The notes beneath the pieces are model-generated. The model saw only the letters and a program-made list of their open reading frames with translations. It did no database searches and was not told the origin of the DNA. From positions 62,001-126,000 of the forward strand of contig CANIHD010000004.1 in the NCBI GenBank assembly GCA_947467345.1: 64,000 bases of DNA, given 5' to 3'. Position 1 is the first letter of the stretch, and the number at the start of each line of letters is the position of its first letter. The translations under genes and the position numbers were made by a program. Shown one piece after another: positions 1 through 64,000 of this stretch. This stretch comes from Alphaproteobacteria bacterium. GTDB lineage: Bacteria; Pseudomonadota; Alphaproteobacteria; Micropepsales; Micropepsaceae.

Positions 1-2413
1 TATGCAACGACACGTCCGCCTTTGTGGAGCGCGGTTCGCTTTCCGTCACTTGCCCGGCAAAATATGTGTAGCCAAGTCCCGAGCGGCCGATCGTGTGATC
101 GTTCTCATCGGCCTTCGCCGGCGGGTCGCCCCATTCGGCGCCCATCGACAAACCGAGACCGCTGCCGAAAAAGCTCGCGGATTCGGCTGTGCTGCGCTGA
201 TTGATGTTGCTGAAAAATTCCTGCGTCCAGAATCCCAAGCCTTGCTTGGGTTGCGCGATCAGCGCGCGTTGACGCGCGCCGATCGGACCGGTGGCAAGAT
301 CGGTCGCCGCAACGGCCAATGCGCGCGCACCGCCGCCAATATTGGGGATCAGCGTATCGATCGTCTGGCGCGATTCCTGCGCATTGGTAATGAGAAGCAG
401 CGACGAACCGAAGCCATCGTCCAATCCGGCCGCGCCCACCGCTGCTTCGTAGATTGACGCGGTGTTGCCGACCAATCCGAGATCGGTCGCCGAGCGCCGC
501 TTGATGGTCAAAAGCAGATCGTTGTTGTCGTCGCCGCCGGTGCTAATTCCTGCGCCCGCGCCCGAGATCAGAAACGGCAACGTCGATTCGGTAACGTCGC
601 CGTATGTCAGCTTACCTGCGCGCGCGATGACGTAGGTGCCGTCTTGCGGCAGAAACGACGTCGGGGTCAGCGATAGAATTGAACCATCGGCGAAAACCGC
701 ATTATCGGATGCTCGAATGAGCGCCGTTGTCTGGCTTGTCGTTTTGTTGAGCGCAATTTCAAGCGTTGCACCAATTCCCAAGCCGAAGTTTTTCCCCATT
801 ACAGAATCTGTGCGCAGCTTTCCGCTGGCTATGGCGACATTCAGATTGTTGGAGCCCGCCGTTGTCAAACGGCCAGAGGTTAGCGGAATGGCTGCAGTTC
901 CACTGGCGTTCTGGACAAAATTATTCGTGCCGTTTTTACCGAAGATAAGATTGCCGGTGATCGAGCCCGCATTCGTGAAATTGACATCGGTGCCGTTGGA
1001 AAGATCGGCGGCAACCAAAGTCGTGCCGCTGTCCGTTGAGGTGCCGGTGGCGCTGATCGTGCCGCTATTGGTGATACGCTTCAGCGTGCCGGAAAAATCG
1101 CGAATACCATAGGCTTTGAGATCGACGGCGGCGCCGTCACTGGTCGTGGCTGAAGCCTCGATCGTCGCGGTATTGTTCAAATATTCAAGCCGGCCGCCTT
1201 CTTCGATCAGAATAGCGGTCGCGGTGCCGCCTTTGGTTCCGACATTGAAAATATCGGTGAGACCCACTTGCGCCCTGATCGCTCCAGTGTTGTTCAGATC
1301 GGACACGTCGCCGCCCGGGGTAGCCGGTGAACCGATCTGCGCGCCCTTGCCGATCACCAGCGCCGTGGCATTGGCGGGCGTGGCCGGCGTATTCGTTGCG
1401 GTCGCATTGCTGCTGTTCGCGGTGGCTTGAATCGTACCGCTGTTAGAAATGCCGTATGGCAGCAACACGAGCTGGCTACCAACACCTTCGATGCGAAAGG
1501 CGGTGGCACTAATGCCGGGATCGCGTCCATTGGCCGTAATCGTGCCGCGCGCCACCAGCGAGCGGTCCGGCGTATCTGTGTTGATGACTTTGCCGATCTC
1601 GATATTGCCGCCGATACCTGAAATCAGCGGCGAAATATAAAGCGCGGGCTTTGAACCAACGGATTCCACCGTCGAAGCGGTGGTGAGGGAATCGGCCGTT
1701 ACGGGGCCGTCCAGCAAAATGCCGCCGCTCACGCCGGCGCCGAACGCCAAGCCCCAACCGGATTGCGGATCCAATAGCGAATTGTCGGGCGCCACGGTGC
1801 CGAGCGCGCCGACATAGGTGGTCTGTTTGTATGCGCCGGTAATTTGCGCCGCGATGATGGCACCGCTGGCGCCTTCGCCAACCGCGCCCACGCCGCCCAA
1901 AGTGATGTCGCCGATGATGGGCGCCCGGGACAGGAAGCCAATGGACCCCTTGCCCTGCACAGAAATATTGCCCGTCGAACTGATCGATCCGGTGAAAGCA
2001 TCGCCGCCTTGGCCTGTGAGATTGCCGACGAGAATGCCGTAATTGGGTCCAGTGGTTCCGGTGAGATTGATCGTCCCGACCGAGGTCAGGCTGCCGGTAA
2101 TGCCGCCGAGAATCTGAACGCCGACGGCGCCGGAAGCGGCGCTATTCGTGACCGTACCGAAAACGCCGGCCGTGGTGTCCGACTCGATGGCAACCGCCGT
2201 GTTGTTGGCGTCCAGGATAATTGCCGGGCCGGGCGCCGCGATGGTGACGGAGCCGGTGCTGCTGATGGTCAAATTGCCGGGTGTACCGCTGCCGTCCGGG
2301 TCGGATGTCCGGAAAGGGGTCGTAAAACCAGTGGTGATTGTCCGGTCAGCCGCGAGGCTAGGTCCAGCCAAAGCGGCGCCAACGGCGCCCAAGAACATAA
2401 CGCTGCGTTTCAA
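1..2413 (-). CDS. Autotransporter (type V secretion), C-terminus cut by window edge
   Basis: One uninterrupted frame of about 804 codons runs off the left edge. I start it at a TTG (2411-2413) because GAGG lies about 8 nt upstream and the product then begins with a clean signal peptide (MKRSVMFLGAVGAALAG, cleavage after ASLAA-type Ala near residue 22); the first in-frame ATG would cut into this peptide. Residues about 25-700 are Gly/Thr/Asn/Ala-rich repeats such as NSGTI and GNI, typical of a beta-helical passenger. From about residue 725 (GLGFWTQEF, then GLSMGAEW) the sequence resembles the start of an autotransporter beta-barrel (PF03797 type); most of the barrel is outside the window. It is probably an outer-membrane adhesin-like protein; the ligand is unknown. 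Confidence 0.82.
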   Translation of the reverse strand, partial: MKRSVMFLGAVGAALAGPSLAADRTITTGFTTPFRTSDPDGSGTPGNLTISSTGSVTIAAPGPAIILDANNTAVAIESDTTAGVFGTVTNSAASGAVGVQILGGITGSLTSVGTINLTGTTGPNYGILVGNLTGQGGDAFTGSISSTGNISVQGKGSIGFLSRAPIIGDITLGGVGAVGEGASGAIIAAQITGAYKQTTYVGALGTVAPDNSLLDPQSGWGLAFGAGVSGGILLDGPVTADSLTTASTVESVGSKPALYISPLISGIGGNIEIGKVINTDTPDRSLVARGTITANGRDPGISATAFRIEGVGSQLVLLPYGISNSGTIQATANSSNATATNTPATPANATALVIGKGAQIGSPATPGGDVSDLNNTGAIRAQVGLTDIFNVGTKGGTATAILIEEGGRLEYLNNTATIEASATTSDGAAVDLKAYGIRDFSGTLKRITNSGTISATGTSTDSGTTLVAADLSNGTDVNFTNAGSITGNLIFGKNGTNNFVQNASGTAAIPLTSGRLTTAGSNNLNVAIASGKLRTDSVMGKNFGLGIGATLEIALNKTTSQTTALIRASDNAVFADGSILSLTPTSFLPQDGTYVIARAGKLTYGDVTESTLPFLISGAGAGISTGGDDNNDLLLTIKRRSATDLGLVGNTASIYEAAVGAAGLDDGFGSSLLLITNAQESRQTIDTLIPNIGGGARALAVAATDLATGPIGARQRALIAQPKQGLGFWTQEFFSNINQRSTAESASFFGSGLGLSMGAEWGDPPAKADENDHTIGRSGLGYTYFAGQVTESEPRSTKADVSLH

Positions 2414-2648
2414 GACGCGACCCTCATTTACGCGGATGGATCCGGCCTTTCGCCGCGAAAACGGCGGAAAGCAACCGGCATGACTTAAGCTTGCGTTTAA
2501 ACCAGCGCAGCCAGTCCGGCTTGCACCGTAACCAACCGCCCGGCCAAGGGAAAGTCCCTTTTCGGTCCGCCGTTTGGCTTCCCATTAAGGCCACATTAGC
2601 GAGCAAGGCCGCAACATCCGGGCGATTGCAGCCAGGAACACTTGACTT

Positions 2649-3962
2649 ATGGACCGCGAAAAATCGCGTAGGGCGAATTGCACCAAGCTGACCGAGAAGC
2701 AGGTGGCGACGGCGGCAGCCCGTCATGAACTCCTCTATTCCGGCCGCGTCGGCGGCGCCCGCGCGATTTTCGCCTTCTGCGACCTTTCCGGGCTGGACCT
2801 ATCGGGCCGCAACCTCAGCGATGCCGATTTCACTGGCGCCATTTTGGATGAGACCAATTTCGCCGGCGCCAAGCTTGATTCGACGAGTTTCTTCGGGGCT
2901 TCTCTGAAAAGGGCCAATCTGGCCGGGGCCTCGCTCCGCCGCGCCGATATGCGCGGAACCTCGCTCCGCGGTGCCAATCTCATCGGCGCCGATCTCTACG
3001 AAACCGACTTGCGCGAGGGAACGATCGCTGAAAAGTCGCGAACGGGCGATCTTCGCGTCTTTCAGCACGACGTCGGACCGACAGAGCTTCCCGGCGCCCT
3101 GTTCGCCTCGGCCAATCTGGAGCGGGCCAAAATGACTGGCGCGGTCGCCGTTCAGGCAGATTTCACCGATGCCATCATGCGCAATTGCCGCCTGACCCGC
3201 GCGAATTTGCGCCGCGCCAAGCTGACCGGCGCCAATCTCGAAGGCGCCGATCTCAGCAGCAGCGACTTGACCGGCGCCGACCTTCGCGGCGCGGTGTTGG
3301 CCGGCGCCAAGCTCGAATTCACCGAATTCCAGGGCGCCGACATGACCGGCGCACTCACCGACGCTCCGGCTGGAAAAGCCATGGGTTCGCTGCCTATGCC
3401 GGTGGAGCAGATGATGGCCGCCCACCGGCGCTGGGCGGAAACCGACGGGCGCGACGGCCAGCCAGCCGATTTTAGCGGCGTCGATATGCGCTCCCTCAAA
3501 GCCATGCCCCACGCCCGTCTGACAGCGCTGATCTCGCCCCGGGCGGTGCTTTACGGGCTGGATCTAACCGGCGTTCGCATGCAGGGCGCCCAGCTGGAAG
3601 GCGCCAATCTTCGCTTCACAAAGCTTGCCGGCGCCGATCTGCGCGGCGCCAATCTGAAACGCGCAAGGCTAGCCAATGCCGACATGCGGGACGTCAATCT
3701 CGGGCCGTTGTTGATCTCCAATGAACGTCTACTTCCCGCACGATTGGAGGGCTGCGACGGACGCTACGCCGATATGCGCGGGGCGGAACTGCGCCAGGTG
3801 ATGTTCTCGGAAGCGGACCTCAGCTGCGCCGATTTGACCGGCGCCAATTTGCGGGGTTCCGATTTCCGCGGCGCTATTCTGCAGGGCATCAAACTTTCGG
3901 TCGATGCCGCGATGGATGCGCAGTTCGATGAGACACGCTGCGATCAGACTGCCGTCGGTTAG
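2649..3962 (+). CDS. Pentapeptide-repeat protein
   Basis: The 437-residue product consists largely of A(D/N)Lxx-type pentapeptides, for example GADLRGANL and GANLEGADL, in three blocks (about 50-125, 145-235 and 300-425). A non-repeat linker (about 240-285) contains PVEQMMAAHRRWAETDG, a segment that often separates repeat blocks in alphaproteobacterial members. Repeats of this kind fold as a right-handed quadrilateral beta-helix. No signal peptide or membrane segment is visible, so it is probably cytosolic. Some members act as DNA mimics that protect gyrase, but nothing here points to that role, and the biochemical function is unknown. It faces away from the autotransporter gene. Confidence 0.88.
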   Translation: MDREKSRRANCTKLTEKQVATAAARHELLYSGRVGGARAIFAFCDLSGLDLSGRNLSDADFTGAILDETNFAGAKLDSTSFFGASLKRANLAGASLRRADMRGTSLRGANLIGADLYETDLREGTIAEKSRTGDLRVFQHDVGPTELPGALFASANLERAKMTGAVAVQADFTDAIMRNCRLTRANLRRAKLTGANLEGADLSSSDLTGADLRGAVLAGAKLEFTEFQGADMTGALTDAPAGKAMGSLPMPVEQMMAAHRRWAETDGRDGQPADFSGVDMRSLKAMPHARLTALISPRAVLYGLDLTGVRMQGAQLEGANLRFTKLAGADLRGANLKRARLANADMRDVNLGPLLISNERLLPARLEGCDGRYADMRGAELRQVMFSEADLSCADLTGANLRGSDFRGAILQGIKLSVDAAMDAQFDETRCDQTAVG

Positions 3963-3968
3963 CGCCCC

Positions 3969-4892
3969 TCAGGTAGCGAGCGCTTGAGCGTTTTCCGGTG
4001 TCTTGCCGCGAATGAATTGCCCCATCCGTGTCAGCGACACACCGGCCTCCGAGAGCGTCGGGTTGCCCTGAAACACGTGCTGCATGCCGTCATAGATCTC
4101 GACCGAAATCGGTCTGTTCGCGGCGGCAGCTAACCCACCGATCCTACTGGCATCATCGCGCAGCAATTCCAGCGAGCCGGCGTGGACCATGATCGGCGGC
4201 ATGTCGCGGAAGGTACCGAAAACCGGCGAGGCGAAGACATCCCACGCTTGCGAGTTTTGCAAATAGTGGCGAGCGCTCGCGAAAAGCAGTGGCCACGACA
4301 GCACATTGTCCGTCGGCGCATTGTTGAGCATCGACCAGCCCGAGAGCGATAGATCCGCCCAGGGTGACATGGCGACACAAGCTGCCGGCAGCGGCAGGCC
4401 GGCATTACGGATAGCGAGCAACCCCGCAAGCGCCAGACCACCGCCCGATCCATCGCCGGCAAAAACAATCGCGCTGGGCGGATAGGTTTTGCCGATCAAG
4501 AAACGATAGGCGTCGACCACATCGCGCAGCGCGGCAGGAAAGGGAAATTCCGGTGCCAAGCGATAACGCAAGGTGAGAGCGGCTGAGGCGGCGGACTTGC
4601 ACAGGCGCGCGACGAGCGGCCGATGCGATTCCGGAGAGCCGGCGATGTAGCCGCCACCATGGAGATAGAACACAAGGCGATGGGGCTGCGTTTCAGCAAC
4701 ACGAAGCCATTCACCTTTGACCTGGCCGAGATTCGCATGTTCGACCTGCATGTCGCGCGGCGCCTCGCCATAGCCTGCGGCGATGCGATCATACTGCGCT
4801 CTGAAATCGGCAAGCGTGTGCGGCGCAGCTACAGCGCGCGGACCGAGCAGCCGCGTGAAATGCCGTGAAATACCTTTGTCGCCGTTCGACAC
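3969..4892 (-). CDS. Alpha/beta hydrolase, hormone-sensitive-lipase (family IV) type esterase
   Basis: The 307-residue protein carries the HGGG oxyanion motif (YLHGGGYIAGSP, near 77-88) and the nucleophile elbow in the form GDGSGGG, which corresponds to GDSAGG of family IV. The usual catalytic Asp (LELLRDDASR region) and His (DGMQHVFQ, near 275) follow. It therefore probably hydrolyses short-chain esters. The start is a GTG without a strong ribosome site, so the N-terminus is uncertain. It is convergent with the pentapeptide gene, with only six bases between their ends. No signal peptide is visible. Confidence 0.87.
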   Translation of the reverse strand: MSNGDKGISRHFTRLLGPRAVAAPHTLADFRAQYDRIAAGYGEAPRDMQVEHANLGQVKGEWLRVAETQPHRLVFYLHGGGYIAGSPESHRPLVARLCKSAASAALTLRYRLAPEFPFPAALRDVVDAYRFLIGKTYPPSAIVFAGDGSGGGLALAGLLAIRNAGLPLPAACVAMSPWADLSLSGWSMLNNAPTDNVLSWPLLFASARHYLQNSQAWDVFASPVFGTFRDMPPIMVHAGSLELLRDDASRIGGLAAAANRPISVEIYDGMQHVFQGNPTLSEAGVSLTRMGQFIRGKTPENAQALAT

Positions 4893-4989
4893 TCTGTCGC
4901 TGCTTCCGCCCGAATCGCAGGCGCAATTCTACGGCAGGCAGCTTTCCCGGCTCCAAGGAATTCTGAGCGGGTCACGAAAAGACCACGAA

Positions 4990-5021
4990 AGAAAAAAGCG
5001 CGCCCCTTTGGAGGGCGCGCT
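4990..5021 (-). terminator. Intrinsic terminator of hsp20
   Basis: Read on the minus strand, GCGCGCCC and GGGCGCGC form an 8-bp stem with an 8-nt loop. The stem is followed directly by six T residues. It lies about 20 nt after the hsp20 stop codon. Confidence 0.85.
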
Positions 5022-5042
5022 CTTCGTCGTTTCACAAAGGGC

Positions 5043-5504
5043 TTATGCCGCTTTGGCTTCGATGATTTTGCCTTCGCGTCGCTCTGTCGTGTCGATGACG
5101 ATGCGGCGGGGCTTCTTCTCTTCGGGCACGATGCGTTCGAGCTCGACATGAAGCAGGCCATGCGCAAGATGCGCGCCGCGAACTTCGACATTTTCCGCAA
5201 GCTGGAAGCGGCGATCGAAGCTTCTTCCGGCTATGCCTTGATGGAGATAATGCGTCTTTTCGGCATCGCCTGCGCGCTTGCCTTGCACCGTCAACACGCC
5301 TTCACGTGTCTCGATGGTAATGTCCTTGTCGGAGAACCCGGCTACCGCGAGCGATATCCTGTATTTGTTTTCATCCGTCCGTTCGATGTTGTAGGGCGGA
5401 TAGGTTTGTCCGGCGTCATATTGTGACGCGGAATCCAAGAGATCGGCCAATCTGTCGAAGCCGATAGTGGAACGGAACAACGGGGTCAAATCGAAACTGC
5501 GCAT
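5043..5504 (-). CDS. Small heat-shock protein Hsp20 (IbpA family)
   Basis: This 153-residue protein has a central alpha-crystallin domain (about 35-130): YPPYNIERTDENKYRI, AVAGF, the signature GVLTVQGKR, and GRSFDRRFQL. The N-terminus MRSFDLTPLFRSTIGFDRL is typical of alphaproteobacterial IbpA-type proteins. It is an ATP-independent holdase for unfolding proteins. I start at 5504 because a perfect AGGAGGT sits 7 nt upstream; a longer frame to 5591 would run through the structured leader. It is transcribed alone, followed by a terminator, and probably controlled by the leader described separately. Confidence 0.93.
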   Translation of the reverse strand: MRSFDLTPLFRSTIGFDRLADLLDSASQYDAGQTYPPYNIERTDENKYRISLAVAGFSDKDITIETREGVLTVQGKRAGDAEKTHYLHQGIAGRSFDRRFQLAENVEVRGAHLAHGLLHVELERIVPEEKKPRRIVIDTTERREGKIIEAKAA

Positions 5505-5590
5505 ATCACAACCTCCTAAGAAGCGAAGTGGGAGCCTGCCCTTCTGGGCCAGGCCGAAAAGCGAACGCTTTGCCGAGGCCCAAGCGTCCA
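5505..5590 (-). promoter_or_regulatory. Candidate ROSE-type RNA thermometer in hsp20 leader
   Basis: The leader RNA can form three successive hairpins. Hairpin 1 pairs 5582-5589 with 5563-5570 (GGACGCUU with AAGCGUUC). Hairpin 2 pairs 5546-5554 with 5534-5541 (GCCUGGCCC, loop AGAA, GGGCAGGC, one bulged G). The last hairpin pairs GCUUC with GAGGU across a UUAG loop and so buries the Shine-Dalgarno sequence; its left arm contains UCGCU, matching the U-Y-G-C-U signature of ROSE elements, with mismatches below. ROSE elements repress small heat-shock genes in many alphaproteobacteria until heat opens the last hairpin. The assignment rests on hand folding. Confidence 0.6.
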
Positions 5591-5737
5591 TGCGCTGAGG
5601 TAGGAATGCGCTTTTGGCGCTTCAAGAGCTCGGAACCGCGATACAGACGGAATATGTTGAGTGGTCAATCGTCTTAATTTTGGTAGAAGTTCCGAAGCCA
5701 ATCGCGCTTATACGATCGCGATCCAATTGCGAGGCCG

Positions 5738-6709
5738 ATGGTGAGCAAGCTTTCCGTAACGACGTTGAAAACGCCCGATGGCCGCTATTTGCGCGCCGGC
5801 GTGTGGGATGTCGCGGAAGGAACCGCGCCCCGCGCCACCATCGTATTGCTGGAAGGCCATGCGGAATTTCTTGAGAAATATGACGACGTCGCAGGTGAAT
5901 TGACTGCGCGCGGGTTTACCGTGGTCGGTCTCGACTGGCGCGGCCAAGGCGCTTCCGACCGGCAACGCGGCGTGCATGGCAATCGCCAGGGCCATGTTGG
6001 AAAATTCTACGAATACGATCTCGATCTCGCAATTCTTCTCAACCAATTGGCGCGCACCAAAAGCGGGCCGATGATTGCGTTGGCGCAATCAATGGGCGCG
6101 CATGTTCTGTTGCGTCATATGCATGAACACAGGCGCAGCTTTCATTGCGCGGTTTTGGTGGCGCCGATGCTGGATGTCTATACGGGGAAATACTCACCAC
6201 TGATGACGCGCGTCATCACAACGCTTTTCAATCTTTCCAAACCGTCGACGCGTTTTGTCTTCGGCATGGAAGAGCGCGATCCCATGACGCTCCCTTTCGA
6301 AGAAAACGCTTCAACCTCGGATCGCGGCCGTTTTCAGCGCACCCAAGACCTTCTGAAAGCACAGCCTTATTTGCGCATCTTCGGCCCGACCTTCGGGTGG
6401 CTGGGTGCGGCGCTCTCCTCAATGGCACAGATGCGCGAAAAAGATTTCGCCGAAGCCATTGTGACGCCGCTGCTTATTGTCGGCGCCGGACGTGACCGCG
6501 TGGTGAAGACAGAGGCCACGCGCAGCTTCGCCAAAAACTGTCCCGACGCGCGCTATGTCGAACTCGAAGACGCCGAGCACGAAATTCTGATGGAGAATGA
6601 TTCCATCCGGGCTCGTTTCTGGGCCGCCTTCGACAGCTTTGTCTATGAGCAATTGCAGCGTCCGGTTCATGTGCCTAAGCCCAAAGGCTTCGCGGCACGC
6701 GACGTCTAA
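5738..6709 (+). CDS. Alpha/beta hydrolase, lysophospholipase/monoacylglycerol-lipase-like (serine aminopeptidase S33 type)
   Basis: The 323-residue protein has the layout of the PldB/monoacylglycerol lipase family: LEGHAEFLEKY oxyanion region (about 37-47), DWRGQGAS (about 69-76), nucleophile elbow AQSMGAH (Ser near 117), acid residue in VGAGRDRVV and catalytic His in DAEHEIL. The first Gly of the GxSxG motif is Ala here, which is common in this family. No signal peptide is seen. GAGG precedes the ATG/GTG start pair closely. Its stop codon overlaps that of the convergent inositol-phosphatase gene by four bases. Natural substrate unknown; a lipid ester is likely. Confidence 0.87.
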   Translation: MVSKLSVTTLKTPDGRYLRAGVWDVAEGTAPRATIVLLEGHAEFLEKYDDVAGELTARGFTVVGLDWRGQGASDRQRGVHGNRQGHVGKFYEYDLDLAILLNQLARTKSGPMIALAQSMGAHVLLRHMHEHRRSFHCAVLVAPMLDVYTGKYSPLMTRVITTLFNLSKPSTRFVFGMEERDPMTLPFEENASTSDRGRFQRTQDLLKAQPYLRIFGPTFGWLGAALSSMAQMREKDFAEAIVTPLLIVGAGRDRVVKTEATRSFAKNCPDARYVELEDAEHEILMENDSIRARFWAAFDSFVYEQLQRPVHVPKPKGFAARDV

Positions 6710-7503
6710 CGCGCGTTCAGAATTTTCAGTGCTTCCGCGTGTACCCGCACATCGCCCGCCGCGACGATGGACCCGCCATCGGTGATTTTGCCGCCCTGCC
6801 AATTGGTGACGATTCCGCCGGCGCCTTCAACGATAGGAACGAGTGCGGAAACATCCCATCGCTTCAATTCGGTCTCGATCACCAGATCGACAAAACCCAT
6901 CGCGATGAGCGCGTAGGCGTAGCAATCGCCGCCATAGCGCGACAGGCGCGCCGCTTTCTCGACGCGAAAATACTGCGCGCGTTCCTCATCCTTGAAATGC
7001 AGGATGGGATGCGTGGTGCTGATCACGGCCTCGGCGAGCGCCGCACAGGCGCGAACGTTCAAGAGCGTGACGCCTTCTGCGTTGCGCAGCTCCGCTGTGC
7101 GTTGGAAACCGACAAAACGCTCGCGCAGGAACGGTTGGTCGAGCACGCCCATCACCGGCACGCCGTCCTGCTCCAGCGAAATCAATGTTCCCCAGAGCGG
7201 CTGTCCGGCGATGAAAGCACGCGTGCCGTCGATCGGATCGAGCACCCAGCGAAACCCGCTATGGCCCGCTTTGGCGCCGTATTCCTCGCCGAGAATGGCG
7301 TCGTCCGGATAGTGTTTCTCGATCAACGCGCGCAAAGCGCGCTCGGCGCCACGATCCGCTTCGGTCACCGGATCGTAGAGATCGCCACCGGCCTTATTCG
7401 TGACTTCAATCCGTCGCCGGAAAAAAGGAACGATCACCGCGCCCGCGGCGTCGGCGAGCCCATGGGCGAAAGCGGTGCGGCCGTCGAACGGATCATCAGC
7501 CAT
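6706..7503 (-). CDS. hisN: Inositol-monophosphatase family, histidinol-phosphatase-like (HisN)
   Basis: The 265-residue protein has all metal-site motifs of the Mg-dependent IMPase superfamily: ILGEEYG (about 70-76), WVLDPIDGTRAF (about 86-97) and KRWDVSALVPIVEGAGG (about 213-229). The segment GTRAFIAGQPLWGTLISL is characteristic of the HisN-type histidinol-phosphate phosphatases rather than SuhB or CysQ, so the last dephosphorylation before histidinol is the likely job. The gene is not next to other his genes, so inositol-1-phosphatase activity remains possible. Its upstream region holds two long palindromes. Confidence 0.8.
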   Translation of the reverse strand: MADDPFDGRTAFAHGLADAAGAVIVPFFRRRIEVTNKAGGDLYDPVTEADRGAERALRALIEKHYPDDAILGEEYGAKAGHSGFRWVLDPIDGTRAFIAGQPLWGTLISLEQDGVPVMGVLDQPFLRERFVGFQRTAELRNAEGVTLLNVRACAALAEAVISTTHPILHFKDEERAQYFRVEKAARLSRYGGDCYAYALIAMGFVDLVIETELKRWDVSALVPIVEGAGGIVTNWQGGKITDGGSIVAAGDVRVHAEALKILNAR

Positions 7504-7583
7504 GGCATTACCCCATTAACGGCCCCTCCGCCGGAGGAGCCGTAGGGCGCTTATGCTTGGATTTTAGATTCGGTTCAACGCAG

Positions 7584-7659
7584 CTAGTGTCCCGATTCTG
7601 AAATCCGCCCGCTGGTTATATCGGCCCTGATGCGAATTTCAGAATCGCGGGGACACTAG
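7584..7659. repeat. 76-bp imperfect palindrome, copy 1
   Basis: The element begins CTAGTGTCC and ends GGACACTAG. Its arms (about 25 nt, containing GATTCTGAAAT and its complement) pair almost fully with a 3-nt bulge. It lies between hisN and typA, 13 bp from a second element of identical length and end sequence. It may act as a REP-like element or bidirectional terminator; no transposase is present. Confidence 0.85.
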
Positions 7660-7672
7660 CAACTTATTAATT

Positions 7673-7748
7673 CTAGTGTCGCTTTGGTTCCGAAGTTCGC
7701 TTGGAAAGCGATATCGGGATGTGGCGAACTTCGAAACCGCGACACTAG
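7673..7748. repeat. 76-bp imperfect palindrome, copy 2
   Basis: It has the same length and the same CTAGTGTC/GACACTAG ends as copy 1. The inner arms differ (GGTTCCGAAGTTCGC against GCGAACTTCGAAACC) but still pair with each other, again with a 3-nt bulge. It ends four bases before the typA stop codon, so it may also form the typA transcript end. Confidence 0.85.
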
Positions 7749-7752
7749 GGAT

Positions 7753-9588
7753 TTACTCGGCGTCGGCCTTGGCGCGTTTGCGCAAATGGGGAAGCAGTGC
7801 CTTCTTGCGAAGCCGGATCGATTTCGGCGTCACTTCGACCAGTTCGTCGTCCTGGATATAGGCCATGGACTGTTCCAGCGTCAGCAACGAAATCGGCGTC
7901 AAGCGCAAGGCTTCGTCTTTGGCGTGGGTGCGAATATTGGTGAGCTGCTTGGCCTTCAACGGATTCACATCGAGATCGTTTTCGCGGGAATTCTCGCCGA
8001 TGATCATGCCTTCATAGACCTTCGCACCTGGCGTGATCAGCAGCTTGCCGCGTTCTTCGAGAAAGAAGAGCGCATAGGTCACGGCCTCGCCGTCGCCGGT
8101 CGAAATCAGCACGCCGTTGCGGCGGCCCTCGATCGGACCTTTAAACAGCGCATATTCGTGGAACATGCGGTTCATCACGCCGGTGCCGCGCGTGTCGGTG
8201 AGGAATTCGCCGTGATAGCCGATCAAACCGCGTGACGGCGCGTGGAACACGAGGCGCACTTTGGCGGCGCCGGTCGTGCGCATGTCCTGCATCTCGCCTT
8301 TGCGCTGCGAGACCTTCTCGATCACGATACCGGCATAAGGCTCGTCCACGTCGATCGTGACTTCTTCGATCGGTTCAAACCGTTCGCCACTCCCTTCGTC
8401 TTTGCGGAAGAGAACGCGGGGCCGCGACAGAGCCACTTCGAAGCCTTCACGGCGCATCGTTTCGATGAGCACGCCGAGCTGCAATTCGCCGCGTCCAGCC
8501 ACCTCATAGGTGCTGTCCCCAGTTTCACTGACCTTGATCGCCACATTGCCTTCGGCTTCGCGGAACAGGCGGTCGCGAATGACGCGGCTCTGCACCTTGT
8601 CGCCTTCACGGCCGGCGAGCGGCGAATCGTTCACCGAGATGGTGATCGCCAGCGTCGGCGGGTCGATCGGATTGGACGGCAGCGGGGCATCGACATTCAC
8701 ATCGCAAATCGTGTCCGCGACGGTGGTTTCGGCGAGCCCTGCGAGCGCGATAATATCTCCGGCTTCGGCCCGTTCGACCGGCACTCGCGCGAGGCCGCGA
8801 AAGGCCAGCAATTTGGTGGCGCGCGAACGCTCGATCACGCGGCCATCGCGCGACAGCGATTTGATCGTGCGGTTGAGCGTGACGGAGCCCGTTTCGATGC
8901 GGCCCGTCAGAATGCGCCCGAGATAGGGATCAGCTTCCAGCGTGGTGACCAGCATGGTGAAGGGATATTCGTCGCCGGATTTCTCGGCAGGCTTGGGCTT
9001 CGGCACATCGGCGATGATGCGCTTGTACAGCGGCACCAGATCCTTGTTCTCACCCGCGATATCGGCGAGGTCGGCAACTGCCCAGCCTTGCCGCCCAGAT
9101 GCGTAGAGAAAATGGAAGGCCAGCTGGTCGTCATTGGCTTCGAGCGCGAGGAACAGATCGAAGATCGATTCCAGCGTTTCCTTCGGCTGCGCATCCGAGC
9201 GGTCGATCTTGTTGATCACCACAATCGGCTTCAGCCCGAGCTTCAGCGCTTTCGAGAGCACAAATTTGGTTTGCGGCATGACCGATTCCGCCGCATCGAC
9301 CAGCAAAACCACGCCGTCGACCATAGAAAGAATGCGCTCAACCTCGCCGCCGAAATCGGCATGGCCTGGCGTGTCGACAATATTGATGCGCACACCGCCC
9401 CATTCGACGCTGGTGCATTTGGCGAGGATGGTGATGCCGCGTTCGCGCTCAAGATCGTTCGAATCCATCGCGCGCTCTTGCACGTTCTGGTTCTCGCGCA
9501 CGGCACCGGCCTGCTTAAGCAGCTGGTCTACAAGCGTGGTTTTGCCGTGGTCGACATGGGCGATGATTGCAATGTTGCGAATGTCCAT
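7753..9588 (-). CDS. typA: Ribosome-associated GTPase TypA/BipA
   Basis: The 611-residue translational GTPase shows G1 AHVDHGKTTLVD (about 9-20), G2 region RERGITI, G3 DTPGHADFGGE and G4 NKIDRSDA. EF-G-like domains III and V follow, then the BipA-specific C-terminal domain (EGRRNGVLISTGDGEAV onwards). BipA binds 70S ribosomes and helps 50S assembly and stress or low-temperature growth. I start at ATG 9588 (MDIRNIAII), which matches family N-termini; a TTG nine bases upstream is possible. Complete, with normal family length. It stands alone. Confidence 0.96.
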   Translation of the reverse strand: MDIRNIAIIAHVDHGKTTLVDQLLKQAGAVRENQNVQERAMDSNDLERERGITILAKCTSVEWGGVRINIVDTPGHADFGGEVERILSMVDGVVLLVDAAESVMPQTKFVLSKALKLGLKPIVVINKIDRSDAQPKETLESIFDLFLALEANDDQLAFHFLYASGRQGWAVADLADIAGENKDLVPLYKRIIADVPKPKPAEKSGDEYPFTMLVTTLEADPYLGRILTGRIETGSVTLNRTIKSLSRDGRVIERSRATKLLAFRGLARVPVERAEAGDIIALAGLAETTVADTICDVNVDAPLPSNPIDPPTLAITISVNDSPLAGREGDKVQSRVIRDRLFREAEGNVAIKVSETGDSTYEVAGRGELQLGVLIETMRREGFEVALSRPRVLFRKDEGSGERFEPIEEVTIDVDEPYAGIVIEKVSQRKGEMQDMRTTGAAKVRLVFHAPSRGLIGYHGEFLTDTRGTGVMNRMFHEYALFKGPIEGRRNGVLISTGDGEAVTYALFFLEERGKLLITPGAKVYEGMIIGENSRENDLDVNPLKAKQLTNIRTHAKDEALRLTPISLLTLEQSMAYIQDDELVEVTPKSIRLRKKALLPHLRKRAKADAE

Positions 9589-9689
9589 GTGGACCAAAAT
9601 CTTTCAAACTCTGGGAAGCCGGGGCTTATATAGGTGCAATGCGGCATTCGCAATGGCGTATCGAAGCGAGGCCTTAGCAAGGCCATCGA

Positions 9690-10760
9690 TCAATGCCGAG
9701 GTGCCAAATTCTCTAGGAAACACTCGGCGGAGGCCCGCCAGGAATGGCGAAGCGCATAGGCGCGGGCCGCGCGCGGCGAAAGTGTTAACGCCTTAAGGCA
9801 CGCGGCGCGCAAATCATCGTCGAGAATACCGGCGCGCGGATCGGTGACCGCGTCGATTGGTCCCGCTACCGGAAAAGCCGCAATGGGCACACCGCAGGCA
9901 AGCGCTTCCAAGAGGACCAGGCCGAACGTGTCGGTGCGGCTCGGGAACACGAAGACATCGGCAGCATCGTAGAGCCGCACCAGCTCGTCGCCGGTGCGAG
10001 ATCCCAAAAAGCGCACATTTGGGTAGCGGGCTTGAAGCTCGGCGCGCTGCGGCCCTTCGCCGACGACAATCTTGGTTCCCGGCAAGTCGAGGCTGACAAA
10101 GGCCTCCACGTTCTTCTCCACGGCGATGCGGCCGACATAGAGAAAAATCGGGCTCGGCAGGTTTAACCCCATCCGTTCCAGACCATCTTTGCCGGCCGGT
10201 TTGAACCGCTCGACGTCCACGCCACGCGGCCAGAGTTTCACATGGGAAAACCCATTGTGCTCGAGCTCGCGTTTTAGCGTCGGCGTCGAAACCATTGTCG
10301 CACGCGCCGGTGCATGGAACGCGCGCAACGCGGCGAACACAGCCGATTCCGGAATGAACGAGAAACGCGCGTGCACATATTCCGGGAAACGCGTGTGAAA
10401 GGCGGTTGTAAACGGCCAGCCTTTTTCCATGCAAAGCCGGCGCGCCGCCAGGCCCATCGTTCCTTCAGTGGCGATATGCACCGCGTCGGGCGCGTAACGG
10501 TCCAGCTCCTGGACCAATCCGCGACGCGGATAAAGCGCCAGCCGAATTTCAGGATAGGTCGGCAAGGGCAACGTGGTTTCGTTCTCGGGCGTTGCGAAAC
10601 GCACGGAATGACCCATCGCCGACAATTCGCGGCCCGTCATTTCAAGTGTTCGCACCACGCCGTTGACCTGCGGCGTCCATGCATCGGTAACGATCAATAC
10701 GCGCCGTGCCGGAAGCGGTGCTGCAGCGCGCCCTAGCGCCTGAAATTTACTGATCTGCAT
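9690..10760 (-). CDS. GT4-type glycosyltransferase
   Basis: The 356-residue GT-B glycosyltransferase starts with RRVLIVTDAWTPQVNGVVRT (acceptor-domain N-terminus, about 19-38), carries FHTRFPEYV, then FLYVGRIAVEKN (about 217) and the donor-site segment SRTDTFGLVLLEALACGVP (about 287-305). This is the pattern of retaining family-4 enzymes related to SqdX, MgtA and Agt-type glycolipid synthases. It begins 27 nt after the LpxH-like phosphoesterase gene on the same strand, so the two form a likely operon that acts on membrane glycolipids. Donor and acceptor cannot be read from sequence. Confidence 0.85.
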   Translation of the reverse strand: MQISKFQALGRAAAPLPARRVLIVTDAWTPQVNGVVRTLEMTGRELSAMGHSVRFATPENETTLPLPTYPEIRLALYPRRGLVQELDRYAPDAVHIATEGTMGLAARRLCMEKGWPFTTAFHTRFPEYVHARFSFIPESAVFAALRAFHAPARATMVSTPTLKRELEHNGFSHVKLWPRGVDVERFKPAGKDGLERMGLNLPSPIFLYVGRIAVEKNVEAFVSLDLPGTKIVVGEGPQRAELQARYPNVRFLGSRTGDELVRLYDAADVFVFPSRTDTFGLVLLEALACGVPIAAFPVAGPIDAVTDPRAGILDDDLRAACLKALTLSPRAARAYALRHSWRASAECFLENLAPRH

Positions 10761-10787
10761 GCCGACACCATTTCAGTTTGCCGGTGA

Positions 10788-11681
10788 TCACGCGGTGGCC
10801 AGCACGTCGGATGCAGCGCGCGAAAGCGGCGGGAGGAATGGCTCTTCCTGTGCGATGTCGGTCCAATGGACGATCTCCAGCCGCCCCCGCGCATCTTCCG
10901 TGAGCGCGGTGCAGCTTTCAACCCAGTCGCCATCGTTGCAGTAGAGCACGCCATCGACGGTCTTCACATCGGCCTGATGGATATGGCCACACACAACGCC
11001 GTCAAATCCGCGCGCCTTGGTGGCACGCACAACGGCATGTTCGTATTCGCAAATGAAGGCGGCGGCGGTCTTGACCGTATGCTTCAGATAATTCGAGAGC
11101 GACCAATAGGGCATGCCCAAATGGCGGCGCACGACAGCCAGAACGTCGTTCATCTGAAGCGCGATCGTGTACGCCCAGTCGCCGAGATGCGCGAGCCAGT
11201 TCGCGTACGTCACCACGCCATCGTAACGGTCGCCATGCGTGACCAGAAATAGGCGTCCATCCGCCGTGCGATGCACCGCTTCCGCAACAACTTCGATGCC
11301 GGCCAGCGTGATGCCGCAATAGGAGCGGAATATCTCATCGTGATTGCCGGGCACGAAGACCACGCGCTTGCCTTCCGAGGCTTTGTGCAAAATCGCGTTG
11401 AGCACGCGGCTATGCGCTTCGGTCCAATACCAGCTGCGACTGAGGCGCCAGCCATCGATGATGTCGCCGACGAGATAGAGCACGTCGCAATCATTGTGCG
11501 CGAGAAAATCACCGAGAAGATCGGCTTTGCATCCGCGCGTTCCCAAATGGACGTCTGAGATGAAGATGCTGCGATGGCGTTTGACGCGATGCGGCGCGCG
11601 GGTTTTGGGCAATGTCGGGGGCGTGAAACGCACGGCGTTCGGGGGGAACGATCGTGCATGCAGCTGCAATTGAGCGTTCAT
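10788..11681 (-). CDS. Metallophosphoesterase, UDP-2,3-diacylglucosamine diphosphatase-like (LpxH/COG2908)
   Basis: The 297-residue calcineurin-like enzyme has the full metal set: SDVHLGT (about 42-48), GDIIDGW (about 71-77), PGNHDE (about 110-115), HGDRYD (about 149-154) and GHIHQAD (about 226-232). LpxH cleaves UDP-2,3-diacylglucosamine in lipid A synthesis, but most alphaproteobacteria use LpxI, and this longer COG2908 branch is commonly paired with a GT4 gene as here. It may therefore serve another lipid-linked phosphate. A good AGGAGCAGGTG site precedes the ATG. Confidence 0.82.
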   Translation of the reverse strand: MNAQLQLHARSFPPNAVRFTPPTLPKTRAPHRVKRHRSIFISDVHLGTRGCKADLLGDFLAHNDCDVLYLVGDIIDGWRLSRSWYWTEAHSRVLNAILHKASEGKRVVFVPGNHDEIFRSYCGITLAGIEVVAEAVHRTADGRLFLVTHGDRYDGVVTYANWLAHLGDWAYTIALQMNDVLAVVRRHLGMPYWSLSNYLKHTVKTAAAFICEYEHAVVRATKARGFDGVVCGHIHQADVKTVDGVLYCNDGDWVESCTALTEDARGRLEIVHWTDIAQEEPFLPPLSRAASDVLATA

Positions 11682-11978
11682 GAGATCACCTGCTCCTTAC
11701 GGGCCGCGCTTGCAACCGCGGCGTTTTCGAGCGGCGAAATCGCTGATTCCAGTGACGGAGGGATGGCGATCGGATGAATGTTTCGACATCTCGCGATAAG
11801 CGGAACATGGGCTTGGCCTATTCGCGGTGCTTTCGCCACCTCTCGCTGGTGCCTTTAACGATGCCCTATAATTGTGCGTTGCACCAATAAGCGGGCAATA
11901 CGCAATCTTATTGCTAAGATGCTTCAAAAAATGTGATTTTCTTCCACGCGAAGGACCTTAAAAAATCGAATATTCTGC

Positions 11979-12007
11979 TTGATTACGCACTTGCGAAACC
12001 GCATATT
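11979..12007 (+). promoter_or_regulatory. Sigma70-type promoter of a candidate small RNA
   Basis: TTGATT (11979-11984) and CATATT (12002-12007) are separated by 17 nt, the optimal housekeeping spacing. The predicted start is at about 12013-12014, directly at the base of the first RNA hairpin. Confidence 0.6.
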
Positions 12008-12012
12008 GTTGC

Positions 12013-12106
12013 AGCGCGGTATTCCGCCCCCCCCCGTTCGCAGTACCGCTGCCCTTCCTGGGCGTTTCCTCCCTAACTTGGCCGCCCCCTCAGGGGCGGC
12101 CATTTT
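12013..12106 (+). ncRNA. Candidate trans-acting small RNA (alpha-r14/MmgR-like layout)
   Basis: This orphan unit of about 94 nt has a promoter, no open frame with a ribosome site, and a strong terminator. The 5' hairpin pairs GCAGC..GGUA with UACCGCUGC around a C-rich loop. The linker is single-stranded and contains CUUCCU and UUUCCUCCCU, which are complementary to Shine-Dalgarno sequences. That layout (5' hairpin, UUUCCUCCCU, GC terminator) resembles the alphaproteobacterial alpha-r14/MmgR (suhB) small RNAs. Family membership is from memory of the layout only. It sits between the LpxH-like gene and the broken amidohydrolase. Confidence 0.6.
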
Positions 12107-12110
12107 TCTT
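12080..12110 (+). terminator. Intrinsic terminator of the small RNA
   Basis: GGCCGCCCC and GGGGCGGCC form a perfect 9-bp stem with a 4-nt loop, followed by ATTTTTCTTT. No protein gene ends upstream on this strand. Confidence 0.9.
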
Positions 12111-12169
12111 TCAGGGCCCAGGCTTTTCCTGAGTTTATTGGCCTTTTGGGAATTGAACGGTCTTTCGCG

Positions 12170-13095
12170 CTATTGCGCGGCGAGACGTGCGGCGTCGTCC
12201 GAACGGGCAACTAGGCCGGGCGCATTTATAAGCGCTGCAACAAAACGGGTGAACAGGGCCTGGCATTGGGCAAAGCCCTGCGTTTTTTCGATCCGCTTTT
12301 CATCCATGTAGAGCCCGCGATTGATCTCGAGCTGGAGCGCGTGAAAGCCTGCAGACGGGCGGCCATGAAGGCTTGTGGGTAGCCACCGGCGTACGGGCTG
12401 TTGCGGCCCACGCGAAAGCCCAGCCCTTTCAGTGCGGCCTCAACGAACTCGGTCAGCTCAGCTCCGGCGGCCTCGCCGTGGCAATCGCCGATAACGATGT
12501 CGTGGCCGCGCGCCAGCGGCGGCATCGAATGGCAATCGATCAGAATCGCCGCGCCGAATTGCGTCCGCGCCTCGTTCAGCAATTGCACCAACCGAAAATG
12601 ATAGGGCCGATAGAAATGGGCGAGCCGGAAGTCCGCTTCCGAAGCGAGTATCCGGCGACGATAGATTTCAACGCCTTCTTTCACGACTCGGGGAATAACG
12701 CCGAGCCCCGCCGCCACACGCACTGTGCGCTGCATCGGCAAGGGTTCTATTGAACCGTCGAACATATGCGGATCGAGCTATTTTTCGGCGCGATTCACAT
12801 CGACATAGGCGCGTGGAAAGTGAACCTTTATCAGCGTGGCGCCATAGGCGGGTGCCGCTTCAAACAATTGATCGACATACGCATCTTCGGAACGGCGCAA
12901 ATCCATTGCGTCGAGCCGGCTGGCGGCAATGAAACTGAGCGGATATTCGCTGCCGCTATGAGGCGACGCGAAAATGAAAGGCGCCGGCTTATGAATGGGT
13001 CCGACAACGGTAAACGGGGTCCGCTGTAACGCCCCGAGAACAGGATCGGCAGCTAAAGCGGGTGTCGCTTCTGGATGAGGACCGAATAGAGTCAT
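12170..13095 (-). pseudogene. N-formylglutamate amidohydrolase (HutG2-like), disrupted
   Basis: Two lesions break an otherwise full-length gene of about 308 codons. An in-frame TAG (12778-12780) follows VDVNRAEK and precedes LDPHMFDG; relatives have Glu there, so GAG to TAG is the simplest change. Near 12385 one base is missing in a CCC after NSPYAGGY; in the +1 frame the expected ending resumes (SLHGRPSAGFHALQLEIN, then LYMDEKRIEKTQGFAQC). The N-terminal SPHSGSEYP and the IDCHSMPP motif are intact. The start at 13095 has AGGT upstream. An N-formylglutamate amidohydrolase gene beside cpdR is a common alphaproteobacterial arrangement. A second family member survives at 37628. Confidence 0.88.
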
Positions 13096-13324
13096 AGCTA
13101 CCTGGATTCGAGTCGTTAACAAGGCGCCTTGAGGAGTGGACGCCCTGACGTGCGCAAATTCAAGGACGAAGCGGCAACGATCCGGACCTCGTGTACCAAA
13201 CCCTATGCAACCGGCCGCGCGTTAACTGGCTTCGCGCAAACAAGCTTCACGCGCCCACGCTTCATGCTATCTGGCATTTACGCTTTTCTCTTTATAGAAA
13301 GAGATACGGGGGAATTCGAGACGC

Positions 13325-13684
13325 ATGGCCAGCATACTTCTTGCCGAAGACGATGAGTCCATGCGCCGCTTTTTGGCTGCTGCATTGGAACGCGCCGGCC
13401 ATATCGTGACCGCATGCGGCGACGGCTCGGAGGCGTTTGAAGCGCTGCTGGGCCTCGAATACGATCTTTTGCTCTCGGATATCGTTATGCCGGGTCTCGA
13501 TGGAATCGAGTTGGCCAAGCGCGCCGCCGAACTTCATCCCCGACTCAAAATCATGTTCATCACGGGCTTCGCCGCCGTCGCGCTACATCCAGCGGCTGAA
13601 GCGCCGAAGCAAGCCAAGGTGCTTTCGAAACCATTTCACCTGCGCGAAATCGTGCAGGAAGTGGAGCGCATGATCGCCGCGTAG
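13325..13684 (+). CDS. cpdR: Response regulator CpdR
   Basis: The 119-residue stand-alone receiver domain starts ILLAEDDESMRRFLAAALERAG (acidic pair Asp9-Asp10), has the phosphoacceptor Asp52 in LLLSDIVMPGLDGIELA and the invariant Lys in AKVLSKPFHLREIV. The segment KIMFITGFAAVALHP and overall length match Caulobacter CpdR almost throughout. CpdR, when unphosphorylated, targets ClpXP to the pole and primes substrates such as PdeA and, indirectly, CtrA for degradation; the CckA-ChpT relay phosphorylates it. It diverges from the broken amidohydrolase gene. Confidence 0.95.
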   Translation: MASILLAEDDESMRRFLAAALERAGHIVTACGDGSEAFEALLGLEYDLLLSDIVMPGLDGIELAKRAAELHPRLKIMFITGFAAVALHPAAEAPKQAKVLSKPFHLREIVQEVERMIAA

Positions 13685-13716
13685 GCGTGGCGCCGTCACG
13701 CCACCGACCATTTTTT
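13682..13716 (+). terminator. Possible terminator of cpdR
   Basis: GGCGTG and CACGCC (or GTGGCG and CGCCAC) can form a 6-bp stem directly after the cpdR stop codon. A run of six T residues follows after a few bases. The stem is short, so this is tentative. Confidence 0.45.
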
Positions 13717-13849
13717 CGCGTTAACGAATTGCGGCATTCGCGTGGGGTGTTGCGCCGGGCGAACACCCTGCGCCACAGTGTTCCATCTCACTTTCGTTTT
13801 GTCAGAATTTCGTTCTAATGCTCCGCATGAATCGCGCGGGGGCCGATAG

Positions 13850-14578
13850 TTGAGTACCCGTTATCCGGAGGTGCTCAAGTTCATCGATGGACTTGAGGCA
13901 ATAGAACAAGCGGAACGGGTCTGGGATTCGCTTCTAGCGTTTACCTCCCAGAGCGGGCTTCCGTATGGCGAAATCATCGACATTCCGGGACCCGCCGAAT
14001 CCTTGGAAGAGGCGACGCTCTGCGTGCGCTATCCCGAGGAATGGCGGCGGCGCTAAATCAGGCGCAATTACATCCGCAAAGATCCGGTCATCCTCCATCT
14101 ATTGCGCGCCACCGAGCCCTATAGCTGGACCGAGGTGCTGGAATTTCCCGACTACACCAAGGCGCAGCGGCGCGTGCGCCAGGAGGCTGCTGAATTCGGC
14201 CTTCGTGAGGGCTATGTCGCGCCCATCGTGGGGCTTCGCACCGGAACGGCGATTGTGCAGTTCGCGGGGTTGGCCGCCGATCTTGGCACGCATGCGCGGG
14301 CCGAACTTCGCTTGGCCGCGATTTATGCCCATGCCCGCATTCGTGCGCTTTCCACGACAGGCCGCCATGCGCCGCCGCCCGCGCCCCTGACGCTGCGTGA
14401 GCGCGAATGCCTGCAATGGGTGGCGGTCGGCAAGAGCGATTGGGAGATCGGCGAAATTCTCTCGATCAGCGAAAAGACCGCGAATTTCCACGTCGAACAG
14501 GTCAAACGGAAATACAATGTCGCGACCCGGGTTCAAGCTGTCGTCCAGGCGATACGCGCCGGCGCCATTCAACCCTAG
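13850..14578 (+). pseudogene. LuxR-family quorum-sensing regulator with in-frame stop at the signal-binding Tyr
   Basis: A 242-codon LuxR frame starts at TTG 13850 (GGGGG about 8 nt upstream). It is intact except for TAA at 14054-14056. After the stop the same frame continues IRRNYIRKDPVILHLL, the rest of the autoinducer domain, and a complete GerE helix-turn-helix (TLRERECLQWVAVGKSDWEIG, then SEKTANFHVEQVKRKYNV). In TraR numbering the visible residues are Trp57 (EEW), Asp70-Pro71 (KDP) and Trp85 (SYSW position), so the stop stands exactly at Tyr61; TAC to TAA would explain it. No luxI gene is in the window. A DNA-binding-only product starting near 14099 is conceivable. Confidence 0.85.
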
Positions 14579-15146
14579 AGCGCAAAAGCGGGCGCAAAGC
14601 GCCCAATTCTCACCAGCGTATACCCGGCTAGGTCATCACCGAGATGCGCTTCAAGGCGGTGCGACTCATCATTCTCTCTGGTCGCATAGCATGGGGGAAA
14701 CGCAGGCCGTTCGGCACTTTACGACACCGAATAGAGCTTGTGCGGCGACGAATGGCCGAGCCGAAACGCGGCGCCGAAAACCGGTTTCCTTCGCGTGCGA
14801 GACGGAATGAGAAGGGTGATGCCATCAACGGAAGTCGGTGGATCGCGTTCGCCGAAATAAGTTAGCGGCACGTCCTTCTCGCGTGGTGGCGGCACCTGCG
14901 GTCCCCCTGTGGCTGCCGTCACCACGTCAGTTTTTTTTGCAAAATGGCTGTTTTTGCAAATTGCGGATTCATTAAGGTTTTTCAACCGCATCGCGAGCAT
15001 ACAAAGCTGAATAATGCTATAGCAGGGCAGGAAATACTCTTTGCCTGCGCTGTAGCTTTGCTGCGGTGAACGCCCTATTGATGGGCCTATTCCAAATCTA
15101 CATTGGCTGCGATGGGCGATTGATCGTCGCGCTTGGAAAGGTTGCG
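14579..15146. other. 568-base stretch without a convincing gene
   Basis: Short frames on both strands have Arg-rich, low-quality translations and no ribosome sites, so I call none. A GGGCGC-AAA-GCGCCC hairpin lies just after the luxR frame. The main landmark is a strong terminator at 14882-14938. The part after 14940 is AT-rich and probably holds the promoter of the GcrA-like gene. Confidence 0.6.
14882..14938 (+). terminator. Strong terminator hairpin with T8 tract
   Basis: GTGGTGGCGGCA (14883-14894) pairs with TGCCGTCACCAC (14914-14925) across a 19-nt loop, with a single wobble pair. Eight T residues follow at 14931-14938. The nearest upstream frame on this strand (luxR) ends 300 bases earlier, so either its transcript has a long 3' region or a small RNA ends here. 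Confidence 0.72.
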
Positions 15147-15446
15147 ATGGCTACGACTGGATTACGACAAGCGGAAACCGACAACGGCACAATCACCACT
15201 TCACCGCAGCTTCCGGCGTTGCGTCCGGTCGAAAGCGTGCCGCGCAAACTCGCCAATGGAAAATTCGTCACCACCGCGACGCTGACCAATCGCACATGCA
15301 AATGGCCGATCGGCGATCCGGCGCAGCCCGGCTTTCATTATTGCGGACAGTCGCCGCGGCTGGGGCAGCCTTACTGCGAAGTGCACGACAACATGAGCTA
15401 CCAGAGCGCCTCACGCAAAAAGGTACCGGTTAAGCCGATCGTTTAA
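15147..15446 (+). CDS. GcrA C-terminal-domain-only protein
   Basis: The 99-residue product ends in NRTCKWPIGDPAQPGFHYCG, then GQPYCEVHDNMSYQ, the Cys/His-rich signature of the GcrA family C-terminus. The N-terminal helix-turn-helix of GcrA, normally starting MSWTDERVELL, is absent; residues 1-45 are Thr/Pro-rich. In Caulobacter the C-terminal domain of GcrA binds sigma70 domain 2 and the N-terminal domain binds methylated GANTC sites. This protein could therefore touch RNA polymerase without a DNA site. I start at ATG 15147 because GGAAAGG lies 5 nt upstream. It could also be a decayed paralogue. Confidence 0.8.
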   Translation: MATTGLRQAETDNGTITTSPQLPALRPVESVPRKLANGKFVTTATLTNRTCKWPIGDPAQPGFHYCGQSPRLGQPYCEVHDNMSYQSASRKKVPVKPIV

Positions 15447-15695
15447 CCGCATCCCTAAGGCGTGAACTGGGTATCATTGAATTTCGTGCTCGCGCGAATG
15501 GGCTTAGCGGAGTAGCGTTCACAGAGCCAGAAAGACTCTGTGAAGTCTATCCGAGCGACCGGCCATCTACCGCTCATCTCATGCGCGCCACATACCGCGC
15601 GCGAAGGTGGGAATTTCGGATGGGATGGCGTTGGCCTCGGTCCATCGTTCCGGCGCCTGATCATAATCTCGTCCGCGCTTGCAACAGGGAACCCA

Positions 15696-15986
15696 ATGAA
15701 CGAACCGGCAAAGCCAAAAAATGCGGCGCAGAAAAACGCGCAGAACTATTTTACCACTGTCGAACGTAACGAAACCGCTTCCAAGCAAATTCGGAAAAAA
15801 GAACGCAGTGCCGAAGCTGTTAAGACTGCAAAATTGCGCGAGTTGCGTCTCGCCAAAGAAGCTGTCGATAAGGAAGCTGCAGACAAGCTAGCCGCGGAGA
15901 CAGCAGCCTTGCCGCCGAGCGAAACCGCCCGGCGCAAACGCGCCCCCGCCGTTAAAGCCGCCCCGCGCGTACGGATGATCTACTGA
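15696..15986 (+). CDS. Conserved alphaproteobacterial small protein, unknown function
   Basis: The 96-residue protein starts MNEPAKPKNAAQKNAQNYFT and has the segment NYFTTVERNETASKQIRKKE, followed by a Lys/Ala/Glu-rich helix (AKLRELRLAKEAVDKEAADK) and a basic Lys/Arg/Ala tail. Small proteins with a YFTTxERN segment and such a helix occur in many alphaproteobacteria, without known function. It is probably a coiled-coil or nucleic-acid-associated protein. I start at 15696, where AGGGAA precedes the ATG. The 249 bases before it hold no gene. Confidence 0.72.
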   Translation: MNEPAKPKNAAQKNAQNYFTTVERNETASKQIRKKERSAEAVKTAKLRELRLAKEAVDKEAADKLAAETAALPPSETARRKRAPAVKAAPRVRMIY

Positions 15987-16025
15987 ACGCGCAATCTGCG
16001 TTGTTGCAAATTTGAAGGAGTGAGC

Positions 16026-16307
16026 GTGCGCGATCATTTGGCGCCGAAGCCGACTTGGTCGTTCCTCGATCCGTTTCGTAGGTTTGGCGCTTGGCTGGGC
16101 GTTACTGCGGCGAATGCCGGCCGCAACGACGCGTCGGATCCACATGCAACTTACAGAAACTGTCCGAAATGCGGGAAGCGGGATTTTCGCATGAGCGACC
16201 GGCAGAGGGCGCGCCCGGAAATCTATCGCTCACGCGACTTCCTGGTGAAATGGCTGTGCCTTGGCTGCGGCCACCGCGAAACGGCGCATATCGTCGAGCC
16301 GGAATAG
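16026..16307 (+). CDS. Small zinc-ribbon protein, unknown function
   Basis: The 93-residue product has CPKCGKRDF (about 46-54) and CLGCGHRE (about 79-86), a four-cysteine zinc ribbon. The N-terminus (MRDHLAPKPTWSFLDPFRRF) is basic and aromatic with no signal peptide. I prefer GTG 16026 over GTG 16020 because GAAGGAG ends five bases before it. It is convergent with the hybrid kinase gene, with eight bases between ends. I do not recognise a characterised relative. Confidence 0.68.
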   Translation: MRDHLAPKPTWSFLDPFRRFGAWLGVTAANAGRNDASDPHATYRNCPKCGKRDFRMSDRQRARPEIYRSRDFLVKWLCLGCGHRETAHIVEPE

Positions 16308-16315
16308 AGTTCCGC

Positions 16316-18044
16316 TTACGCCGATTCCGAAGCGCGCGGGGCGGTCACGCGTGAAACCACCTGCACCAGATCTTCGAATTTGTAGGGTTTGCGTAAGACC
16401 GGAAAGCTGGCATCCAGCGTTGCGGTGCCGCTGAATCCCGACGTGAGCACAATCGGCGTATTCGGATAGCGCTTATGAAGCTCGCGCGCCAAATCCACGC
16501 CATTCATCGCACCCGGCATGACGATGTCGGAAAAAATGAGGTCGTAGGTGCAGCGTTCCTCGACGGCATTCAGCGCCGCTTGCGCGCTCGCCACCCGTGT
16601 CGGCGTGTATCCCATTTCCCGGAGCATCTCATCGACGGCATTGGCAACTGCGTCGTCATCCTCGACCACGAGCACCGATTTTCCGGCGATATGATTCAAC
16701 AGCGGGTCATTCGCCGCGGCGGCTATCGGCTTCGCGGCGGGTTCGTTCGAGCGTGGCAAAAGAACGATGACGCTGGTGCCTTCATTCGTCACGCTCTCGA
16801 TGCGGATATTGCCGCCGCTTTGCGAAACAATGCCGTAGAATTGGCTGAGGCCCAGCCCAGTGCCTTGGCCAATTTGCTTGGTGGTGAAATAGGGTTCGAA
16901 TACACGGAGCAAAACATCGGCCGGCATGCCCAGCCCAGTGTCGCTCACCCTAATCTCGACGAACTCACCATCGGGGCGTGTTTCATTTTTCGCGCTGACC
17001 GTGAGCACGCCACCTTTCGGCATAGCGTCACGCGCATTGACCGCCAGGTTTAGGATGGCGACTTCAAACTGCGTGGGGTCCGTCTTCACCGGCCACAGAT
17101 CCCGCGCGGTGTTGATGTCGACCAATATATCCGCGCGCAAGGACCGCGCGAGAAGCTCGCGCATACCGCGCAAATGCATGGCCAGATCGATGGCTTCCAG
17201 TTTGAGCGTCTGACGGCGGGCCAATGCCAATAATTGGCGGGTCAGCCCCGCCCCACGTTCAAGGGCTTGGCGCATGGCTTCGACGGTAGCCGCGCGGCGC
17301 ACGGGATCGGAATGGCGTTCCATCAAGCGCAAGCCGCTTTGCACCACCATGAGAAGATTGTTGAAATCATGCGCCACACCGCCGGTCAATTGGCCGATGG
17401 CTTCCATCTTTTGACTCTGCAGCAGCGCTTCTTCGGCGCGTTTGCGTTGCTCGATTTCCTGCTGCAATTGCTGCGCGCGTGCCGCGAGTTCGGAATTGAC
17501 CTGCGAGAGCGCCCCCCTGTGCAAGGCCGAGAACCGTAAGCACCAGCGCCGCCAGCAGAATGAGCACGCCCACGCCCGCATAACGTGAAAAGCGCCGCAG
17601 CGGCGTCTCCGCATCCGTGCGCAAATAGACAGCGCCGAAGACCTGACCGTCTCGATAGACCGGTGTCACGGCGACGATCGACGAATTTTCGAAGTATGGA
17701 GCATGCACGGCGGCAGTGGCAGGCGGCTGCGGCTCGTCGCGCCGGTTATAGGTCGCGATGCGGGCGCCGCGGGAATCATAAACCGCCGCTGCGGACACGC
17801 CGGGATTTGCGCTGAGCGCCTGCAGATATTGCGCCGCGCTTCCATTGTCCGAGAACATCAATGCGGGCGCCACGCTCGCTGAAATGATCTGCGCCTGAAC
17901 ACCGATTTCGCGGGCTTTTTGGTCGTTATACGTGCGCTCATTGAAAGCGACCATGACAAGGCCGAGCAGCATCAGCGCAATGGCCGCTATCATCGCGATG
18001 GCGCGCCCGGATCCTAGCAGTGCGGTTGTCCATAAAGGCGTCAT
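16316..18044 (-). pseudogene. CHASE8 hybrid histidine kinase, frameshifted in a C6/G6 run
   Basis: One gene is split into two frames at the homopolymer 17511-17516. Reading five instead of six G residues joins them into a 575-residue protein. N-terminal part: membrane helix (about 12-34), CHASE8-like periplasmic domain (EIGVQAQIISASVAPALMFS and following), second helix (about 155-180). C-terminal part: coiled coil, HisKA H-box GQLTGGVAHDFNNLL, N-box NLAVNARDAM, DTGLGM, GTGLGLSQFYG, then a receiver domain (VLVVEDDDAV, phosphoacceptor in FSDIVMPGAMNG). It overlaps yfiR by four bases and so belongs to the TonB receptor-YfiR unit. Sequencing error or phase variation are both possible. Confidence 0.85.
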
Positions 18045-18583
18045 GACGCCGTCCGCCGCCGCACCGAGAGCGCCAGGCTCAGCAATCTCGGATCAATGAG
18101 AAGACGGCTCTCCGCCGCGCGCGCATCGTCGATATGAAAGCGCACGCGATCATCAACAGTAACGAAGTGAACAATGCCGCGCGTGACGCTATTGCCCAGC
18201 GCGCCGTCGGTCACCGTCAGGATCGGCGCCCCATGGGTCGCTTTCAGCACCGCGTCCGCGCGGTCTCCCACAGCGTAGACAGCGTGACACTCAGTGACTG
18301 CCTCAAGTTCTGAAATTCGGCGGATTTCAAATGCTCGTCCGGCGACACGTTGTCCTGTCGTCGTTCGCGTCAGAACATCCGCAAATGGCGCTGCGCCAAG
18401 AACGCATATCCGGATGGGCGCCTGCGCATCGGCGAACACCCCCTCCGGCCAAGAGACAAACGAGACGAAGCGATAGAGGAACGTCGCCTTGACTTGATCT
18501 TCCGAGGTTTGCGCGCGCGACTGCGAAGCTGCAGCAGCAAAAGCTGACAGCATCACCGCAAGAATGACGCGCTTGAATCGCAC
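18041..18583 (-). CDS. YfiR-family periplasmic protein (DUF4154)
   Basis: The 180-residue product has a signal peptide (RFKRVILAVMLSAFAAAA, cleavage after SRAQ) and the family opening EDQVKATFLYRFVSFVSWPE. YfiR restrains the YfiN diguanylate cyclase in Pseudomonas; members also occur between TonB receptors and CHASE8 sensors, as here. I start at GTG 18583 because GGAGGT lies 6 nt upstream, inside the end of the receptor gene. Its stop overlaps the kinase start by four bases, which implies translational coupling. It probably relays a periplasmic signal to the kinase's sensor domain. Confidence 0.87.
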   Translation of the reverse strand: MRFKRVILAVMLSAFAAAASQSRAQTSEDQVKATFLYRFVSFVSWPEGVFADAQAPIRICVLGAAPFADVLTRTTTGQRVAGRAFEIRRISELEAVTECHAVYAVGDRADAVLKATHGAPILTVTDGALGNSVTRGIVHFVTVDDRVRFHIDDARAAESRLLIDPRLLSLALSVRRRTAS

Positions 18584-18584
18584 G

Positions 18585-20489
18585 CTATGACCTCCAGCGG
18601 GCACTTAAGAAAAACGAGCGCGATGAAGGGCGCGGTGGCAAGGATGGATTGATGAATTCGAGATGCTTGCCATCAAGATTGTAACCGGAGACCGACAGCT
18701 CCAGCTGATCCGACAATCGATAGCCGAGCCGGGCGTCCACCGCGACATAAGACGGGATCTGCGGGCTTGGCAGTTCATCGACATAGCGCATGGAAAGATC
18801 GAGCGTTGTACGCTCTCCCACATCCATCAACGAGCGCAGCCTGCCCTGCACGCCGGGATCGTTGCCGGCAAAGCCCACGCCCGTGATGTCCGCGCTGTCG
18901 GCGTCGAGCTTAAGATCCTTATGCAGCAGAGACACACCGGCGTTCAGCCGCCACCAATTGGTGAGCGCGTAGCTGCCCCAGGCCTCCATGCCGTATGTTT
19001 CGCCGTGCATGCCGTTGCGCACTTCAAGCGGAAACACGGCGGGGCCAGTTGCTTCCACCGTGCGCAGATCGTCATAGACATTGAAATAGGTGGACACGGA
19101 ATACCAAAAGCGGGCGCTCGGCTGCGCGCGATAGCCGAGCTCGTAGGCGACCAGTTTTTCCGAGGTGAAATCCGGCCCGCCGGTGAGAATACCTGTATTG
19201 ACCAGTTCCGTATCGACCCGCGACGGCGTGCGCACGGCGCGCGAAATCGCGCCCCACACCAGCGCGTTGGCGCTTGCTCTCCATGCCAGGCGTGCGGATG
19301 GCAAATATTCCAACCCGGAATAGGAATTGTCTTCCAGCTTCAGCCCGGCGATCAGCGAGAGCGTTGGCGTAAGCGCCAAAGTGTCTTGGGCGAAAGCGTA
19401 ATAGGTGTGGAGTGTTTTTCGCGCCGGGTCGAGGAATGACGTTCCCGGTCCCGGCTTGAATGTGTCGCGCGTCATGCGCGCGCCGGCACCCAACACCACG
19501 TCATGCGCAGGCACGGGCGAAATATTGAATTGAGCGTCTATAGCCCCGGCGTCGACATCTGCTGAGATGCCGCTCGAAAGACTCCGCCGCGTGCGATCGA
19601 GATAGGTTTGAACTTGCACGTCGGCATCGTTGGAAAACCGCCTGCTCCAGCGCCCGAGCACATTCGCGCCGCTGATCGTCGTGTCGGAGTTTTGTCCGGC
19701 GAGCTTGTCCGATTCACCGCCATAGATGTCGCCCTGCAGCGTCAGCGTATCTTGTGCGTCGCCCCAGTCCGCGCGGAATCCGCCTTGTATGTTACGCCAC
19801 TCATTGGGCTCGTTGACGGCGCGGCGAAGGCCCAGACCATAGACCCGAAACGCGCCTGAATCGCCGAAGCGGGCGCCGTAGCGAAGCGCAAGCGCTTGAG
19901 ACTGGTCACTCAATCCGCCGGTCGCGAGCACGCCGGTGGTTTCATGCGCATCGCGCGAAACGATGTTGATCACGCCGTTGACAGCGTTCGATCCCCACAG
20001 CGTGCCGCCGGGGCCGCTGACGACTTCAATGCGGTCGAGATCTTCTATGAGCGCGTTCTGTTCATCCCAAAACACGCCGGAATAAAGCGGGGTGTAAACC
20101 ACACGCCCATCCATCAAAACGAGCAGCTTATTGGCCGTGCCATTCGATTGATTGAAGCCGCGCGCCGAGATGCCGTAGCTCGCCGCGTCCAACCGCGCGA
20201 TTTGAAGATTGGGTGCCAGCCGCAAGGCGCCGGGAATGCTGCGCGCACCGGCGCGCAACATATCGTCGGCGGTGATCACGTAGATCGCGGCCGGGGCTTC
20301 GCCGACCGATTGGGCGCTGCGCGACACCGAGGTCACTTGCACGTCGCTCAGCTGTTCAAGGGAAAGGTCTGTTAGCCCGACGGCCGGTTGCTGGCTAACC
20401 GCCTCCTGCGACCGGGCGGACAAGGAAAACACGGCGGTGCAAATGAATGCCGAGGCGGCAATCAGCCCACGCCGTTTCGCCAAATACAT
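18585..20489 (-). CDS. TonB-dependent outer-membrane receptor linked to YfiR and a sensor kinase
   Basis: The 634-residue protein has a signal peptide (MYLAKRRGLIAASAFICTAV, cleavage near ARSQ), a plug domain (LEQLSDVQVTSVSRSAQSVG, RGFNQSNGTANKLLVLMDGR, IEVVSGPGGTLWGSNAVNGV) and a 22-strand-type barrel ending in SARWRS with aromatic-rich terminal strands. The LSLEQLSDVQVTSVS opening is typical of receptors encoded with YfiR and sensor kinases or cyclases. It may be a substrate receptor or an outer-membrane signal input. I start at ATG 20489; an upstream TTG is possible. The gap to yfiR is one base. Confidence 0.88.
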   Translation of the reverse strand: MYLAKRRGLIAASAFICTAVFSLSARSQEAVSQQPAVGLTDLSLEQLSDVQVTSVSRSAQSVGEAPAAIYVITADDMLRAGARSIPGALRLAPNLQIARLDAASYGISARGFNQSNGTANKLLVLMDGRVVYTPLYSGVFWDEQNALIEDLDRIEVVSGPGGTLWGSNAVNGVINIVSRDAHETTGVLATGGLSDQSQALALRYGARFGDSGAFRVYGLGLRRAVNEPNEWRNIQGGFRADWGDAQDTLTLQGDIYGGESDKLAGQNSDTTISGANVLGRWSRRFSNDADVQVQTYLDRTRRSLSSGISADVDAGAIDAQFNISPVPAHDVVLGAGARMTRDTFKPGPGTSFLDPARKTLHTYYAFAQDTLALTPTLSLIAGLKLEDNSYSGLEYLPSARLAWRASANALVWGAISRAVRTPSRVDTELVNTGILTGGPDFTSEKLVAYELGYRAQPSARFWYSVSTYFNVYDDLRTVEATGPAVFPLEVRNGMHGETYGMEAWGSYALTNWWRLNAGVSLLHKDLKLDADSADITGVGFAGNDPGVQGRLRSLMDVGERTTLDLSMRYVDELPSPQIPSYVAVDARLGYRLSDQLELSVSGYNLDGKHLEFINPSLPPRPSSRSFFLSARWRS

Positions 20490-20733
20490 AGGCCCGCCCC
20501 GCAACAACCGCCAAATCCGAACGCGCGATTTTAGAAAAGGTTCCCAGGAGGACCGGAAAAGCTTCAGCGCGCGTACCAGAGCCGGATAATTACCGTTCGG
20601 GGCTCTTTTAGCCTAACGCAATCAACCAATTAAGGGACGCGGACGGGAGACGCCCCCCCCCGTGTGAAGGGAGTGCTCTTTTAGGCCGATACCGAAAACC
20701 ACTTGAACGCGAGGTCTCGCGTGCGGAAACAAG

Positions 20734-20808
20734 TGGTGGGCGCGACAGGGATCGAACCTGTGACCCCTACCATGTCAAGGTAGTGCTCTCCCGCTGAGCT
20801 ACGCGCCC
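20734..20808 (-). tRNA. tRNA-Val (anticodon GAC)
   Basis: The 5' strand GGGCGCG pairs with CGCGCCC. The D-arm is AGCTCAGCGGGAGAGC, and the anticodon arm CTACC-TTGACAT-GGTAG carries anticodon GAC. The T-arm GGGGTCACAGGTTCGATCCC contains GTTCGATC, with a typical variable loop, and CCA is encoded at 20734-20736. Confidence 0.97.
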
Positions 20809-20878
20809 GGTCAAGGTTCTATAGCCGTGCCCGAACCGGGCTGGCAAGGCTGGTCCCGCCCCTAAGGCCGCCCGTTAA

Positions 20879-21379
20879 TTATTGTCCGAGGACGGTCGTC
20901 GTGGCGCCGGGCAACACGGCGGCAATAGCCGCCTTGGCGCAATCGTCTCCGCCGCCGCCCCCGATTCCCATGCCGCCCACCACCACGCCGCCAACGACGA
21001 TGGGGACGGCGCCGCGCTGTGGAAAATCGCCTATCCAAACTGGCGCCACGTTCTGTTCGCCGAGCACGCGCGCGTTCAGCTCTTCGGTAGAGCGCCACCA
21101 GCGCACGGCGGTCTTGGCTTTCAGGATGGCGGACTCGCCGGCAATCACATTGGTACCGGACATCGTGTGGTAGTCGATCAGATTGCCATAGGGATCGACG
21201 ACGGCGATTCCGACGGCCTGATTGTTCCGCTGCGCGTAGGCCAAACAGGAATCGACCAATGCGCGAGCGCCCGTGCTGGTGATGGTCTTTTGCTCGCCTA
21301 GCGCGCCTTCAGCAGCGCGCAATGGCTGCGCTGCAACCGCCGCGCACGCTGCGGCGAATACGAGAATGCGCGCCCTCAA
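20879..21379 (-). CDS. GlcG/HbpS-family heme-binding-type protein, exported (copy 1)
   Basis: The 166-residue protein has a signal peptide (MRARILVFAAACAAVAAQPL, cleavage near RAAE) and the GlcG/HbpS fold: AVGIAVVDPYGNLIDYHTM, LKAKTAVRWWRST, GDFPQRGAVPIVVGG and a Gly-rich VGGMGIGGGG loop. Members bind heme or cobalamin-like cofactors or accompany oxidoreductases. The TTG start overlaps the stop codon of the preceding copy by four bases, so the two are translationally coupled. Confidence 0.82.
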   Translation of the reverse strand: MRARILVFAAACAAVAAQPLRAAEGALGEQKTITSTGARALVDSCLAYAQRNNQAVGIAVVDPYGNLIDYHTMSGTNVIAGESAILKAKTAVRWWRSTEELNARVLGEQNVAPVWIGDFPQRGAVPIVVGGVVVGGMGIGGGGGDDCAKAAIAAVLPGATTTVLGQ

Positions 21380-21864
21380 GGAATCGCCGCGCGGCCGACG
21401 ACGCTTTCAATGGCCGCCTTGGCACAGGCATCGCCATCGGCGCTGGATACGCCCATGGCGCCGGCCACCTGCCCGCCCGCCATGATCGGCACGCCGCCCG
21501 CCATGGGAAAATCGCCGATCCAGAGCGGCGCCAGGTTTTCGCCGGAGGCCACGGTTTTGTTCACGTCAATGGTCGCCCGCCGCCAGCGCAAAGCCGTCTT
21601 GGCTTTCAGGGGCGCGGTGGCAATGGCGCTTTCGGTTGCGCCCTCCATGGCGTGGAATTCCAGCATGTTGCCCGACGCGTCATAGACCACCATGGCGAGA
21701 GCCAGGTTCTTGCCTTCGGCCCAGGTGGAGCAAACATCCACCATCCGCCGCGCGGCAGCGCTGCTGACGGTCTTTATGTCTTTGATCATCGGCGGCGCAC
21801 CGGCCGCCAAGGCCATGCTCGCGCTGCACACGAACATGAGCGTAAAAGCTGCAATACGGATCAT
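21376..21864 (-). CDS. GlcG/HbpS-family protein, exported (copy 2)
   Basis: The 162-residue protein starts MIRIAAFTLMFVCSASMALA (signal peptide, cleavage near LAAG). Motifs are LALAMVVYDASGNMLEFHAM, LKAKTALRWRRAT, GDFPMAGGVPIMAGGQVAG and GDACAKAAIE, in the same order as copy 1, so the pair arose by duplication. I start at 21864, where GGGGAGGATATC precedes the ATG; a longer frame upstream lacks a ribosome site. It shares a divergent promoter region (21865-22020) with copy 3. Confidence 0.84.
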   Translation of the reverse strand: MIRIAAFTLMFVCSASMALAAGAPPMIKDIKTVSSAAARRMVDVCSTWAEGKNLALAMVVYDASGNMLEFHAMEGATESAIATAPLKAKTALRWRRATIDVNKTVASGENLAPLWIGDFPMAGGVPIMAGGQVAGAMGVSSADGDACAKAAIESVVGRAAIP

Positions 21865-22020
21865 GATATCCTCCCCAGTCGCGGCGACGGTCGCGCCGCT
21901 ATCGACGACAGCTTCGCGCCCCTTCTCACAAGCAGCAAGACCCCGCCTGGGACACTCCAAAAGCCTCTGGCTTAGGACGCGAAAAGCGATGAAAATGATC
22001 TCAAACAAGGGAGGACGGGG

Positions 22021-22506
22021 ATGCAACGGACAATAGGCTTTGCCGTAATAGCGGCATTGGGAATAGCGAGCGCGGCCGACGCGCAGGTTCTAACCCGGCG
22101 GGACGTATCGCTGGCCATGGCAGAAAGGGCCGGCAAGGCGTCCATGGCGGCATGCAACGCCAAGGGCTTCAGCACCTCGGTGGTGGTGGTGGACCGCGCG
22201 GGCCAAACCATTCTGATGATGCGCGGCGACGGCGGCACGGCGCAGCAGCCCGAAATGGCGCGGCGCAAGGCCTATACGGCGCGCATGTTCCGGCGCACCA
22301 CGGTGGATTGGGCGAAGCGCACGCTGGATGATCCTGTGACCTATCCGCAGCGCGACCTCGAAGACGTCATCGCGCTCTCGGGCGGCGTGCCGATCAATAT
22401 GGGCGACGACACGATCGGGGGCATCGGCAGCGCGGGCTCTACCCAGGTGCAGGACGATCTGTGCGCCCAAGCCGGCCTCGCCGCGATCGCCGATCAGTTG
22501 CGCTGA
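22021..22506 (+). CDS. GlcG/HbpS-family protein, exported (copy 3, divergent sequence)
   Basis: The 161-residue protein has a signal peptide (MQRTIGFAVIAALGIASAAD) and FSTSVVVVDRAGQTILMMRG, QPEMARRKAYTARMF, ALSGGVPINMGDDTIGGIG and QVQDDLCAQAGLAAI. It is more distant from the other two copies. GGAGG stands before the ATG. The GMC oxidoreductase gene follows after 11 bases, so the two form an operon; a small cofactor-binding or chaperone-like partner for that flavoenzyme is plausible. Confidence 0.82.
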   Translation: MQRTIGFAVIAALGIASAADAQVLTRRDVSLAMAERAGKASMAACNAKGFSTSVVVVDRAGQTILMMRGDGGTAQQPEMARRKAYTARMFRRTTVDWAKRTLDDPVTYPQRDLEDVIALSGGVPINMGDDTIGGIGSAGSTQVQDDLCAQAGLAAIADQLR

Positions 22507-22517
22507 AATAGCGGCCT

Positions 22518-24122
22518 ATGAGGGCGCGCGCGTCCGGCTATGATTACATCATCGTCGGCGCGGGCTCCTCGGGCTGCGTGCTGGCCAATCGCCTCAGCGA
22601 AGATGCAAACGCGTGCGTGCTGCTTCTGGAAGCGGGCGGGCGCGACATACATCCTTATATTCATGTGCCGCTCGGCCTCGGCGGCATGCATAGAAAACGC
22701 ATGTTCGATTGGGGTTACGAGAGCGAGCCCGAGCCGGAGCTGAACAATCGCCGAATCGAGGCGGCGCGCGGCAAGGTGCTGGGCGGCTCGTCGTCCATCA
22801 ATGTCATGGCGTTCACGCGCGGACATGCGGGCGATTACGATCGCTGGGCCAATGAACGCGGCGCCGCCGGCTGGGCATATCGCGATGTGCTTCCCTATTT
22901 CAAACGCATCGAAACATGGGAGGACGGGGAGAGCGAATATCGCGGCGGCTCCGGACCGATGGGCGTGGAATGGGCGAAGACGAAAGACCCGCTGTTCGAT
23001 GCGTGGCGCGAGGCCGGCAAGGCGGCGGGATTTCCCACGACCGACGATTACAACGGCGCCAGTGCCGAAGGCTTCGGGCGCGGGCAATATTCCATTCATC
23101 ACGGACACCGCGCCTCGTCATCCAACGCCTATCTGAAACCGATACGGCACCGCGCCAATCTGACGATTGCGACGAACGCGTATGCAACGCGTGTTCTTTT
23201 CACAGGAAGCCGCGCTACTGCCGTCGAATATCGGCGTGGAGGCGAAACAGTCACCGCGACAGCGGACAAGGAAATTCTTCTCGCCGGCGGCACGTACAAC
23301 ACACCGCAATTGCTGATGCTGTCAGGCATCGGCCCCGCGGAGGATTTGCGCCGACTCGGCGTCGCTGCGGTTGCCGACCTTCCGGTAGGAAAAAATCTGC
23401 AAGAGCATGTCGCCGCGCAAATGTGGTTCGCGCGCAAAACACCGGGGCCCTTCCGCGATGTGATGCGTTTCGATCGCATGGCGCTTGCCATGCCACTTGC
23501 GTATTTTTTCGGCATCGGCGCCGCCACTGTCGTACCCGGCGGGCTGCACGCCTTCGTCAAAACTGAACCTGCGCTTGCCGTGCCCGACATCGAATTCATG
23601 TTTCGCGGCGCGCCGGCGGGCGTGCATTTGTGGTTTCCATTTTTGAAGCCTTCTTATGCGGACGGATTCGGATTGCGGCCTGCGCTGCTTCATCCCGAAA
23701 GCCGAGGCGTTGTGAAACTGCACTCGGCAGATCCGGCGGCGCCGCCACGCATATTCCTGAATTTGCTTTCGCACCCAAGCGATTTGCCGCGCCTGCGCGA
23801 AGGTTTTTTCCGCGCCCGCGAGATTGCCTATCAGAAAGCGATCGACCCATTCCGCGGTAAGGAATTGGCGCCGGGGGACGACGTCAAAAATTCAGCGCAG
23901 GTCGATGCCTGGATTCGCAAAGTCGCCAACACCGCGCATCACCCGGTCGGCACCTGCGCCATAGGCAGCGTGCTTGATTCCGATTTGCGCGTGTGGGGGT
24001 TCGAGAATTTGCGCGTGGTGGACGCGTCCGCCATGCCGGATATTGTTTCCGGCCACACCAACGCGTGTGTTCTCATGATCGCCGAAAAAGCCGCCGACAT
24101 GATCCGCGGGCGGGCAGCTTAA
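22518..24122 (+). CDS. GMC-family FAD-dependent oxidoreductase (choline/alcohol dehydrogenase-like)
   Basis: The 534-residue enzyme has the FAD dinucleotide motif DYIIVGAGSSGCVLANRLSE (about 9-28), GMC signature 1 RGKVLGGSSSINVMAFTRG (about 84-102), signature 2 GTYNTPQLLMLSGIGP and the C-terminal catalytic His region NTAHHPVGTCAIGS and VSGHTNACVLMIAEKAA. It has no signal peptide, so it is cytosolic or carried. Choline, glucose or a long-chain alcohol could be the substrate. Its stop overlaps that of the convergent neighbour by four bases. Confidence 0.92.
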   Translation: MRARASGYDYIIVGAGSSGCVLANRLSEDANACVLLLEAGGRDIHPYIHVPLGLGGMHRKRMFDWGYESEPEPELNNRRIEAARGKVLGGSSSINVMAFTRGHAGDYDRWANERGAAGWAYRDVLPYFKRIETWEDGESEYRGGSGPMGVEWAKTKDPLFDAWREAGKAAGFPTTDDYNGASAEGFGRGQYSIHHGHRASSSNAYLKPIRHRANLTIATNAYATRVLFTGSRATAVEYRRGGETVTATADKEILLAGGTYNTPQLLMLSGIGPAEDLRRLGVAAVADLPVGKNLQEHVAAQMWFARKTPGPFRDVMRFDRMALAMPLAYFFGIGAATVVPGGLHAFVKTEPALAVPDIEFMFRGAPAGVHLWFPFLKPSYADGFGLRPALLHPESRGVVKLHSADPAAPPRIFLNLLSHPSDLPRLREGFFRAREIAYQKAIDPFRGKELAPGDDVKNSAQVDAWIRKVANTAHHPVGTCAIGSVLDSDLRVWGFENLRVVDASAMPDIVSGHTNACVLMIAEKAADMIRGRAA

Positions 24123-25414
24123 ACTGAGGCTTTGTCGGTTGGAGCGCAGAGCGCCACAAGCTCGGATTTTATCCGTTCCGCCGAATGCCCGTTCGCACCA
24201 AAGAGGTGGCGCTCAAGCCAAGCACGTGTCGGTTCGCGGCCGCTCGAAGGCTCGGCCAGCGCGCGGCGAATTTCAGCAACCGCTTGTTCGGCAGTGTCCA
24301 CAATAGGGCCGCCTGTGTCGTTAAGGCTGAGCATCCAGGCCCCGCGCTCTGCCGATGTGCGGCGAAACACCAAATGTCCCAGCGCCATCATCGCGTAGCG
24401 AAAGCGCATGTTCTCATCCGTAACAGGACGGATGTGAATCGCCGGCCGGCCCAGCAAATAATAATGCGTGAGGTAGGACGAGTAGTTGGAGATCATCGCG
24501 TCGGCCACAACGAGATCGGCGAGATTGTCCGGATGCTCGTCTTTGAATTTCATCCGCACATGGTTGAACGGCCGAATGATGCGCTCCAGCTCGGCCACGA
24601 AATCCGCTTGAAAACGCCGGCGCTCATGCATGCAGATCAGAAGATTGGCGCCCATCGCGCCGAGTTCGCGCGCAAGCTGTTCGACAAAAGCAAAGTCTCG
24701 CGCACGCGGCGATTGCCGCTTCCACAAACGCTCGAACGCCGCACGCCAGCCGGCGAGCAATGCGAAGAGCCCGCCATAGTGCCAAGTGATGCAGAAGAGA
24801 ATTGTCTTACGGTGCAAGACATCGATCGCGTAATTGGGCGCCAGATCTTCGCGCGTGTAAGGCGGGGCCAATAGGAGATCCGAAAATGCCTTGCCAGTGA
24901 TACGCAAACAATCGGGATGCAGCCCCCATTCATGCAAGCGCCAATCGCGATCGGGAACGCCGTAGCACAGCGCACGGAAATTCGGATTGGCCTTGCGCGG
25001 ATCGGCGCCGGTGAGCTGCTCGACTCCGTGAAACAAGGTCCAGAGATCGACCTTGCCGCGATCCTTCCAGCCGTGCCCGTGGAAAATATACGCGAGCCTC
25101 GGCGCGGCACCGCGCGGCGGAAGGTGATTGTCCGCCACCGCAACATCGGCGTGAAATTCATCCAGCCGCGCACGCAAAGTGGGATCGGCGCGGTCCAGAA
25201 TGGGGCAGCGCAGCGGACGAACTTTGGCAAAGGAATCGCTCAGAAAAGCGTCGATTTCGACGGTGACGATGAGAAGCTCGATATCGGGTTCGGTATCGAG
25301 AAAACTGGACAGCGCCAGAATGTCGGCCTGCAGGTGCGTGGCCCAGATCAGCACACGAAGCCGCGTAGGCGGTGTGCGGTGCATCTCTGCGTGCGGCGTG
25401 ATGTCGAGGTTCAA
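24119..25414 (-). CDS. CDP-glycerol glycerophosphotransferase-like (TagB/SpsB type) protein
   Basis: The 431-residue protein is GT-B-like. Its C-terminal half carries FKDEHPDNLADLVVADAMIS then NYSSYLTHYYLLGRPAIHI, the nucleotide-sugar/CDP-glycerol binding pattern (D-x-x-I-S/T-D/N-Y-S-S) of TagB/TagF-type glycerophosphotransferases and capsule enzymes. The middle has FHGHGWKDRGKVDLW, resembling the H-G-x family site. It probably transfers a phospho-polyol or sugar-phosphate to a surface glycan. The N-terminal 20 residues are uncertain. It lies 205 bases from a polyprenyl-phosphate sugar transferase gene on the same strand. Confidence 0.72.
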   Translation of the reverse strand: MNLDITPHAEMHRTPPTRLRVLIWATHLQADILALSSFLDTEPDIELLIVTVEIDAFLSDSFAKVRPLRCPILDRADPTLRARLDEFHADVAVADNHLPPRGAAPRLAYIFHGHGWKDRGKVDLWTLFHGVEQLTGADPRKANPNFRALCYGVPDRDWRLHEWGLHPDCLRITGKAFSDLLLAPPYTREDLAPNYAIDVLHRKTILFCITWHYGGLFALLAGWRAAFERLWKRQSPRARDFAFVEQLARELGAMGANLLICMHERRRFQADFVAELERIIRPFNHVRMKFKDEHPDNLADLVVADAMISNYSSYLTHYYLLGRPAIHIRPVTDENMRFRYAMMALGHLVFRRTSAERGAWMLSLNDTGGPIVDTAEQAVAEIRRALAEPSSGREPTRAWLERHLFGANGHSAERIKSELVALCAPTDKASV

Positions 25415-25523
25415 ATTGCGTTACTGATGGGCGCGGCATCAGAGTTGTTGCGTGCCTCGCCGTCTCTAGCACCGCATAGGAGGTGGAGCAATTCTCATCT
25501 TCGGGAACGGCTAAATGCGTCTT

Positions 25524-25618
25524 ATGGTTCGAGACGGCCGCTTCGCGGCCTCCTCACCATGAGGATTGACTACACTCCTCATCCTGAAGAGCGCCGAAGG
25601 CGCGTCTCGAAGGATGAG
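25524..25618. repeat. Composite REP-like palindromes (family A, copy 1)
   Basis: Two palindromic modules lie side by side. The first is GACGGCCGCTTCGCGGCC with CCTCACCATGAGG. The second is CTCATCCTGAAGAGCG paired with CGCGTCTCGAAGGATGAG. The second module recurs at 39247 and 55861. It abuts the stop codon of the sugar transferase gene and may act as its transcript end. Confidence 0.85.
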
Positions 25619-25619
25619 T

Positions 25620-27002
25620 TCAGCGTGCGCCGCTGCCGGGCCAGATCACCACGCGCAAAGTCTGGATGAGGATCAGAAGATCGAACACGGGGTTGCAGTT
25701 CTTCACGTAGTAAAGATCGTAACTCAGTTTCGAGCGCGCATCGTCCAGCGATGCGCCGTAGGGATAATTGACTTGCGCCCACCCGGTGAGCCCGGCTTTG
25801 ACCGCATGGCGTTCCTGATAGAGCGGCAATTGGGTCGTCAGTTCGGCGACAAACTCAGGGCGTTCGGGACGCGGGCCAACCAGCGACATGTCGCCCGATA
25901 GAACATTGAAGAGTTGCGGCAGCTCGTCCAAGCGGCTTTGACGCAGGAAAGAGCCCACCCGGGCGATGCGATTGTCATTGGTCGCGGCCCACACAGCGCC
26001 GCCGGATTCGGCGTTCATGCGCATGGTGCGCAATTTTAGAATCTGAAATGTGCGCCCTTCGAGCGTGACGCGCTTCTGCCGATAAAACACCGAGCCGCGA
26101 TCGCCCAACCAGATGAGCAGCATCGCGATAAGCAGGAATGGAAAGGTGAGCACAAGAATAAACAGGCTGAGTGTGATGTCGAGGCCGCGCTTCACGACGC
26201 GGTCGATGGGGCGCGAGTAAAATCCTTCGGAAAACAACAGCCAGGTGAGATCAAGTCGCTTGATGTCGATGCGGCGCACTTCATTTTCCAAGAAGCTCAT
26301 ATATTGCAGCACCGGGTAGCCGGCGGTCTTGCAAGTAATAAGGGCTTCCAGCGCCATGCCGCGGCGTTCATCCGGCGCGACCACGATTTCATCGCTACGG
26401 AAGCGGTCGGCGATATCGATCAGCTTGCCGGAATAGGGCACGATGTGAATGGCGGGATCGGACGACAGACGTGAATCGACCGGCCCGAAGGATTCATCGT
26501 GCACGAATGTCACGTCGTAATGGAGATTGCGGCCCTGACTGCGCAGAATCCACAAAAGGTCCCAAGCGCGCGCGCCGGCGCCAATGACAAGCAGGCGCGT
26601 GTGGAACATGGGATGGCGGCGCAAAACGCGGAATATGATGCGCGCGATCAGGGCGCAGATCGTGAAGCAACCCATGGCAGCTGCGAATATGCGTCCAAGT
26701 TGCGGGCCCACCAGTTCCAGCGACAAAATCTTGCTGAGAACGCCGATCACCAGGCTGGACACGATGATACTGATCGCAACCGTTACCGGAATGCGGCCGA
26801 GCGATTTTCCCGTGTCGATAATGGCGTCGCGGCGATAAAGCCCGAGCGCGTAAAGAAACGCCAGATTCGAAATCACCAGAATGACGGCTTGCGGAACCCA
26901 TGCTTCCGGCGGCACGCCATTCATGCTGAGCCAGGCGGTCAGCGGCCAGAACAGCGCGACCAACAGCGCATCGAGGAGAAACAACGCCGAGCTAGCGGTC
27001 AT
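25620..27002 (-). CDS. Polyprenyl-phosphate sugar-1-phosphate transferase (XrtA/PEP-CTERM EpsB-like type)
   Basis: The 460-residue protein has four to five N-terminal membrane helices (about 5-130), a Rossmann-like middle domain (LLVIGAGARAWDLLWIL; RSDEIVVAPDERRGM; GFYSRPIDRVVKR), another helix (SLFILVLTFPFLLIAML) and the C-terminal bacterial sugar transferase domain: KLRTMRMNAE, SFLRQSRLDELPQLFNVL, MSLVGPRPERPEFV, KAGLTGWAQVNYPYGA. It loads the first sugar phosphate onto undecaprenyl phosphate at the inner membrane. The middle domain resembles TIGR03013 proteins, but no exosortase gene is in the window. Confidence 0.88.
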   Translation of the reverse strand: MTASSALFLLDALLVALFWPLTAWLSMNGVPPEAWVPQAVILVISNLAFLYALGLYRRDAIIDTGKSLGRIPVTVAISIIVSSLVIGVLSKILSLELVGPQLGRIFAAAMGCFTICALIARIIFRVLRRHPMFHTRLLVIGAGARAWDLLWILRSQGRNLHYDVTFVHDESFGPVDSRLSSDPAIHIVPYSGKLIDIADRFRSDEIVVAPDERRGMALEALITCKTAGYPVLQYMSFLENEVRRIDIKRLDLTWLLFSEGFYSRPIDRVVKRGLDITLSLFILVLTFPFLLIAMLLIWLGDRGSVFYRQKRVTLEGRTFQILKLRTMRMNAESGGAVWAATNDNRIARVGSFLRQSRLDELPQLFNVLSGDMSLVGPRPERPEFVAELTTQLPLYQERHAVKAGLTGWAQVNYPYGASLDDARSKLSYDLYYVKNCNPVFDLLILIQTLRVVIWPGSGAR

Positions 27003-27265
27003 GGCGTTTGATCGGATTTGTCACGCGACACAGAACCCGTGAATGAGCGAACTGAACCGCGCGGCGCCGCCGGAGTTTTCCCCGGACAGTTCCGCTTTTG
27101 GTGCACCTTTGTTGGGGCAGCAACCATCCCTTCGGTAATACGGGAGCTGCTCTTAGCAAAGGGTTAACAAGCCGGTAACCAATTAGATTTTCTGTGGATT
27201 TCGGCGCCGAGGCCCTATTTTTGAGACCACTTGCCGCGCTCCATCCGCCGCCTAAGATCGGCGCC

Positions 27266-28129
27266 ATGGATGCTGCCACAAAGACGCGGTTGGACGTGGT
27301 TCCGCTGACCAAACATATCGGCGCCGAGATTCGCGGCATCGATTTGCGCATTCGTCCCGATGACGAAACCATTCGCGCCATCTATCAGGCCTGGCTCGAC
27401 CATCTGGTCATCGTTTTTCCAGGGCAGGATCTCAGCCAGGAGGACCTCGTCCGCGCTACCGGGTTTTTCGGCCCTATGGGAAAAGTCCACCGGCCACCGC
27501 AATACGCGCCGCCCGGCTTTTCTCGCATGCTGCCGGGCATCATGCTGATTTCGAATATTCGCGAAAACGGCGAACCCATCGGCGCTTTGCCCGACGGCGA
27601 GATGATGTTCCATCACGATCTCATCCATAAGGACATTCCGAGCCGCGCCACGATGCTCTACGCGGTGGAGATTCCCAGCCACGGTGGCGACACGCTGTTC
27701 GCCAGCGGTTACGCCGCCTATGAGACGCTCGATCCCCGCACTCGCGAAAAGTTGGAAGGCAAAAACGCTTTTCACCATTACAATTACGGCTCAACCATCA
27801 AAGGCGATGCGCGCGGCACCGAAGCTTTCAGCGAATGCATGCATCCGGTGTTTCGCACGCATGAAGAGACGGGGCGCAAAGCGGTCTATGTGAACCGGCT
27901 GATGACTGAACGCATTGACGGGCTTGCCGCTGATGAGAGCGGCCAACTTTTGAATATTCTCTTCGATCACGCCGAGAGGCCCGAATTCGTCTACACTCAT
28001 GTGTGGAAAAAGGGGGACCTGCTTCTGTGGGACAATCGCTGCTCCTCGCACGCGCGCACCGATTTTCCCGCAACCGAGCGGCGCCTCTTACTGCGCACCA
28101 CCATCGAAGGCGACACGCGGCCATATTGA
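27266..28129 (+). CDS. TauD/TfdA-family Fe(II)/2-oxoglutarate dioxygenase
   Basis: The 287-residue enzyme has the iron-binding HxD as FHHDLIH (about 114-120), the distal His in LLWDNRCSSHARTDFP (about 254-269) and the 2-oxoglutarate-binding Arg in RRLLLRTTIEG. KHIGAEIRGIDL is the family N-terminus. It hydroxylates an unknown substrate, possibly taurine-, arylether- or carnitine-like. I start at ATG 27266; an in-frame GTG at 27194 would add 24 residues with no family similarity. Between this gene and the divergent sugar transferase gene lies TTAA-N7-GTAA, a near match to a CtrA site. Confidence 0.9.
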   Translation: MDAATKTRLDVVPLTKHIGAEIRGIDLRIRPDDETIRAIYQAWLDHLVIVFPGQDLSQEDLVRATGFFGPMGKVHRPPQYAPPGFSRMLPGIMLISNIRENGEPIGALPDGEMMFHHDLIHKDIPSRATMLYAVEIPSHGGDTLFASGYAAYETLDPRTREKLEGKNAFHHYNYGSTIKGDARGTEAFSECMHPVFRTHEETGRKAVYVNRLMTERIDGLAADESGQLLNILFDHAERPEFVYTHVWKKGDLLLWDNRCSSHARTDFPATERRLLLRTTIEGDTRPY

Positions 28130-28139
28130 ACGGGGGGGC

Positions 28140-28844
28140 ATGACCATGCGTGGGCTTGCATTCGTATTTTTGATCGCCGTCATAACACCGGCCATTGCTG
28201 CCGAAGCGCTGAGCCCACAGACTCAAGCACTCGTCGCGCCCATTCACGCCGCGTATCAAGAGATCGAAAAACGCCACGCGGCGCTGCCGCCGCCGAAGGA
28301 CGATACGGAACGGTTGATCCGCATGGGCGAGATCGACCAAGCTGTTCGAGGCGGAATTTTTCAGAAGATCGATCTCTCCAGCATTCCCCTTTCGGAGCGC
28401 CAAGGCGCAAGCGATGAAATTTGGGCGGAGATCGGCGCGCATGATGAGGCAAATCAAAACGCGCTGAAATCCATACTTCCCTCGGACGGTTGGTTCTTGA
28501 AAAGTGTTTATGGACAGGATGCCGTCCAGGCTGCGTGGAACATTGTGCAGCACGCCGTTTACGACAGGCCTTGGCGGCATAACATTCTCGCCTCCATGGA
28601 GCCGTTGGTTTCAAAAGGCGAAATAAGCGCGCAGGCCTATGGGATGCTTTACGACTCCGTCGCGTTCCACGATGGAAAACCGCAGCGTTACGGAAGTCTT
28701 CTTATATGTGAAGAGCACAAATGGATGGTGGCACCATTGGAAGATCCCGCGCATGTCGACCCCTGGCGTCGCACAATGGGATTTCCGCAGACCGTCGAAG
28801 AGAATTTCAAACGGATCACCCAGGGGCGTCCAGACTACTGCTGA
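28140..28844 (+). CDS. Exported DUF6624 protein
   Basis: The 234-residue product has a signal peptide (MRGLAFVFLIAVITPAIAA) and the DUF6624 core: AAWNIVQHAVYDRPWRHNIL, GEISAQAYGMLYDSVAFHDG and KPQRYGSLLICE. The function is unknown; the family often appears in secreted or stress-associated proteins. It starts 11 bases after the dioxygenase stop with GGGGGG before the ATG, so the two are probably co-transcribed. Confidence 0.78.
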   Translation: MTMRGLAFVFLIAVITPAIAAEALSPQTQALVAPIHAAYQEIEKRHAALPPPKDDTERLIRMGEIDQAVRGGIFQKIDLSSIPLSERQGASDEIWAEIGAHDEANQNALKSILPSDGWFLKSVYGQDAVQAAWNIVQHAVYDRPWRHNILASMEPLVSKGEISAQAYGMLYDSVAFHDGKPQRYGSLLICEEHKWMVAPLEDPAHVDPWRRTMGFPQTVEENFKRITQGRPDYC

Positions 28845-28924
28845 GCCAAACCGGACATCGAAAACTTCTGGCCTACCCGCCCACGATATCCTAGCTTGCA
28901 CACAACAAAGCGGCGGGAAGCCGC

Positions 28925-30928
28925 ATGATTTTCGGGAGATGTGCCTTGCGAAAGACAATTCAGCATTTGACCTTGGCGTCCGTCGGTTTCGCGTGCCTCG
29001 CGCTCTACGCCGATGGCCCCGCTTCGGCGCAAGGCCAAGAGCAAGTCCTTGCCATTCGCGGCGGTACGCTGCTGGACGGCAATGGCGGCGCGCCGATTGC
29101 GAACTCCGTAATCGTTATTCGCGGCAATCGCATCGCGGCCGTGGGACGCGTCGGCCGCGTGCAGATCCCAGCGAATGCGACGGTGATCAACGCCACCGGC
29201 AAATGGATTACGCCGGGGCTGATCGACGCCAAAGCAAATTGGAATTGGATGTATGGCGAGGCGTTTCTCTATTACGGCGTCACCTCGGCCATGGTGAGCG
29301 GCGCGCGCAATGACGGTGGCATCGCCGAACGCGACGCTATCAATCACGGCATCTATGCGGGCCCGCGCCTCTATCAAGTTGTGCTCAACGCCAAAGGCGG
29401 CGGCGCGGACCGTAACGACCCGGCCTATCAACGCCAATACGGCATGGCGCGTGACAATTATTTGCCGGGCGCCGGACAGAAGACCATCACCACACCGGAA
29501 GAAGCGCGCGCATTGGTGCGCGCCAATATCGCAGGCGGCGCCGATTTTCTCGGCACCAATGACGGCGCTGCGCCGCCTGAGGTTTGGGCGGCCTATGCGG
29601 ACGAAGCGCACAAGGCCGGCAAAGCCGTCGTTATGCGCTGCGTTGGGCCGCAGACGCGCGGCAAAGAATGCGTGCTGGCGGGGGCCGACGTGATGATTCA
29701 CACCGGCGAAATCGGCAATCAGATCGCGAAAAATCCCGAGATCTGGAAGGACTGGGTGGGCGAGCCGTCCGAGCCTTATTGCGATATGGACGAGGCCAAA
29801 GAACGCGAGATGATCGCGTTCCTCGTGCAGCACGACACGGCCTTAGAGCCGGATTTCGTGGCGATGGACCGCGGCCTCACGTCCACTTGGGCGCGCGTGC
29901 AGCAGGAAGACCGCGACGTTTTCAACGATCCCAATTTGCGCGCCTACTACCCGCAATTCACGATGGAAGATTTGTGGGACAATGCGAAATCGCCGGAGGA
30001 ATACATGCCGGCGGGCCGCGTTTCGTTACGCCGCTGCGGCTTCTTGAATCACGCGAAGCTCATCGGCGATCTGATCAAGGCCGGCGGCCACGCCGTTGTG
30101 GCGAGCGACATCACGCAAGCCGCGCCGGGCCTCGGCGTGCATCAGGAAATGGCCGTGTTCCAGGAAGACGCGCATGTGGCGCCGATGAAAATTCTGGAAG
30201 CGGCGACAAGCTGGACCGCGCATCATTTCAAGATCAACGACATCGGCAGCATCGAGGTCGGCAAGCTGGCCGACATTCTGATCGTGAATGCCGATCCCGC
30301 TGTCGATATTCTCAACATGCGCAAGATCGACACCGTCATCAAAGATGGCAAGGTGCATGAGCGCGCCTATCACGCCGATTACAAAGGCGGCATGTTCGCC
30401 AACAGCATGACCTCCTTCGACAATCTGGTCGTCAGCAATCTGGAGTGGGTGGAAGCGGTGAAGCGCATCACCAACCTGCCGGAGGCGAAGGTGATCGCCG
30501 TTTACACCGCGCCGAACGGTGACAAGGTGGACATCCAATCCGGGCTTTCCGATTTCCGCCGCATGCCGGGCATGGGACCCGTGCCCAATCCGACCATGTC
30601 ACTGACGCCGGGCATCGAGACGATGCACCCGCACACTATCATTCAGGGCGCGACGGATACGGAGTTCAAACTCACGGGCATCAATTTCAACACGCGCTCC
30701 ATCGTCTATGTGAACGACAAGCCGGTGCCGACCACCGTGAAAAGCGGCACCGAGCTGACCTTCGTGGTGAGCGCAGCGATGCTTGCCGACGCTGGAAAGC
30801 TTCATCTGGTGGTGAAAAATCCGAAGCCGCTTTTCCTAGGCATGACGATCTGGGGTGACACGTCGAACCAGGCACACATATTGGTGCCGTTCACCTTCAC
30901 CACCGCGTGGTCGCATAACAATTATTGA
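28925..30928 (+). CDS. Exported amidohydrolase-like protein lacking the HxH metal motif
   Basis: The 667-residue protein has a signal peptide (TIQHLTLASVGFACLALYAD, cleavage near SAQG), the amidohydrolase entry ILRGGTLLDG-like AIRGGTLLDGNGG, and GKWITPGLIDAKANWNW where active members have GLIDxHxH. Both His ligands are thus replaced by Lys and Trp-neighbouring residues. The family exit GSIEVGKLADILIVNADP is present. An extra C-terminal beta domain (about 560-667, THTIIQGATDTEFKLTGINF-type) looks like an IPT/TIG fold. It is either a non-catalytic member or uses a different metal site. An alternative TTG start 21 bases downstream has GGGAG upstream. Confidence 0.8.
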   Translation: MIFGRCALRKTIQHLTLASVGFACLALYADGPASAQGQEQVLAIRGGTLLDGNGGAPIANSVIVIRGNRIAAVGRVGRVQIPANATVINATGKWITPGLIDAKANWNWMYGEAFLYYGVTSAMVSGARNDGGIAERDAINHGIYAGPRLYQVVLNAKGGGADRNDPAYQRQYGMARDNYLPGAGQKTITTPEEARALVRANIAGGADFLGTNDGAAPPEVWAAYADEAHKAGKAVVMRCVGPQTRGKECVLAGADVMIHTGEIGNQIAKNPEIWKDWVGEPSEPYCDMDEAKEREMIAFLVQHDTALEPDFVAMDRGLTSTWARVQQEDRDVFNDPNLRAYYPQFTMEDLWDNAKSPEEYMPAGRVSLRRCGFLNHAKLIGDLIKAGGHAVVASDITQAAPGLGVHQEMAVFQEDAHVAPMKILEAATSWTAHHFKINDIGSIEVGKLADILIVNADPAVDILNMRKIDTVIKDGKVHERAYHADYKGGMFANSMTSFDNLVVSNLEWVEAVKRITNLPEAKVIAVYTAPNGDKVDIQSGLSDFRRMPGMGPVPNPTMSLTPGIETMHPHTIIQGATDTEFKLTGINFNTRSIVYVNDKPVPTTVKSGTELTFVVSAAMLADAGKLHLVVKNPKPLFLGMTIWGDTSNQAHILVPFTFTTAWSHNNY

Positions 30929-30935
30929 GCGAGTA

Positions 30936-30962
30936 TCTCGCGCGCGGCGAACGCGCGCGAGA
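30936..30962. terminator. GC-rich hairpin between convergent genes
   Basis: TCTCGCGCGC and GCGCGCGAGA form a 10-bp stem with a 7-nt loop. There is no T tract, but the hairpin sits between the ends of two convergent genes and may act on both strands. Confidence 0.5.
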
Positions 30963-30967
30963 CCTCC

Positions 30968-31711
30968 TTACGGCTTGCGGAAGCGGAAGACGAATTGCGA
31001 CGTCGCGAAAGTGGAGTGCGCCGTCAAATCATCGCCGGCGACATTCAGAACATCGCTCTCGCCCTCGAAAACAAAACCAGCCGCCAGGATTTCCGCCTTG
31101 ACCGCTTCGGGGTCGATGCGATGCAGCGTGCGCGTATGGGTGAGGCCTGAACCCGCCGCGGCGCGATGATCGACCACGAAATAGAGGCCACCACGTTTCA
31201 ACGCGTTGAAAATGCTTTTGTTCAGCGCGGCCATCGCCGCCGGATCGTTGGCGTTCTTCATGTCGTGGTAATTGTCGGACGTCCAGACGATGTCCACAGG
31301 TTCCGGCGCGGTGAACGCGGCCATCGCAGGATTGATCACCGACACATTGGCGTAGCCCGCTGCTGCCAGCGCTTTGACGGCTGCGTCGGCATCGGCGCGG
31401 CGCGCGACATTTTCCGCCGGCACGGCGGCGTAGATGTGACCGTTAGCTCCGACGACCTTCGAGAAGATGCGCGTGTAATAACCGCCGCCCGGAAGGAAAT
31501 CGACCACCTTGTCGCCCGCCTTCATGCCGGAGAAGGCAACGACCGCCGCTGGCTTGCGAACCGCGTCATTGGTGCGCTGCTCGGCATTGCGCCCGGCATC
31601 GTTCACCGCCGCGGTTACATAGGCAGGAACGGGAGGCGCGGCGGCGGCGCCGAGAAACAATGACGCGGAGCAAATCAAAGCGGTGCCGATAACGGCCGAA
31701 AACCGGATCAT
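30968..31711 (-). CDS. Exported class I SAM-dependent methyltransferase-like protein
   Basis: The 247-residue protein has a signal peptide (SAVIGTALICSASLFLGAAA) and then a methyltransferase fold: GDKVVDFLPGGGYYTRIFS (motif I), DIVWTSDNYHD and ALKRGGLYFVVDHRAAAG. Exported methyltransferase-like proteins of this type occur in many alphaproteobacteria; how they would obtain SAM outside the cytoplasm is unknown, so enzymatic activity is not certain. GGAGGG lies before the ATG. Confidence 0.84.
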   Translation of the reverse strand: MIRFSAVIGTALICSASLFLGAAAAPPVPAYVTAAVNDAGRNAEQRTNDAVRKPAAVVAFSGMKAGDKVVDFLPGGGYYTRIFSKVVGANGHIYAAVPAENVARRADADAAVKALAAAGYANVSVINPAMAAFTAPEPVDIVWTSDNYHDMKNANDPAAMAALNKSIFNALKRGGLYFVVDHRAAAGSGLTHTRTLHRIDPEAVKAEILAAGFVFEGESDVLNVAGDDLTAHSTFATSQFVFRFRKP

Positions 31712-31826
31712 GCGCGTAGCCCTCCAAATGCCTCGGGTGATCCCGAATGGCTGTTGTGCTGCAACTTAGACGAGAAAATGCGCAGCGTCACGCGAGGTGC
31801 GCAGTACACAACGGAATGGAACGCGC

Positions 31827-33155
31827 TTATGGCGCCGGCGGCGCCGGACGTTCGGCAGTGATCTGCGTGAGAACGCTTACGGTGGCGAAGCCATCGGCGG
31901 GTAGGCCGCGCATCTTTTGATAAGCGCGCAAAGCGGAACGTGTCTGGCGTCCGATCACACCATCGGGCATGCCGACATCGTAGCCCAGCGCGTTCAAGCC
32001 GGTTTGCAGTGTCATACGTTCTTCGCGATTGAGCTGGCGTTCATCGCGCGGCCACGATCCGATCACGCCGTCCCGCCCACGCATGCGATCGGCCAACAGC
32101 CCGATGGCGAGCGCATAGGACGTTGCGTTGTTGTAACGCAAAATGGCATTGAAATTGTTGCGGATGAGGAAGGCCGGTCCGCGCGCGCCTGACGGCAGAA
32201 AAATAGAAACCGGCGTTTCGTCGTCGCGTAAATCTTGGCCGGTGGCGGTGCGCACACCGAGCATGGCCCATTCGCGTTCCGGTTTCTTGACCGTTTCGTC
32301 GGCTTGATCGAAGGCAAAGCCTTCCGGCAGCCGTACCTCTTCGCCCCAAGACTCGCCGGCGCGCCAGCCGGACTCTTTCAAGTAAGACGCGGCCGAGGCC
32401 AATGCGTCGGCCGGGTTGTTCCAGAGATCGCGATTGCCGTCACCGTCGCCGTCGACCGCATGCTCCAAAAACGTGGAAGGGACGAATTGCGTTTGGCCGA
32501 AGGCGCCGGCCCATGAGCCTTCCATGGTGCGCGGGTCCAGTTTTTCCGCATCGGCGATTTTCAGCGCGGCGATAAATTCGCGGCGGCCATAGGCCTGGCG
32601 CGAACCGTCATAGGCGAGCGTCGCCAAAGACTGAAACAGGTTGAAGCGCCCTATATTGCGGCCAAACCCCGATTCCAGACCCCAGACAGCGGTGAGGATT
32701 TGGCGCGGCACGCCGTAAGTCGGCTCTAAACGGTCGAAAAGCTGCGCCTGCTCGGCCAGTTTCTCGCGTCCTTGACTAACGCGAAGATCGGATACGGCGC
32801 CGGCGAGGTAGTCCCAAACGGGGCGCACGAATTCCGGCTGGGCTGCATTCTGCTCGCCGACCCGCCGATCCAGCGTGAGGCCCATAATGGCGCGGTCATA
32901 GGTTTCGGGGCGGACGCCCTGGCGAATGGCCTCGTCGCGGAAGACTGCCAGAAAGGCCTCGAATTTGAGCTCGTCATCGGGGCGGGGCTGCGGTTCGGGC
33001 ACATTGGCAGGTGCATTGGCCGCCATTTGGCCGGCGGGCTCCGCGATCACCGAGGCCGGCGCGCTATTGCCGGCCGTATTGGCGCAGCCCGAAACCCCAA
33101 GCAAAGCCACGGCCAGCCCGCCCAAAACGGCGCGCGGGACGGGGTGCGCCCTCAT
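31827..33155 (-). CDS. mltB: Lytic murein transglycosylase MltB-like lipoprotein
   Basis: The 442-residue protein starts with a lipoprotein signal (VALLGVSGC, Cys about 24). The SLT_2 domain (about 60-355) has the catalytic Glu in VWGLESGFGRNIG, followed by GSWAGAFGQTQFVPSTFL and AVDGDGDGNRDLWNNPADAL. A C-terminal peptidoglycan-binding domain follows (LNALGYDVGMPDGVIGRQTR). It cleaves murein to 1,6-anhydro products at the inner face of the outer membrane. Its ATG overlaps the stop of the small upstream membrane-protein gene. Confidence 0.92.
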   Translation of the reverse strand: MRAHPVPRAVLGGLAVALLGVSGCANTAGNSAPASVIAEPAGQMAANAPANVPEPQPRPDDELKFEAFLAVFRDEAIRQGVRPETYDRAIMGLTLDRRVGEQNAAQPEFVRPVWDYLAGAVSDLRVSQGREKLAEQAQLFDRLEPTYGVPRQILTAVWGLESGFGRNIGRFNLFQSLATLAYDGSRQAYGRREFIAALKIADAEKLDPRTMEGSWAGAFGQTQFVPSTFLEHAVDGDGDGNRDLWNNPADALASAASYLKESGWRAGESWGEEVRLPEGFAFDQADETVKKPEREWAMLGVRTATGQDLRDDETPVSIFLPSGARGPAFLIRNNFNAILRYNNATSYALAIGLLADRMRGRDGVIGSWPRDERQLNREERMTLQTGLNALGYDVGMPDGVIGRQTRSALRAYQKMRGLPADGFATVSVLTQITAERPAPPAP

Positions 33156-33370
33156 GGGAGCTGCGCGCCCCTGATTTGACCGCCCAGGAGCGTCACCAGA
33201 TGGGCCAGGAAGACCAGTGCCACCACAATGGTCAGGATCTGCACCACGTTATAGTTCAGCATTCGCACTTTCAGGGGTTGTGGGGGCTGGCGGGCGCGCC
33301 AATTGGCATAGACAAACACCGCGCCGATAACGGCCAAAATCGCGAGAGTCGTAGGCAAATCAAGGGTCAT
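33152..33370 (-). CDS. Small two-helix membrane protein (twin-TM/HIG1-like)
   Basis: The 72-residue protein has membrane helices at about 5-23 (TTLAILAVIGAVFVYANW) and 41-62 (NVVQILTIVVALVFLAHLVT), separated by a basic loop containing RMLNYNVVQ. This resembles the alphaproteobacterial twin transmembrane proteins related to HIG1. Its stop codon overlaps the mltB start by four bases, so the two are coupled. Function unknown. Confidence 0.7.
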   Translation of the reverse strand: MTLDLPTTLAILAVIGAVFVYANWRARQPPQPLKVRMLNYNVVQILTIVVALVFLAHLVTLLGGQIRGAQLP

Positions 33371-33538
33371 AGCGAATCATGTAACACAGGAGCCCGAGCC
33401 GGCGCGACGCGAGGAGCGAAAAAGGCCCTGAGCGTGACTTTTCAGCCCACTTCGCGCCATTGACAGGTTCAAGTCGCCTGAATAGTTTCCGCCCTCCCGC
33501 GGGGGTACCACCCCGGGGCAGGACGCCGGAGAGTTACA

Positions 33539-33664
33539 ATGAAAGTACGCAATTCGCTTCGCTCGCTGAAAAAGCGCGACAAGGATTGTCGTATTATCCG
33601 GCGCAAAGGGCGCGTCTATATCATCAATAAGAAGAACCCCCGCTTCAAAGCGCGCCAGGGTTAA
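33539..33664 (+). CDS. rpmJ: 50S ribosomal protein L36
   Basis: The 41-residue protein ([20 protein letters not shown], ending [12 protein letters not shown]) is the Lys/Arg-rich L36 of the alphaproteobacterial length class. Only one Cys remains, so this is a non-zinc-binding (C-) form. GGAGAG precedes the ATG. It is monocistronic, as usual in this class. Confidence 0.95.
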
Positions 33665-33722
33665 CACCTCTTCACGGCTGAGTTATGCTGTCCCCTGGCC
33701 TCGATTGCGCTAGGATAGACAG

Positions 33723-34400
33723 ATGCGCCTTGTCATAGCGCCGTTCGCGCTCGCTTTGATTATGTCGTCGTCGGTTGTGGGTTTAGCCGCGCCCGCGCCG
33801 GAAGATCCGCATCCTATTCCCAACATGCCGCGCACGGCGCCACTGCCTGCGCCAAACGCAGCACCCGACAAGGCACCGGCGGCGCCCGGCGCGCGCGCTG
33901 CTGCGCGTACCGCGCCGGCGCCGGTTACAGTCGATCAATTGCTGGACCGGCTGAAAGTGGCGGAAGACGAACGCACGGCGCGTGGCATCGAACGTCAGAT
34001 CCAAGAAATTTGGGCGCGCTCGGGAAGCGCCACCGCCGAGCTTCTGATGGAGCGCGGCGCCAAAGCATTGGCCGATGAAGATTTCGAAACCGCCGACGCG
34101 CTGATGGTGAAGGTGACGGAGCTTGTGCCGGCTTACGCTGAGGGCTGGCACCGGCGCGCCGCCGTCGCGATGCATAAAGAAGATTTCGAAGCGGCGGTGA
34201 CATCGCTTCGCCAAGTGCTGGTGCTGCAGCCTAAGCATTATGTCGCGATGGCGGAGCTTGGCGGCATCCTTCAGGATTTCGGTGACAAAGAGCACGCGCT
34301 TGCGGCCTATCGCCAAGCCTTCGAGCTCAATCCGCATATCGAAGGCATTGAAGATCGCATCCGGGAATTGACCCGCTCTGTCGAAGGCCAAGGAATCTAA
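33723..34400 (+). CDS. Exported TPR protein
   Basis: The 225-residue product has a signal peptide (RLVIAPFALALIMSSSVVGL), a Pro/Ala-rich stretch (about 25-70) and TPR-like helices from about 105 to 210 (ADEDFETADALMVKVTELVP, HKEDFEAAVTSLRQVLVLQP, DKEHALAAYRQAFELNPH). It is a periplasmic scaffold of unknown partner. The next gene starts two bases after its stop, so it leads the operon of three small exported proteins. Confidence 0.82.
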   Translation: MRLVIAPFALALIMSSSVVGLAAPAPEDPHPIPNMPRTAPLPAPNAAPDKAPAAPGARAAARTAPAPVTVDQLLDRLKVAEDERTARGIERQIQEIWARSGSATAELLMERGAKALADEDFETADALMVKVTELVPAYAEGWHRRAAVAMHKEDFEAAVTSLRQVLVLQPKHYVAMAELGGILQDFGDKEHALAAYRQAFELNPHIEGIEDRIRELTRSVEGQGI

Positions 34401-34402
34401 AC

Positions 34403-34861
34403 GTGTCGCAATTCTTTTCGCTGCGCTCGCGCATAGCGGCGATTTTGCTCGTCCTTGGCGGTTTCACGCTTGCCGGCTGCGGCGGCGAAGACGTTACGAC
34501 CAAAACGCGCGCAGGACTGCTCGGCATATGGCTCGGACACGGACAGCCGGGTGAAATAAACAACATCGTCTATCTGATCAATTTCCGCGACGACGGCACG
34601 TTCACCAGCGATTTTCGCGAATATGAGGGCTGCAATGTTTCGCAGAACCATATTGAAAGCGGCACCTGGAGCGTGAAGGAGAATGTCCAGGACATCGTCA
34701 CCACGGTGGTGGACGGGCAGAAGGTGAATTTCACCAATGTCTATACGATCGAACGTCTGACGCCGACCGAGCACGATGCGCGGCTCAAGACCGACAATTA
34801 TCTCTTCAGCGTCACGCGCGCGGACAAGTTTGAATTTCCGCCCTGCCGCGAGGGCACCTGA
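34403..34861 (+). CDS. Small exported two-cysteine protein 1 (lipoprotein form)
   Basis: The 152-residue product starts at GTG and carries a lipobox (GGFTLAGC). The mature part has LLGIWLGHGQP, NFRDDGTFTSDFREYEGC, SGTWSV and the ending FEFPPCREGT. The two Cys positions (after YEG and before REGT) are shared with both following genes, so a disulfide is likely. The beta-strand-rich pattern GxWxxxG then DGxF suggests a lipocalin-like barrel, but I recognise no named family. It overlaps the TPR operon. Confidence 0.78.
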   Translation: MSQFFSLRSRIAAILLVLGGFTLAGCGGEDVTTKTRAGLLGIWLGHGQPGEINNIVYLINFRDDGTFTSDFREYEGCNVSQNHIESGTWSVKENVQDIVTTVVDGQKVNFTNVYTIERLTPTEHDARLKTDNYLFSVTRADKFEFPPCREGT

Positions 34862-34870
34862 GGCGCCCAT

Positions 34871-35314
34871 ATGCGCCGGCGTTATTCCGCTTTCCTGCAA
34901 GCATTGATCGGCGGCTTTGCGCTGTTGCTGGGTGGCGCCGCGCCGGCCAATAATTTTGTAGGCAGTGGACTGGTCGGTATTTGGCGCAATGCTGCGCATG
35001 CGCGCGATCCCAACGTGATGTCGTTGACCGAGATACGCAGCGACGGAAGTTTCACGGCTGAATTTCGGCACTACGAAAATTGCACCGTGTCGTGGACGCA
35101 GCGCGAAACCGGAACCTGGTCGGTGGAACGCAACATCTATCTCGTGACCACACAGAAGGTGGATGGGAAGGCAGTGAGTTTCACGCACCAATATGGGCTC
35201 GAAGCGGTGACGACGCGGCAATATCGCGCGCGCGATCTCAGCACCGCGGAATTGCTTGTCGAAACCCGCGTGGATGCGTTCGCTTTCCCGCGCTGCTTTC
35301 GCGGTGGCGTTTGA
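34871..35314 (+). CDS. Small exported two-cysteine protein 2
   Basis: The 147-residue product has an N-terminal signal segment (SAFLQALIGGFALLLGGAAP). The mature part shows LVGIWRNAAH, EIRSDGSFTAEFRHYENC, TGTWSVERN and the ending FAFPRCFRGGV, colinear with protein 1. No lipobox is seen, so it is probably soluble in the periplasm. Its TGA overlaps the ATG of protein 3 in TGATG. Confidence 0.78.
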   Translation: MRRRYSAFLQALIGGFALLLGGAAPANNFVGSGLVGIWRNAAHARDPNVMSLTEIRSDGSFTAEFRHYENCTVSWTQRETGTWSVERNIYLVTTQKVDGKAVSFTHQYGLEAVTTRQYRARDLSTAELLVETRVDAFAFPRCFRGGV

Positions 35315-35730
35315 TGCGCGCCGCACTTCTCGGACTATTGCTTTCGTTCGCGGCCGGCATTGCCAACGCGGCCGATACGCCGCAATCGGTTGTCGGCATC
35401 TGGTATGGCCGCGGTCAGCCGGTCGACGAGCGCGAGGATTTTATTGACCATTTCCGCGCCGACGGAAGCTTCGTCAGCTTTTTTCGCAAATACGAGAAAT
35501 GCGAATTGCAATGGCAATTCTCGCAGACGGGCCATTGGCGCCTGGAAGGCTTAACGCTGATCACCAATGTAAAAACCGCCGCCGGCAAACCCGTTGCCCG
35601 GATGGAACGCTACGGGGTGGAATTCACGGCGCCGCGCGAACTGCATGTCCGCCATATCGAAACGAATTATCTCTTTCGCATGCGGCGGCAGGAGAATTAC
35701 CGCTTCCCGCTTTGCGAACCCGGCGTGTGA
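35314..35730 (+). CDS. Small exported two-cysteine protein 3
   Basis: The 138-residue product has a signal peptide (RAALLGLLLSFAAGIANA). Motifs are VVGIWYGRGQP, HFRADGSFVSFFRKYEKC, TGHWRLEG and the ending YRFPLCEPGV, again colinear with proteins 1 and 2. The start at 35314 is set by the stop/start overlap and the signal peptide; the frame open further upstream is antisense-like shadow. All three paralogues are probably co-expressed with the TPR gene. Confidence 0.78.
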   Translation: MRAALLGLLLSFAAGIANAADTPQSVVGIWYGRGQPVDEREDFIDHFRADGSFVSFFRKYEKCELQWQFSQTGHWRLEGLTLITNVKTAAGKPVARMERYGVEFTAPRELHVRHIETNYLFRMRRQENYRFPLCEPGV

Positions 35731-35775
35731 CGACGGCGAATCGCCTCTAATCCTTCGTCCTGTACAGCACGTCCT

Positions 35776-35874
35776 TGTCATGGCCCAACTTGACCGGGCC
35801 ACCCAGCGCTCACGCGTCCGCGTGAGCAACAGACTCTATGATCACCTGAATGGCCCGCTTTCGCGGGCCATAAC
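35776..35874. repeat. Palindromic repeat family B, copy 1
   Basis: The copy contains TTGACCGGGCCA, CAGCGCTCACGCGTCCGCGTG and a closing GGCCCGCTTTCGCGGGCC hairpin. It is about 99 bp long and recurs at 39101 and, truncated, at 43980. A half copy of family A (GCATCTCGAAGGATG) follows at 35886-35900. Confidence 0.85.
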
Positions 35875-35937
35875 ACTTAGGAACGCGCATCTCGAAGGAT
35901 GGACCAATATAGGTTTCTGTTCTGAGAAGCATGCGTA

Positions 35938-35998
35938 GACCTGGATCCCGGGTCTGCGTTGCAGCGCTGACGCGCTACGCCGCGCCCGGGATGACAGG
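35938..35998. repeat. Palindromic repeat family C, copy 1
   Basis: The copy starts ACCTGGATCCCGGGTCTGCG and ends GCCCGGGATGACAG. It recurs at 47983-48036 with a different inner loop. With family B it fills the 298 bases between the exported-protein operon and pyk, where no gene is seen. Confidence 0.82.
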
Positions 35999-36028
35999 GG
36001 CTAAATGTGCGGCTGAGCGCAAAAATAA

Positions 36029-37462
36029 TTAGCTCTGGATCGCCTTGCGCGTGACAATGGCGACGCGCAGCAGATTGGTGGCGCCCGGCGTACCCAGCGG
36101 CAGCCCCGCCGTTACCACAACACGATCCCCCAATTTGGCGAATTCGTGCTGATAGGCGATGCGGCAGGCGCGGTCGGCGACGTCATCGACGTCATGCGCG
36201 TCTTCGGTTTCCACGCAATGCAGACCCCAGACAATTGTCAAACGGCGAGCCATGGCGCGAATTGGCGTTAGCGCCAGGATCGGCGCTTGTGGCCGCTCCC
36301 GCGCACCGCGGAGGCCCGTGGACCCGGACTTGGTCCAGCAGACAATGGCCGACGCGTTGATCGTGTTGGAGACGTCATGCACGGCGAACAGAATCGCGTC
36401 GGGCATAGTGGGCTCGGGCGGCATACGCTGCGCTTCGATGATCGGGCGATAGAGCGGGCCCCGCTCCACCGACTTGGCAATACGGTCCATGACGCTGACG
36501 GCTTCCGCCGGAAAGGCGCCCGAGGCGGTTTCGGCCGAGAGCATCACCGCGTCCGAGCCTTCGAACACGGCGGTCGCGACGTCGGACACTTCAGCGCGCG
36601 TCGGCACCGGATTGGTGATCATCGATTCCAGCATCTGCGTGGCGACCACAACCGGCTTGCCGGCACGGCGCGCCGCACGGGTGATCTGCTTTTGCCAGCC
36701 GGGGACGTCTTCGAGCGGCAATTCCACGCCCAAATCGCCGCGCGCCACCATCACCGCATCGGCCAGTTCGAGAATTTCATCGAGGCATAACAGTGCCGAC
36801 GGCTTTTCGATCTTGGCCAGAACGCCGGCGCGGCCCGCTACGGCTTTGCGCAATTCCGCCACGTCGTCGGGGCGCTGCACGAAGGACAACGCAATCCAGT
36901 CGATGTCCAGCGACAGCGCATAGTCGAGGTCGCTGCGGTCCTTGGCGGTGAGGGCCGGAATCGGCAGCAGCGTGTCGGGCAGGTTGACGCCCTTATGGTT
37001 CTTGACCATTCCGCCTTGCACGATGGTCGCGCTCATGTTTTGCGCGGAAATCTCATCGATCTTCAGGCGCACCTTGCCGTCGTCGATCAGAATGAAGGCG
37101 CCGGGCTTCAACGCCGCGAAAATTTCGGCGTGGGGAATCGGCAGAATATCCGGATCGTCCGAAGTCTCGCTGCGTACCAAGGCGATCCTGCCGCCGGTCT
37201 CCAGCATGCGCTCGCCGCCGGGCAATTTGCCCAAACGGAGTTTCGGCCCCTGAAGATCGACCAGAATTCCGATGGGACGGCCGACTTCCGTTTCCACCCG
37301 GCGCACCACGCCGACCAGGCGGGCTAAGGTTTCGTGCGGGGTGTGGCTCATATTGATGCGGAACATGTCCGCGCCGGCCATGAACAGAGTGCGAATGTGC
37401 TCGTGCGTGTTGCTGGCAGGGCCGAGCGTGGCGAGAATCTTGGTTTTTCGGTTTCGGCGCAT
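36029..37462 (-). CDS. pyk: Pyruvate kinase
   Basis: The 477-residue enzyme has the family landmarks: MRRNRKTKILATLGPAS (N-terminus), GADMFRINMSH, VDLQGPKLRLG, the active-site signature LAKIEKPSALLCLDEILE with Lys, MVARGDLGVELPLEDVP, VVATQMLESM and TRAEVSDVATAVFEGSDAVM, then the C-terminal domain. It converts phosphoenolpyruvate and ADP to pyruvate and ATP. The start 37462 has GGAAC 7 nt upstream; the frame stays open far upstream, but that part is antisense to the next gene. pyk followed by the amidohydrolase, DUF1244 and gapR genes is a conserved alphaproteobacterial neighbourhood. Confidence 0.96.
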   Translation of the reverse strand: MRRNRKTKILATLGPASNTHEHIRTLFMAGADMFRINMSHTPHETLARLVGVVRRVETEVGRPIGILVDLQGPKLRLGKLPGGERMLETGGRIALVRSETSDDPDILPIPHAEIFAALKPGAFILIDDGKVRLKIDEISAQNMSATIVQGGMVKNHKGVNLPDTLLPIPALTAKDRSDLDYALSLDIDWIALSFVQRPDDVAELRKAVAGRAGVLAKIEKPSALLCLDEILELADAVMVARGDLGVELPLEDVPGWQKQITRAARRAGKPVVVATQMLESMITNPVPTRAEVSDVATAVFEGSDAVMLSAETASGAFPAEAVSVMDRIAKSVERGPLYRPIIEAQRMPPEPTMPDAILFAVHDVSNTINASAIVCWTKSGSTGLRGARERPQAPILALTPIRAMARRLTIVWGLHCVETEDAHDVDDVADRACRIAYQHEFAKLGDRVVVTAGLPLGTPGATNLLRVAIVTRKAIQS

Positions 37463-37627
37463 CCGGAAGTTCCTAATCCGGTTGCACCCAGGCGACAATG
37501 TCCCCGAGGCAATTTCCGGTCTTTCATGGCCGCGCGAGGGGCGCGACTCACTGCCGCTCAGGGTGGTGTGTTGTGCAAAACTGTCAATGGAGCCCCTATC
37601 ATGGCGCGCGTCGTGAAATAGTGCGCC

Positions 37628-38737
37628 ATGTCTGCCGACACCGATCCGCCATATGAAATTTGCAATAGCGAGGCGCCGCCTCGGATTCTGTTCCTGTGCG
37701 ATCACGCCTCGAACCGCATTCCGCTGGAGCTGAACACGCTTGGCCTTTCGGAGGATGACCTCTCTTCTCATATTGCCAGCGATATAGGCGCCGGCGCATT
37801 GACGCGCGCGCTGGCGAAAGCCTTCGAGGCGCCGGCGCTGCTGGGCATTTGGTCGCGGCTTCTGGTCGATCTCAATCGCGGCGCCGACGATCCGACTGCG
37901 GCGATGAAGCTTTCGGACGGACGTATCGTGCCGGGAAACGCGCGCCTCACCCACGACGGACTCATGGAGCGCGTTGCCCGTTATCACGCGCCCTATCATG
38001 CCGCCATCGCGGAAATATTGGACGCAGCCATGGCGAAAGGCGGCGTTCCCATCATCGTCTCCATGCATAGTTTCACGCCGGTGTGGCGCGGCTGGGCGCG
38101 GCCCTGGCATGTCGGCATATTGTGGGACCGCGATTACCGCTTGGCGTGCGCGCTGTTGAAGCGCTTCGAACACGAGAGCGACCTGACGATCGGCGACAAC
38201 GAGCCTTATGACGGCGAGTTGGAGAACGATACGCTTTATCGGCACGGCACCATGAACGGCCTGCCGCATGTGCTGATCGAGATCAGGCAGGATCTCATCG
38301 CCGATGAAGCTGGTGTCGCGGCGATGGCAAAGCGGCTTGAGAGCGTGCTGCGCGACGCATTTGTCGCCATGGGGCCGTTACGTATCGAATATAGCCGGCC
38401 GTTGGTGCGCGCGGCCGAAATTACCGGAGGATCGAGTATGGATGAAAAAAGGCGCACCGAGTTGGAGGCCGCAGCCTTTCGCCGCCTGGTCGCCCATTTG
38501 CGCAGCCGCACCGACGTGCAGAACATCGACCTGATGAATCTCGCCGGGTTTTGCCGCAATTGCCTGGGCGATTGGTACCGCGAAGCCGCCGCTCAAAAAG
38601 GCATCACGCTCGACAAGGACGCCGCGCGCGAGATCGTCTACGGCATGCCGCCGGCCGAGTGGAAGAAGCGCTACCAGAAAGAAGCGGCCCCCGATGCGCT
38701 GGCCGCCTTCGCGAAAAACGACAAGACTCACAGCTAG
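37628..38737 (+). CDS. N-formylglutamate amidohydrolase fused to DUF1244
   Basis: Residues 1-265 form an N-formylglutamate amidohydrolase-family domain: LFLCDHASNRIP (about 21-32), SDIGAGALT, LVDLNRGADDPT, ARYHAPYH, VSMHSFTPVW and ENDTLYRHGTMNGLPHVLIE. Residues 271-369 are a complete DUF1244 protein (MDEKRRTELEAAAFRRLVAH, FCRNCLGDWY, AREIVYGMPPAEWK). The two are normally separate neighbouring genes. Here the frame is open across the junction, yet the DUF1244 part keeps its own ribosome site and ATG (38438), so both fused and separate products are possible. The hydrolase releases glutamate from N-formylglutamate, as in histidine breakdown. Confidence 0.88.
   Translation: MSADTDPPYEICNSEAPPRILFLCDHASNRIPLELNTLGLSEDDLSSHIASDIGAGALTRALAKAFEAPALLGIWSRLLVDLNRGADDPTAAMKLSDGRIVPGNARLTHDGLMERVARYHAPYHAAIAEILDAAMAKGGVPIIVSMHSFTPVWRGWARPWHVGILWDRDYRLACALLKRFEHESDLTIGDNEPYDGELENDTLYRHGTMNGLPHVLIEIRQDLIADEAGVAAMAKRLESVLRDAFVAMGPLRIEYSRPLVRAAEITGGSSMDEKRRTELEAAAFRRLVAHLRSRTDVQNIDLMNLAGFCRNCLGDWYREAAAQKGITLDKDAAREIVYGMPPAEWKKRYQKEAAPDALAAFAKNDKTHS
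38425..38440 (+). promoter_or_regulatory. Internal ribosome site and start codon for a separate DUF1244 protein
   Basis: CCGGAGGATCGAGTATG lies inside the fused frame: GGAGGA is followed by a 6-7 nt spacer and ATG at 38438. Initiation there would give a 99-residue DUF1244 protein that matches the usual stand-alone family length. Confidence 0.7.
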
Positions 38738-38840
38738 ACGCAGCCGGGCGATTGCCTGGCCGAGAACCCATCGCTAGGGTCCGCGCCCATCTAAATTTAG
38801 GCGGGGTGCCCGATGGCGCCCCGCGCAAGGAGAATTCTGT

Positions 38841-39083
38841 ATGGCGAAGAGTGGCTTCGCGGAAGGCAAACTGCGCTCGCTGATCGAGCGCATCGAACGT
38901 CTGGAAGAAGAGAAGGCCGCCCTCGCCGCCGATATTCGCGAGGTCTATTCCGAAGCCAAAGGCGAAGGCTTCGACGTCAAGATCATGCGCCAGGTGGTTC
39001 GCATCCGCCGGCTCGAAGCCGCCGACCGCCAGGAGCAGGAAGCGATTCTCGATCTCTACCTCACCGCGCTAGGCGTGAAGTAA
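38841..39083 (+). CDS. gapR: DUF2312 nucleoid-associated protein GapR
   Basis: The 80-residue protein matches the GapR/DUF2312 core: LRSLIERIERLEEEKAALAA, REVYSEAKGEGFDVKIMRQV, VRIRRLEAADRQEQEAILDL. Caulobacter GapR is a tetrameric DNA clamp that binds overtwisted AT-rich DNA ahead of forks and polymerases and is needed for chromosome segregation and cell division. AAGGAG precedes the ATG. It sits after pyk and the amidohydrolase/DUF1244 gene. Confidence 0.93.
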   Translation: MAKSGFAEGKLRSLIERIERLEEEKAALAADIREVYSEAKGEGFDVKIMRQVVRIRRLEAADRQEQEAILDLYLTALGVK

Positions 39084-39100
39084 GACCGCTTCTCCTCTCT

Positions 39101-39200
39101 TGTCCTGGCCCGGCTTGACCGGGCCATCCAGCGCTCACGCGTCCGCGTGAGCAGTAGAGCTCATGATCGCCTGGATGGCCCGCTTTTGCGGGCCATGACA
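39101..39200. repeat. Palindromic repeat family B, copy 2
   Basis: The most complete copy: TTGACCGGGCCATCCAGCG, TCACGCGTCCGCGTGAG, GGATGGCCCGCTTTTGCG, ending GGGCCATGACA. The outer and inner arms can each form hairpins. Confidence 0.87.
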
Positions 39201-39246
39201 TTGCTGGAAAGATCCGGGCGATATTCAACGAGTGAGTTGAAGTATT

Positions 39247-39294
39247 CCCCCCTCATCCTGAGGAGCGCGGAGCGCGTCTCGAAGGATGAGGGGG
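39247..39294. repeat. REP-like palindrome family A, copy 2
   Basis: CCCCCTCATCCTGAGGAGCG and CGCGTCTCGAAGGATGAGGGGG form a near-perfect palindrome. It lies between two gene ends (gapR and a TonB receptor gene) and may act in both directions. Confidence 0.87.
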
Positions 39295-39308
39295 TTGTCC
39301 GTTTAGAA

Positions 39309-41411
39309 TCAGTACTTCGCGCGCAGCGCCAGCGAGAAGCTGCGTCCCGCTTCCGGGAAGCCATCGACAAACTGATAATTGTTGTCGAACAAATTACGCG
39401 AGGTGGCGGAGATCGTCACGTTCGGCAGCACGTCATAGCTGATGCCCAGATTCGCAATCGCGTAGTCGCCTGTCCGGTAATACGCCGTAATCGCCGTGTT
39501 GGATGTCCAGCGCGATGACGCGATTTCGACACTCGGCGTGACTTCAAGCCCCGGCAACAGACGCGCTGTGGCGTATAAAAAGGCGGTGTGATCCGGCGTG
39601 CCGGTGGGACGGATCAGGCTGTTGTTCGGGTCGTTAATGTCGCGGTCGAGATAGGTGTAGTTGCCGCCGACTTCAATTGTGTCCGACAGGGCCGCCGTCA
39701 GCTTCACTTCAAAACCCATATATTCGCCATCGGCGAGATTCTGATTTTGGGTAATGAATGTTCCGGCTGCGCCGCCGAACGGCCCAGCGGGAAGGCTGAC
39801 AGGCGCGATGACGTCGTCGAGGCTGCTGTAAAAAATCGCACCCTCGGCATGGATGTTTTCCATGAGCGGGCCAGCATAGCCTACTTCCACATTGGTCGCG
39901 CGTTCCGCATCCAATGCCGGGTTCGACGTGGCACCGCCAAAGCGTGTGCTGAAGCGGTCGGCAATGGTTGGGAAGCGTGAACGCGAGGAGATGCTGGCAT
40001 GCAGCGTCGACTGGCCGAGATCATAAATAGCGGCGCCCTGCCAATTGAAGGCAGCCCCGTCATCGATCGGATAATGCACAAAGCCGCTCGATGTAACGCG
40101 CGGCGGCGGCGGATTGTTCGCCACTGTGCGTGTCCAATCATCGGCGATCATGAGATTGCGCCAGTCATAGCTGATTCCGGCGACCAGTTCGAGTGCCTCC
40201 GTGGCGCGGAAGTGGTTCTCGAGCGCGAGCGAATAGGTGTCTTCGCGGTTGGTCTGTTTCGGCTCGGTTTGCGGCGGCGCGAACAGATCCTGCCATTCGA
40301 CATGGTTGTCGCGCCGATAATGTCCCGCGACTGCCACGGTATCGTTCGGCGCCAATTCGGCGCTCAGCGTGATGCTGCCGCCATAGGCGTAGTCGTCGTA
40401 ATAGCTACGGAACGCCCGCGACGCAGACTGCGTGGTCAGAGTGGCGTTGTCGTAAGCATAGAGGCCGTTCGAGAAATTGTTGTAATAAGCACGCGTTTTG
40501 AGCTCGATGCCATCGGCAAGAGGCGTGCGTGTAAGCGCGTAGACGTAATCAAAGTCCCAATAGGGCCAGGTCCAATTGCGCTGTGAGCCGATCGCATCGG
40601 TCACGTGGAGCGGCGCGCTTTTGGCGCCGTGCTGCGAGGTGTAGCTGATCGAATATTCTTCATTTTCGCCCGGCTGCCATCCCGCTTTGACATTGACGCG
40701 CCAATCGCGCGTCTGTGAATTTTCGCGCTTGCCGCCGTCTTCGTTCACCGTCGGTTCAAAATCGTCGGACAGCGTAAAGTATTCGCGGCGGCTCAGCGTG
40801 CCGCTGGCTTGAAAGTAAAATTCGCCGGTGCGCGCGCCCGCGAGCGCAAACAATTCATGGCTGGCGGCTTTGAGATCGCCATCGAAGCCAACGCGCGCCG
40901 AAGCTTCGGCCTCGAATTCCCGAACGGGCTTGCGCGTCACCATATTGATGGCACCACCAATGGCGCCGGGCCCGTTCAATACCGAGACGTAGCCCTTGGC
41001 GACCTGAATTTCGGCGAGGTCTCCGGTGAGGTAGCGGCCGTAATCCAGCCGATTGTCGGCCGGCAGATAGATGCGAATGCCATCGATGGAGATGGGAACC
41101 TGGAAGCGGTCGAAACCACGGACGAAGATCAACCTCTCATTGCGGCTGCCGCCGCTGCTCGTCGCCACCGTGCCCGGAATCAGCGCCATGGCTTCATCGA
41201 GATGCGTGCGCTCGAAGGTGTAGATCTCATCCGCTGTGACGCGCGACGACGAGATCGGCATTTCCACATCTTGAATGATGCTGCGCGTGATGAAAATTTC
41301 TTCGATACGGCCGAGATCGAAAGCGTTTTCAGCGTCTTGGGCCGGTTGCTGCGCCATAGCGGCGCTGCACGAGATACTCATCAGCAATGCGGCTTTTATC
41401 GCCCGTTTCAT
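39309..41411 (-). CDS. TonB-dependent outer-membrane receptor (siderophore-receptor-like)
   Basis: The 700-residue protein has a signal peptide (MKRAIKAALLMSISCSAAMA), a plug (SSSRVTADEIYTFERTHLDE, VRGFDRFQVPISIDGIRIYL, EIQVAKGYVSVLNGPGAIGG, AINMVTRKPV) and a barrel ending RSFSLALRAKY with a C-terminal aromatic residue. It imports a ferric or organic ligand, or acts as a colicin-type receptor; the ligand is not readable. GGGGGTG precedes the ATG. A small exported protein gene is divergent from it 88 bases away and may share regulation. Confidence 0.9.
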   Translation of the reverse strand: MKRAIKAALLMSISCSAAMAQQPAQDAENAFDLGRIEEIFITRSIIQDVEMPISSSRVTADEIYTFERTHLDEAMALIPGTVATSSGGSRNERLIFVRGFDRFQVPISIDGIRIYLPADNRLDYGRYLTGDLAEIQVAKGYVSVLNGPGAIGGAINMVTRKPVREFEAEASARVGFDGDLKAASHELFALAGARTGEFYFQASGTLSRREYFTLSDDFEPTVNEDGGKRENSQTRDWRVNVKAGWQPGENEEYSISYTSQHGAKSAPLHVTDAIGSQRNWTWPYWDFDYVYALTRTPLADGIELKTRAYYNNFSNGLYAYDNATLTTQSASRAFRSYYDDYAYGGSITLSAELAPNDTVAVAGHYRRDNHVEWQDLFAPPQTEPKQTNREDTYSLALENHFRATEALELVAGISYDWRNLMIADDWTRTVANNPPPPRVTSSGFVHYPIDDGAAFNWQGAAIYDLGQSTLHASISSRSRFPTIADRFSTRFGGATSNPALDAERATNVEVGYAGPLMENIHAEGAIFYSSLDDVIAPVSLPAGPFGGAAGTFITQNQNLADGEYMGFEVKLTAALSDTIEVGGNYTYLDRDINDPNNSLIRPTGTPDHTAFLYATARLLPGLEVTPSVEIASSRWTSNTAITAYYRTGDYAIANLGISYDVLPNVTISATSRNLFDNNYQFVDGFPEAGRSFSLALRAKY

Positions 41412-41499
41412 GTTTCACCCCCTCGGCCTAGTACGTATCGTTGATCCCCGTAATTGGCCGTGATACTTATTCAAGTATAACGAGGCAAAGGGGACTTCG

Positions 41500-42039
41500 A
41501 TGACCATTGGACGCATGCTGGCGACCGTCCTGGCGGCTTCTATCTCGTTGGGATTCGTGAGTTCAGCAGCCGCGCGCGAAGCGGAAAATTGCGCCAATCC
41601 GGAGTCGGGTTTGACCGGCACACTCACCGCATGGGCCGGCGAAAGGGCGAAGGCTGTCACCGCGCATAATGCCGGAGATGTGAACCGCACCGTGATCGCG
41701 GTGGGAAAGCGCACGAGCCTGACAATGGTCGCACGCGGTGGCATGCAATTCATCATGCCGCCGGAACAGAAAGACATGCCGGCGCAATATGTCTATTCCG
41801 CCATGGCATCATTCAAAGTGCCGAAGGCCGGCATCTATAGCGTTGTGCTGAGTGAAGGCATGTGGATCGACATCGTTCAGAACGGCGCTTTGGCGAAATC
41901 CACCACGTTCGGCCGTGGACCCGCCTGCACCACCATTGGCAAGAAGGTCGAGTTTCCGTTGCCTGCGGGCGACGCGGTGCTACAGCTCTTCGGCGCGCCT
42001 TACGCGACCGTCGATGTTCTTATCGTGAAAGCGAATTAA
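41500..42039 (+). CDS. Exported protein of unknown function
   Basis: The 179-residue protein has a signal peptide (MLATVLAASISLGFVSSAAA) and a beta-rich mature part: LTMVARGGMQFIMPPEQKDM, YSAMASFKVPKAGIYSVVLS, PACTTIGKKVEFPLPAGDAV, ending LFGAPYATVDVLIVKAN. The pattern resembles a small carbohydrate-binding-like beta sandwich. Two Cys (mature positions near 31 and 140) may pair. It is divergent from the TonB receptor gene and may be its partner. Confidence 0.75.
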   Translation: MTIGRMLATVLAASISLGFVSSAAAREAENCANPESGLTGTLTAWAGERAKAVTAHNAGDVNRTVIAVGKRTSLTMVARGGMQFIMPPEQKDMPAQYVYSAMASFKVPKAGIYSVVLSEGMWIDIVQNGALAKSTTFGRGPACTTIGKKVEFPLPAGDAVLQLFGAPYATVDVLIVKAN

Positions 42040-43544
42040 GCGCTGGCGCGTTTCGGCTCGTCGGGACTCTCGGACTTCTCCACGACTTCACCGGTATCCA
42101 AGCCCAGATCTTTCAGCTTGCGATACAGCGTCGAGCGGCCAATGCCGAGGCGGCGCGCCACTTCCGACATATGCCCGTCGTAACGCGAGATGGCCATGCG
42201 GATGAGTTCGGATTCCAATTCCTCAAGCTTGCGCAAGTGACCGGACATATCCGTCGCCATCACCATATAAGCGGATGACCGTGCAGGCGTTGCCGCTTGC
42301 GCCGGCGTCGTGGTGGACGGAACAGTCGCACCCGCCACTGGCCTCTGCACGGCAACGACGCCCATGGCGCTCGCGATCTGCGGGAAGTCGACGATATCGA
42401 GCACGTCGGACTCGCAAAGAACCACGGCGCGGAAAACCGTGTTCTCGAGCTGGCGCACATTGCCCGGCCAATTGTAGGCATCGAGCATCGTTTCGGCTTG
42501 CGGTGTGAAACCGGAAATCGGTTTGTTCTCTTCGGCCGAAAAGCGTGCCGCAAAATAGGCAGCCAAGGCCGGAATATCTTCGCGGCGATCGCGCAAAGGC
42601 GGAATCTGCATCGGGAAAACATTCAGGCGATAATAGAGATCCTCGCGAAAGCGCCCTTCACGCGTGAGCTCGCTAAGGTCGTGATTGGTGGCCGAGATGA
42701 TGCGCACATCGACTTTCACGGGGCGCTTGGCACCAACCGGATCGATCTCGCCTTCCTGCAACGCGCGCAGGAGCTTCACCTGCATGTCCAGGCGCAGTTC
42801 ACCGATCTCATCGAGAAACAACGTACCGCCGTCTGCCTCCTGGAACTTGCCGAGATGCTTGTCGGTGGCGCCGGTGAAGGCTCCCTTCTCATGGCCGAAC
42901 AGAATGCTTTCGATCAAATTCTCTGGGATGGCACCACAATTCACCGCGACGAAGGCGCGGCCGGCGCGGTCGGAAGATCCTTGAATGGCGCGCGCGATCA
43001 GTTCCTTGCCGACGCCCGATTCCCCTTCAATGAGAATAGGAATGGTCGATTGCGCGGCGCGCTGGCCGATCTTGATGACCTGACGCATGATGGCGCTCTT
43101 GGCGATCAGATCGTCGAACGCGAGGAGGTTCTGCGTCTTCTTCTTCAGGCGCGAAACTTCGCCCGTCAGGGCGCCGAGCTTCAACGCATTCTGAATCGAA
43201 ACGCGGATTCGTTCGGGGCTGGCCGGCTTGACCAGAAAATCGGTGGCGCCGGCACGCATGGCTTCGACGGCTGAATCGATGCCGCCTTTTGCGGTCAGCA
43301 CAATGACCGGCGTGCCTTGATTGACGGCGCGCAATTTGCTGAGAACCTCGGTGCCGTCGATATCGGGCATCACCAGATCGAGCAGCACCAGAGATATAGA
43401 CTCGCCGCGCGGTCCGAAGAGAAGGTCGAGTGCGGGCCCGCCACCCGGCGCCGTTACGACCGTCAGACCAAGCCGCACAATGGCGGCTTCCAAGACGCGC
43501 CGCTGTACGGGATCGTCGTCGACAACAAGGATCGTTTGGCTCAT
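42036..43544 (-). CDS. Sigma-54-dependent response regulator (NtrC family)
   Basis: The 502-residue regulator has a receiver (ILVVDDDPVQRRVLEAAI, phosphoacceptor in LVLLDLVMPDIDG, Lys in LVKPASPE), an AAA+ domain with Walker A GESGVGKE, the sigma-54 contact GAFTGA, Walker B GGTLFLDEIGEL and arginine finger region, and a Fis-type helix-turn-helix (MSEVARRLGIGRSTLYRKLK). A long Pro/Thr/Ala linker (about 400-435) precedes the DNA-binding domain. No kinase gene is adjacent. The target genes are unknown; sigma-54 promoters would be expected. Confidence 0.92.
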   Translation of the reverse strand: MSQTILVVDDDPVQRRVLEAAIVRLGLTVVTAPGGGPALDLLFGPRGESISLVLLDLVMPDIDGTEVLSKLRAVNQGTPVIVLTAKGGIDSAVEAMRAGATDFLVKPASPERIRVSIQNALKLGALTGEVSRLKKKTQNLLAFDDLIAKSAIMRQVIKIGQRAAQSTIPILIEGESGVGKELIARAIQGSSDRAGRAFVAVNCGAIPENLIESILFGHEKGAFTGATDKHLGKFQEADGGTLFLDEIGELRLDMQVKLLRALQEGEIDPVGAKRPVKVDVRIISATNHDLSELTREGRFREDLYYRLNVFPMQIPPLRDRREDIPALAAYFAARFSAEENKPISGFTPQAETMLDAYNWPGNVRQLENTVFRAVVLCESDVLDIVDFPQIASAMGVVAVQRPVAGATVPSTTTPAQAATPARSSAYMVMATDMSGHLRKLEELESELIRMAISRYDGHMSEVARRLGIGRSTLYRKLKDLGLDTGEVVEKSESPDEPKRASA

Positions 43545-44273
43545 AGGGCGCTGAAACCTTTTTTTGCGATGTCCCGGTTTCGTGCAGTTTCACCTATGAG
43601 AGGTAAAAGTGGCTTTAAGCATCCCAAAACGTGTCAGCTGAGTTACGAAAGAATTGCGCGAGGCACGACACCTCAATGTAACATCGTCATTCGCGCTACG
43701 CGGGCGTGAATGCCGCGTCATTGGCCGGCGTTTATAGTTTCCAATTCCTTTCGTTCTTCATCACCGCATTGTTCCGCGCCATCACACGTCGTTATGAATC
43801 TGGAACTCACTGCGGCGCCTGACGGGCAAAAAGCAAAATTGTTCTCCGACCAACGTCAGACTTGATCCGAGGGAGAACCGGGACCCGAGTCCGAACGCGA
43901 TCAAGATTTTCGAATTCTTTGCTGCGTCTCTACCTGGGTCCGGGTCTGCGGCGCATCGGCCGAGCTTAGAAACTCTCATTGTCATGGCCCCGCTTGACGG
44001 GGCCATCCAGCGCTCACGCGTCCGCGTGAGCGGGAGAGCCTGCAATCGCCATGACATTTTAGGGAGGCGCAGCCCAGATGCGGCGACTCGCCGCGCCGCG
44101 CCCTTTCCATAAACATCTGGAATTGCTCGTGATTTTTGGGTTTCAGGTAGTACGCTGGGGCCACGTGGTATCGGCGGAACGCTTGCCTGGCGAGGGCCGA
44201 TGCTTTACCTCGCGATGAACGCCTATTCGCGCAGACAATTGCCCAAATACTTATATCGGGAGCAAAGCCAGCC
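43545..44273. other. 729-base stretch without a protein gene, rich in repeats
   Basis: Reading all frames shows only short arginine-rich shadows. The stretch includes the upstream region of the sigma-54 regulator (43545-43700), an AT-richer centre, a family C fragment (GGGTCCGGGTCTGCG, 43936-43951), a truncated family B copy and, near 44205-44273, the leader of the subunit IV gene. Confidence 0.65.
43980..44056. repeat. Palindromic repeat family B, copy 3 (internally deleted)
   Basis: It starts TGTCATGGCCCCGCTTGAC, retains CAGCGCTCACGCGTCCGCGTG, and ends ATCGCCATGACA. The closing GGCCCGC...GCGGGCC hairpin present in the other copies is missing. Confidence 0.8.
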
Positions 44274-44438
44274 ATGGCCGACGGATCGCACCACAACCAC
44301 GACCATTATGTCCCTGGCACCATGGACATCAGCCACCATGAAAAGACCTGGCTGGCCTTTTGGGCCGGCACCAAATGGGCGGCGATCGTCATCATCTTCC
44401 TCGTGGTCATCTTGGCGATTTTTCGGACGAACGGCTGA
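44274..44438 (+). CDS. aa3-type cytochrome c oxidase subunit IV
   Basis: The 54-residue protein (MADGSHHNHDHYVPGTMDIS, HHEKTWLAFW, then a single membrane helix AAIVIIFLVVILAIF) matches the small alphaproteobacterial subunit IV family (COX4_pro_2). It is a single-helix accessory subunit of the aa3 oxidase in the inner membrane. It is encoded just upstream of the transhydrogenase genes, a common location. The other oxidase genes are not in the window. Confidence 0.9.
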   Translation: MADGSHHNHDHYVPGTMDISHHEKTWLAFWAGTKWAAIVIIFLVVILAIFRTNG

Positions 44439-44569
44439 GGGCTACGTTCCCCTTTCCTTTCGTGTCAGTCTCGGTAATCGTAGCGCCATCGTTTAGCGTA
44501 CACAGTACTGCGTAAGCTCACGCGAATACGCCTTCGTCCTGCCGCTCCAAAATCCGAAGACACCGCCTC

Positions 44570-45709
44570 ATGGCTATAACAATCGCGATCCCGAAAGAGC
44601 GGCGCGCCGCCGAGACGCGCGTTGCCGCAACGCCGGAAACCGTCAAGAAGTTCAAGACTCTTGGCCTGGACGTCGTGGTTGAGACCGGCGCCGGCGACGC
44701 TACCAAGATTTCCGATGCTGATTACACCGCCGCAGGCGCGACTATCGCCGCCTCCGCAGCCGAGGCGCTGAAGAACGCCGATATCGTTCTGAAAGTGCGC
44801 GGCCCCGACGCCAATGAAATCGGGCTTCTCAAGCGCGGCGCGATTCTCGCGGCCCTACTCGCACCGGCGACTGAAAAAGACCTCATCGCCAAATTGGCGG
44901 AAGCCGGTGTGGTGGCGTTCTCGATGGAATTGCTGCCGCGCATCAGCCGTGCCCAGGCCATGGACGTGCTGTCGTCGCAGGCCAATCTTGCCGGCTATAA
45001 AGCGGTGATCGATGCCGCCGCGCAGTTCGGCCGCGCTATGCCGATGATGATGACGGCAGCCGGCACCATTGCCCCCGCCCGCGTGCTGGTGATGGGCGTT
45101 GGTGTCGCCGGTCTTCAGGCCATCGCCACCGCGAAACGCCTCGGCGCCATTGTTTCGGCCACCGACGTGCGGCCCGCCACCAAAGAGCAATGCGAATCCC
45201 TGGGCGCCACTTTCGTGGCCGTCATCGACGACGAGTTCAAACAAGCGCAGACGGCGACCGGCTATGCCAAGGAAATGTCCAAGGACTATCAGGCGAAGCA
45301 GCAGGCGCTGATTTCCGAGACCATCAAAAAGCAGGACATCGTCATCACCACCGCGTTGATCCCTGGCCGCAAGGCGCCGGTGCTGGTCACCGAAGAGATG
45401 GTCAAAACGATGAAGCCGGGTTCGATCATCGTCGATCTGGCGGCAGAGCAAGGTGGCAATTGCCCGCTGACAGTGGCCAACGAAGTGGTCGAGCGCCACG
45501 GCGTGACGCTGATGGGCTACACCAACCTTCCCGGCCGCCTGGCCGTGGATACGTCCAGCCTTTATGCACGCAACCTCTTCAATTTCGTCAGCCTGTTTGT
45601 CGATAAGAAAACGGCAGATGTGGTGCTCAACTGGGACGACGAAATCATCAAAGGGGCCGGCGTGACCCGCGACGGCGCCGTCACTCACCCCGCCGCCAAA
45701 CAGGCCTGA
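44570..45709 (+). CDS. pntAA: NAD(P) transhydrogenase subunit alpha, part 1
   Basis: The 379-residue protein is the soluble NAD(H)-binding dI component: [20 protein letters not shown] (N-terminus), [20 protein letters not shown], the Rossmann motif [20 protein letters not shown], and [14 protein letters not shown]. It delivers hydride to the membrane complex that makes NADPH at the expense of proton motive force. It forms an operon with pntAB (49-base gap) and pntB. Confidence 0.95.
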
Positions 45710-45758
45710 TGCCGATGCGGCCACACACCTCAAAATTCATCCGTTTGCGGAGGATTTG

Positions 45759-46067
45759 ATGGAAGCCATCGATCCGTTTATTTTTCGCCTCTCCATTTTC
45801 GTGCTGGCCTGTTTTGTCGGCTATTACGTGGTGTGGAGCGTCACGCCCGCTCTCCACACGCCGCTGATGAGCGTGACCAACGCCATCTCCTCGGTGATCG
45901 TGGTCGGCGCGCTGATCGCGGTTTCGGTGACGGCGTTGAATGACTCAGCCTGGATTTCGAAGATCCTCGGCTTTTTCGCGTTGATCCTGGCCTCGGTGAA
46001 TATTTTCGGCGGCTTCCTGGTCACCCAGCGCATGCTCGCGATGTATAAGAAAAAAGAGAAGAAGTGA
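45759..46067 (+). CDS. pntAB: NAD(P) transhydrogenase subunit alpha, part 2
   Basis: The 102-residue membrane subunit has three helices ([52 protein letters not shown]) and a basic tail MYKKKEKK. I start at ATG 45759 because GGAGG ends five bases earlier. It forms part of the dII proton channel with PntB. Confidence 0.95.
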
Positions 46068-46080
46068 GGCGGGGTCCCAG

Positions 46081-47478
46081 ATGAACGCCAATCTCGCCGC
46101 CATTCTCTATCTCGTCGCAGGGGTACTGTTCATTCAGGCGCTGCGCGGCCTCTCGAATCCGGAAATGTCGCGCAGCGGCAATCGCAACGGCATGATCGGC
46201 ATGGCGATCGCGATCGTCACCACGCTGTTTGCGACTGGGCTCAAGGACCCACTGACCTGGGGCATGATCTTCGCAGGCCTTGCCATTGGCGGCGGCCTCG
46301 GCGCGGTGACGGCACGGCGCATTGCCATGACGGCGATGCCGCAGCTTGTCGCCTTCTTTCACTCGCTGGTGGGTCTTGCCGCCGTCCTGGTCGCGGCCGC
46401 CGCGCTCTATAGCCCGGAAGCTTACAATATCGGCCTACCGGGCGAGATCCACACCTTCAGCATCATCGAGATGAGCCTTGGCGTCGCCGTGGGCGCCATC
46501 ACCTTCACGGGCTCGATCATCGCCTTTGCCAAATTGAATGGCAACATGTCGGGCGCGCCCATTCTTCTGCCCGCACGGCACATCATCAATCTTCTGCTGC
46601 TCGGCAGCATTGTCGGTCTGACGATCTATTTCATCAGCGCTCAAGAGCCGTGGATTTTCTGGGCCATTACGGTTCTGTCGCTGATCCTCGGCTTCACGCT
46701 CATCATTCCCATCGGCGGCGCCGACATGCCCGTGGTGGTGTCGATGCTGAATTCCTATTCCGGCTGGGCGGCCGCGTTGATCGGCTTCACGCTGGAGAAC
46801 ACCGCGCTGATCATCACCGGCGCGCTGGTCGGTTCGTCGGGCGCGATCCTTTCCTACATTATGTGCAAAGGGATGAACCGCTCCTTCATCTCGGTCATCG
46901 CGGGCGGCTTCGGCGGCGAAGTAGCGGCCGGCGGCGGCGTGGTGGAAACGCGCCCCGTGAAGCAAGGTTCGGCCGAAGACGCCGCCTTCATCATGAAGAA
47001 CGCGGCCTCCGTCATCATCGTGCCGGGATACGGCATGGCGGTGGCCCAGGCACAGCATGCGTTGCGCGAAATGGCCGACCTTCTGAAGAAGGAAGGCGTG
47101 AAGGTTTCCTACGCCATTCATCCGGTGGCCGGACGCATGCCGGGGCATATGAACGTGCTGCTGGCTGAAGCCAGCGTTCCCTACGACGAAGTATTCGAGC
47201 TGGAAGACATCAACTCGCAATTTGCGCAGGCCGACGTCGCCTATGTCATCGGCGCCAATGACGTGACCAATCCGTCGGCCAAAACCAATCCGCAATCGCC
47301 GATCTACGGTATGCCGGTGCTGGATGTCGAAAAGGCCAAAACGGTTCTCTTCATCAAGCGCGGCATGGGTTCGGGTTATGCCGGCATCGAGAACGAGCTG
47401 TTCTTCCGCGACAACACCATGATGCTGTTCGCCGACGCCAAGAAGATGACCGAAGGCATCGTCAAAGCGCTCGGATAA
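46081..47478 (+). CDS. pntB: NAD(P) transhydrogenase subunit beta
   Basis: The 465-residue subunit has about eight to nine membrane helices (residues 1-260) and the soluble NADP-binding dIII domain (about 290-465): IVPGYGMAVAQAQHAL, YAIHPVAGRMPGHMNVLLAE, VIGANDVTNPSAKTNPQSPI, FIKRGMGSGYAGIENELFF. All match the family. It follows pntAB after 13 bases. Confidence 0.96.
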   Translation: MNANLAAILYLVAGVLFIQALRGLSNPEMSRSGNRNGMIGMAIAIVTTLFATGLKDPLTWGMIFAGLAIGGGLGAVTARRIAMTAMPQLVAFFHSLVGLAAVLVAAAALYSPEAYNIGLPGEIHTFSIIEMSLGVAVGAITFTGSIIAFAKLNGNMSGAPILLPARHIINLLLLGSIVGLTIYFISAQEPWIFWAITVLSLILGFTLIIPIGGADMPVVVSMLNSYSGWAAALIGFTLENTALIITGALVGSSGAILSYIMCKGMNRSFISVIAGGFGGEVAAGGGVVETRPVKQGSAEDAAFIMKNAASVIIVPGYGMAVAQAQHALREMADLLKKEGVKVSYAIHPVAGRMPGHMNVLLAEASVPYDEVFELEDINSQFAQADVAYVIGANDVTNPSAKTNPQSPIYGMPVLDVEKAKTVLFIKRGMGSGYAGIENELFFRDNTMMLFADAKKMTEGIVKALG

Positions 47479-47513
47479 TTTTCGTCCGGGCAGCGCGCAC
47501 CGGGAGAGTCCGC

Positions 47514-47864
47514 ATGGACATCTATCACGTCTGGTGTGATCTCAAGCCCGGAGTGAAGGACACCGAATTCACCCGCGCGCTGGACGCCTATATGGGACAT
47601 CTTAAAGCGCGCGGCGCCATCGAGGGCTGGCGTCTGACGCGCCGCAAGCTCGGCCTCGACCCCAAAGAGCTCGGCGATTTTCATATCATGATCGAGGTTC
47701 GCGATCTGGCTCAGCTCGACGCAGCCTTCGGCCTCGCCGCCGAACGCCGCGAACCCACCGAAAGCGTGCATCACGGCGTCAACGCGCTGGCCTACAATCT
47801 GACTTTCGCGCTCTATCGCGACTTCCCCGACGCCCACCGCCACGAAGGCGAAGAGCGGTTTTAA
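47514..47864 (+). CDS. DUF6614 protein
   Basis: The 116-residue cytosolic protein (MDIYHVWCDLKPGVKDTEFT, AIEGWRLTRRKLGLDPKELG, HHGVNALAYNLTFALYRDFP) matches DUF6614, a dimeric alpha-beta barrel-like family of unknown role. It begins 35 bases after pntB with GGGAGAG upstream and may be read through from the transhydrogenase operon. Confidence 0.82.
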   Translation: MDIYHVWCDLKPGVKDTEFTRALDAYMGHLKARGAIEGWRLTRRKLGLDPKELGDFHIMIEVRDLAQLDAAFGLAAERREPTESVHHGVNALAYNLTFALYRDFPDAHRHEGEERF

Positions 47865-47903
47865 TGGACGCGTTCCGCGGCCGCGATGCGTCCGAAGTTC
47901 ATT

Positions 47904-48036
47904 TGTCATCCCCTTCCCTTCGCGATGCGTAGGCATCGCGAAGGGAAGGGGATCCAGGTGTTAAAATACGCGCGCTTGACTGAGACCTGGATCCCGGGTC
48001 GCGCGGCGTATTCACGCCGCTTGCCCGGGATGACAG
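47904..48036. repeat. Composite palindromic repeat (family C, copy 2, with inverted partner)
   Basis: The first half, CCCCTTCCCTTCGCGATGC facing GCATCGCGAAGGGAAGGGG, is a near-perfect hairpin. The second half, ACCTGGATCCCGGGTCGCG to CTTGCCCGGGATGACAG, repeats the family C ends seen at 35938. A GATCCAGGT joins the halves in inverted orientation. Confidence 0.83.
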
Positions 48037-48120
48037 AGAGGGGCAAATGCCGCAACGTAATCATCTAGGCATTTGAGCGGCGATCACCACCTCTCGCACG
48101 ACACCCCGGTTTCGCGCACA

Positions 48121-48828
48121 ATGGAAACGATGGGCGGATTTCTCACCGGGGCGGAATTGGAAGCATTGGCGCTGTCCTTTCGGATAGCGAGCATTTCCGT
48201 TTTGATCACCCTGCCCTTCGCCTTCGCTGCCGGGCTGTTGCTGGCGCGCGCACAATTCCCCGGTAAATCTTTGGTCGATGGCATTGTGCATCTGCCCCTG
48301 GTGCTGCCGCCGGTCGCGATGGGTTATTTGCTGCTGGTTATCTTCGGCACGCGCGCGCCGCTCGGCGCCTGGCTGTTGGAGAATTTGGGGATTCGCTTCG
48401 TGTTCAGTTGGACCGGAGCTGTGCTGGCTTCCGCCATTCTCACCTTTCCGTTTCAGGTGCGCGCGATCCGGCTTTCGCTGGAAGCGGAAGATCCGCGCCT
48501 GTCGCAAGCAGCCGAGACATTGGGCGCCAGCGCCCTCGACCGTCTGATGAGTTTGCATATCCCCCTCGCCCTACCCGGCATACTCGCCGGCGCAGTCACA
48601 GCCTTCGCAGCCTGCCTCGGAGAGTTCGGCGCCATCATCACCTTCGTATCGAACATTCCAGGCGAAACGCGCACCATTCCGCTGGCGATCTACACCGCCA
48701 TCCAATCTCCCGGCGGTGAGGCAGCGGCGGCGCGGCTTTCGGCCCTTTCCATCGCGCTTGCGCTTTTGGGATTGATCCTCGCGGAATTCTTGGCGCGGCG
48801 CGCGCGGATCGCCACCGGACGCGCATGA
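48121..48828 (+). CDS. modB: Molybdate ABC transporter permease
   Basis: The permease of about 235 residues has five to six membrane helices and the EAA loop ETLGASALDRLMSLHIPLAL, followed by CLGEFGAIITFVSNIPGETR, a segment typical of ModB. It forms the channel for molybdate or tungstate. The start is uncertain: ATG 48121, ATG 48130 or an upstream TTG are all possible. Its stop overlaps modC by four bases. Confidence 0.92.
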   Translation: METMGGFLTGAELEALALSFRIASISVLITLPFAFAAGLLLARAQFPGKSLVDGIVHLPLVLPPVAMGYLLLVIFGTRAPLGAWLLENLGIRFVFSWTGAVLASAILTFPFQVRAIRLSLEAEDPRLSQAAETLGASALDRLMSLHIPLALPGILAGAVTAFAACLGEFGAIITFVSNIPGETRTIPLAIYTAIQSPGGEAAAARLSALSIALALLGLILAEFLARRARIATGRA

Positions 48829-49910
48829 CCGGACATATCGCCATCTCCACGCAGCTTGGCGCGTTCGCGCTCGACGCCGCATTCGAGCTGCCGGATTCCG
48901 ACGTGACCGCTCTGTTCGGCCCGTCCGGCGCGGGCAAATCCACCATCGTGCACGCCATCGCGGGACTTATGATGCCCGCGAAAGGGCAGATCACTATTGG
49001 TGGCGAGACACTGCTCGATACGGAGCGCAATATCTCAGTCCCAGCCCGTCAGCGGCGCCTCGGCGTGGTGTTTCAGGATTCGCGCCTGTTTCCGCATCTC
49101 TCGGTGCGTGGCAATCTTCTCTATGGCTGGCGGCGCGCTGCAGCGCCTTGCGGCGCCGATGAAGTAGACCGTGTTACACGCCTTCTCGGACTCGAAAATT
49201 TTCTGGAGCGCAAACCGCGCACGCTCTCCGGAGGTGAACGTAGCCGTGTTGCATTGGGACGCGCGCTTCTGATGGGCCCGCGTGCGCTTCTGCTCGACGA
49301 ACCGCTGACCGGGCTCGACGCCACGCGCAAAGGCGAAATTCTTCCCTATCTCGAACGCATCCGTGACGAGGAAAAGTTGCCCATTCTTTATGTGAGCCAC
49401 GCAATAGACGAGATCACGCGGTTTGCCGATCGCATCGTCGTTCTGAATGCGGGGCGCGTAGTGGCCGAAGGCTCATTGTTCGACGTCACGGCGCGGCTCG
49501 ATCTTGCGAGCGGACAGGCGATGTTTCCCGGAACCATCTTGGACGCCACAGTCGCGGCGCATGACCGCCCGTTCGGTCTGACCGAGCTTGCCATTGGCGG
49601 CGAACGCTTGGTCGTTCCCGCCATGACGCGGAATATCGGCGATAAAATCCGTATACGGATCGATGCGCAGGACGTCATGCTGGCGCTGTCGCGCCCCTCA
49701 GACGTCAGCGCTAATAATATCTTGCCTGCCATCATTGAAGAGATGCGTGCCCATGACGAGACGGCGATGGATGTAAAATTGCGGCTTGGAGAAACGCGAT
49801 TGCTGGCGCGCGTCACGCGGCGCTCGGCGGAACGCCTCGGCCTTGCCGTGGAGGGGGATGTCTTCGCCATCATTAAAGCCGTGACCGTCGGCGGGCGCGA
49901 CGGCGCTTAG
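48825..49910 (+). CDS. modC: Molybdate ABC transporter ATP-binding protein
   Basis: The 361-residue ATPase has Walker A GPSGAGKST (about 32-40), the signature LSGGERSRVALGRALL, Walker B ALLLDEPLTGLDA and the H-loop VSHAIDE, followed by a TOBE/Mop domain (about 290-355) that binds oxyanion. It energises ModB. No modA or modE gene lies nearby: DUF6614 is upstream and an unrelated small gene is downstream. Confidence 0.94.
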   Translation: MTGHIAISTQLGAFALDAAFELPDSDVTALFGPSGAGKSTIVHAIAGLMMPAKGQITIGGETLLDTERNISVPARQRRLGVVFQDSRLFPHLSVRGNLLYGWRRAAAPCGADEVDRVTRLLGLENFLERKPRTLSGGERSRVALGRALLMGPRALLLDEPLTGLDATRKGEILPYLERIRDEEKLPILYVSHAIDEITRFADRIVVLNAGRVVAEGSLFDVTARLDLASGQAMFPGTILDATVAAHDRPFGLTELAIGGERLVVPAMTRNIGDKIRIRIDAQDVMLALSRPSDVSANNILPAIIEEMRAHDETAMDVKLRLGETRLLARVTRRSAERLGLAVEGDVFAIIKAVTVGGRDGA

Positions 49911-49925
49911 ACGCTCACGATATTG

Positions 49926-50222
49926 TCAGTCCCAGGTGGGGCGCGCGATCATGGTTTGAAAGACGCTTTCCAGCGCGCCCTCCAATTCGGCGACGGGGGC
50001 CGATTTCTCGGTCTGCCAGTTCGGCGCCGCGCCATGCACGGTAAAGCGCCCTTCCGAATCCGGGCCGTCCAGCCAGATATGGCCGGCGCTCTCGTGCCGG
50101 CTTCCGCGCCAGTAATATGCAATGATGGACCGTAAGGGCCCGCTGCGGTCGCGCGCATAGACATGCAACTCATGGCGGGCCGCCCAAGGCATCAAAATCG
50201 CATCGACCGCCGCGTAATCCAT
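49926..50222 (-). CDS. Hypothetical protein
   Basis: The 98-residue product (MDYAAVDAILMPWAARHELH, RDRSGPLRSIIAYYWRGSRH, FTVHGAAPNWQTEKSAP) has alternating beta-helix character and no signal peptide. I do not recognise a family. Support comes from an open frame that fills the space between convergent modC and the Kelch gene, and from normal codon usage. Confidence 0.6.
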   Translation of the reverse strand: MDYAAVDAILMPWAARHELHVYARDRSGPLRSIIAYYWRGSRHESAGHIWLDGPDSEGRFTVHGAAPNWQTEKSAPVAELEGALESVFQTMIARPTWD

Positions 50223-50391
50223 CGTTAGACCCTCATCTCACACCGGGGCTTACTCCCGCGCAGGCAATATCGGCAAGCCGGCTCCGCTTTTCCAACGCCC
50301 AACGGGTCAAAATTGGGGGCGGCCGGCCTAGCCCTCCCCGGCGAAGCGGCTAGAATGCCCAAAAATAACGACAAAAAACGGAGGATGTCTT

Positions 50392-51363
50392 ATGAGCCAT
50401 TTCGCAACGCGTATCGCTCGAGCCGCCGGTCTTGGCGCTCTCTTGCTCGCCGGCAGCGCCGCCGCCCAGACCATGGATTGGGCGCCGGAAGCGCCGGTGC
50501 CGGTAGCGCGCTCTGAAGCCACCGCCGTGGGCGCTGACGGACGGGTCTATATCATCGCCGGCAAATCGCCCGGCAACGAATCCAGCGGGCTGGTGCATCA
50601 GCTCGAAACAATGAACAGCGAGTGGAGCGAAAAGGCGAAGATGCCGAATGTCGCTTCGCACGCCGGCGGCGCCACGTTGGGCGGCAAGATTTACATCGTG
50701 GGCGGCTTTATCGGCGACGTTCACGTCGGCGCTATGGACCGTGTGTTCGAATATGACGTGAAGGCCGACACCTGGCGCGCTATGGCGCCGCTGCCGACGC
50801 CGCGCGGATCACCCATCGTGGTGGCGGCCGCAGGCAAGCTGCATGTCATCGGTGGACGTGACGCCAATAAGAAGACATTGACCGCGCACGAAGTGTTCAC
50901 GCCCGCCACCAATAGCTGGACAACGGCAGCGCCGTTGCCACTGGCGCGCGATCACGCCGGCTCCGCGGTTGTCGCGGGAAAGATTCATGTTTTCGGCGGG
51001 CGCACCGATGGGGCAGCCGATAATGTCGGCCAGCATGATGTCTACGATCCGCGCACCGATACATGGACCCAAGCTGCACCGTTGACTGTCCCACGCAGCG
51101 CCGGCGCTTCCGGCTTCATCAATGGGCGTATCATCTATGCCGGTGGCGAATGCAAAGATGCCGCCGCTCACACGACCTATGATGAAGTCGAGGCCTACGA
51201 TCCCATGACCGACAAATGGACGTTGATCGGAAAAATGCCGTCGGGACGGCATGCCGCCGCCTCGGTCGCATTGGGACCAGTGCTCTATATCATCGGCGGC
51301 AATAGCGGCTGCGGTGGCGACGGCCCGCTCACGGATGCGCAAACCTTACGTATCACGCGCTGA
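50392..51363 (+). CDS. Exported Kelch-repeat protein
   Basis: The 323-residue protein has a signal peptide (ARAAGLGALLLAGSAAAQ) and five to six Kelch motifs, each with a GG pair and a spaced Tyr/Trp, such as GGKIYIVGGF, AGKLHVIGGRD and AGKIHVFGGRT. It folds as a beta-propeller in the periplasm or outside the cell. It resembles the N-acetylneuraminate mutarotase/Kelch group, but a sugar role is not shown. GGAGG precedes the ATG. It ends five bases before the nitrile hydratase-like genes, so co-transcription is likely. Confidence 0.86.
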   Translation: MSHFATRIARAAGLGALLLAGSAAAQTMDWAPEAPVPVARSEATAVGADGRVYIIAGKSPGNESSGLVHQLETMNSEWSEKAKMPNVASHAGGATLGGKIYIVGGFIGDVHVGAMDRVFEYDVKADTWRAMAPLPTPRGSPIVVAAAGKLHVIGGRDANKKTLTAHEVFTPATNSWTTAAPLPLARDHAGSAVVAGKIHVFGGRTDGAADNVGQHDVYDPRTDTWTQAAPLTVPRSAGASGFINGRIIYAGGECKDAAAHTTYDEVEAYDPMTDKWTLIGKMPSGRHAAASVALGPVLYIIGGNSGCGGDGPLTDAQTLRITR

Positions 51364-51368
51364 TTCTC

Positions 51369-51680
51369 GTGCGCACGCCGAATGACATTGGCGGCTTGGA
51401 TGAAGGCCCGGTGGATGTTGCCATCCACGATCTGACGTTCTGGGAAAAGCAGATCGATGCATTGAACATGCTGCTCGGCGCCAAGGGCATCAGGCGCACC
51501 GATGAAAACCGGCGTTACATCGAGATGCTCGGACACGACGCTTATAACACGCTTTCCTATTACGAGCGCTGGACGGCGTCGATGTCACGGCTTCTGATCG
51601 ACAAAGGTTACATCACTCAGGAAGAGATCGACGCCAAAGTAGCGGAGATTCGTGGACGGCTTGCAAAGGACGCAGGATGA
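51369..51680 (+). CDS. Nitrile hydratase beta N-terminal-domain subunit (thiocyanate hydrolase beta-like)
   Basis: The 103-residue protein corresponds to the helical N-terminal half of nitrile hydratase beta: FWEKQIDALNMLLGAKGIRR, GHDAYNTLSYYERWTASMSR and KGYITQEEIDAKVAEIRGRL. In ordinary nitrile hydratase this is joined to the SH3-like half; here it is a separate gene that overlaps the next by four bases (ATGA). The start is a GTG five bases after the Kelch stop and probably relies on coupling. Confidence 0.87.
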   Translation: MRTPNDIGGLDEGPVDVAIHDLTFWEKQIDALNMLLGAKGIRRTDENRRYIEMLGHDAYNTLSYYERWTASMSRLLIDKGYITQEEIDAKVAEIRGRLAKDAG

Positions 51681-51961
51681 TGGGCGCGCTGTCGCCCGGC
51701 GACCGCGTGCGTGTGCGTGACGATTATCCCGTCGGCCACATTCGTACGCCGGTCTATGTGCGCGGGCACGAAGGCATTGTCGCGCGGGCTTTTGGAAAAT
51801 TCCGCAATCCGGAAACCCTCGCCATCGGGCGCGACGGCATGCCGATGAAGGTCTTGTTCGAGGTACGTTTCCGCCAGAAGGATCTGTGGCCTAATTACAG
51901 CGGATCGGACAACGACACGCTGCTGATCGATCTCTACGAACATTGGCTGGTCAAGGTTTGA
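51677..51961 (+). CDS. Nitrile hydratase beta C-terminal-domain subunit (thiocyanate hydrolase alpha-like)
   Basis: The 94-residue protein is the SH3-like C-terminal half of nitrile hydratase beta: LSPGDRVRVRDDYPVGHIRT, VYVRGHEGIVARAFGKFRNP, MKVLFEVRFRQKDLW and DLYEHWLVKV. Its separation from the N-terminal half, and the gene order beta-N, beta-C, alpha, match the three-subunit thiocyanate hydrolase layout (scnB, scnA, scnC). Confidence 0.88.
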   Translation: MMGALSPGDRVRVRDDYPVGHIRTPVYVRGHEGIVARAFGKFRNPETLAIGRDGMPMKVLFEVRFRQKDLWPNYSGSDNDTLLIDLYEHWLVKV

Positions 51962-51967
51962 CGCACC

Positions 51968-52603
51968 ATGCATGACCACGATCACCATGACCATCACCAC
52001 GAAAACGATCACGCACCGGTGGCGAAAGACGAGAAGATCCACTCCTACTACCAAATACTCGGTCTGGCGCTGAAGGAACTTCTGATCGAGAAAGGCGTGA
52101 TCACCGCCGACGAGGTGCGCAAGGCAATAGAGTACCGCGACTCCATAACGCCGGCGAACGGCGCACGGATGGTCGTCAAAGCGTGGACCGAACCGGCTTA
52201 CAAAGTGCGGCTGCTCGCCGACGGCGTTGCCGCCAGCAAGGAACTCGGCCTCGATCCCGGCGCGCTTAATCTGGTGGTGGTGGAAAACACTCCAGACATT
52301 CACAACGTGATCGTCTGCACGCTGTGCTCCTGCTACCCGCGCAATATTCTGGGCTTGCCGCCCCCCTGGTATAAAAGCCGCGAATACCGCGCCCGTGTGG
52401 TGCGCGAGCCGCGCGCCGTTTTGGCGGAATTCGGCACGCGACTGCCCGAGACCGTCGAGGTACGGGTGCACGATTCGACCGCCGACATGCGCTATCTGGT
52501 GCTGCCCATGCGCCCCGCTGGTGCTGAGAACCTGGACGAAGCAACGCTGGCAGCTCTCGTTACGCGCGATTGCATGATCGGCGTCAGTCTGCCGCAAGCC
52601 TGA
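51968..52603 (+). CDS. Cobalt-type nitrile hydratase alpha / thiocyanate hydrolase gamma-like catalytic subunit
   Basis: The 211-residue catalytic subunit carries the metal claw VCTLCSCYPRNILGLPPPWY with Cys117, Cys120 and Cys122; Thr between the first two Cys marks the cobalt rather than iron type. The N-terminus (residues 2-15) is unusually His/Asp-rich and could bind cobalt. The family hydrates nitriles to amides or, in thiocyanate hydrolase, thiocyanate to carbonyl sulfide. The substrate here is unknown. No cobalt chaperone or amidase gene is adjacent. Confidence 0.9.
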   Translation: MHDHDHHDHHHENDHAPVAKDEKIHSYYQILGLALKELLIEKGVITADEVRKAIEYRDSITPANGARMVVKAWTEPAYKVRLLADGVAASKELGLDPGALNLVVVENTPDIHNVIVCTLCSCYPRNILGLPPPWYKSREYRARVVREPRAVLAEFGTRLPETVEVRVHDSTADMRYLVLPMRPAGAENLDEATLAALVTRDCMIGVSLPQA

Positions 52604-52704
52604 CTTTTTCGTTAGCATCGAATGGCGGTTTCGAGTTGACGAAGCCGGTCCCTTTTCGTCACGGTCGTTGCGGAATCACCTATGAGGGGCTCTTGCCCAT
52701 AGCT

Positions 52705-53463
52705 ATGCCTAAATTCCCGGGATCAAGCAGCCTTGTGCTGGCAGCCGCACTGCTCTGTTTAGCGCCGGTATTTTCTACCATCGCGCACGCGGCGGAAGCC
52801 CAGGCAACAACCGCCATTCCAACCGGCGCACGCGATTTGAGCGGCGTGTGGTGGACCAAGAGTTTCAATCCCAGAATTCTTCCAGCGCGCGGCGCTTCGC
52901 CCCCTTTCACGCCGGTGGGTGCAGCGCGCTACGCCGACAATGTCGCGAAGCTACGCGACGGTTCCTTGGAAGACCATTCGCGCGTCTGGTGCTCGCCTGA
53001 TGGGTTACCGCGCGCGTGGGCTCAGCCTTATCCGTTCCGCATCGCACAAACCGCGGACAAAGCGGTCATCATCTATGAAAGCAATGCTGCGTTCCGCGTT
53101 GTCGAGATGAACAAAGACGTTCCGCCCGAGAGCGATTGGCTGCCCTATTTCATGGGCAATTCCTACGGCAAGTGGGACGGCAATACGCTCGTCGTCAATG
53201 TTGTGGGTTTCAAAACGACGACAACGTTTCTTGACGATAGCGGCGTGCCGCAAAGCGAGCGCTTACGCCTCACCGAACGCCTGCGCAAAATCGGCAATGA
53301 TGAGTTGGAAGTAATTGTTACTGTCGACGATCCGGTGATGTTCACCGAGGCCTGGGACGCACGCTTCGTGTTTCAGCGTCGCGATGACATTCAGCATTTC
53401 GATTTCTGGGTTTGCGGCGAGCCGCACCGCGACACGCGCTCAGTTCAGGGAGCTCCGCGATGA
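52705..53463 (+). CDS. Exported protein of unknown function (GDTLVV family, copy 1)
   Basis: The 252-residue product has a signal peptide (SLVLAAALLCLAPVFSTIAH) and a mature part starting ARDLSGVWWTKSFNP. It contains YFMGNSYGKWDGNTLVVNVV, ERLRLTERLR and a late VTVDDPVMFTEAWDARF, a pattern shared with the next two genes and seen in many exported proteins of Sphingomonadales and Acidobacteria, all uncharacterised. A WCSPDGLPRAW segment contains the first Cys. I start at ATG 52705. Its stop overlaps the next ATG. Confidence 0.8.
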   Translation: MPKFPGSSSLVLAAALLCLAPVFSTIAHAAEAQATTAIPTGARDLSGVWWTKSFNPRILPARGASPPFTPVGAARYADNVAKLRDGSLEDHSRVWCSPDGLPRAWAQPYPFRIAQTADKAVIIYESNAAFRVVEMNKDVPPESDWLPYFMGNSYGKWDGNTLVVNVVGFKTTTTFLDDSGVPQSERLRLTERLRKIGNDELEVIVTVDDPVMFTEAWDARFVFQRRDDIQHFDFWVCGEPHRDTRSVQGAPR

Positions 53464-54284
53464 GCCATTTGCGAACATTGCTAATGGGATGCGCGCTTGC
53501 GCTGGTGACGAATACGGTTGCGGCGCAGACGCCGAATTTCGGCGGTGCATTGTGGAATCGAGGGCTCGGTCCTTACGATCCGCCGTCAACAGGCGCAGGC
53601 CCAGTGCAGAACCCACCGGATATGCCCTTCGTGTTCCGCAACAATCGCAGCAACTATATCGGCGATACGACCAATCCCATCCTGCAGCCTTGGGCGGCCG
53701 AGCGCATACGCGCGCAAACGCAAAAGGAATTGGACGGCCATCAAGCCGGCACCTCACAGCAGACCTGCCGCCCCTCCGGCGTGCCGGGAATTCTTTATCT
53801 CAATGACCTCGTGCAAATCGTGCAGCGCCCGGATCTTGTTATTTTCCTCTACGCGCGCGGCCATCAATGGCGCATCGTTCACCTCGATGCGCAGCATCCA
53901 ACTAATCTCACGCCGTCCTGGTATGGAAATTCCACGGGCCGCTACGAAGGCGACACGTTGGTGGTCGACACGATCGGGCTGAACGACAAGCCGTGGGCCG
54001 ATCGCTACGGCACGCCGCAAACAAATCTGATGCATGTCGTGGAGCGTTATCGCCTAACGCCGGATCCGCACCCACCGCAGGGACAAGAACCGAAAGAGGT
54101 GCTCGAAGTACAGTTCACCATCACCGATCCCGGCGCGTTTACGATGCCCTGGTCGGCTCTCACGCGTTACCGGCAAGCCGGCGGCACCGAGCTCGACGAA
54201 CAAATTTGCCAGGAGAATAATCGCGAACTGGGCGAAGAGATTAGACCTCTAGTGCCCCACGCGGATTACAAATACCCGTATTGA
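53460..54284 (+). CDS. Exported protein of unknown function (GDTLVV family, copy 2)
   Basis: The 274-residue product has a signal peptide (RTLLMGCALALVTNTVAAQ). The core is WYGNSTGRYEGDTLVVDTIG, YGTPQTNLMHVVERYRLTPD, FTITDPGAFTMPWSALTRYR. It is closer to copy 3 than to copy 1: both also share ILKPWAA or ILQPWAA and IWQ/HQWRIVHLDAQHP-type segments. It overlaps copy 1 by four bases (ATGA). Confidence 0.8.
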   Translation: MSHLRTLLMGCALALVTNTVAAQTPNFGGALWNRGLGPYDPPSTGAGPVQNPPDMPFVFRNNRSNYIGDTTNPILQPWAAERIRAQTQKELDGHQAGTSQQTCRPSGVPGILYLNDLVQIVQRPDLVIFLYARGHQWRIVHLDAQHPTNLTPSWYGNSTGRYEGDTLVVDTIGLNDKPWADRYGTPQTNLMHVVERYRLTPDPHPPQGQEPKEVLEVQFTITDPGAFTMPWSALTRYRQAGGTELDEQICQENNRELGEEIRPLVPHADYKYPY

Positions 54285-54287
54285 ATT

Positions 54288-55124
54288 TCAGAAATCCGGC
54301 CAATCGTCTTTCGGGATCGGATATTCGCTGCCATCGGAATCTTTGGGATTCTCGGCGCAGCGAACTTCTTCCCAATTGTCGGCGCGCACGCGCCGATAGC
54401 GTTGAATGCCCGACCATGGCGTGGTGAATGTCGCCGGATCTTCGACGGTGAATCGCACTTCCAATGTTTGGCCATTGTCGATCAGGCGATAGCGCTCGAT
54501 CACATGCATCGCCTCCGTTGCCGGCGTGCCGAAATAATCGATCATGCCTTCGGCCGTCATGCCGACGGTATCGATCACCAATGTGTCGCCGTCATAGCGG
54601 CCGACGGAATGGCCGTAAGGCGTCGGCGCCAAATCTTTCGGATGCTGCTCGCCGAGATAAACACGCCGCGTTTGCTGATCGCGCTGATAGATCATGGTGA
54701 CCATCTTCGCTTCTTGAAGAAGAAACACCGGCTCGCGCAGCAGCAGCACGTGCGGTGTTCCCACCAGTTCGCACAATTGCAGCGGCTGCCACGGCGACTC
54801 TTCGCGGCCAATCTCTTCGGCTGCGCGCGTGCGCACCGCATTCGCGGCCCAAGGCTTCAAAATGGAAGAGGTCGGATCGCCGATCCAAAGGCGCGTTCCG
54901 GGAAGCCCTTTGCCGGCATCTTGTCCGTAAAGATGCGGCAGGCCGGGCATGTTGGTGACGGGACCAGGGCCCGACTCCGGCGGCCAGAAATGGGAAATGT
55001 TGTGCGCGAAGGTACCAGAAAGATCGGGAATCTTTGCCTGCTCGGCAGACAGCGCGGAACCGCATACCAACACAAAGGCAGCGCAGAGTCCGGCCACCGA
55101 CATACCACTCGCACTATGGCGCAT
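54288..55124 (-). CDS. Exported protein of unknown function (GDTLVV family, copy 3)
   Basis: The 278-residue product has a signal peptide (SVAGLCAAFVLVCGSALSAE) and the core PYGHSVGRYDGDTLVIDTVG, FGTPATEAMHVIERYRLIDN, FTVEDPATFTTPWSGIQRYR. It is on the opposite strand, three bases from the end of copy 2. I start at 55124, where GGGGAA precedes the ATG. The shared architecture suggests a periplasmic ligand-binding or enzyme fold, but function is unknown. Confidence 0.8.
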   Translation of the reverse strand: MRHSASGMSVAGLCAAFVLVCGSALSAEQAKIPDLSGTFAHNISHFWPPESGPGPVTNMPGLPHLYGQDAGKGLPGTRLWIGDPTSSILKPWAANAVRTRAAEEIGREESPWQPLQLCELVGTPHVLLLREPVFLLQEAKMVTMIYQRDQQTRRVYLGEQHPKDLAPTPYGHSVGRYDGDTLVIDTVGMTAEGMIDYFGTPATEAMHVIERYRLIDNGQTLEVRFTVEDPATFTTPWSGIQRYRRVRADNWEEVRCAENPKDSDGSEYPIPKDDWPDF

Positions 55125-55340
55125 GTGAATTCCCCGCTTTTTCCTGGGCAATATTAGCATGGCGGATCGGGCGGGGGCGACGCCGTTGGGGGACGGCCAT
55201 AGTGCCCTCCACAGGGGAAGCGCTCCCGGCGGCGTGATCACGCGGTTTTCACCAAAACCCGCGAAGGGGCTGTTACAGCCGGCGAAAAATCCATTATTCT
55301 AGGTCTAACACCGGCCCATGAGCCGGAACGGGAGACGATT

Positions 55341-55742
55341 ATGAAATTCAGAATTCTGGCACTTGCAGCGGCAGCTTCGGCTTTTGTGGCCGGCTCAGCT
55401 TTGGCCCATCATTCCTTCGCCATGTTCGATGCCAACAAGACCACCAAGCTGGCGGGCACCGTGAAGGAATATGAGTGGATCAACCCGCATGCCTGGATTC
55501 ACCTATCGGTGACAGCGGCCGACGGCAAGGCTCAGGAATGGTCTTTTGAAGGTGGCTCGACCGGCCAGCTCGCGCAGACCGGATGGACGCGGGAAACGTT
55601 GAAGCCCGGCGACAAGATCACAGTTGGCTTTCATCCGCTGAAAGACGGTTCCTACGGCGGGCAGTTGTTGGATATCGCGTTCCCTGACGGACGCACACTT
55701 TGCCAGGGCGCCGCATGCCGCGCGGCACGCCCCGCACAATAA
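55341..55742 (+). CDS. Exported DUF6152 protein
   Basis: The 133-residue product has a signal peptide (ILALAAAASAFVAGSALA) then HHSFAMFDANKTTKLAGTVK, EWINPHAWIHLSVTAADGKA and KPGDKITVGFHPLKDGSYGG, the DUF6152 pattern. Two His at the mature N-terminus suggest metal binding. The family often neighbours the GDTLVV-type exported proteins, as here. A terminator follows 64 bases after the stop. Confidence 0.86.
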   Translation: MKFRILALAAAASAFVAGSALAHHSFAMFDANKTTKLAGTVKEYEWINPHAWIHLSVTAADGKAQEWSFEGGSTGQLAQTGWTRETLKPGDKITVGFHPLKDGSYGGQLLDIAFPDGRTLCQGAACRAARPAQ

Positions 55743-55795
55743 AAACTGGCCAGTAAAAATTCGCTCAATAAGAACTGGCCAATAAAAATTCACCC
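55743..55795. repeat. Short direct repeat
   Basis: Two 24-bp units, AACTGGCCAGTAAAAATTCG (then CTC) and AACTGGCCAATAAAAATTCA (then CCC), stand 29 bp apart right after the DUF6152 stop codon. This is probably a local tandem duplication. Confidence 0.7.
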
Positions 55796-55806
55796 AGGAA
55801 ATGACG

Positions 55807-55838
55807 CGAAAGCCGCCGTAAGGCGGCTTTCGTTTTAT
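55807..55838 (+). terminator. Intrinsic terminator of the DUF6152 gene
   Basis: CGAAAGCCGCC and GGCGGCTTTCG form an 11-bp stem with a GTAA loop, followed by TTTTA. Confidence 0.9.
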
Positions 55839-55860
55839 GCATCAAGAGGATTGGTTTTTC

Positions 55861-55904
55861 TCCTCATCCTGAGGAGCGCCGAAGGCGCGTCTCGAAGGAT
55901 GAGG
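55861..55904. repeat. REP-like palindrome family A, copy 3
   Basis: TCCTCATCCTGAGGAGCGCC and GGCGCGTCTCGAAGGATGAGGA form the same palindrome as at 25578 and 39247. It lies between the DUF6152 terminator and the end of the Sfp-type gene. Confidence 0.87.
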
Positions 55905-55908
55905 ACGT

Positions 55909-56628
55909 CTACGCTTCGGGCGATGATGGAGGATCCCAGGGCACGAGATCAACGGCAATCTCCGCGCCTTCCAGCGCCACGGCCGCCGCATAATCACTCG
56001 CGACATCGAGCGCCGTCAAAATCCATCCGCCGGTTTGCAAAGATTCGCCTTCTCGCCCTAGCCCAACCTCTACCTCTTTGGGCGATCGGCTTAGCCCCGT
56101 TCCTTGCGCTTTAAGAAGAGCTTCTTTCCGTGTCCAGCACGCGAAAAACGCAGGGAACCGATCGTCCGGGCTCACGCGTGACAAGGCCGACAATTCCTTC
56201 GGGGTGAAGGCGCTAGGCGCAATCGTGTCGACAGGAATGTCCCGCCGTATGCGTTCAATATCGATGCCGACCTCAAGTCCATTCGCCACGGCAATAATTG
56301 TCATCGCGTCGGAGTGCGACACGTTGAACCGAATGGTTGGCGCCGCTTCAGGCGCAATAACAAAGGGCTTGCCATAGCGGCTGCGATCGAACGCGATGGC
56401 GGAGGTGGGCGCGCCAAGATATTCGCCAAGCACCGACAGCACCATGACGCGCGCCACCGCGTGGCGGCGGCGCAAAGCCTCGTCGCGAAACCGATCAATG
56501 GAAGCGCGCTCTTCCGGACCAAGCGTGCGGGACAGCTTTTCGACATCCGGTGCCGACAGCGTCTTGCTGTCGAAATACCAAACGTCAATCGCACCCATGC
56601 GCGGCAGCGCGCGGCGAAGCTCGGTCAC
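55909..56628 (-). CDS. 4'-phosphopantetheinyl transferase (Sfp type)
   Basis: The 239-residue enzyme has IRFNVSHSDAMTIIAVANG, VGIDIERIRRDIP (Mg-binding Asp-x-Glu) and FFACWTRKEALLKAQGTGLS, the three Sfp motifs. It activates carrier proteins of polyketide, peptide or other synthases with the CoA-derived arm. No carrier-protein gene is in the window. It starts at a GTG 14 bases after the aquaporin stop and is probably co-transcribed with it. Confidence 0.92.
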   Translation of the reverse strand: MTELRRALPRMGAIDVWYFDSKTLSAPDVEKLSRTLGPEERASIDRFRDEALRRRHAVARVMVLSVLGEYLGAPTSAIAFDRSRYGKPFVIAPEAAPTIRFNVSHSDAMTIIAVANGLEVGIDIERIRRDIPVDTIAPSAFTPKELSALSRVSPDDRFPAFFACWTRKEALLKAQGTGLSRSPKEVEVGLGREGESLQTGGWILTALDVASDYAAAVALEGAEIAVDLVPWDPPSSPEA

Positions 56629-56642
56629 GACAGCGCCGCCTT

Positions 56643-57335
56643 CTATTTCTTGTCACCACTCACCGAGCGATAGGTGACGCCTCCGAGAACGGCGCCCACA
56701 ATTGGCGCCACCCAGAACAGCCACAATTGCTGGATCGCCCATCCCCCCACGAATAAAGCGGGGCCGGTGCTGCGCGCCGGGTTCACGCTGGTGTTGGTGA
56801 CGGGAATGCTGATGAGATGGATGAGCGTCAGGCAGAGGCCGATAGCGATGGGTGCGAAGCCTTTCGGCGCCCGCGCATCCGTGGCGCCCATGATGACGAA
56901 GAGAAAGACGAAGGTCATCGCAATTTCGGTAACGAAGGCAGAGATCAAGGAATATCCGCCTGGCGAATGTGCGTCATAACCGTTGGACGCGAAGCCGCCC
57001 GCGACATCGAAACCGGGCGCGCCGGACGCGATGACGAACAACACGGCGGCGCCGAAAATCCCGCCCAGAACTTGCGCGCCGATATAGGGCACCAGATCGC
57101 TGGCCGGAAACCGTCCGCCGACAAACAGGCCGACCGAGACCGCCGGATTCAAATGACAGCCCGAAATATGTCCGATGGCAAAGGCCATCGTCAGCACGGT
57201 GAGACCGAAGGCGAAGCTGACACCGAGGAGGCCGATGCCGACATCCGGAAAGCCCGCAGCCAGAACGGCGCTGCCGCAACCGCCAAGCACCAACCACGCC
57301 GTGCCGATGAACTCGGCAACCAGGCGATTTGCCAT
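56643..57335 (-). CDS. aqpZ: Aquaporin Z-like water channel
   Basis: The 230-residue protein has six membrane helices and the two half-helices with NPA boxes: [16 protein letters not shown] and [16 protein letters not shown]. The C-terminal Arg after the second NPA is the selectivity-filter Arg. [20 protein letters not shown] is the typical AqpZ start. It conducts water across the inner membrane. I start at ATG 57335. Confidence 0.94.
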
Positions 57336-57570
57336 TCCCGTACGCCCCTCCCCCATTTTTTGTCTTGTGCAATTTGACGCCTGAAAGCGGGGCGGAGGCA
57401 AGTGGCGGCTATGGTGATCGCAAATATTTCGCGGCGAGCCTATTCGCGGCGAATTTATTTGGCAGGGGCATGCATTTCGCAAGCACCCTATCCGTCATTC
57501 CGGGCGCGGTGCCGCGCGTTAACGTTGCGCCACAGACCCGTGAACCAGCATCTGTGGCGGATAATAAAAA

Positions 57571-58035
57571 TTACTTCGCGGTCGGATCGAACTCCATGTG
57601 ACAGCCGCTGCAAATCTCCAGCAGCGTGTCGCCCGCCGTCGCCAATGCCATCTGATTTTTGCCGTCGACGGCCCCCTTGGCGTCATTGACGGCGGCGGCC
57701 ATTTTTTTCGTCCACTCCTGCCAGGCGGGGGTCTTGCCCCGCGCCTGTTCTGCTCCCGAGAAACCGCCCTTCCTTATTGTCGGTATCGCACCCACCAAGT
57801 CTGCCGACGCCTTCTTGAGGCGGTCCCAATCGGCATCGGTCACCTTCTCAGCGTACCCAAGATCCCAAATCGGTTGCGTTGCGGGACCGACGACATTCGC
57901 CATATAGGCGCGGAAAGTACCTGGCGCGGGTGCATCGGCGGCCTGGGCCGACACGGATAAAATCCCGCTAATTCCCGCGAAGCTCGCCAATAGGAGCGCC
58001 GAAATTTGGAGGTTGGTCGTTAATACATGTTTCAT
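57571..58035 (-). CDS. Cytochrome c'-type c-type cytochrome
   Basis: The 154-residue product has a signal peptide (ISALLLASFAGISGILSVSA, cleavage near AQAA) and a single heme site CSGCH close to the C-terminus (TLLEICSGCHMEFDPTAK). A C-terminal CxxCH in a helical protein of this size matches the cytochrome c' or related four-helix group. It lies in the periplasm, with roles in NO binding or electron transfer. The start region is divergent from the creatininase gene. Confidence 0.83.
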   Translation of the reverse strand: MKHVLTTNLQISALLLASFAGISGILSVSAQAADAPAPGTFRAYMANVVGPATQPIWDLGYAEKVTDADWDRLKKASADLVGAIPTIRKGGFSGAEQARGKTPAWQEWTKKMAAAVNDAKGAVDGKNQMALATAGDTLLEICSGCHMEFDPTAK

Positions 58036-58213
58036 AGCGAACTCCCGGGCGGACTATTGTCTATACGCAGCTTGTGTTTACCGCCCTCACGACGCAGCCA
58101 TTACGGTTCTATCAACCCACGCTAAAATACGCTCTTGCGCCCGCCTACCTATGGCGCGGATTATAGGTTCTCGTTCTGTTTTCAACCGCCAGAAACGCGT
58201 TCCGGAGGACATA

Positions 58214-58999
58214 GTGGGCACGCGACTTTGGTCCGAATTGAAGACGAGCGATTTTGCCGGCGAGAGCCACGCGCGCATCGCCGTGCTTCCCGTTGCGGCC
58301 ACTGAACAACACGGGCCGCATCTTCCGCTCGGAACCGACGCCTATATTCTGGAAGCCATCCTCGCGCGCGTCGAGACCGAGGAGGACATTCTCATTCTGC
58401 CGCTGCAGACGATCGGCGACAGTCTGGAACATAGTGATTTTCCCGGCACGCTTTCGCAGCGCGCCGAAACTTTGATTACGTCGTGGCTTGCGGTGGGGCA
58501 CGCGGTTGCGGAAACCGGCATTCGCAAACTCGCAATTCTCAATAGCCATGGCGGGCAGCCGCAGATCGTCGACATCGTGGCCAAGCGCCTGCGCGCCGAA
58601 CGCGGCATGGCGGTGGCGCGCATCAATACGTTTCTGCTGGGCGTGCCCGAAGGTCTTTTCGCGAGCGACGAGCTTGCCTTCGGCTATCACGGCGGCGAGG
58701 TTGAAACCTCGATGATGCTGGCGGCGCGGCCTGATCTGGTGGACATGAAAGCTGCCCAGAGTTTTTCTAGCAGCGCGGCGAAGATGGCGCGCGAGAATAT
58801 TGCGCTTTATGCCGAGGGTGCAGCCGCTCTTGCCTGGCAGGCGCAGGATTTGAATCCACAAGGTGTCACCGGCAACGCCGCGGGAGCCGATGCGATGCAG
58901 GGCGTGCAAGTTCTGTCGTATATCGCACGGCGTGTGTCGGACGCGTTGTCTGATTTAGCCGCGCTGGATTTGTCGGATTTGCGCGAAGGTCCTGGCTGA
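58214..58999 (+). CDS. Creatininase-family metal amidohydrolase (possible pyrimidine/FAPy deformylase role)
   Basis: The 261-residue enzyme has the metal ligands of the family: TEQHGPHLPLGTD (Glu31, His33, Asp42), LNSHGGQPQ (about 110-117) and FGYHGGEVETSMML (about 152-165). Relatives include creatininase, MftE and the archaeal ArfB, which removes formate from the FAPy intermediate of riboflavin and deazaflavin synthesis. The next gene encodes a RibD-type reductase, which supports a GTP-derived pyrimidine role, but that is inference. I start at GTG 58214 because GGAGG ends five bases earlier. Confidence 0.87.
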   Translation: MGTRLWSELKTSDFAGESHARIAVLPVAATEQHGPHLPLGTDAYILEAILARVETEEDILILPLQTIGDSLEHSDFPGTLSQRAETLITSWLAVGHAVAETGIRKLAILNSHGGQPQIVDIVAKRLRAERGMAVARINTFLLGVPEGLFASDELAFGYHGGEVETSMMLAARPDLVDMKAAQSFSSSAAKMARENIALYAEGAAALAWQAQDLNPQGVTGNAAGADAMQGVQVLSYIARRVSDALSDLAALDLSDLREGPG

Positions 59000-59000
59000 A

Positions 59001-59771
59001 TTGTTCGCGGCGACAGATACACCCGACATCGCAGCGTTATGGGACGCGCTGCGCGCGCACACGCGCGGTGCCGCGATGCCCGCAGTTCCGCCGCACCTCG
59101 CCGATTTCGCCGCCCTCTATCTTCCTATCGCCGCGCCTTCGCGCACGCCGTTTGTCATGGCCCAGCTTGGGCAAAGTCTCGATGGCTATATCGCGACGTA
59201 CAGCGGCGCGTCGCATTATGTCACGGGGCCAGAAAGCCTCGTCCATCTCCACCGTTTGCGCGCGTTGTGCGACGCCGTTGTTGTCGGCTGGCGCACCATC
59301 GCGGCTGACGATCCGCTTCTCACTGTGCGCCGCGTGACGGGAGAAAATCCCTTGCGCGTCATAATTGACATCGCAGGAAGATTGCCCGCCAGGCATCGCG
59401 CCTTTGCGAATAGCGCGCCCGGCGCGCTTCGCCTTACGGGACCCAATATTCCACCACTTGATGGTGTCGAGAGTGTTGGTTTACCACTGGACGGAAACCG
59501 CTACCGTCCCGAAGATGTCGTAGCCGTGTTGGCAGCGCGCGGGTGCCGACGCATTCTTGTCGAGGGCGGTGGCATCACCGTATCGAATTTTCTAGCCGCG
59601 GGCGCTCTGACACGACTCCATGTTGTGGTGGCGCCGCTCATCATCGGCGAAGGAAAACGCGGACTTGCGTTGCCCGGCGTGAATTCACTGAACGACGCTT
59701 TGCGCCCGCCAAACCGGCATTACGCCATGGGCGCGGACATACTCTTCGATCTTGATCTCGGCGGGCGTTGA
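59001..59771 (+). CDS. RibD C-terminal-type NADPH-dependent reductase
   Basis: The 256-residue protein has the reductase domain of RibD/DHFR superfamily: VMAQLGQSLDGYIATYSGAS (about 51-70), HRLRALCDAVVVGWRTIAAD, DPLLTVRRVTG and the Gly-rich RRILVEGGGITVSNFLAAGA. The N-terminal deaminase domain of RibD is absent, and residues 1-45 replace it. It probably reduces a ribosylamino-pyrimidine to the ribityl form or acts on a pterin. It starts at TTG one base after the creatininase stop. A separate ribD for flavin is not in the window. Confidence 0.85.
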   Translation: MFAATDTPDIAALWDALRAHTRGAAMPAVPPHLADFAALYLPIAAPSRTPFVMAQLGQSLDGYIATYSGASHYVTGPESLVHLHRLRALCDAVVVGWRTIAADDPLLTVRRVTGENPLRVIIDIAGRLPARHRAFANSAPGALRLTGPNIPPLDGVESVGLPLDGNRYRPEDVVAVLAARGCRRILVEGGGITVSNFLAAGALTRLHVVVAPLIIGEGKRGLALPGVNSLNDALRPPNRHYAMGADILFDLDLGGR

Positions 59772-60451
59772 TGGCGACGTTTCGCCTCGCCACCTACAAT
59801 ATTCACAAATTCGTCGGCGCCGACGGAAAATGGAATCCGGATCGGGTCGTTTCCGTTATTCACGCCATCGATGCCGGTGTGGTCGCGATCCAGGAATTCA
59901 CGATCGATGCGTCGCAAAGCAATCCACCGAGCCCAAAGGATTTCGCCGATGCCTCCGGCTATCGCGTCGTGGAACAGAAAATGCGTCGGCGGGGCGGGCA
60001 GACTCAGTACAATCTTCTTCTCACCCGCGCCGAGATTCGTGGCGCTGAGCTTCTCCCTTTGCGCGTCGCCGGTGTAGAGGAACGAGGCGCCATTGTTGCG
60101 GAAATTGATGGGCTTCGTATCGCGGCGACGCATCTGGGACTGACGCCCGGTGCGCGGCGGCGCCAGCTTGCGATGCTGTTGAATGGCATGAAATACGACA
60201 ACACGCCGCTCGTGCTGATGGGCGATACGAATATGTGACTTCCGTTCGAAGCTGCGCGGCGGCGCCTGGCGCAAGAATTTCCTGGACCGCCTACGCCGGC
60301 CACATTTCCGGCGTCATTTCCATTACTGGCACTTGATCGCATCGTCGCGCGTCCCGCCGGCCTTATCAGCGCGCTTCATAGGTTCGACGGTGCTGGCGCG
60401 CAAACGGCCTCGGACCATTTACCTTTGGTGGCGGAAATCGTCCTTCCTTAA
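59771..60451 (+). pseudogene. Endonuclease/exonuclease/phosphatase-family protein with in-frame stop
   Basis: A 226-codon frame is intact except for TGA at 60236-60238. Before it stand the EEP motifs FRLATYNIHKF, IQEFTID, THLGL and MGDTNM. After it the frame continues LPFEAARRRLAQEFPGPPTP and the catalytic SDHLPLVAEI. TGG (Trp) to TGA explains the lesion, because relatives have Trp after GDFN-E. A truncated 155-residue product would lack the catalytic His. Its ATG overlaps the reductase stop (TGATG), and its end overlaps the flippase-like gene by 33 bases. Confidence 0.85.
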
Positions 60452-61354
60452 ACTGCGCAACGCAATCGCAATGCCCGGCAGCGCCGAAACAAGAACCACC
60501 AAACCATAAGCGATGGACGCGGTTACGCCCTCATGCGCATCCAGCCCCGCGAGAACCCATATGGTGCCTGCGGCGCCTTCGCGAATACCCCAGCCACCAA
60601 TGGTGAACGGCACAACCATCGCGAATAAAACTACGGGTACCAAGGTGACAACTTGCGTGAGAGTCATCTCTACGCCGGCTGCTCGGCCCGCGCAATAATA
60701 CGTAACCAGATAGGTCGCCAATATGGCGAGTGAATACGCGGTTTGAATGCCAACGACATCCGGCGCCAAAACAGCATGTCGCATGTCGCGCAGAAAATCG
60801 CGCGCACGAATTGCAATCGCGGTAGAAGCAAACGGCCCGATATAGGTTAGAAGCACAACCACACTCGGCAATCCGGCGGCAATAAAAGCCACCGTCGCTA
60901 TACCGCGCGTCGCGGCGTCCGCACCGTAAAGAAGAGGCCGGGCAGCGAGCCCCAGCAACATTACAATAAATAGCGCTAGCTGGCCGGAGAGGCGCTCGCA
61001 CAGCACTGCATGCAATGCCGGTCCATAGCCATTTTCGGTCTGCATTGTTTTGCCATGCCTGTAGACGCGGCCGGCATCGCCGAGCACGCCACCGGGCAGA
61101 AGAAGATTTCCCAGAACCGCAAGATAATATTCGCTAAGCGCCGTCTTGAAGGAAATATCGGCGCCGAGTCGGGATGCGGTCAGCTTCCAGCGGGCGGCAG
61201 ACAATACATATTGCGGTACCGAGATAAGAAGCGCGGCGGCAAACCACCACAGATCGAGCATGGCAATGCGCGTGAGCACGGCGCGCATATCCACAAATAG
61301 GGCCACGATTGCGAGGAACGCGAGAGTGACGACGAGGCGCCAAAAGCCGCTCAC
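60419..61354 (-). CDS. Flippase-like integral membrane protein (lysylphosphatidylglycerol synthase TM/UPF0104 type)
   Basis: The 311-residue protein has seven to eight membrane helices (LVVTLAFLAIVALFVDMRAV, LALFIVMLLGLAARPLLYGA, VVTLVPVVLFAMVVPFTIGG) and the family segment VPFTIGGWGIREGAAG. Members of this family act in lipid or glycolipid translocation. It starts at GTG 61354, overlapping the methyltransferase stop by four bases. Here it may move a product made by the adjacent GT4 and methyltransferase. Confidence 0.85.
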   Translation of the reverse strand: MSGFWRLVVTLAFLAIVALFVDMRAVLTRIAMLDLWWFAAALLISVPQYVLSAARWKLTASRLGADISFKTALSEYYLAVLGNLLLPGGVLGDAGRVYRHGKTMQTENGYGPALHAVLCERLSGQLALFIVMLLGLAARPLLYGADAATRGIATVAFIAAGLPSVVVLLTYIGPFASTAIAIRARDFLRDMRHAVLAPDVVGIQTAYSLAILATYLVTYYCAGRAAGVEMTLTQVVTLVPVVLFAMVVPFTIGGWGIREGAAGTIWVLAGLDAHEGVTASIAYGLVVLVSALPGIAIALRSLRKDDFRHQR

Positions 61355-62151
61355 AGCATTTCGTTCCGCAACACCAGCACATCGCGATGACCAACCATAA
61401 GATGACTGAGGCCTTGATCGATGTGCTGCGCGCGCCGCGCCGACCAATCGGCAATGGCGGCCGCACGATCAGGCGCCATTTCAGTGGACGCCATGCGATA
61501 GAATTTTAGTAGCGCATGCTGCATGTCGGTTTGCGCTGGCGAGATATGCCAAGCGCTGTCGGCCATATGCGTGTCATAACCAATTGCGCGAAAGACACGC
61601 GTCAGTGCATTTGGACTTTCCGGTCCAAGGCCGACACCAAAGCCTTTGTCGCGCTGCATATGGTGATGAAACAGATCGGCAATCTCATCATCCAAATCAT
61701 CGCCGGGCTGCCAATGAATGCGCCCATCGACATTGAGGGCGAACAGGCCTGCCGGCACGCGCGCCTCGGCGCAAGCCACAGCGAAGCGTGTGAGCCAGGC
61801 TTCTGAAACAAGATCGAAGAAGGCCGAAGCGGTGACGAGATCGTATGATTGGAAAGACGGAAGCTCGTGCGAGAGATCGAGGTGTAAGGTTTGGGTTTCC
61901 AACGCCGCATGTTGCGCTGGCGATTCTAAGACCTCAAGCAGTGCATCGTCGTCATCGACCAATGTCCAATCTTGCGGGACTTTCAGTCGAGATGCGAGAT
62001 AGCGCAGATTGCTGCCCGTTCCCGCACCGAGATCAATCACGCAAAACGGCTTTCCGGTCCCGACAGGAAGGCGCGCGAGAAGCGATCCATCGCGCGCCGC
62101 CGCGTCCGCGCTTTCGCGCAACGCCAACCATGCAGCGTTAAAGCCGCTCAC
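61351..62151 (-). CDS. Class I SAM-dependent methyltransferase
   Basis: The 266-residue enzyme has motif I CVIDLGAGTGSNLRYLASRL, the acidic motif II region WTLVDDDDALLEVL, and SYDLVTASAFFDLVSEAWL. It is cytosolic, with no signal peptide. I choose GTG 62151, which overlaps the GT4 stop by four bases, over an upstream start. The substrate is unknown; a carbohydrate- or pterin-linked hydroxyl or amine is possible from context. Confidence 0.86.
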   Translation of the reverse strand: MSGFNAAWLALRESADAAARDGSLLARLPVGTGKPFCVIDLGAGTGSNLRYLASRLKVPQDWTLVDDDDALLEVLESPAQHAALETQTLHLDLSHELPSFQSYDLVTASAFFDLVSEAWLTRFAVACAEARVPAGLFALNVDGRIHWQPGDDLDDEIADLFHHHMQRDKGFGVGLGPESPNALTRVFRAIGYDTHMADSAWHISPAQTDMQHALLKFYRMASTEMAPDRAAAIADWSARRAQHIDQGLSHLMVGHRDVLVLRNEML

Positions 62152-63200
62152 GGACGCGCACCTTTCAGCGCGCGTGCGAAGGTCTCTGCGGCCCGATTCC
62201 AATCCGCCAAATGGGCGCGTGCTTCGCGCGAACCTTCAGCAAGCTTCACGCGCAAAGCGGAGTCGGAAATGACGAGACGCAGCACTTCCCGCAAACCCGC
62301 CACATCGCCGGGCGGAACGATGAGCGCGGCTGCCCGCGGCACCGTATCAACAAGCGCGCCGCCGCTTGTGGTAACGATGGGCAGTCCACGCGCTACCGCT
62401 TCGGTCACCACCATTCCATAGCCTTCATAGTGTGAGGCAAGCACGAAAAGATCGGCGCCCGCATAAAGCGCGTGCATCTCCGTTTCGCTCGCTTCGCCGC
62501 GCATCTCGATGCGGGTTTCGAGGCCGAGACGCGCGATCATACGGGTGAGCGATACGGCGTGAGCGGGATCAAGAGTTGGATTTCCGGCGCAGATCAGCCG
62601 CCAGTTCAGATGCAACAAATCGGCAAGCGCAGCAAAGAGGTCCGCGTGTCCCTTTCGCGGCGTCAGCGAAGCCGGGCAGAGAAGCACCAAGGTGTCGCTG
62701 CCACTGCCGCGCGCAAGCGCGGCGGCGTCAACACCCGGTACGCAAACGGAGATGCGTTCGGGCGGCACGTTGCACGCGGCAAGACGGCGGCGCGTGAACG
62801 CGCTGGTCACGATCACATGAGGGGCGTGCGTTAGCGCCCGCGTTTCGCTGCGCATCAGGGCGTCGCGATGATCGTTGGAAAGTCCGGTTTCATCGGCCAG
62901 CGGATGATGGACCAACGCCACCAAATCGAGCCGGTGCGCGTGACGCTCTGCGATGTCCGGCAGCGCGCCGAGCGCCAGACCATCAATAACAACAAGACTG
63001 TTGTTAGGGATGGCGGCGAATGCCGCATTGGCGCGCGCGATGTCAGCCGCGAACGGAAATGGATAGGCGCCGGAAAGTTCGACGACATCTATTTTCTGCC
63101 CCAGCGCGCGCAGTCCTTCGATCATGCGGCGGTCGTAAATATACCCGCCGGTTCGCGTGGAAAGCGGCCCGGGGACGATAAAATAAAGGCGCGTCTTCAC
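62148..63200 (-). CDS. GT4-type glycosyltransferase of the pterin-like cluster
   Basis: The 350-residue GT-B enzyme has a Gly-rich acceptor start (FIVPGPLSTRTGGYIYDRRM), LLCPASLTPRKGHADLFAAL and the E-x7-E donor motif SHYEGYGMVVTEAVARGLPI. It is retaining, family 4. It starts at GTG 63200, overlapping the PTPS-like stop by four bases. Linked translation with a pterin-type enzyme suggests that it may glycosylate a small aglycone rather than a polysaccharide. Confidence 0.88.
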   Translation of the reverse strand: MKTRLYFIVPGPLSTRTGGYIYDRRMIEGLRALGQKIDVVELSGAYPFPFAADIARANAAFAAIPNNSLVVIDGLALGALPDIAERHAHRLDLVALVHHPLADETGLSNDHRDALMRSETRALTHAPHVIVTSAFTRRRLAACNVPPERISVCVPGVDAAALARGSGSDTLVLLCPASLTPRKGHADLFAALADLLHLNWRLICAGNPTLDPAHAVSLTRMIARLGLETRIEMRGEASETEMHALYAGADLFVLASHYEGYGMVVTEAVARGLPIVTTSGGALVDTVPRAAALIVPPGDVAGLREVLRLVISDSALRVKLAEGSREARAHLADWNRAAETFARALKGARP

Positions 63201-63628
63201 GCCGTCAGAAGCCCGTCGGGTTGACGCCCATCAAGTGCGCCTTCGAAGGCGGCCCAGGCGGCGTGCGATTCATGCAAAATCACTTTCATGGACGAAAGAC
63301 CCGATGCCGCCGGACCTAGCGCACCTTCCACAATCTTCGTGGCGATGGCGTCGAACACGACGCGTGCCATGAACTCGGTGGTGGTGTTCGTGCCCTTGAA
63401 GGCCGGCACGTCGTCGAGGTTTTTGAAATTCCACGCCGCGAGCACCGTCTTCACCACCTCCCCGGCACGCCCGATATCGACCACGACATTGTCGGAATCG
63501 AGGGCTGCGCGGCGAAATTCGACATCCACCACGTAGGTGGCGCCGTGCAATGCTTGCGCAGGACCGAATGTTTCGCCCTTAAAACTGTGCGCGATCATAA
63601 AGTGGTCGCGTACCGTAACGGAATACAT
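63197..63628 (-). CDS. 6-pyruvoyl-tetrahydropterin synthase/QueD-like protein with altered metal site
   Basis: The 143-residue protein has the T-fold start MYSVTVRDHFMIAHSFKGET (His14), LHGATYVVDVEF (His28), VVDIGRAGEVVKTVLAAWNF and the C-terminal MKVILHESHAAWAAFEG. Canonical PTPS/QueD proteins have HGH as zinc ligands and a nearby Cys; here position 30 is Ala and no Cys precedes it. It may be a PTPS-VI-like or structural relative acting on a GTP-derived pterin. GAGGG precedes the ATG. Confidence 0.82.
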   Translation of the reverse strand: MYSVTVRDHFMIAHSFKGETFGPAQALHGATYVVDVEFRRAALDSDNVVVDIGRAGEVVKTVLAAWNFKNLDDVPAFKGTNTTTEFMARVVFDAIATKIVEGALGPAASGLSSMKVILHESHAAWAAFEGALDGRQPDGLLTA

Positions 63629-63637
63629 GAAAAACCC

Positions 63638-64000
63638 TCAACTATCGTAGACGATGCGGTGACAGAGAACCGCATTGTTGGCGGCGATGCGCGGCAGGAC
63701 AAGCGGCAGAGCGGAAAAATCATCTTCCCCGGTAATGAGTGCATCGAAAACCGGATCGCGCAGCAATTCCAGCGCCAGTCTCATCCGCTCGGCATGACTC
63801 CGGCGCCCGCGCATAGCGCCGCCAATATGACCGACTTGCGACGAAATCAGACGCAGGCGACGCGAATGAAACGCCGCACCGAGCGCGATGTTGGCGCGCT
63901 TTGTTCCGTACCAAGACAATTCGACAATGCGCCCCTCAAACCCCGCGAGCGCAAGCGCCGTTTCCAACCCCAGCGGATTGCCGCTGGCATGGATCACAAG
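63638..64000 (-). CDS. Zinc-type (MDR) dehydrogenase, N-terminus outside window
   Basis: The visible 120 residues are the C-terminal part of a medium-chain dehydrogenase: VIHASGNPLGLETALALAGF, GRIVELSWYGTKRANIALGA, and a catalytic-domain end LPRIAANNAVLCHRIVYDS. It ends nine bases before the PTPS-like gene, which makes it the first visible gene of the facing operon. It probably oxidises or reduces a side-chain alcohol in the same pathway. The cofactor and catalytic N-terminus are not visible. Confidence 0.84.
   Translation of the reverse strand, partial: LVIHASGNPLGLETALALAGFEGRIVELSWYGTKRANIALGAAFHSRRLRLISSQVGHIGGAMRGRRSHAERMRLALELLRDPVFDALITGEDDFSALPLVLPRIAANNAVLCHRIVYDS

Follow-up and report, generated by a model that had tools for sequence, protein, structure and literature searches.

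A stand-alone gene for the sigma-interacting domain of GcrA in a Micropepsaceae genome, and its possible competition with GcrA

GcrA is a principal link between DNA methylation and the cell cycle of Alphaproteobacteria. Passages of PMC7403470 describe a division of labour within the Caulobacter crescentus protein, in which residues 108–173 bind sigma domain 2 and residues 1–45 bind methylated DNA. The same bacterium has a second family member, GcrB (CCNA_01269), which according to parts of PMC3885167 is 44% identical to GcrA and partly compensates for its loss, and GcrA homologues of phiCbK-like phages are mentioned in parts of PMC3556154. Among other activators that act on sigma domain 2, Crl works on sigma-S without DNA contact, and GcrA, RbpA and GrgA have extra DNA-contacting domains, as set out in sections of PMC6917491. 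We found no description of a stand-alone GcrA sigma-interacting domain (SID) in the open library searched for GcrA.

The window, that is, the whole stretch of 64,000 nucleotides that was analysed, comes from a relative of Caulobacter and contains a gene encoding such a domain together with the following features:

13325-13684, + strand: cpdR, response regulator (NCBIfam CpdR, 188.4 bits against a cut-off of 180)
13850-14578: luxR/autoinducer-type regulator with an in-frame TAA at 14054-14056
14966..14970, no strand assigned: GATTC, a GANTC (CcrM-type) site about 177 nt 5' of the SID gene start
15135..15141, + strand: likely ribosome-binding site GGAAAGG (from sequence), 5 nt before the ATG
15147..15446, + strand: stand-alone GcrA SID gene, 99 aa, ATG start, stop included
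15147..15260, + strand: N-terminal segment in place of the helix-turn-helix (HTH) and linker, predicted disordered, without HTH
15261..15422, + strand: GcrA SID, residues 39-92 (PF07750 match, AlphaFold2 model and 5yix_B alignment)

Residues 39–92 of the 99-aa protein match positions 99–152 only of the 155-position Pfam GcrA profile PF07750 (hmmscan; E 1.1e-15, 58.8 bits, cut-off 26.9 bits), and the protein retrieved the PDB GcrA chains 5yix_B and 7ye1_G in a phmmer search. It scores 52.8 bits against the NCBIfam full-length GcrA equivalog (NF050816), whose threshold is 280 bits. Using HTH models built from 24 GcrAs of the family and then iterated, we detected no GcrA-type HTH in the ORF or within 900–1200 nt upstream on the same strand. 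A search of all six frames of 12000–18000 gave just one match at chance level (E 0.4, 2.6 bits) and ruled out a frameshift or an upstream HTH remnant. A longer alternative frame starts with GTG at 15066 and encodes 126 aa, but it lacks a ribosome site and adds no HTH. The protein thus has the SID of a two-domain GcrA, lacks its N-terminal HTH and falls below the equivalog score; the gene belongs to the grouping of stand-alone SIDs proposed here, defined by a SID for which neither the ORF nor the sequence before it encodes a GcrA HTH. These results bear out an earlier note on this DNA, which had described a SID-only protein with an intact Cys/His-rich GcrA signature, preceded by a good ribosome site.

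An AlphaFold2 model, made with 67 aligned SIDs, has pLDDT values of about 90–91 at residues 41–80 and of 57–59 at residues 1–40; this first segment, with no notable helix or strand, looks disordered in the prediction. The model aligns to 48 of the 48 residues of 5yix_B, the Caulobacter GcrA SID in complex with sigma70 domain 2 (rmsd 1.5 Å, Z 6.9, 44% identity). Only GcrA chains were used from the structure-library ranking, and three of the eight best Foldseek chains compared reached Z 2, all three of them GcrA. The window protein therefore resembles GcrA (PF07750; NF050816; PDB 5yix, 7ye1, 7ye2) in SID sequence, in predicted fold and in its conserved Cys, His and Trp residues, whereas it has a short, predicted disordered N-terminus instead of the HTH and is 99 aa long, against about 147 for the GcrA of the same genome. 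Like GcrB, it is a second GcrA-family gene beside gcrA, a likeness drawn from the published description and not from domain content. The phiCbK-like phage homologues are likewise GcrA-family proteins outside the core gene, but they also carry the HTH (L159). As for Crl, RbpA and GrgA, which parts of PMC7403470 and PMC6917491 present as sigma domain-2 activators, the window protein would likewise act on sigma region 2; the likeness is one of target, with no sequence relation claimed, and the target of Crl is sigma-S.

The genome (2.49 Mb in 25 contigs, 96% complete) also holds one full gcrA (G000:C2:153146-153568), which matches positions 1–153 of the profile with E 7.6e-50, so that the complete copy presumed to exist elsewhere is now located. 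The single PF01555 methyltransferase, a 375-aa protein encoded on contig C16, has long matches with 62–76% identity in all seven genomes tested, and we take it to be CcrM-like on these matches, not from a family model. CpdR is a cell-cycle response regulator, and its gene, which has the same orientation as the SID gene, lies about 1.5 kb before it, so that the order along the stretch is cpdR, the luxR remnant and the SID gene; a gene for N-formylglutamate amidohydrolase precedes cpdR on the opposite strand. The interruption of luxR reflects either a pseudogene or a sequencing error. The window ORF list contains no sigma gene beside the SID gene.

The single GANTC in the promoter region of the SID gene corresponds to about chance density, given 157 such sites in the window, or one per approximately 408 nt. 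Across the whole window, GANTC is rarer than expected (157 observed against 289 from shuffles). A scan of 14560–16050 found no sigma70-type promoter and three terminators against 2.6 expected, and the Rfam search had no match at E 0.1.

Across 66 other SIDs, conservation reaches 90% or more in 19 columns, and the window protein agrees at 17 of these, the two deviations being F65Y and A84S. Compared with the SID of the gcrA in the same genome, it is identical at 26 of 52 amino acids and 97 of 156 nucleotides; these identities include 14 of the 19 conserved positions and 12 of the 33 others. When neutral drift from that gcrA SID to the same nucleotide identity was simulated, none of 5000 runs retained 14 or more of the 19 positions (6.6 on average), and 69% of the runs acquired a stop. 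Since drift never kept 14 of 19, most of the divergence of the window SID appears to have occurred under selection, a result that covers the periods before and after the HTH was lost without separating them.

In a tree of 89 SIDs (48 columns), the window SID falls outside the GcrAs of its family, weakly near a SID-only copy of a congener (G003). AU tests reject neither this pairing (p 0.495) nor the alternative in which the window SID joins the GcrAs of the family (p 0.255). A mobile source of the SID-only form was not found among the phage and plasmid GcrA-like genes: nine of nine fetched loci, drawn from 36 matches (21 phage records and 15 plasmid records), and 14 of 14 loci on viral contigs carry an HTH with the SID.

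GcrA matches were present in 87 of 96 genomes of the family searched with PF07750, and the SID-only matches clearly above the cut-off were the window gene and the one in G003; no close orthologs of the window gene came up in this search. At the locus itself, the same search found a SID gene in none of six congeners, several of them incomplete (G001 and G002 are just 63 and 74% complete), and unrelated genes follow cpdR in G004 and G006. The G003 ORF encodes 95 aa in a similar layout, with other neighbours on its contig and no synteny; its SID is identical to that of the window at 23 of 40 amino acids, with 13, 10 and 22 nucleotide differences at the three codon positions. The earlier note had suggested looking for conservation of the truncated form in relatives, and at this locus the search came out negative, the G003 copy sitting elsewhere. 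Its counter-case, that relatives have a full gcrA at this very position, has no bearing here, as the full gene is located elsewhere. Genome G030 has a frameshifted GcrA-family paralog split over two frames (L063, G030:C7, about 4370-4880, - strand).

GcrA-family matches occurred in 77 of 123 evenly drawn alphaproteobacterial genomes. In five of the 123 (G000, G096, G145, G154 and G161), a SID-side match had no HTH-side match at its place, and HTH scans of the fetched stretches agree; the G154 SID is the most diverged of the five, and its match carries a flag for one TAG. A sixth candidate (G186) was removed from the count because it has internal stops and no SID match, L073 and L111 were set aside as cut by contig ends, and L064 was left out for its weak SID (E 0.0052). 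L065 and L066, whose match to the HTH model is absent or marginal, were also left out, as by eye they were judged to be diverged forms with both domains. In the viral contigs L183 and L184, the SID follows a long N-terminal part that does not match the GcrA HTH model, and these were not counted.

Six of 385 genomes, spread over three families, have a 63-aa SID type (RGCLWPMW...YCG...SSYC..H): G096, G161, G280, G373, G450 and G459. Seven further rows of this search are other GcrA-family genes; those inspected, with G339 and G135 lying outside the inspection, are two-domain forms except in G380, where a SID lies in a 74-residue open frame of its own. Two loci deserve separate listing:

L187, L188 and L189, 1501-1698, - strand: 63-aa stand-alone SID gene with syntenic flanks in three genomes of one genus
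L176, 2410-3464: prophage-like stretch of G145 with a sigma-factor gene and an overlapping SID gene

Among the three genomes of one genus, dN is 0.021–0.049 and dS 0.54–1.28 (dN/dS about 0.03–0.04), and, judged from these sequences, the 63-aa type is under strong purifying selection there. In G145, the SID frame and the end of a sigma-factor gene (PHROG, E 3.9e-38; sigma-70 regions 2 and 4) overlap, and the stretch also occurs within an IMG/VR viral contig. The pairing of sigma and SID was seen once, as L181, a viral sigma gene related to that of G145, lacks a neighbouring SID. These other stand-alone types are distant from the window protein (23–31% identity in alignment A1). A two-domain GcrA is also encoded in nine of the 10 other genomes with a stand-alone SID, while in the tenth, G096, a stand-alone SID and a CcrM-like gene occur with no detected GcrA; competition with GcrA is thus not the general role of stand-alone SIDs. 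In Pseudovibrio exalbescens, the C-terminal part of gcrA is repeated identically about 1.5 kb downstream of the full-length gene (L103, 6655-6976), as a partial duplication or an assembly error.

We tentatively favour, at somewhat less than even probability, the reading that the window protein is a ligand of sigma70 domain 2 that lacks DNA binding and competes with GcrA, with competition and function inferred from the comparisons above. The gene would encode a free SID of the GcrA family, predicted to fold like that of GcrA, which, judging from the fold and the conserved residues, would dock on sigma70 domain 2 in the RNA polymerase holoenzyme. Having no domain for methylated GANTC, it would occupy the place of GcrA without promoter choice, and if the sigma70 site is the same, the two proteins must compete. 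When expressed, it would then lower GcrA-dependent activation at methylated promoters, as a built-in antagonist or attenuator; its expression, sigma70 binding and competition are all presumed here. This reading draws on the SID-only match, the fold match over 48 of 48 residues, the 17 of 19 conserved positions and the presence of a full gcrA and a CcrM-like gene, and further on the two-domain GcrA in nine of 10 genomes, the selected 63-aa type and the sigma overlap in G145. Against it stand the lack of conservation of the locus in congeners, the in-frame stop in luxR and the sigma70-type promoter not found. The same three points favour its main rival, a diverged GcrA-family gene that lost its HTH and left a remnant ORF open by chance or on its way out: the luxR stop means that the stretch may be decaying, no ortholog occupies the locus in congeners, the scan of 14560–16050 revealed no promoter-like site, and partial gcrA duplicates do arise, as in L103. 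We consider such decay unlikely, although it is the strongest of the rivals, because an ATG and a ribosome site stand exactly before the fragment, no HTH remnant was found upstream, the conserved positions are kept while the rest has diverged, and G003 has a similar layout. As similar small proteins recur in a few other bacteria and in a prophage, the window gene may be a true small regulator and not simply a damaged gene.

Another reading, by analogy with Crl, is a DNA-independent cofactor that would bind sigma domain 2 and stabilise the holoenzyme or open complex at many promoters. Besides the precedent of Crl on sigma-S in parts of PMC6917491, conserved 63-aa SIDs exist, including one in G096, where no GcrA was found, and a further type adjoins a sigma gene in G145; those SIDs are, however, of other, distant types, and we regard this role as rather improbable for the window protein. 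It is more doubtful still, indeed quite improbable, that the protein serves another sigma factor or another partner in place of sigma70: the G145 SID gene overlaps a phage-type sigma-factor gene, but the window gene has no adjoining sigma gene and its residues are close to the GcrA consensus.

As a natural free SID, the window protein would bring a further level of control, by competition for sigma70, into the GcrA/CcrM circuit. It would also offer a ready test of whether docking on sigma domain 2 alone activates, inhibits or does nothing. More broadly, though with considerable doubt, stand-alone SIDs, the window gene included, could form a recurring, so far unnamed class of 60–100-aa sigma domain-2 ligands in Alphaproteobacteria and in prophages of this class. 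Such ligands would modulate RNA polymerase without binding DNA, in some cases by antagonising GcrA and in others in partnership with a sigma factor of their own; the 63-aa type, which is conserved, and the prophage type linked to a sigma gene would be independent examples. Downstream of the SID gene, the window contains a small zinc-ribbon-like ORF (16020-16307) with a weak Cas12f1-TNB-like Pfam score, under the cut-off.

Follow-up and report, generated by a model that had tools for sequence, protein, structure and literature searches.

The window, which is the whole stretch of 64,000 nucleotides analysed here from an alphaproteobacterium of the Micropepsaceae, carries at positions 51369-52603 three consecutive genes that read as an intact, operon-like unit encoding an enzyme of the nitrile hydratase (NHase) and thiocyanate hydrolase (SCNase) superfamily. 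The original prediction, that the beta subunit is split into an N-terminal gene (beta-N) and a C-terminal gene (beta-C) which precede the alpha gene, is borne out by three consecutive forward-strand open reading frames with the matching Pfam domains, NHase_beta_N (PF21006, E 2e-19), NHase_beta_C (PF02211, E 1.5e-20) and NHase_alpha (PF02979, E 9.8e-81), all far beyond chance and far over the cut-off. The best PDB relatives of the encoded proteins are cobalt NHases and SCNase: beta-N is closest to the SCNase beta chain (2dd4_B, E 2.2e-11), and beta-C to the beta subunit of the P. putida NHase (3qyh_B, E 5.4e-13), with the SCNase alpha chain (2dd4_A) at E 3.7e-10. The locus comprises the following features:

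50392..51363, + strand: Kelch-repeat protein gene, likely with a signal peptide (Pfam Kelch_1, E 9.4e-44)
51369..51680, + strand: beta-N subunit gene (NHase beta N-terminal domain; AnhD / scnB-like), 103 aa, GTG start
51677..51961, + strand: beta-C subunit gene (NHase beta C-terminal SH3-like domain; AnhE / scnA-like), 94 aa
51968..52603, + strand: alpha subunit gene (AnhA / scnC-like), 211 aa
52316..52333, + strand: cobalt claw CTLCSC, alpha residues 117-122; claw cysteines conserved in 91/91 Arg-type relatives
52340..52342, + strand: codon of alpha Arg125, equivalent to SCNase gamma-Arg136; Trp or Phe, rarely His, in other NHases
52626..52647, + strand: terminator-like hairpin 3' of the alpha gene, weak, the count of such sites in the region being at chance level

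The GTG at 51369 is the earliest start codon available in the beta-N reading frame. The beta-N and beta-C genes overlap in an ATGA, and the alpha gene starts 6 bases past beta-C, so that a single message for the three genes is very likely. The Kelch gene ends 5 bases before beta-N and is possibly co-transcribed with the cassette; in a genus relative (genome G002, locus L203), a relative of it precedes the cassette by approximately 1.8 kb, and none was seen in the other fetched loci. The molybdate transporter genes modB and modC (48073-49910) precede the Kelch gene, and in G002 the Kelch gene has a similar ABC ATPase gene beside it (L203, 13319-14440), so that this site on the chromosome appears to be conserved across the genus. 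Downstream, positions 52708-55742 encode consecutive small, exported-looking proteins, of which the first matched neither Pfam nor NCBIfam; three of them are seemingly alike (sharing a motif like YDGDTLVIDT), and one containing HHSFAMFD (55341-55742) had no NCBIfam match. An Aquaporin Z gene on the minus strand (56643-57482), 4 kb downstream of the cassette, is probably unrelated to it.

As originally described, the gene before the cassette encodes a Kelch protein, and neither an amidase nor a metal chaperone or activator gene adjoins the cassette. The NHase activator family (TIGR03889) is absent from the genome of the window and from the genomes G002 and G006, and genomes with NHases included as positive controls scored in the same search. 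The genome, which is 96% complete, contains one NHase alpha gene. Its amidase-signature proteins consist of GatA and no other, and it has no FmdA/AmdA-type amidase, which leaves the route from nitrile to amide to acid without an obvious second enzyme from the amidase-signature and FmdA/AmdA families. A NicO-type metal transporter is encoded elsewhere in the genome.

Pocket residues and phylogenetic placement

In this enzyme family, the substrate pocket is situated between the subunits, and a Thr within the CTLCSC claw marks the cobalt type of NHase. The alpha subunit of the window retains this claw, as was claimed, which supports its assignment to the cobalt-type enzymes. The most telling residue was missing from the original prediction: Arg125 of alpha, directly after the claw (CTLCSCYPR). 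This position has evidently been probed as a switch between SCNase and NHase activity, as reciprocal exchanges are present among the PDB entries, R136W in SCNase (3vyg_C) and the reverse Trp-to-Arg change in the P. thermophila NHase (3vyh_A).

Arg at the position of gamma-Arg136 was found in all 91 cassette-type relatives and in the three SCNases, whereas the 23 canonical NHases without exception have Trp or Phe. The second pocket arginine, beta-N Arg49, is equivalent to SCNase beta-Arg91 and to NHase beta-His53; Arg occupies this column in 76/83 relatives and 3/3 SCNases, and in 0/19 NHases, where His or Phe prevails. The preceding residue, beta-N Arg48 (SCNase beta-Arg90, NHase beta-Arg52), is Arg throughout (83/83 relatives, 19/19 NHases, 3/3 SCNases). 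The second shell follows a different pattern. Beta-N Glu52 aligns with NHase beta-Glu56, and beta-C His21 and Arg23 with NHase beta-His147 and its neighbouring Arg; Glu is found in 83/83 clade members and His in 86/86, and neither in any of the three SCNases, which have Ala/Asn and Tyr in these columns. Judged from the aligned residues, the cassette thus has an SCNase-like pocket and an NHase-like second shell.

The alpha subunit passed the NHase alpha model of NCBIfam (TIGR01323; 264.4 bits, cut-off 249.85) and missed the SCNase gamma model (TIGR03887; 230 bits, cut-off 291.45). Plain membership in SCNase is not supported, given the latter score and the second-shell residues. Of the predicted thiocyanate-hydrolase/NHase layout, the split order and the cobalt type therefore stand, and the notion of a compact SCNase is not supported, since in addition the described enzymes that match the layout are NHases.

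In the alpha tree, a single branch (100/100) separates the Arg type, including SCNase, from all Trp/Phe NHases, and this split was recovered in all 200 bootstrap trees checked. The original prediction had named a position of all three subunits inside ordinary NHase as the outcome that would count against it; instead, the alpha subunit falls in a clade with SCNase. A thinned tree that includes the loci of the even draw described below again sets the Arg type and SCNase apart (100/99), with the SCNases as their own long-branched group and the window outside the SCNase group proper. A comparison of a nested with a sister position of the SCNases relative to the compact clade gave a p-AU of 0.456, which favours neither. 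The beta-N and beta-C trees are built on short proteins and recover the same three groups with weak support, the SH-aLRT values for the deep groups being 49-93. Both the trees and the tally of residues led to the rejection of a recent split of the beta gene in an ordinary NHase.

Distribution of the Arg-type cassette

When the GTDB collection was searched at the protein level, the 80 nearest loci, picked by their similarity to the window, were kept. All of those with a complete contig carry the three-gene unit with an Arg after the claw, and the same unit is found in relatives from the same genus. The cassette is thus a typical member of a large clade characterized by a split beta subunit, no activator, and Arg in place of Trp/Phe after the claw; this clade is common but poorly studied. 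With 103, 94 and 211 aa, the subunits are indeed shorter than the SCNase chains in PDB (157, 126 and 243 aa), but they sit close to the medians of 95 split relatives (103, 93 and 213 aa for beta-N, beta-C and alpha), so that the compact size that was pointed out is the norm of the group. The His/Asp-rich start of alpha, which was proposed to be unusual, likewise proved not to be so, as it also occurs in the SCNase gamma subunit (HDHDHDHDHDHK) and in the P. putida NHase alpha subunit (THDHHHD).

Since resemblance to the window had been the criterion for the GTDB loci, an independent set of 397 Pseudomonadota genomes was drawn evenly, and all 77 usable NHase-alpha loci were read. Twelve of them, about one in six, are of the Arg type. 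An activator accompanies none of these 12 and 62 of the 65 others (Fisher p ~1e-11, uncorrected for kinship). The beta subunit is split in 11 of the 12, locus L195 having beta-N fused to alpha; among the 65 non-Arg loci (Trp, Phe, and two with His), only three have a split beta, all with an activator. The pocket tally was repeated in the main: the second beta position is Arg or Lys in the Arg type, and mixed, mostly His or Phe, elsewhere. The two loci with His for Trp after the claw (L122 and L125) are cobalt NHases sharing one genus code (g39).

Several fusions were observed. In three Arg-type loci, beta-N and alpha are joined through a His/Asp-rich linker (L006, 1477-2718, minus strand; L014, 1063-2151; L195, 1256-3079), which in L195 reads HAEHDHDHDHDHDHDHDHPYQED; the arrangement resembles that in Monosiga, where a His linker connects beta to alpha (PMC2603476). 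On Azospirillum and Roseomonas plasmids (L097, 5033-6675; L102, 5026-6675), the scnB and scnA of an SCNase are fused into a protein of 283 aa, after which come scnC and genes for cobalt/nickel uptake.

Gene clustering around more than 80 loci revealed no shared catabolic partner and mostly vertical synteny; in the Rhodobacterales, for instance, the cassette is surrounded by genes for FliG, a lipid A acyltransferase, an EamA transporter and others. The neighbours of the cassette vary and give no consistent hint of the substrate. An aquaporin gene and a cobalt transporter gene follow the unit in plasmid loci of Streptomyces, Rhizobium, Agrobacterium and Microvirga; in the Arg-type plasmid loci L098, L100, L101 and L119, the aquaporin and a HoxN or CbtAB cobalt transporter are encoded directly downstream. 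In two genus relatives, alpha is followed directly and in the same orientation by a gene for a TcuC-like tricarballylate/proton symporter (L203, 6542-9187, minus strand; L204, 3771-5051).

Predicted function and comparison with known systems

The cassette probably encodes a cobalt enzyme of the NHase superfamily belonging to the compact, three-subunit, activator-free kind, with a two-arginine pocket. The three gene products would be subunits of one enzyme, in which beta-N and beta-C together stand in for the normal beta subunit against alpha, and Co(III) would be held in the CTLCSC claw of alpha. The conserved beta arginines, beta-N Arg48 and one arginine of beta-C, are expected to face the oxidised claw cysteines. 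As the genome has no activator gene, cobalt loading is probably a second task of beta-N, a chaperone role that has been reported for AnhD. The enzyme would add water to the C-N triple bond of its substrate, and that it is a C-N-hydrating cobalt enzyme is the part of this reading we regard as highly probable. The presence of alpha Arg125 and beta-N Arg49 in the pocket makes a small polar or anionic cyano compound a serious possibility as the substrate. Read from the pocket, an anionic or very polar physiological substrate has a chance that we place slightly short of even. Thiocyanate, which would be converted to COS and ammonia, is the leading single anionic candidate, but that it is itself the substrate seems rather unlikely.

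The strongest alternative, with nearly balanced prospects, is a plain NHase for neutral nitriles like the enzymes of Streptomyces canus and Microvirga flocculans, in which the arginines impose no anion selectivity. The S. canus enzyme AnhDEA hydrates acetamiprid, thiacloprid and benzonitrile (PMC7329996) and the M. flocculans enzyme PnhF hydrates flonicamid, which argues against strict anion selectivity; the passed NHase alpha model and the retained NHase second shell fit this alternative as well. Nevertheless, the Arg that replaces Trp/Phe is invariant in the clade (91/91 among the relatives, 12/12 in the even draw), suggesting that the pocket is under selection, the Km of PnhF for flonicamid is poor (32.9 mM), and GatA is the only amidase-signature protein of the genome. 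It is unlikely that the cassette encodes a genuine thiocyanate hydrolase that is orthologous to the Thiobacillus SCNase but more compact. Both pocket arginines are held in common, SCNase branches beside or inside the same clade, the best PDB match of beta-N is SCNase beta, and a route to COS and ammonia needs no amidase; against this, the gamma model was not reached, the SCNases form a separate long-branched group, Glu/His in the window correspond to Ala/Asn and Tyr in SCNase, the subunits of the cassette are smaller, and the described three-subunit relatives work on nitriles.

We consider it improbable that the natural substrate is a nitrile-bearing organic acid imported by a carboxylate symporter: the TcuC-like genes directly 3' of alpha in the two genus relatives point in this direction and a two-arginine pocket would suit an anion, but the genome of the window contains no TcuC-type protein over the cut-off, and no such gene was seen beside the other clade members checked. 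An ordinary two-subunit NHase with a recently split beta gene is hardly credible, since the Trp-type NHases with split beta that do exist (L108, L109, L120, L126 and L147) retain both the Trp and the activator, while the window, placed in another clade, has neither and shares its split beta with 95 relatives.

The point of interest of the favoured reading, a compact activator-free cobalt enzyme, is that the two-arginine pocket extends across the whole clade, whose publicly annotated examples are named just nitrile hydratase. If this pocket means thiocyanate or another anion, many genes bear an incorrect annotation, and thiocyanate turnover by a widespread route, with release of COS and ammonia, would have been overlooked. 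More speculatively, the Arg-type, activator-free three-gene clade might represent a third class between NHase and SCNase, combining an anion-selective two-arginine pocket with an NHase catalytic second shell, in which beta-N replaces the activator; it would then be a widespread, mis-annotated hydrolase of thiocyanate or anionic nitriles in Alphaproteobacteria, including marine Rhodobacterales. The clade also offers a natural contrast for the pocket residue that sets NHase versus SCNase specificity, and for cobalt loading without an activator.

The compact three-subunit, activator-free kind is already known from S. canus and M. flocculans, and the window provides a further member. By our comparison, AnhDEA and PnhF, both NHases, appear to be the closest described enzymes. 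AnhD-AnhE-AnhA of S. canus CGMCC 13662 is a three-subunit cobalt NHase of 10.4, 11.35 and 21.3 kDa without an activator, in which AnhD serves as beta-N and as cobalt chaperone (PMC7329996). It has the same gene order as the window, beta-N, beta-C, alpha, and similarly small subunits, and the window likewise has no activator gene in its genome; AnhE His21 and AnhD Glu56 (PMC13243292) correspond to beta-C His21 and beta-N Glu52, the likeness to this enzyme from another phylum being one of layout, size and these two residues. PnhF of M. flocculans CGMCC 1.16731 is plasmid-encoded, with the alpha gene lying between its two beta genes (PMC11573777), and shares the split beta and three subunits with the window. 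The layout described for PnhF was found in an activator-free split-type locus on a Microvirga terrae plasmid (L119), in which the order beta-C, alpha, beta-N differs from that of the window and genes for a cobalt transporter and an aquaporin-like protein lie downstream. We predict that AnhA and PnhF are of the Arg type and belong to the Arg clade.

The SCNase of Thiobacillus thioparus (scnB-scnA-scnC, 2dd4) has in common with the window the split beta, the cobalt claw, the equivalents of gamma-Arg136 and beta-Arg91, and the His/Asp-rich start of the claw subunit, but differs in its larger subunits, in the replacement of Glu56 and His147, in its own long branch, and in the activator gene reported for it (PMC7193024). 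The two-subunit cobalt NHases of P. putida (3qxe) and P. thermophila (1ire) share with the window the fold family, the claw, the catalytic beta arginine, Glu56 and His147, and are distinguished from it by a one-piece beta subunit, an activator gene, Trp after the claw, and His at the second beta position.
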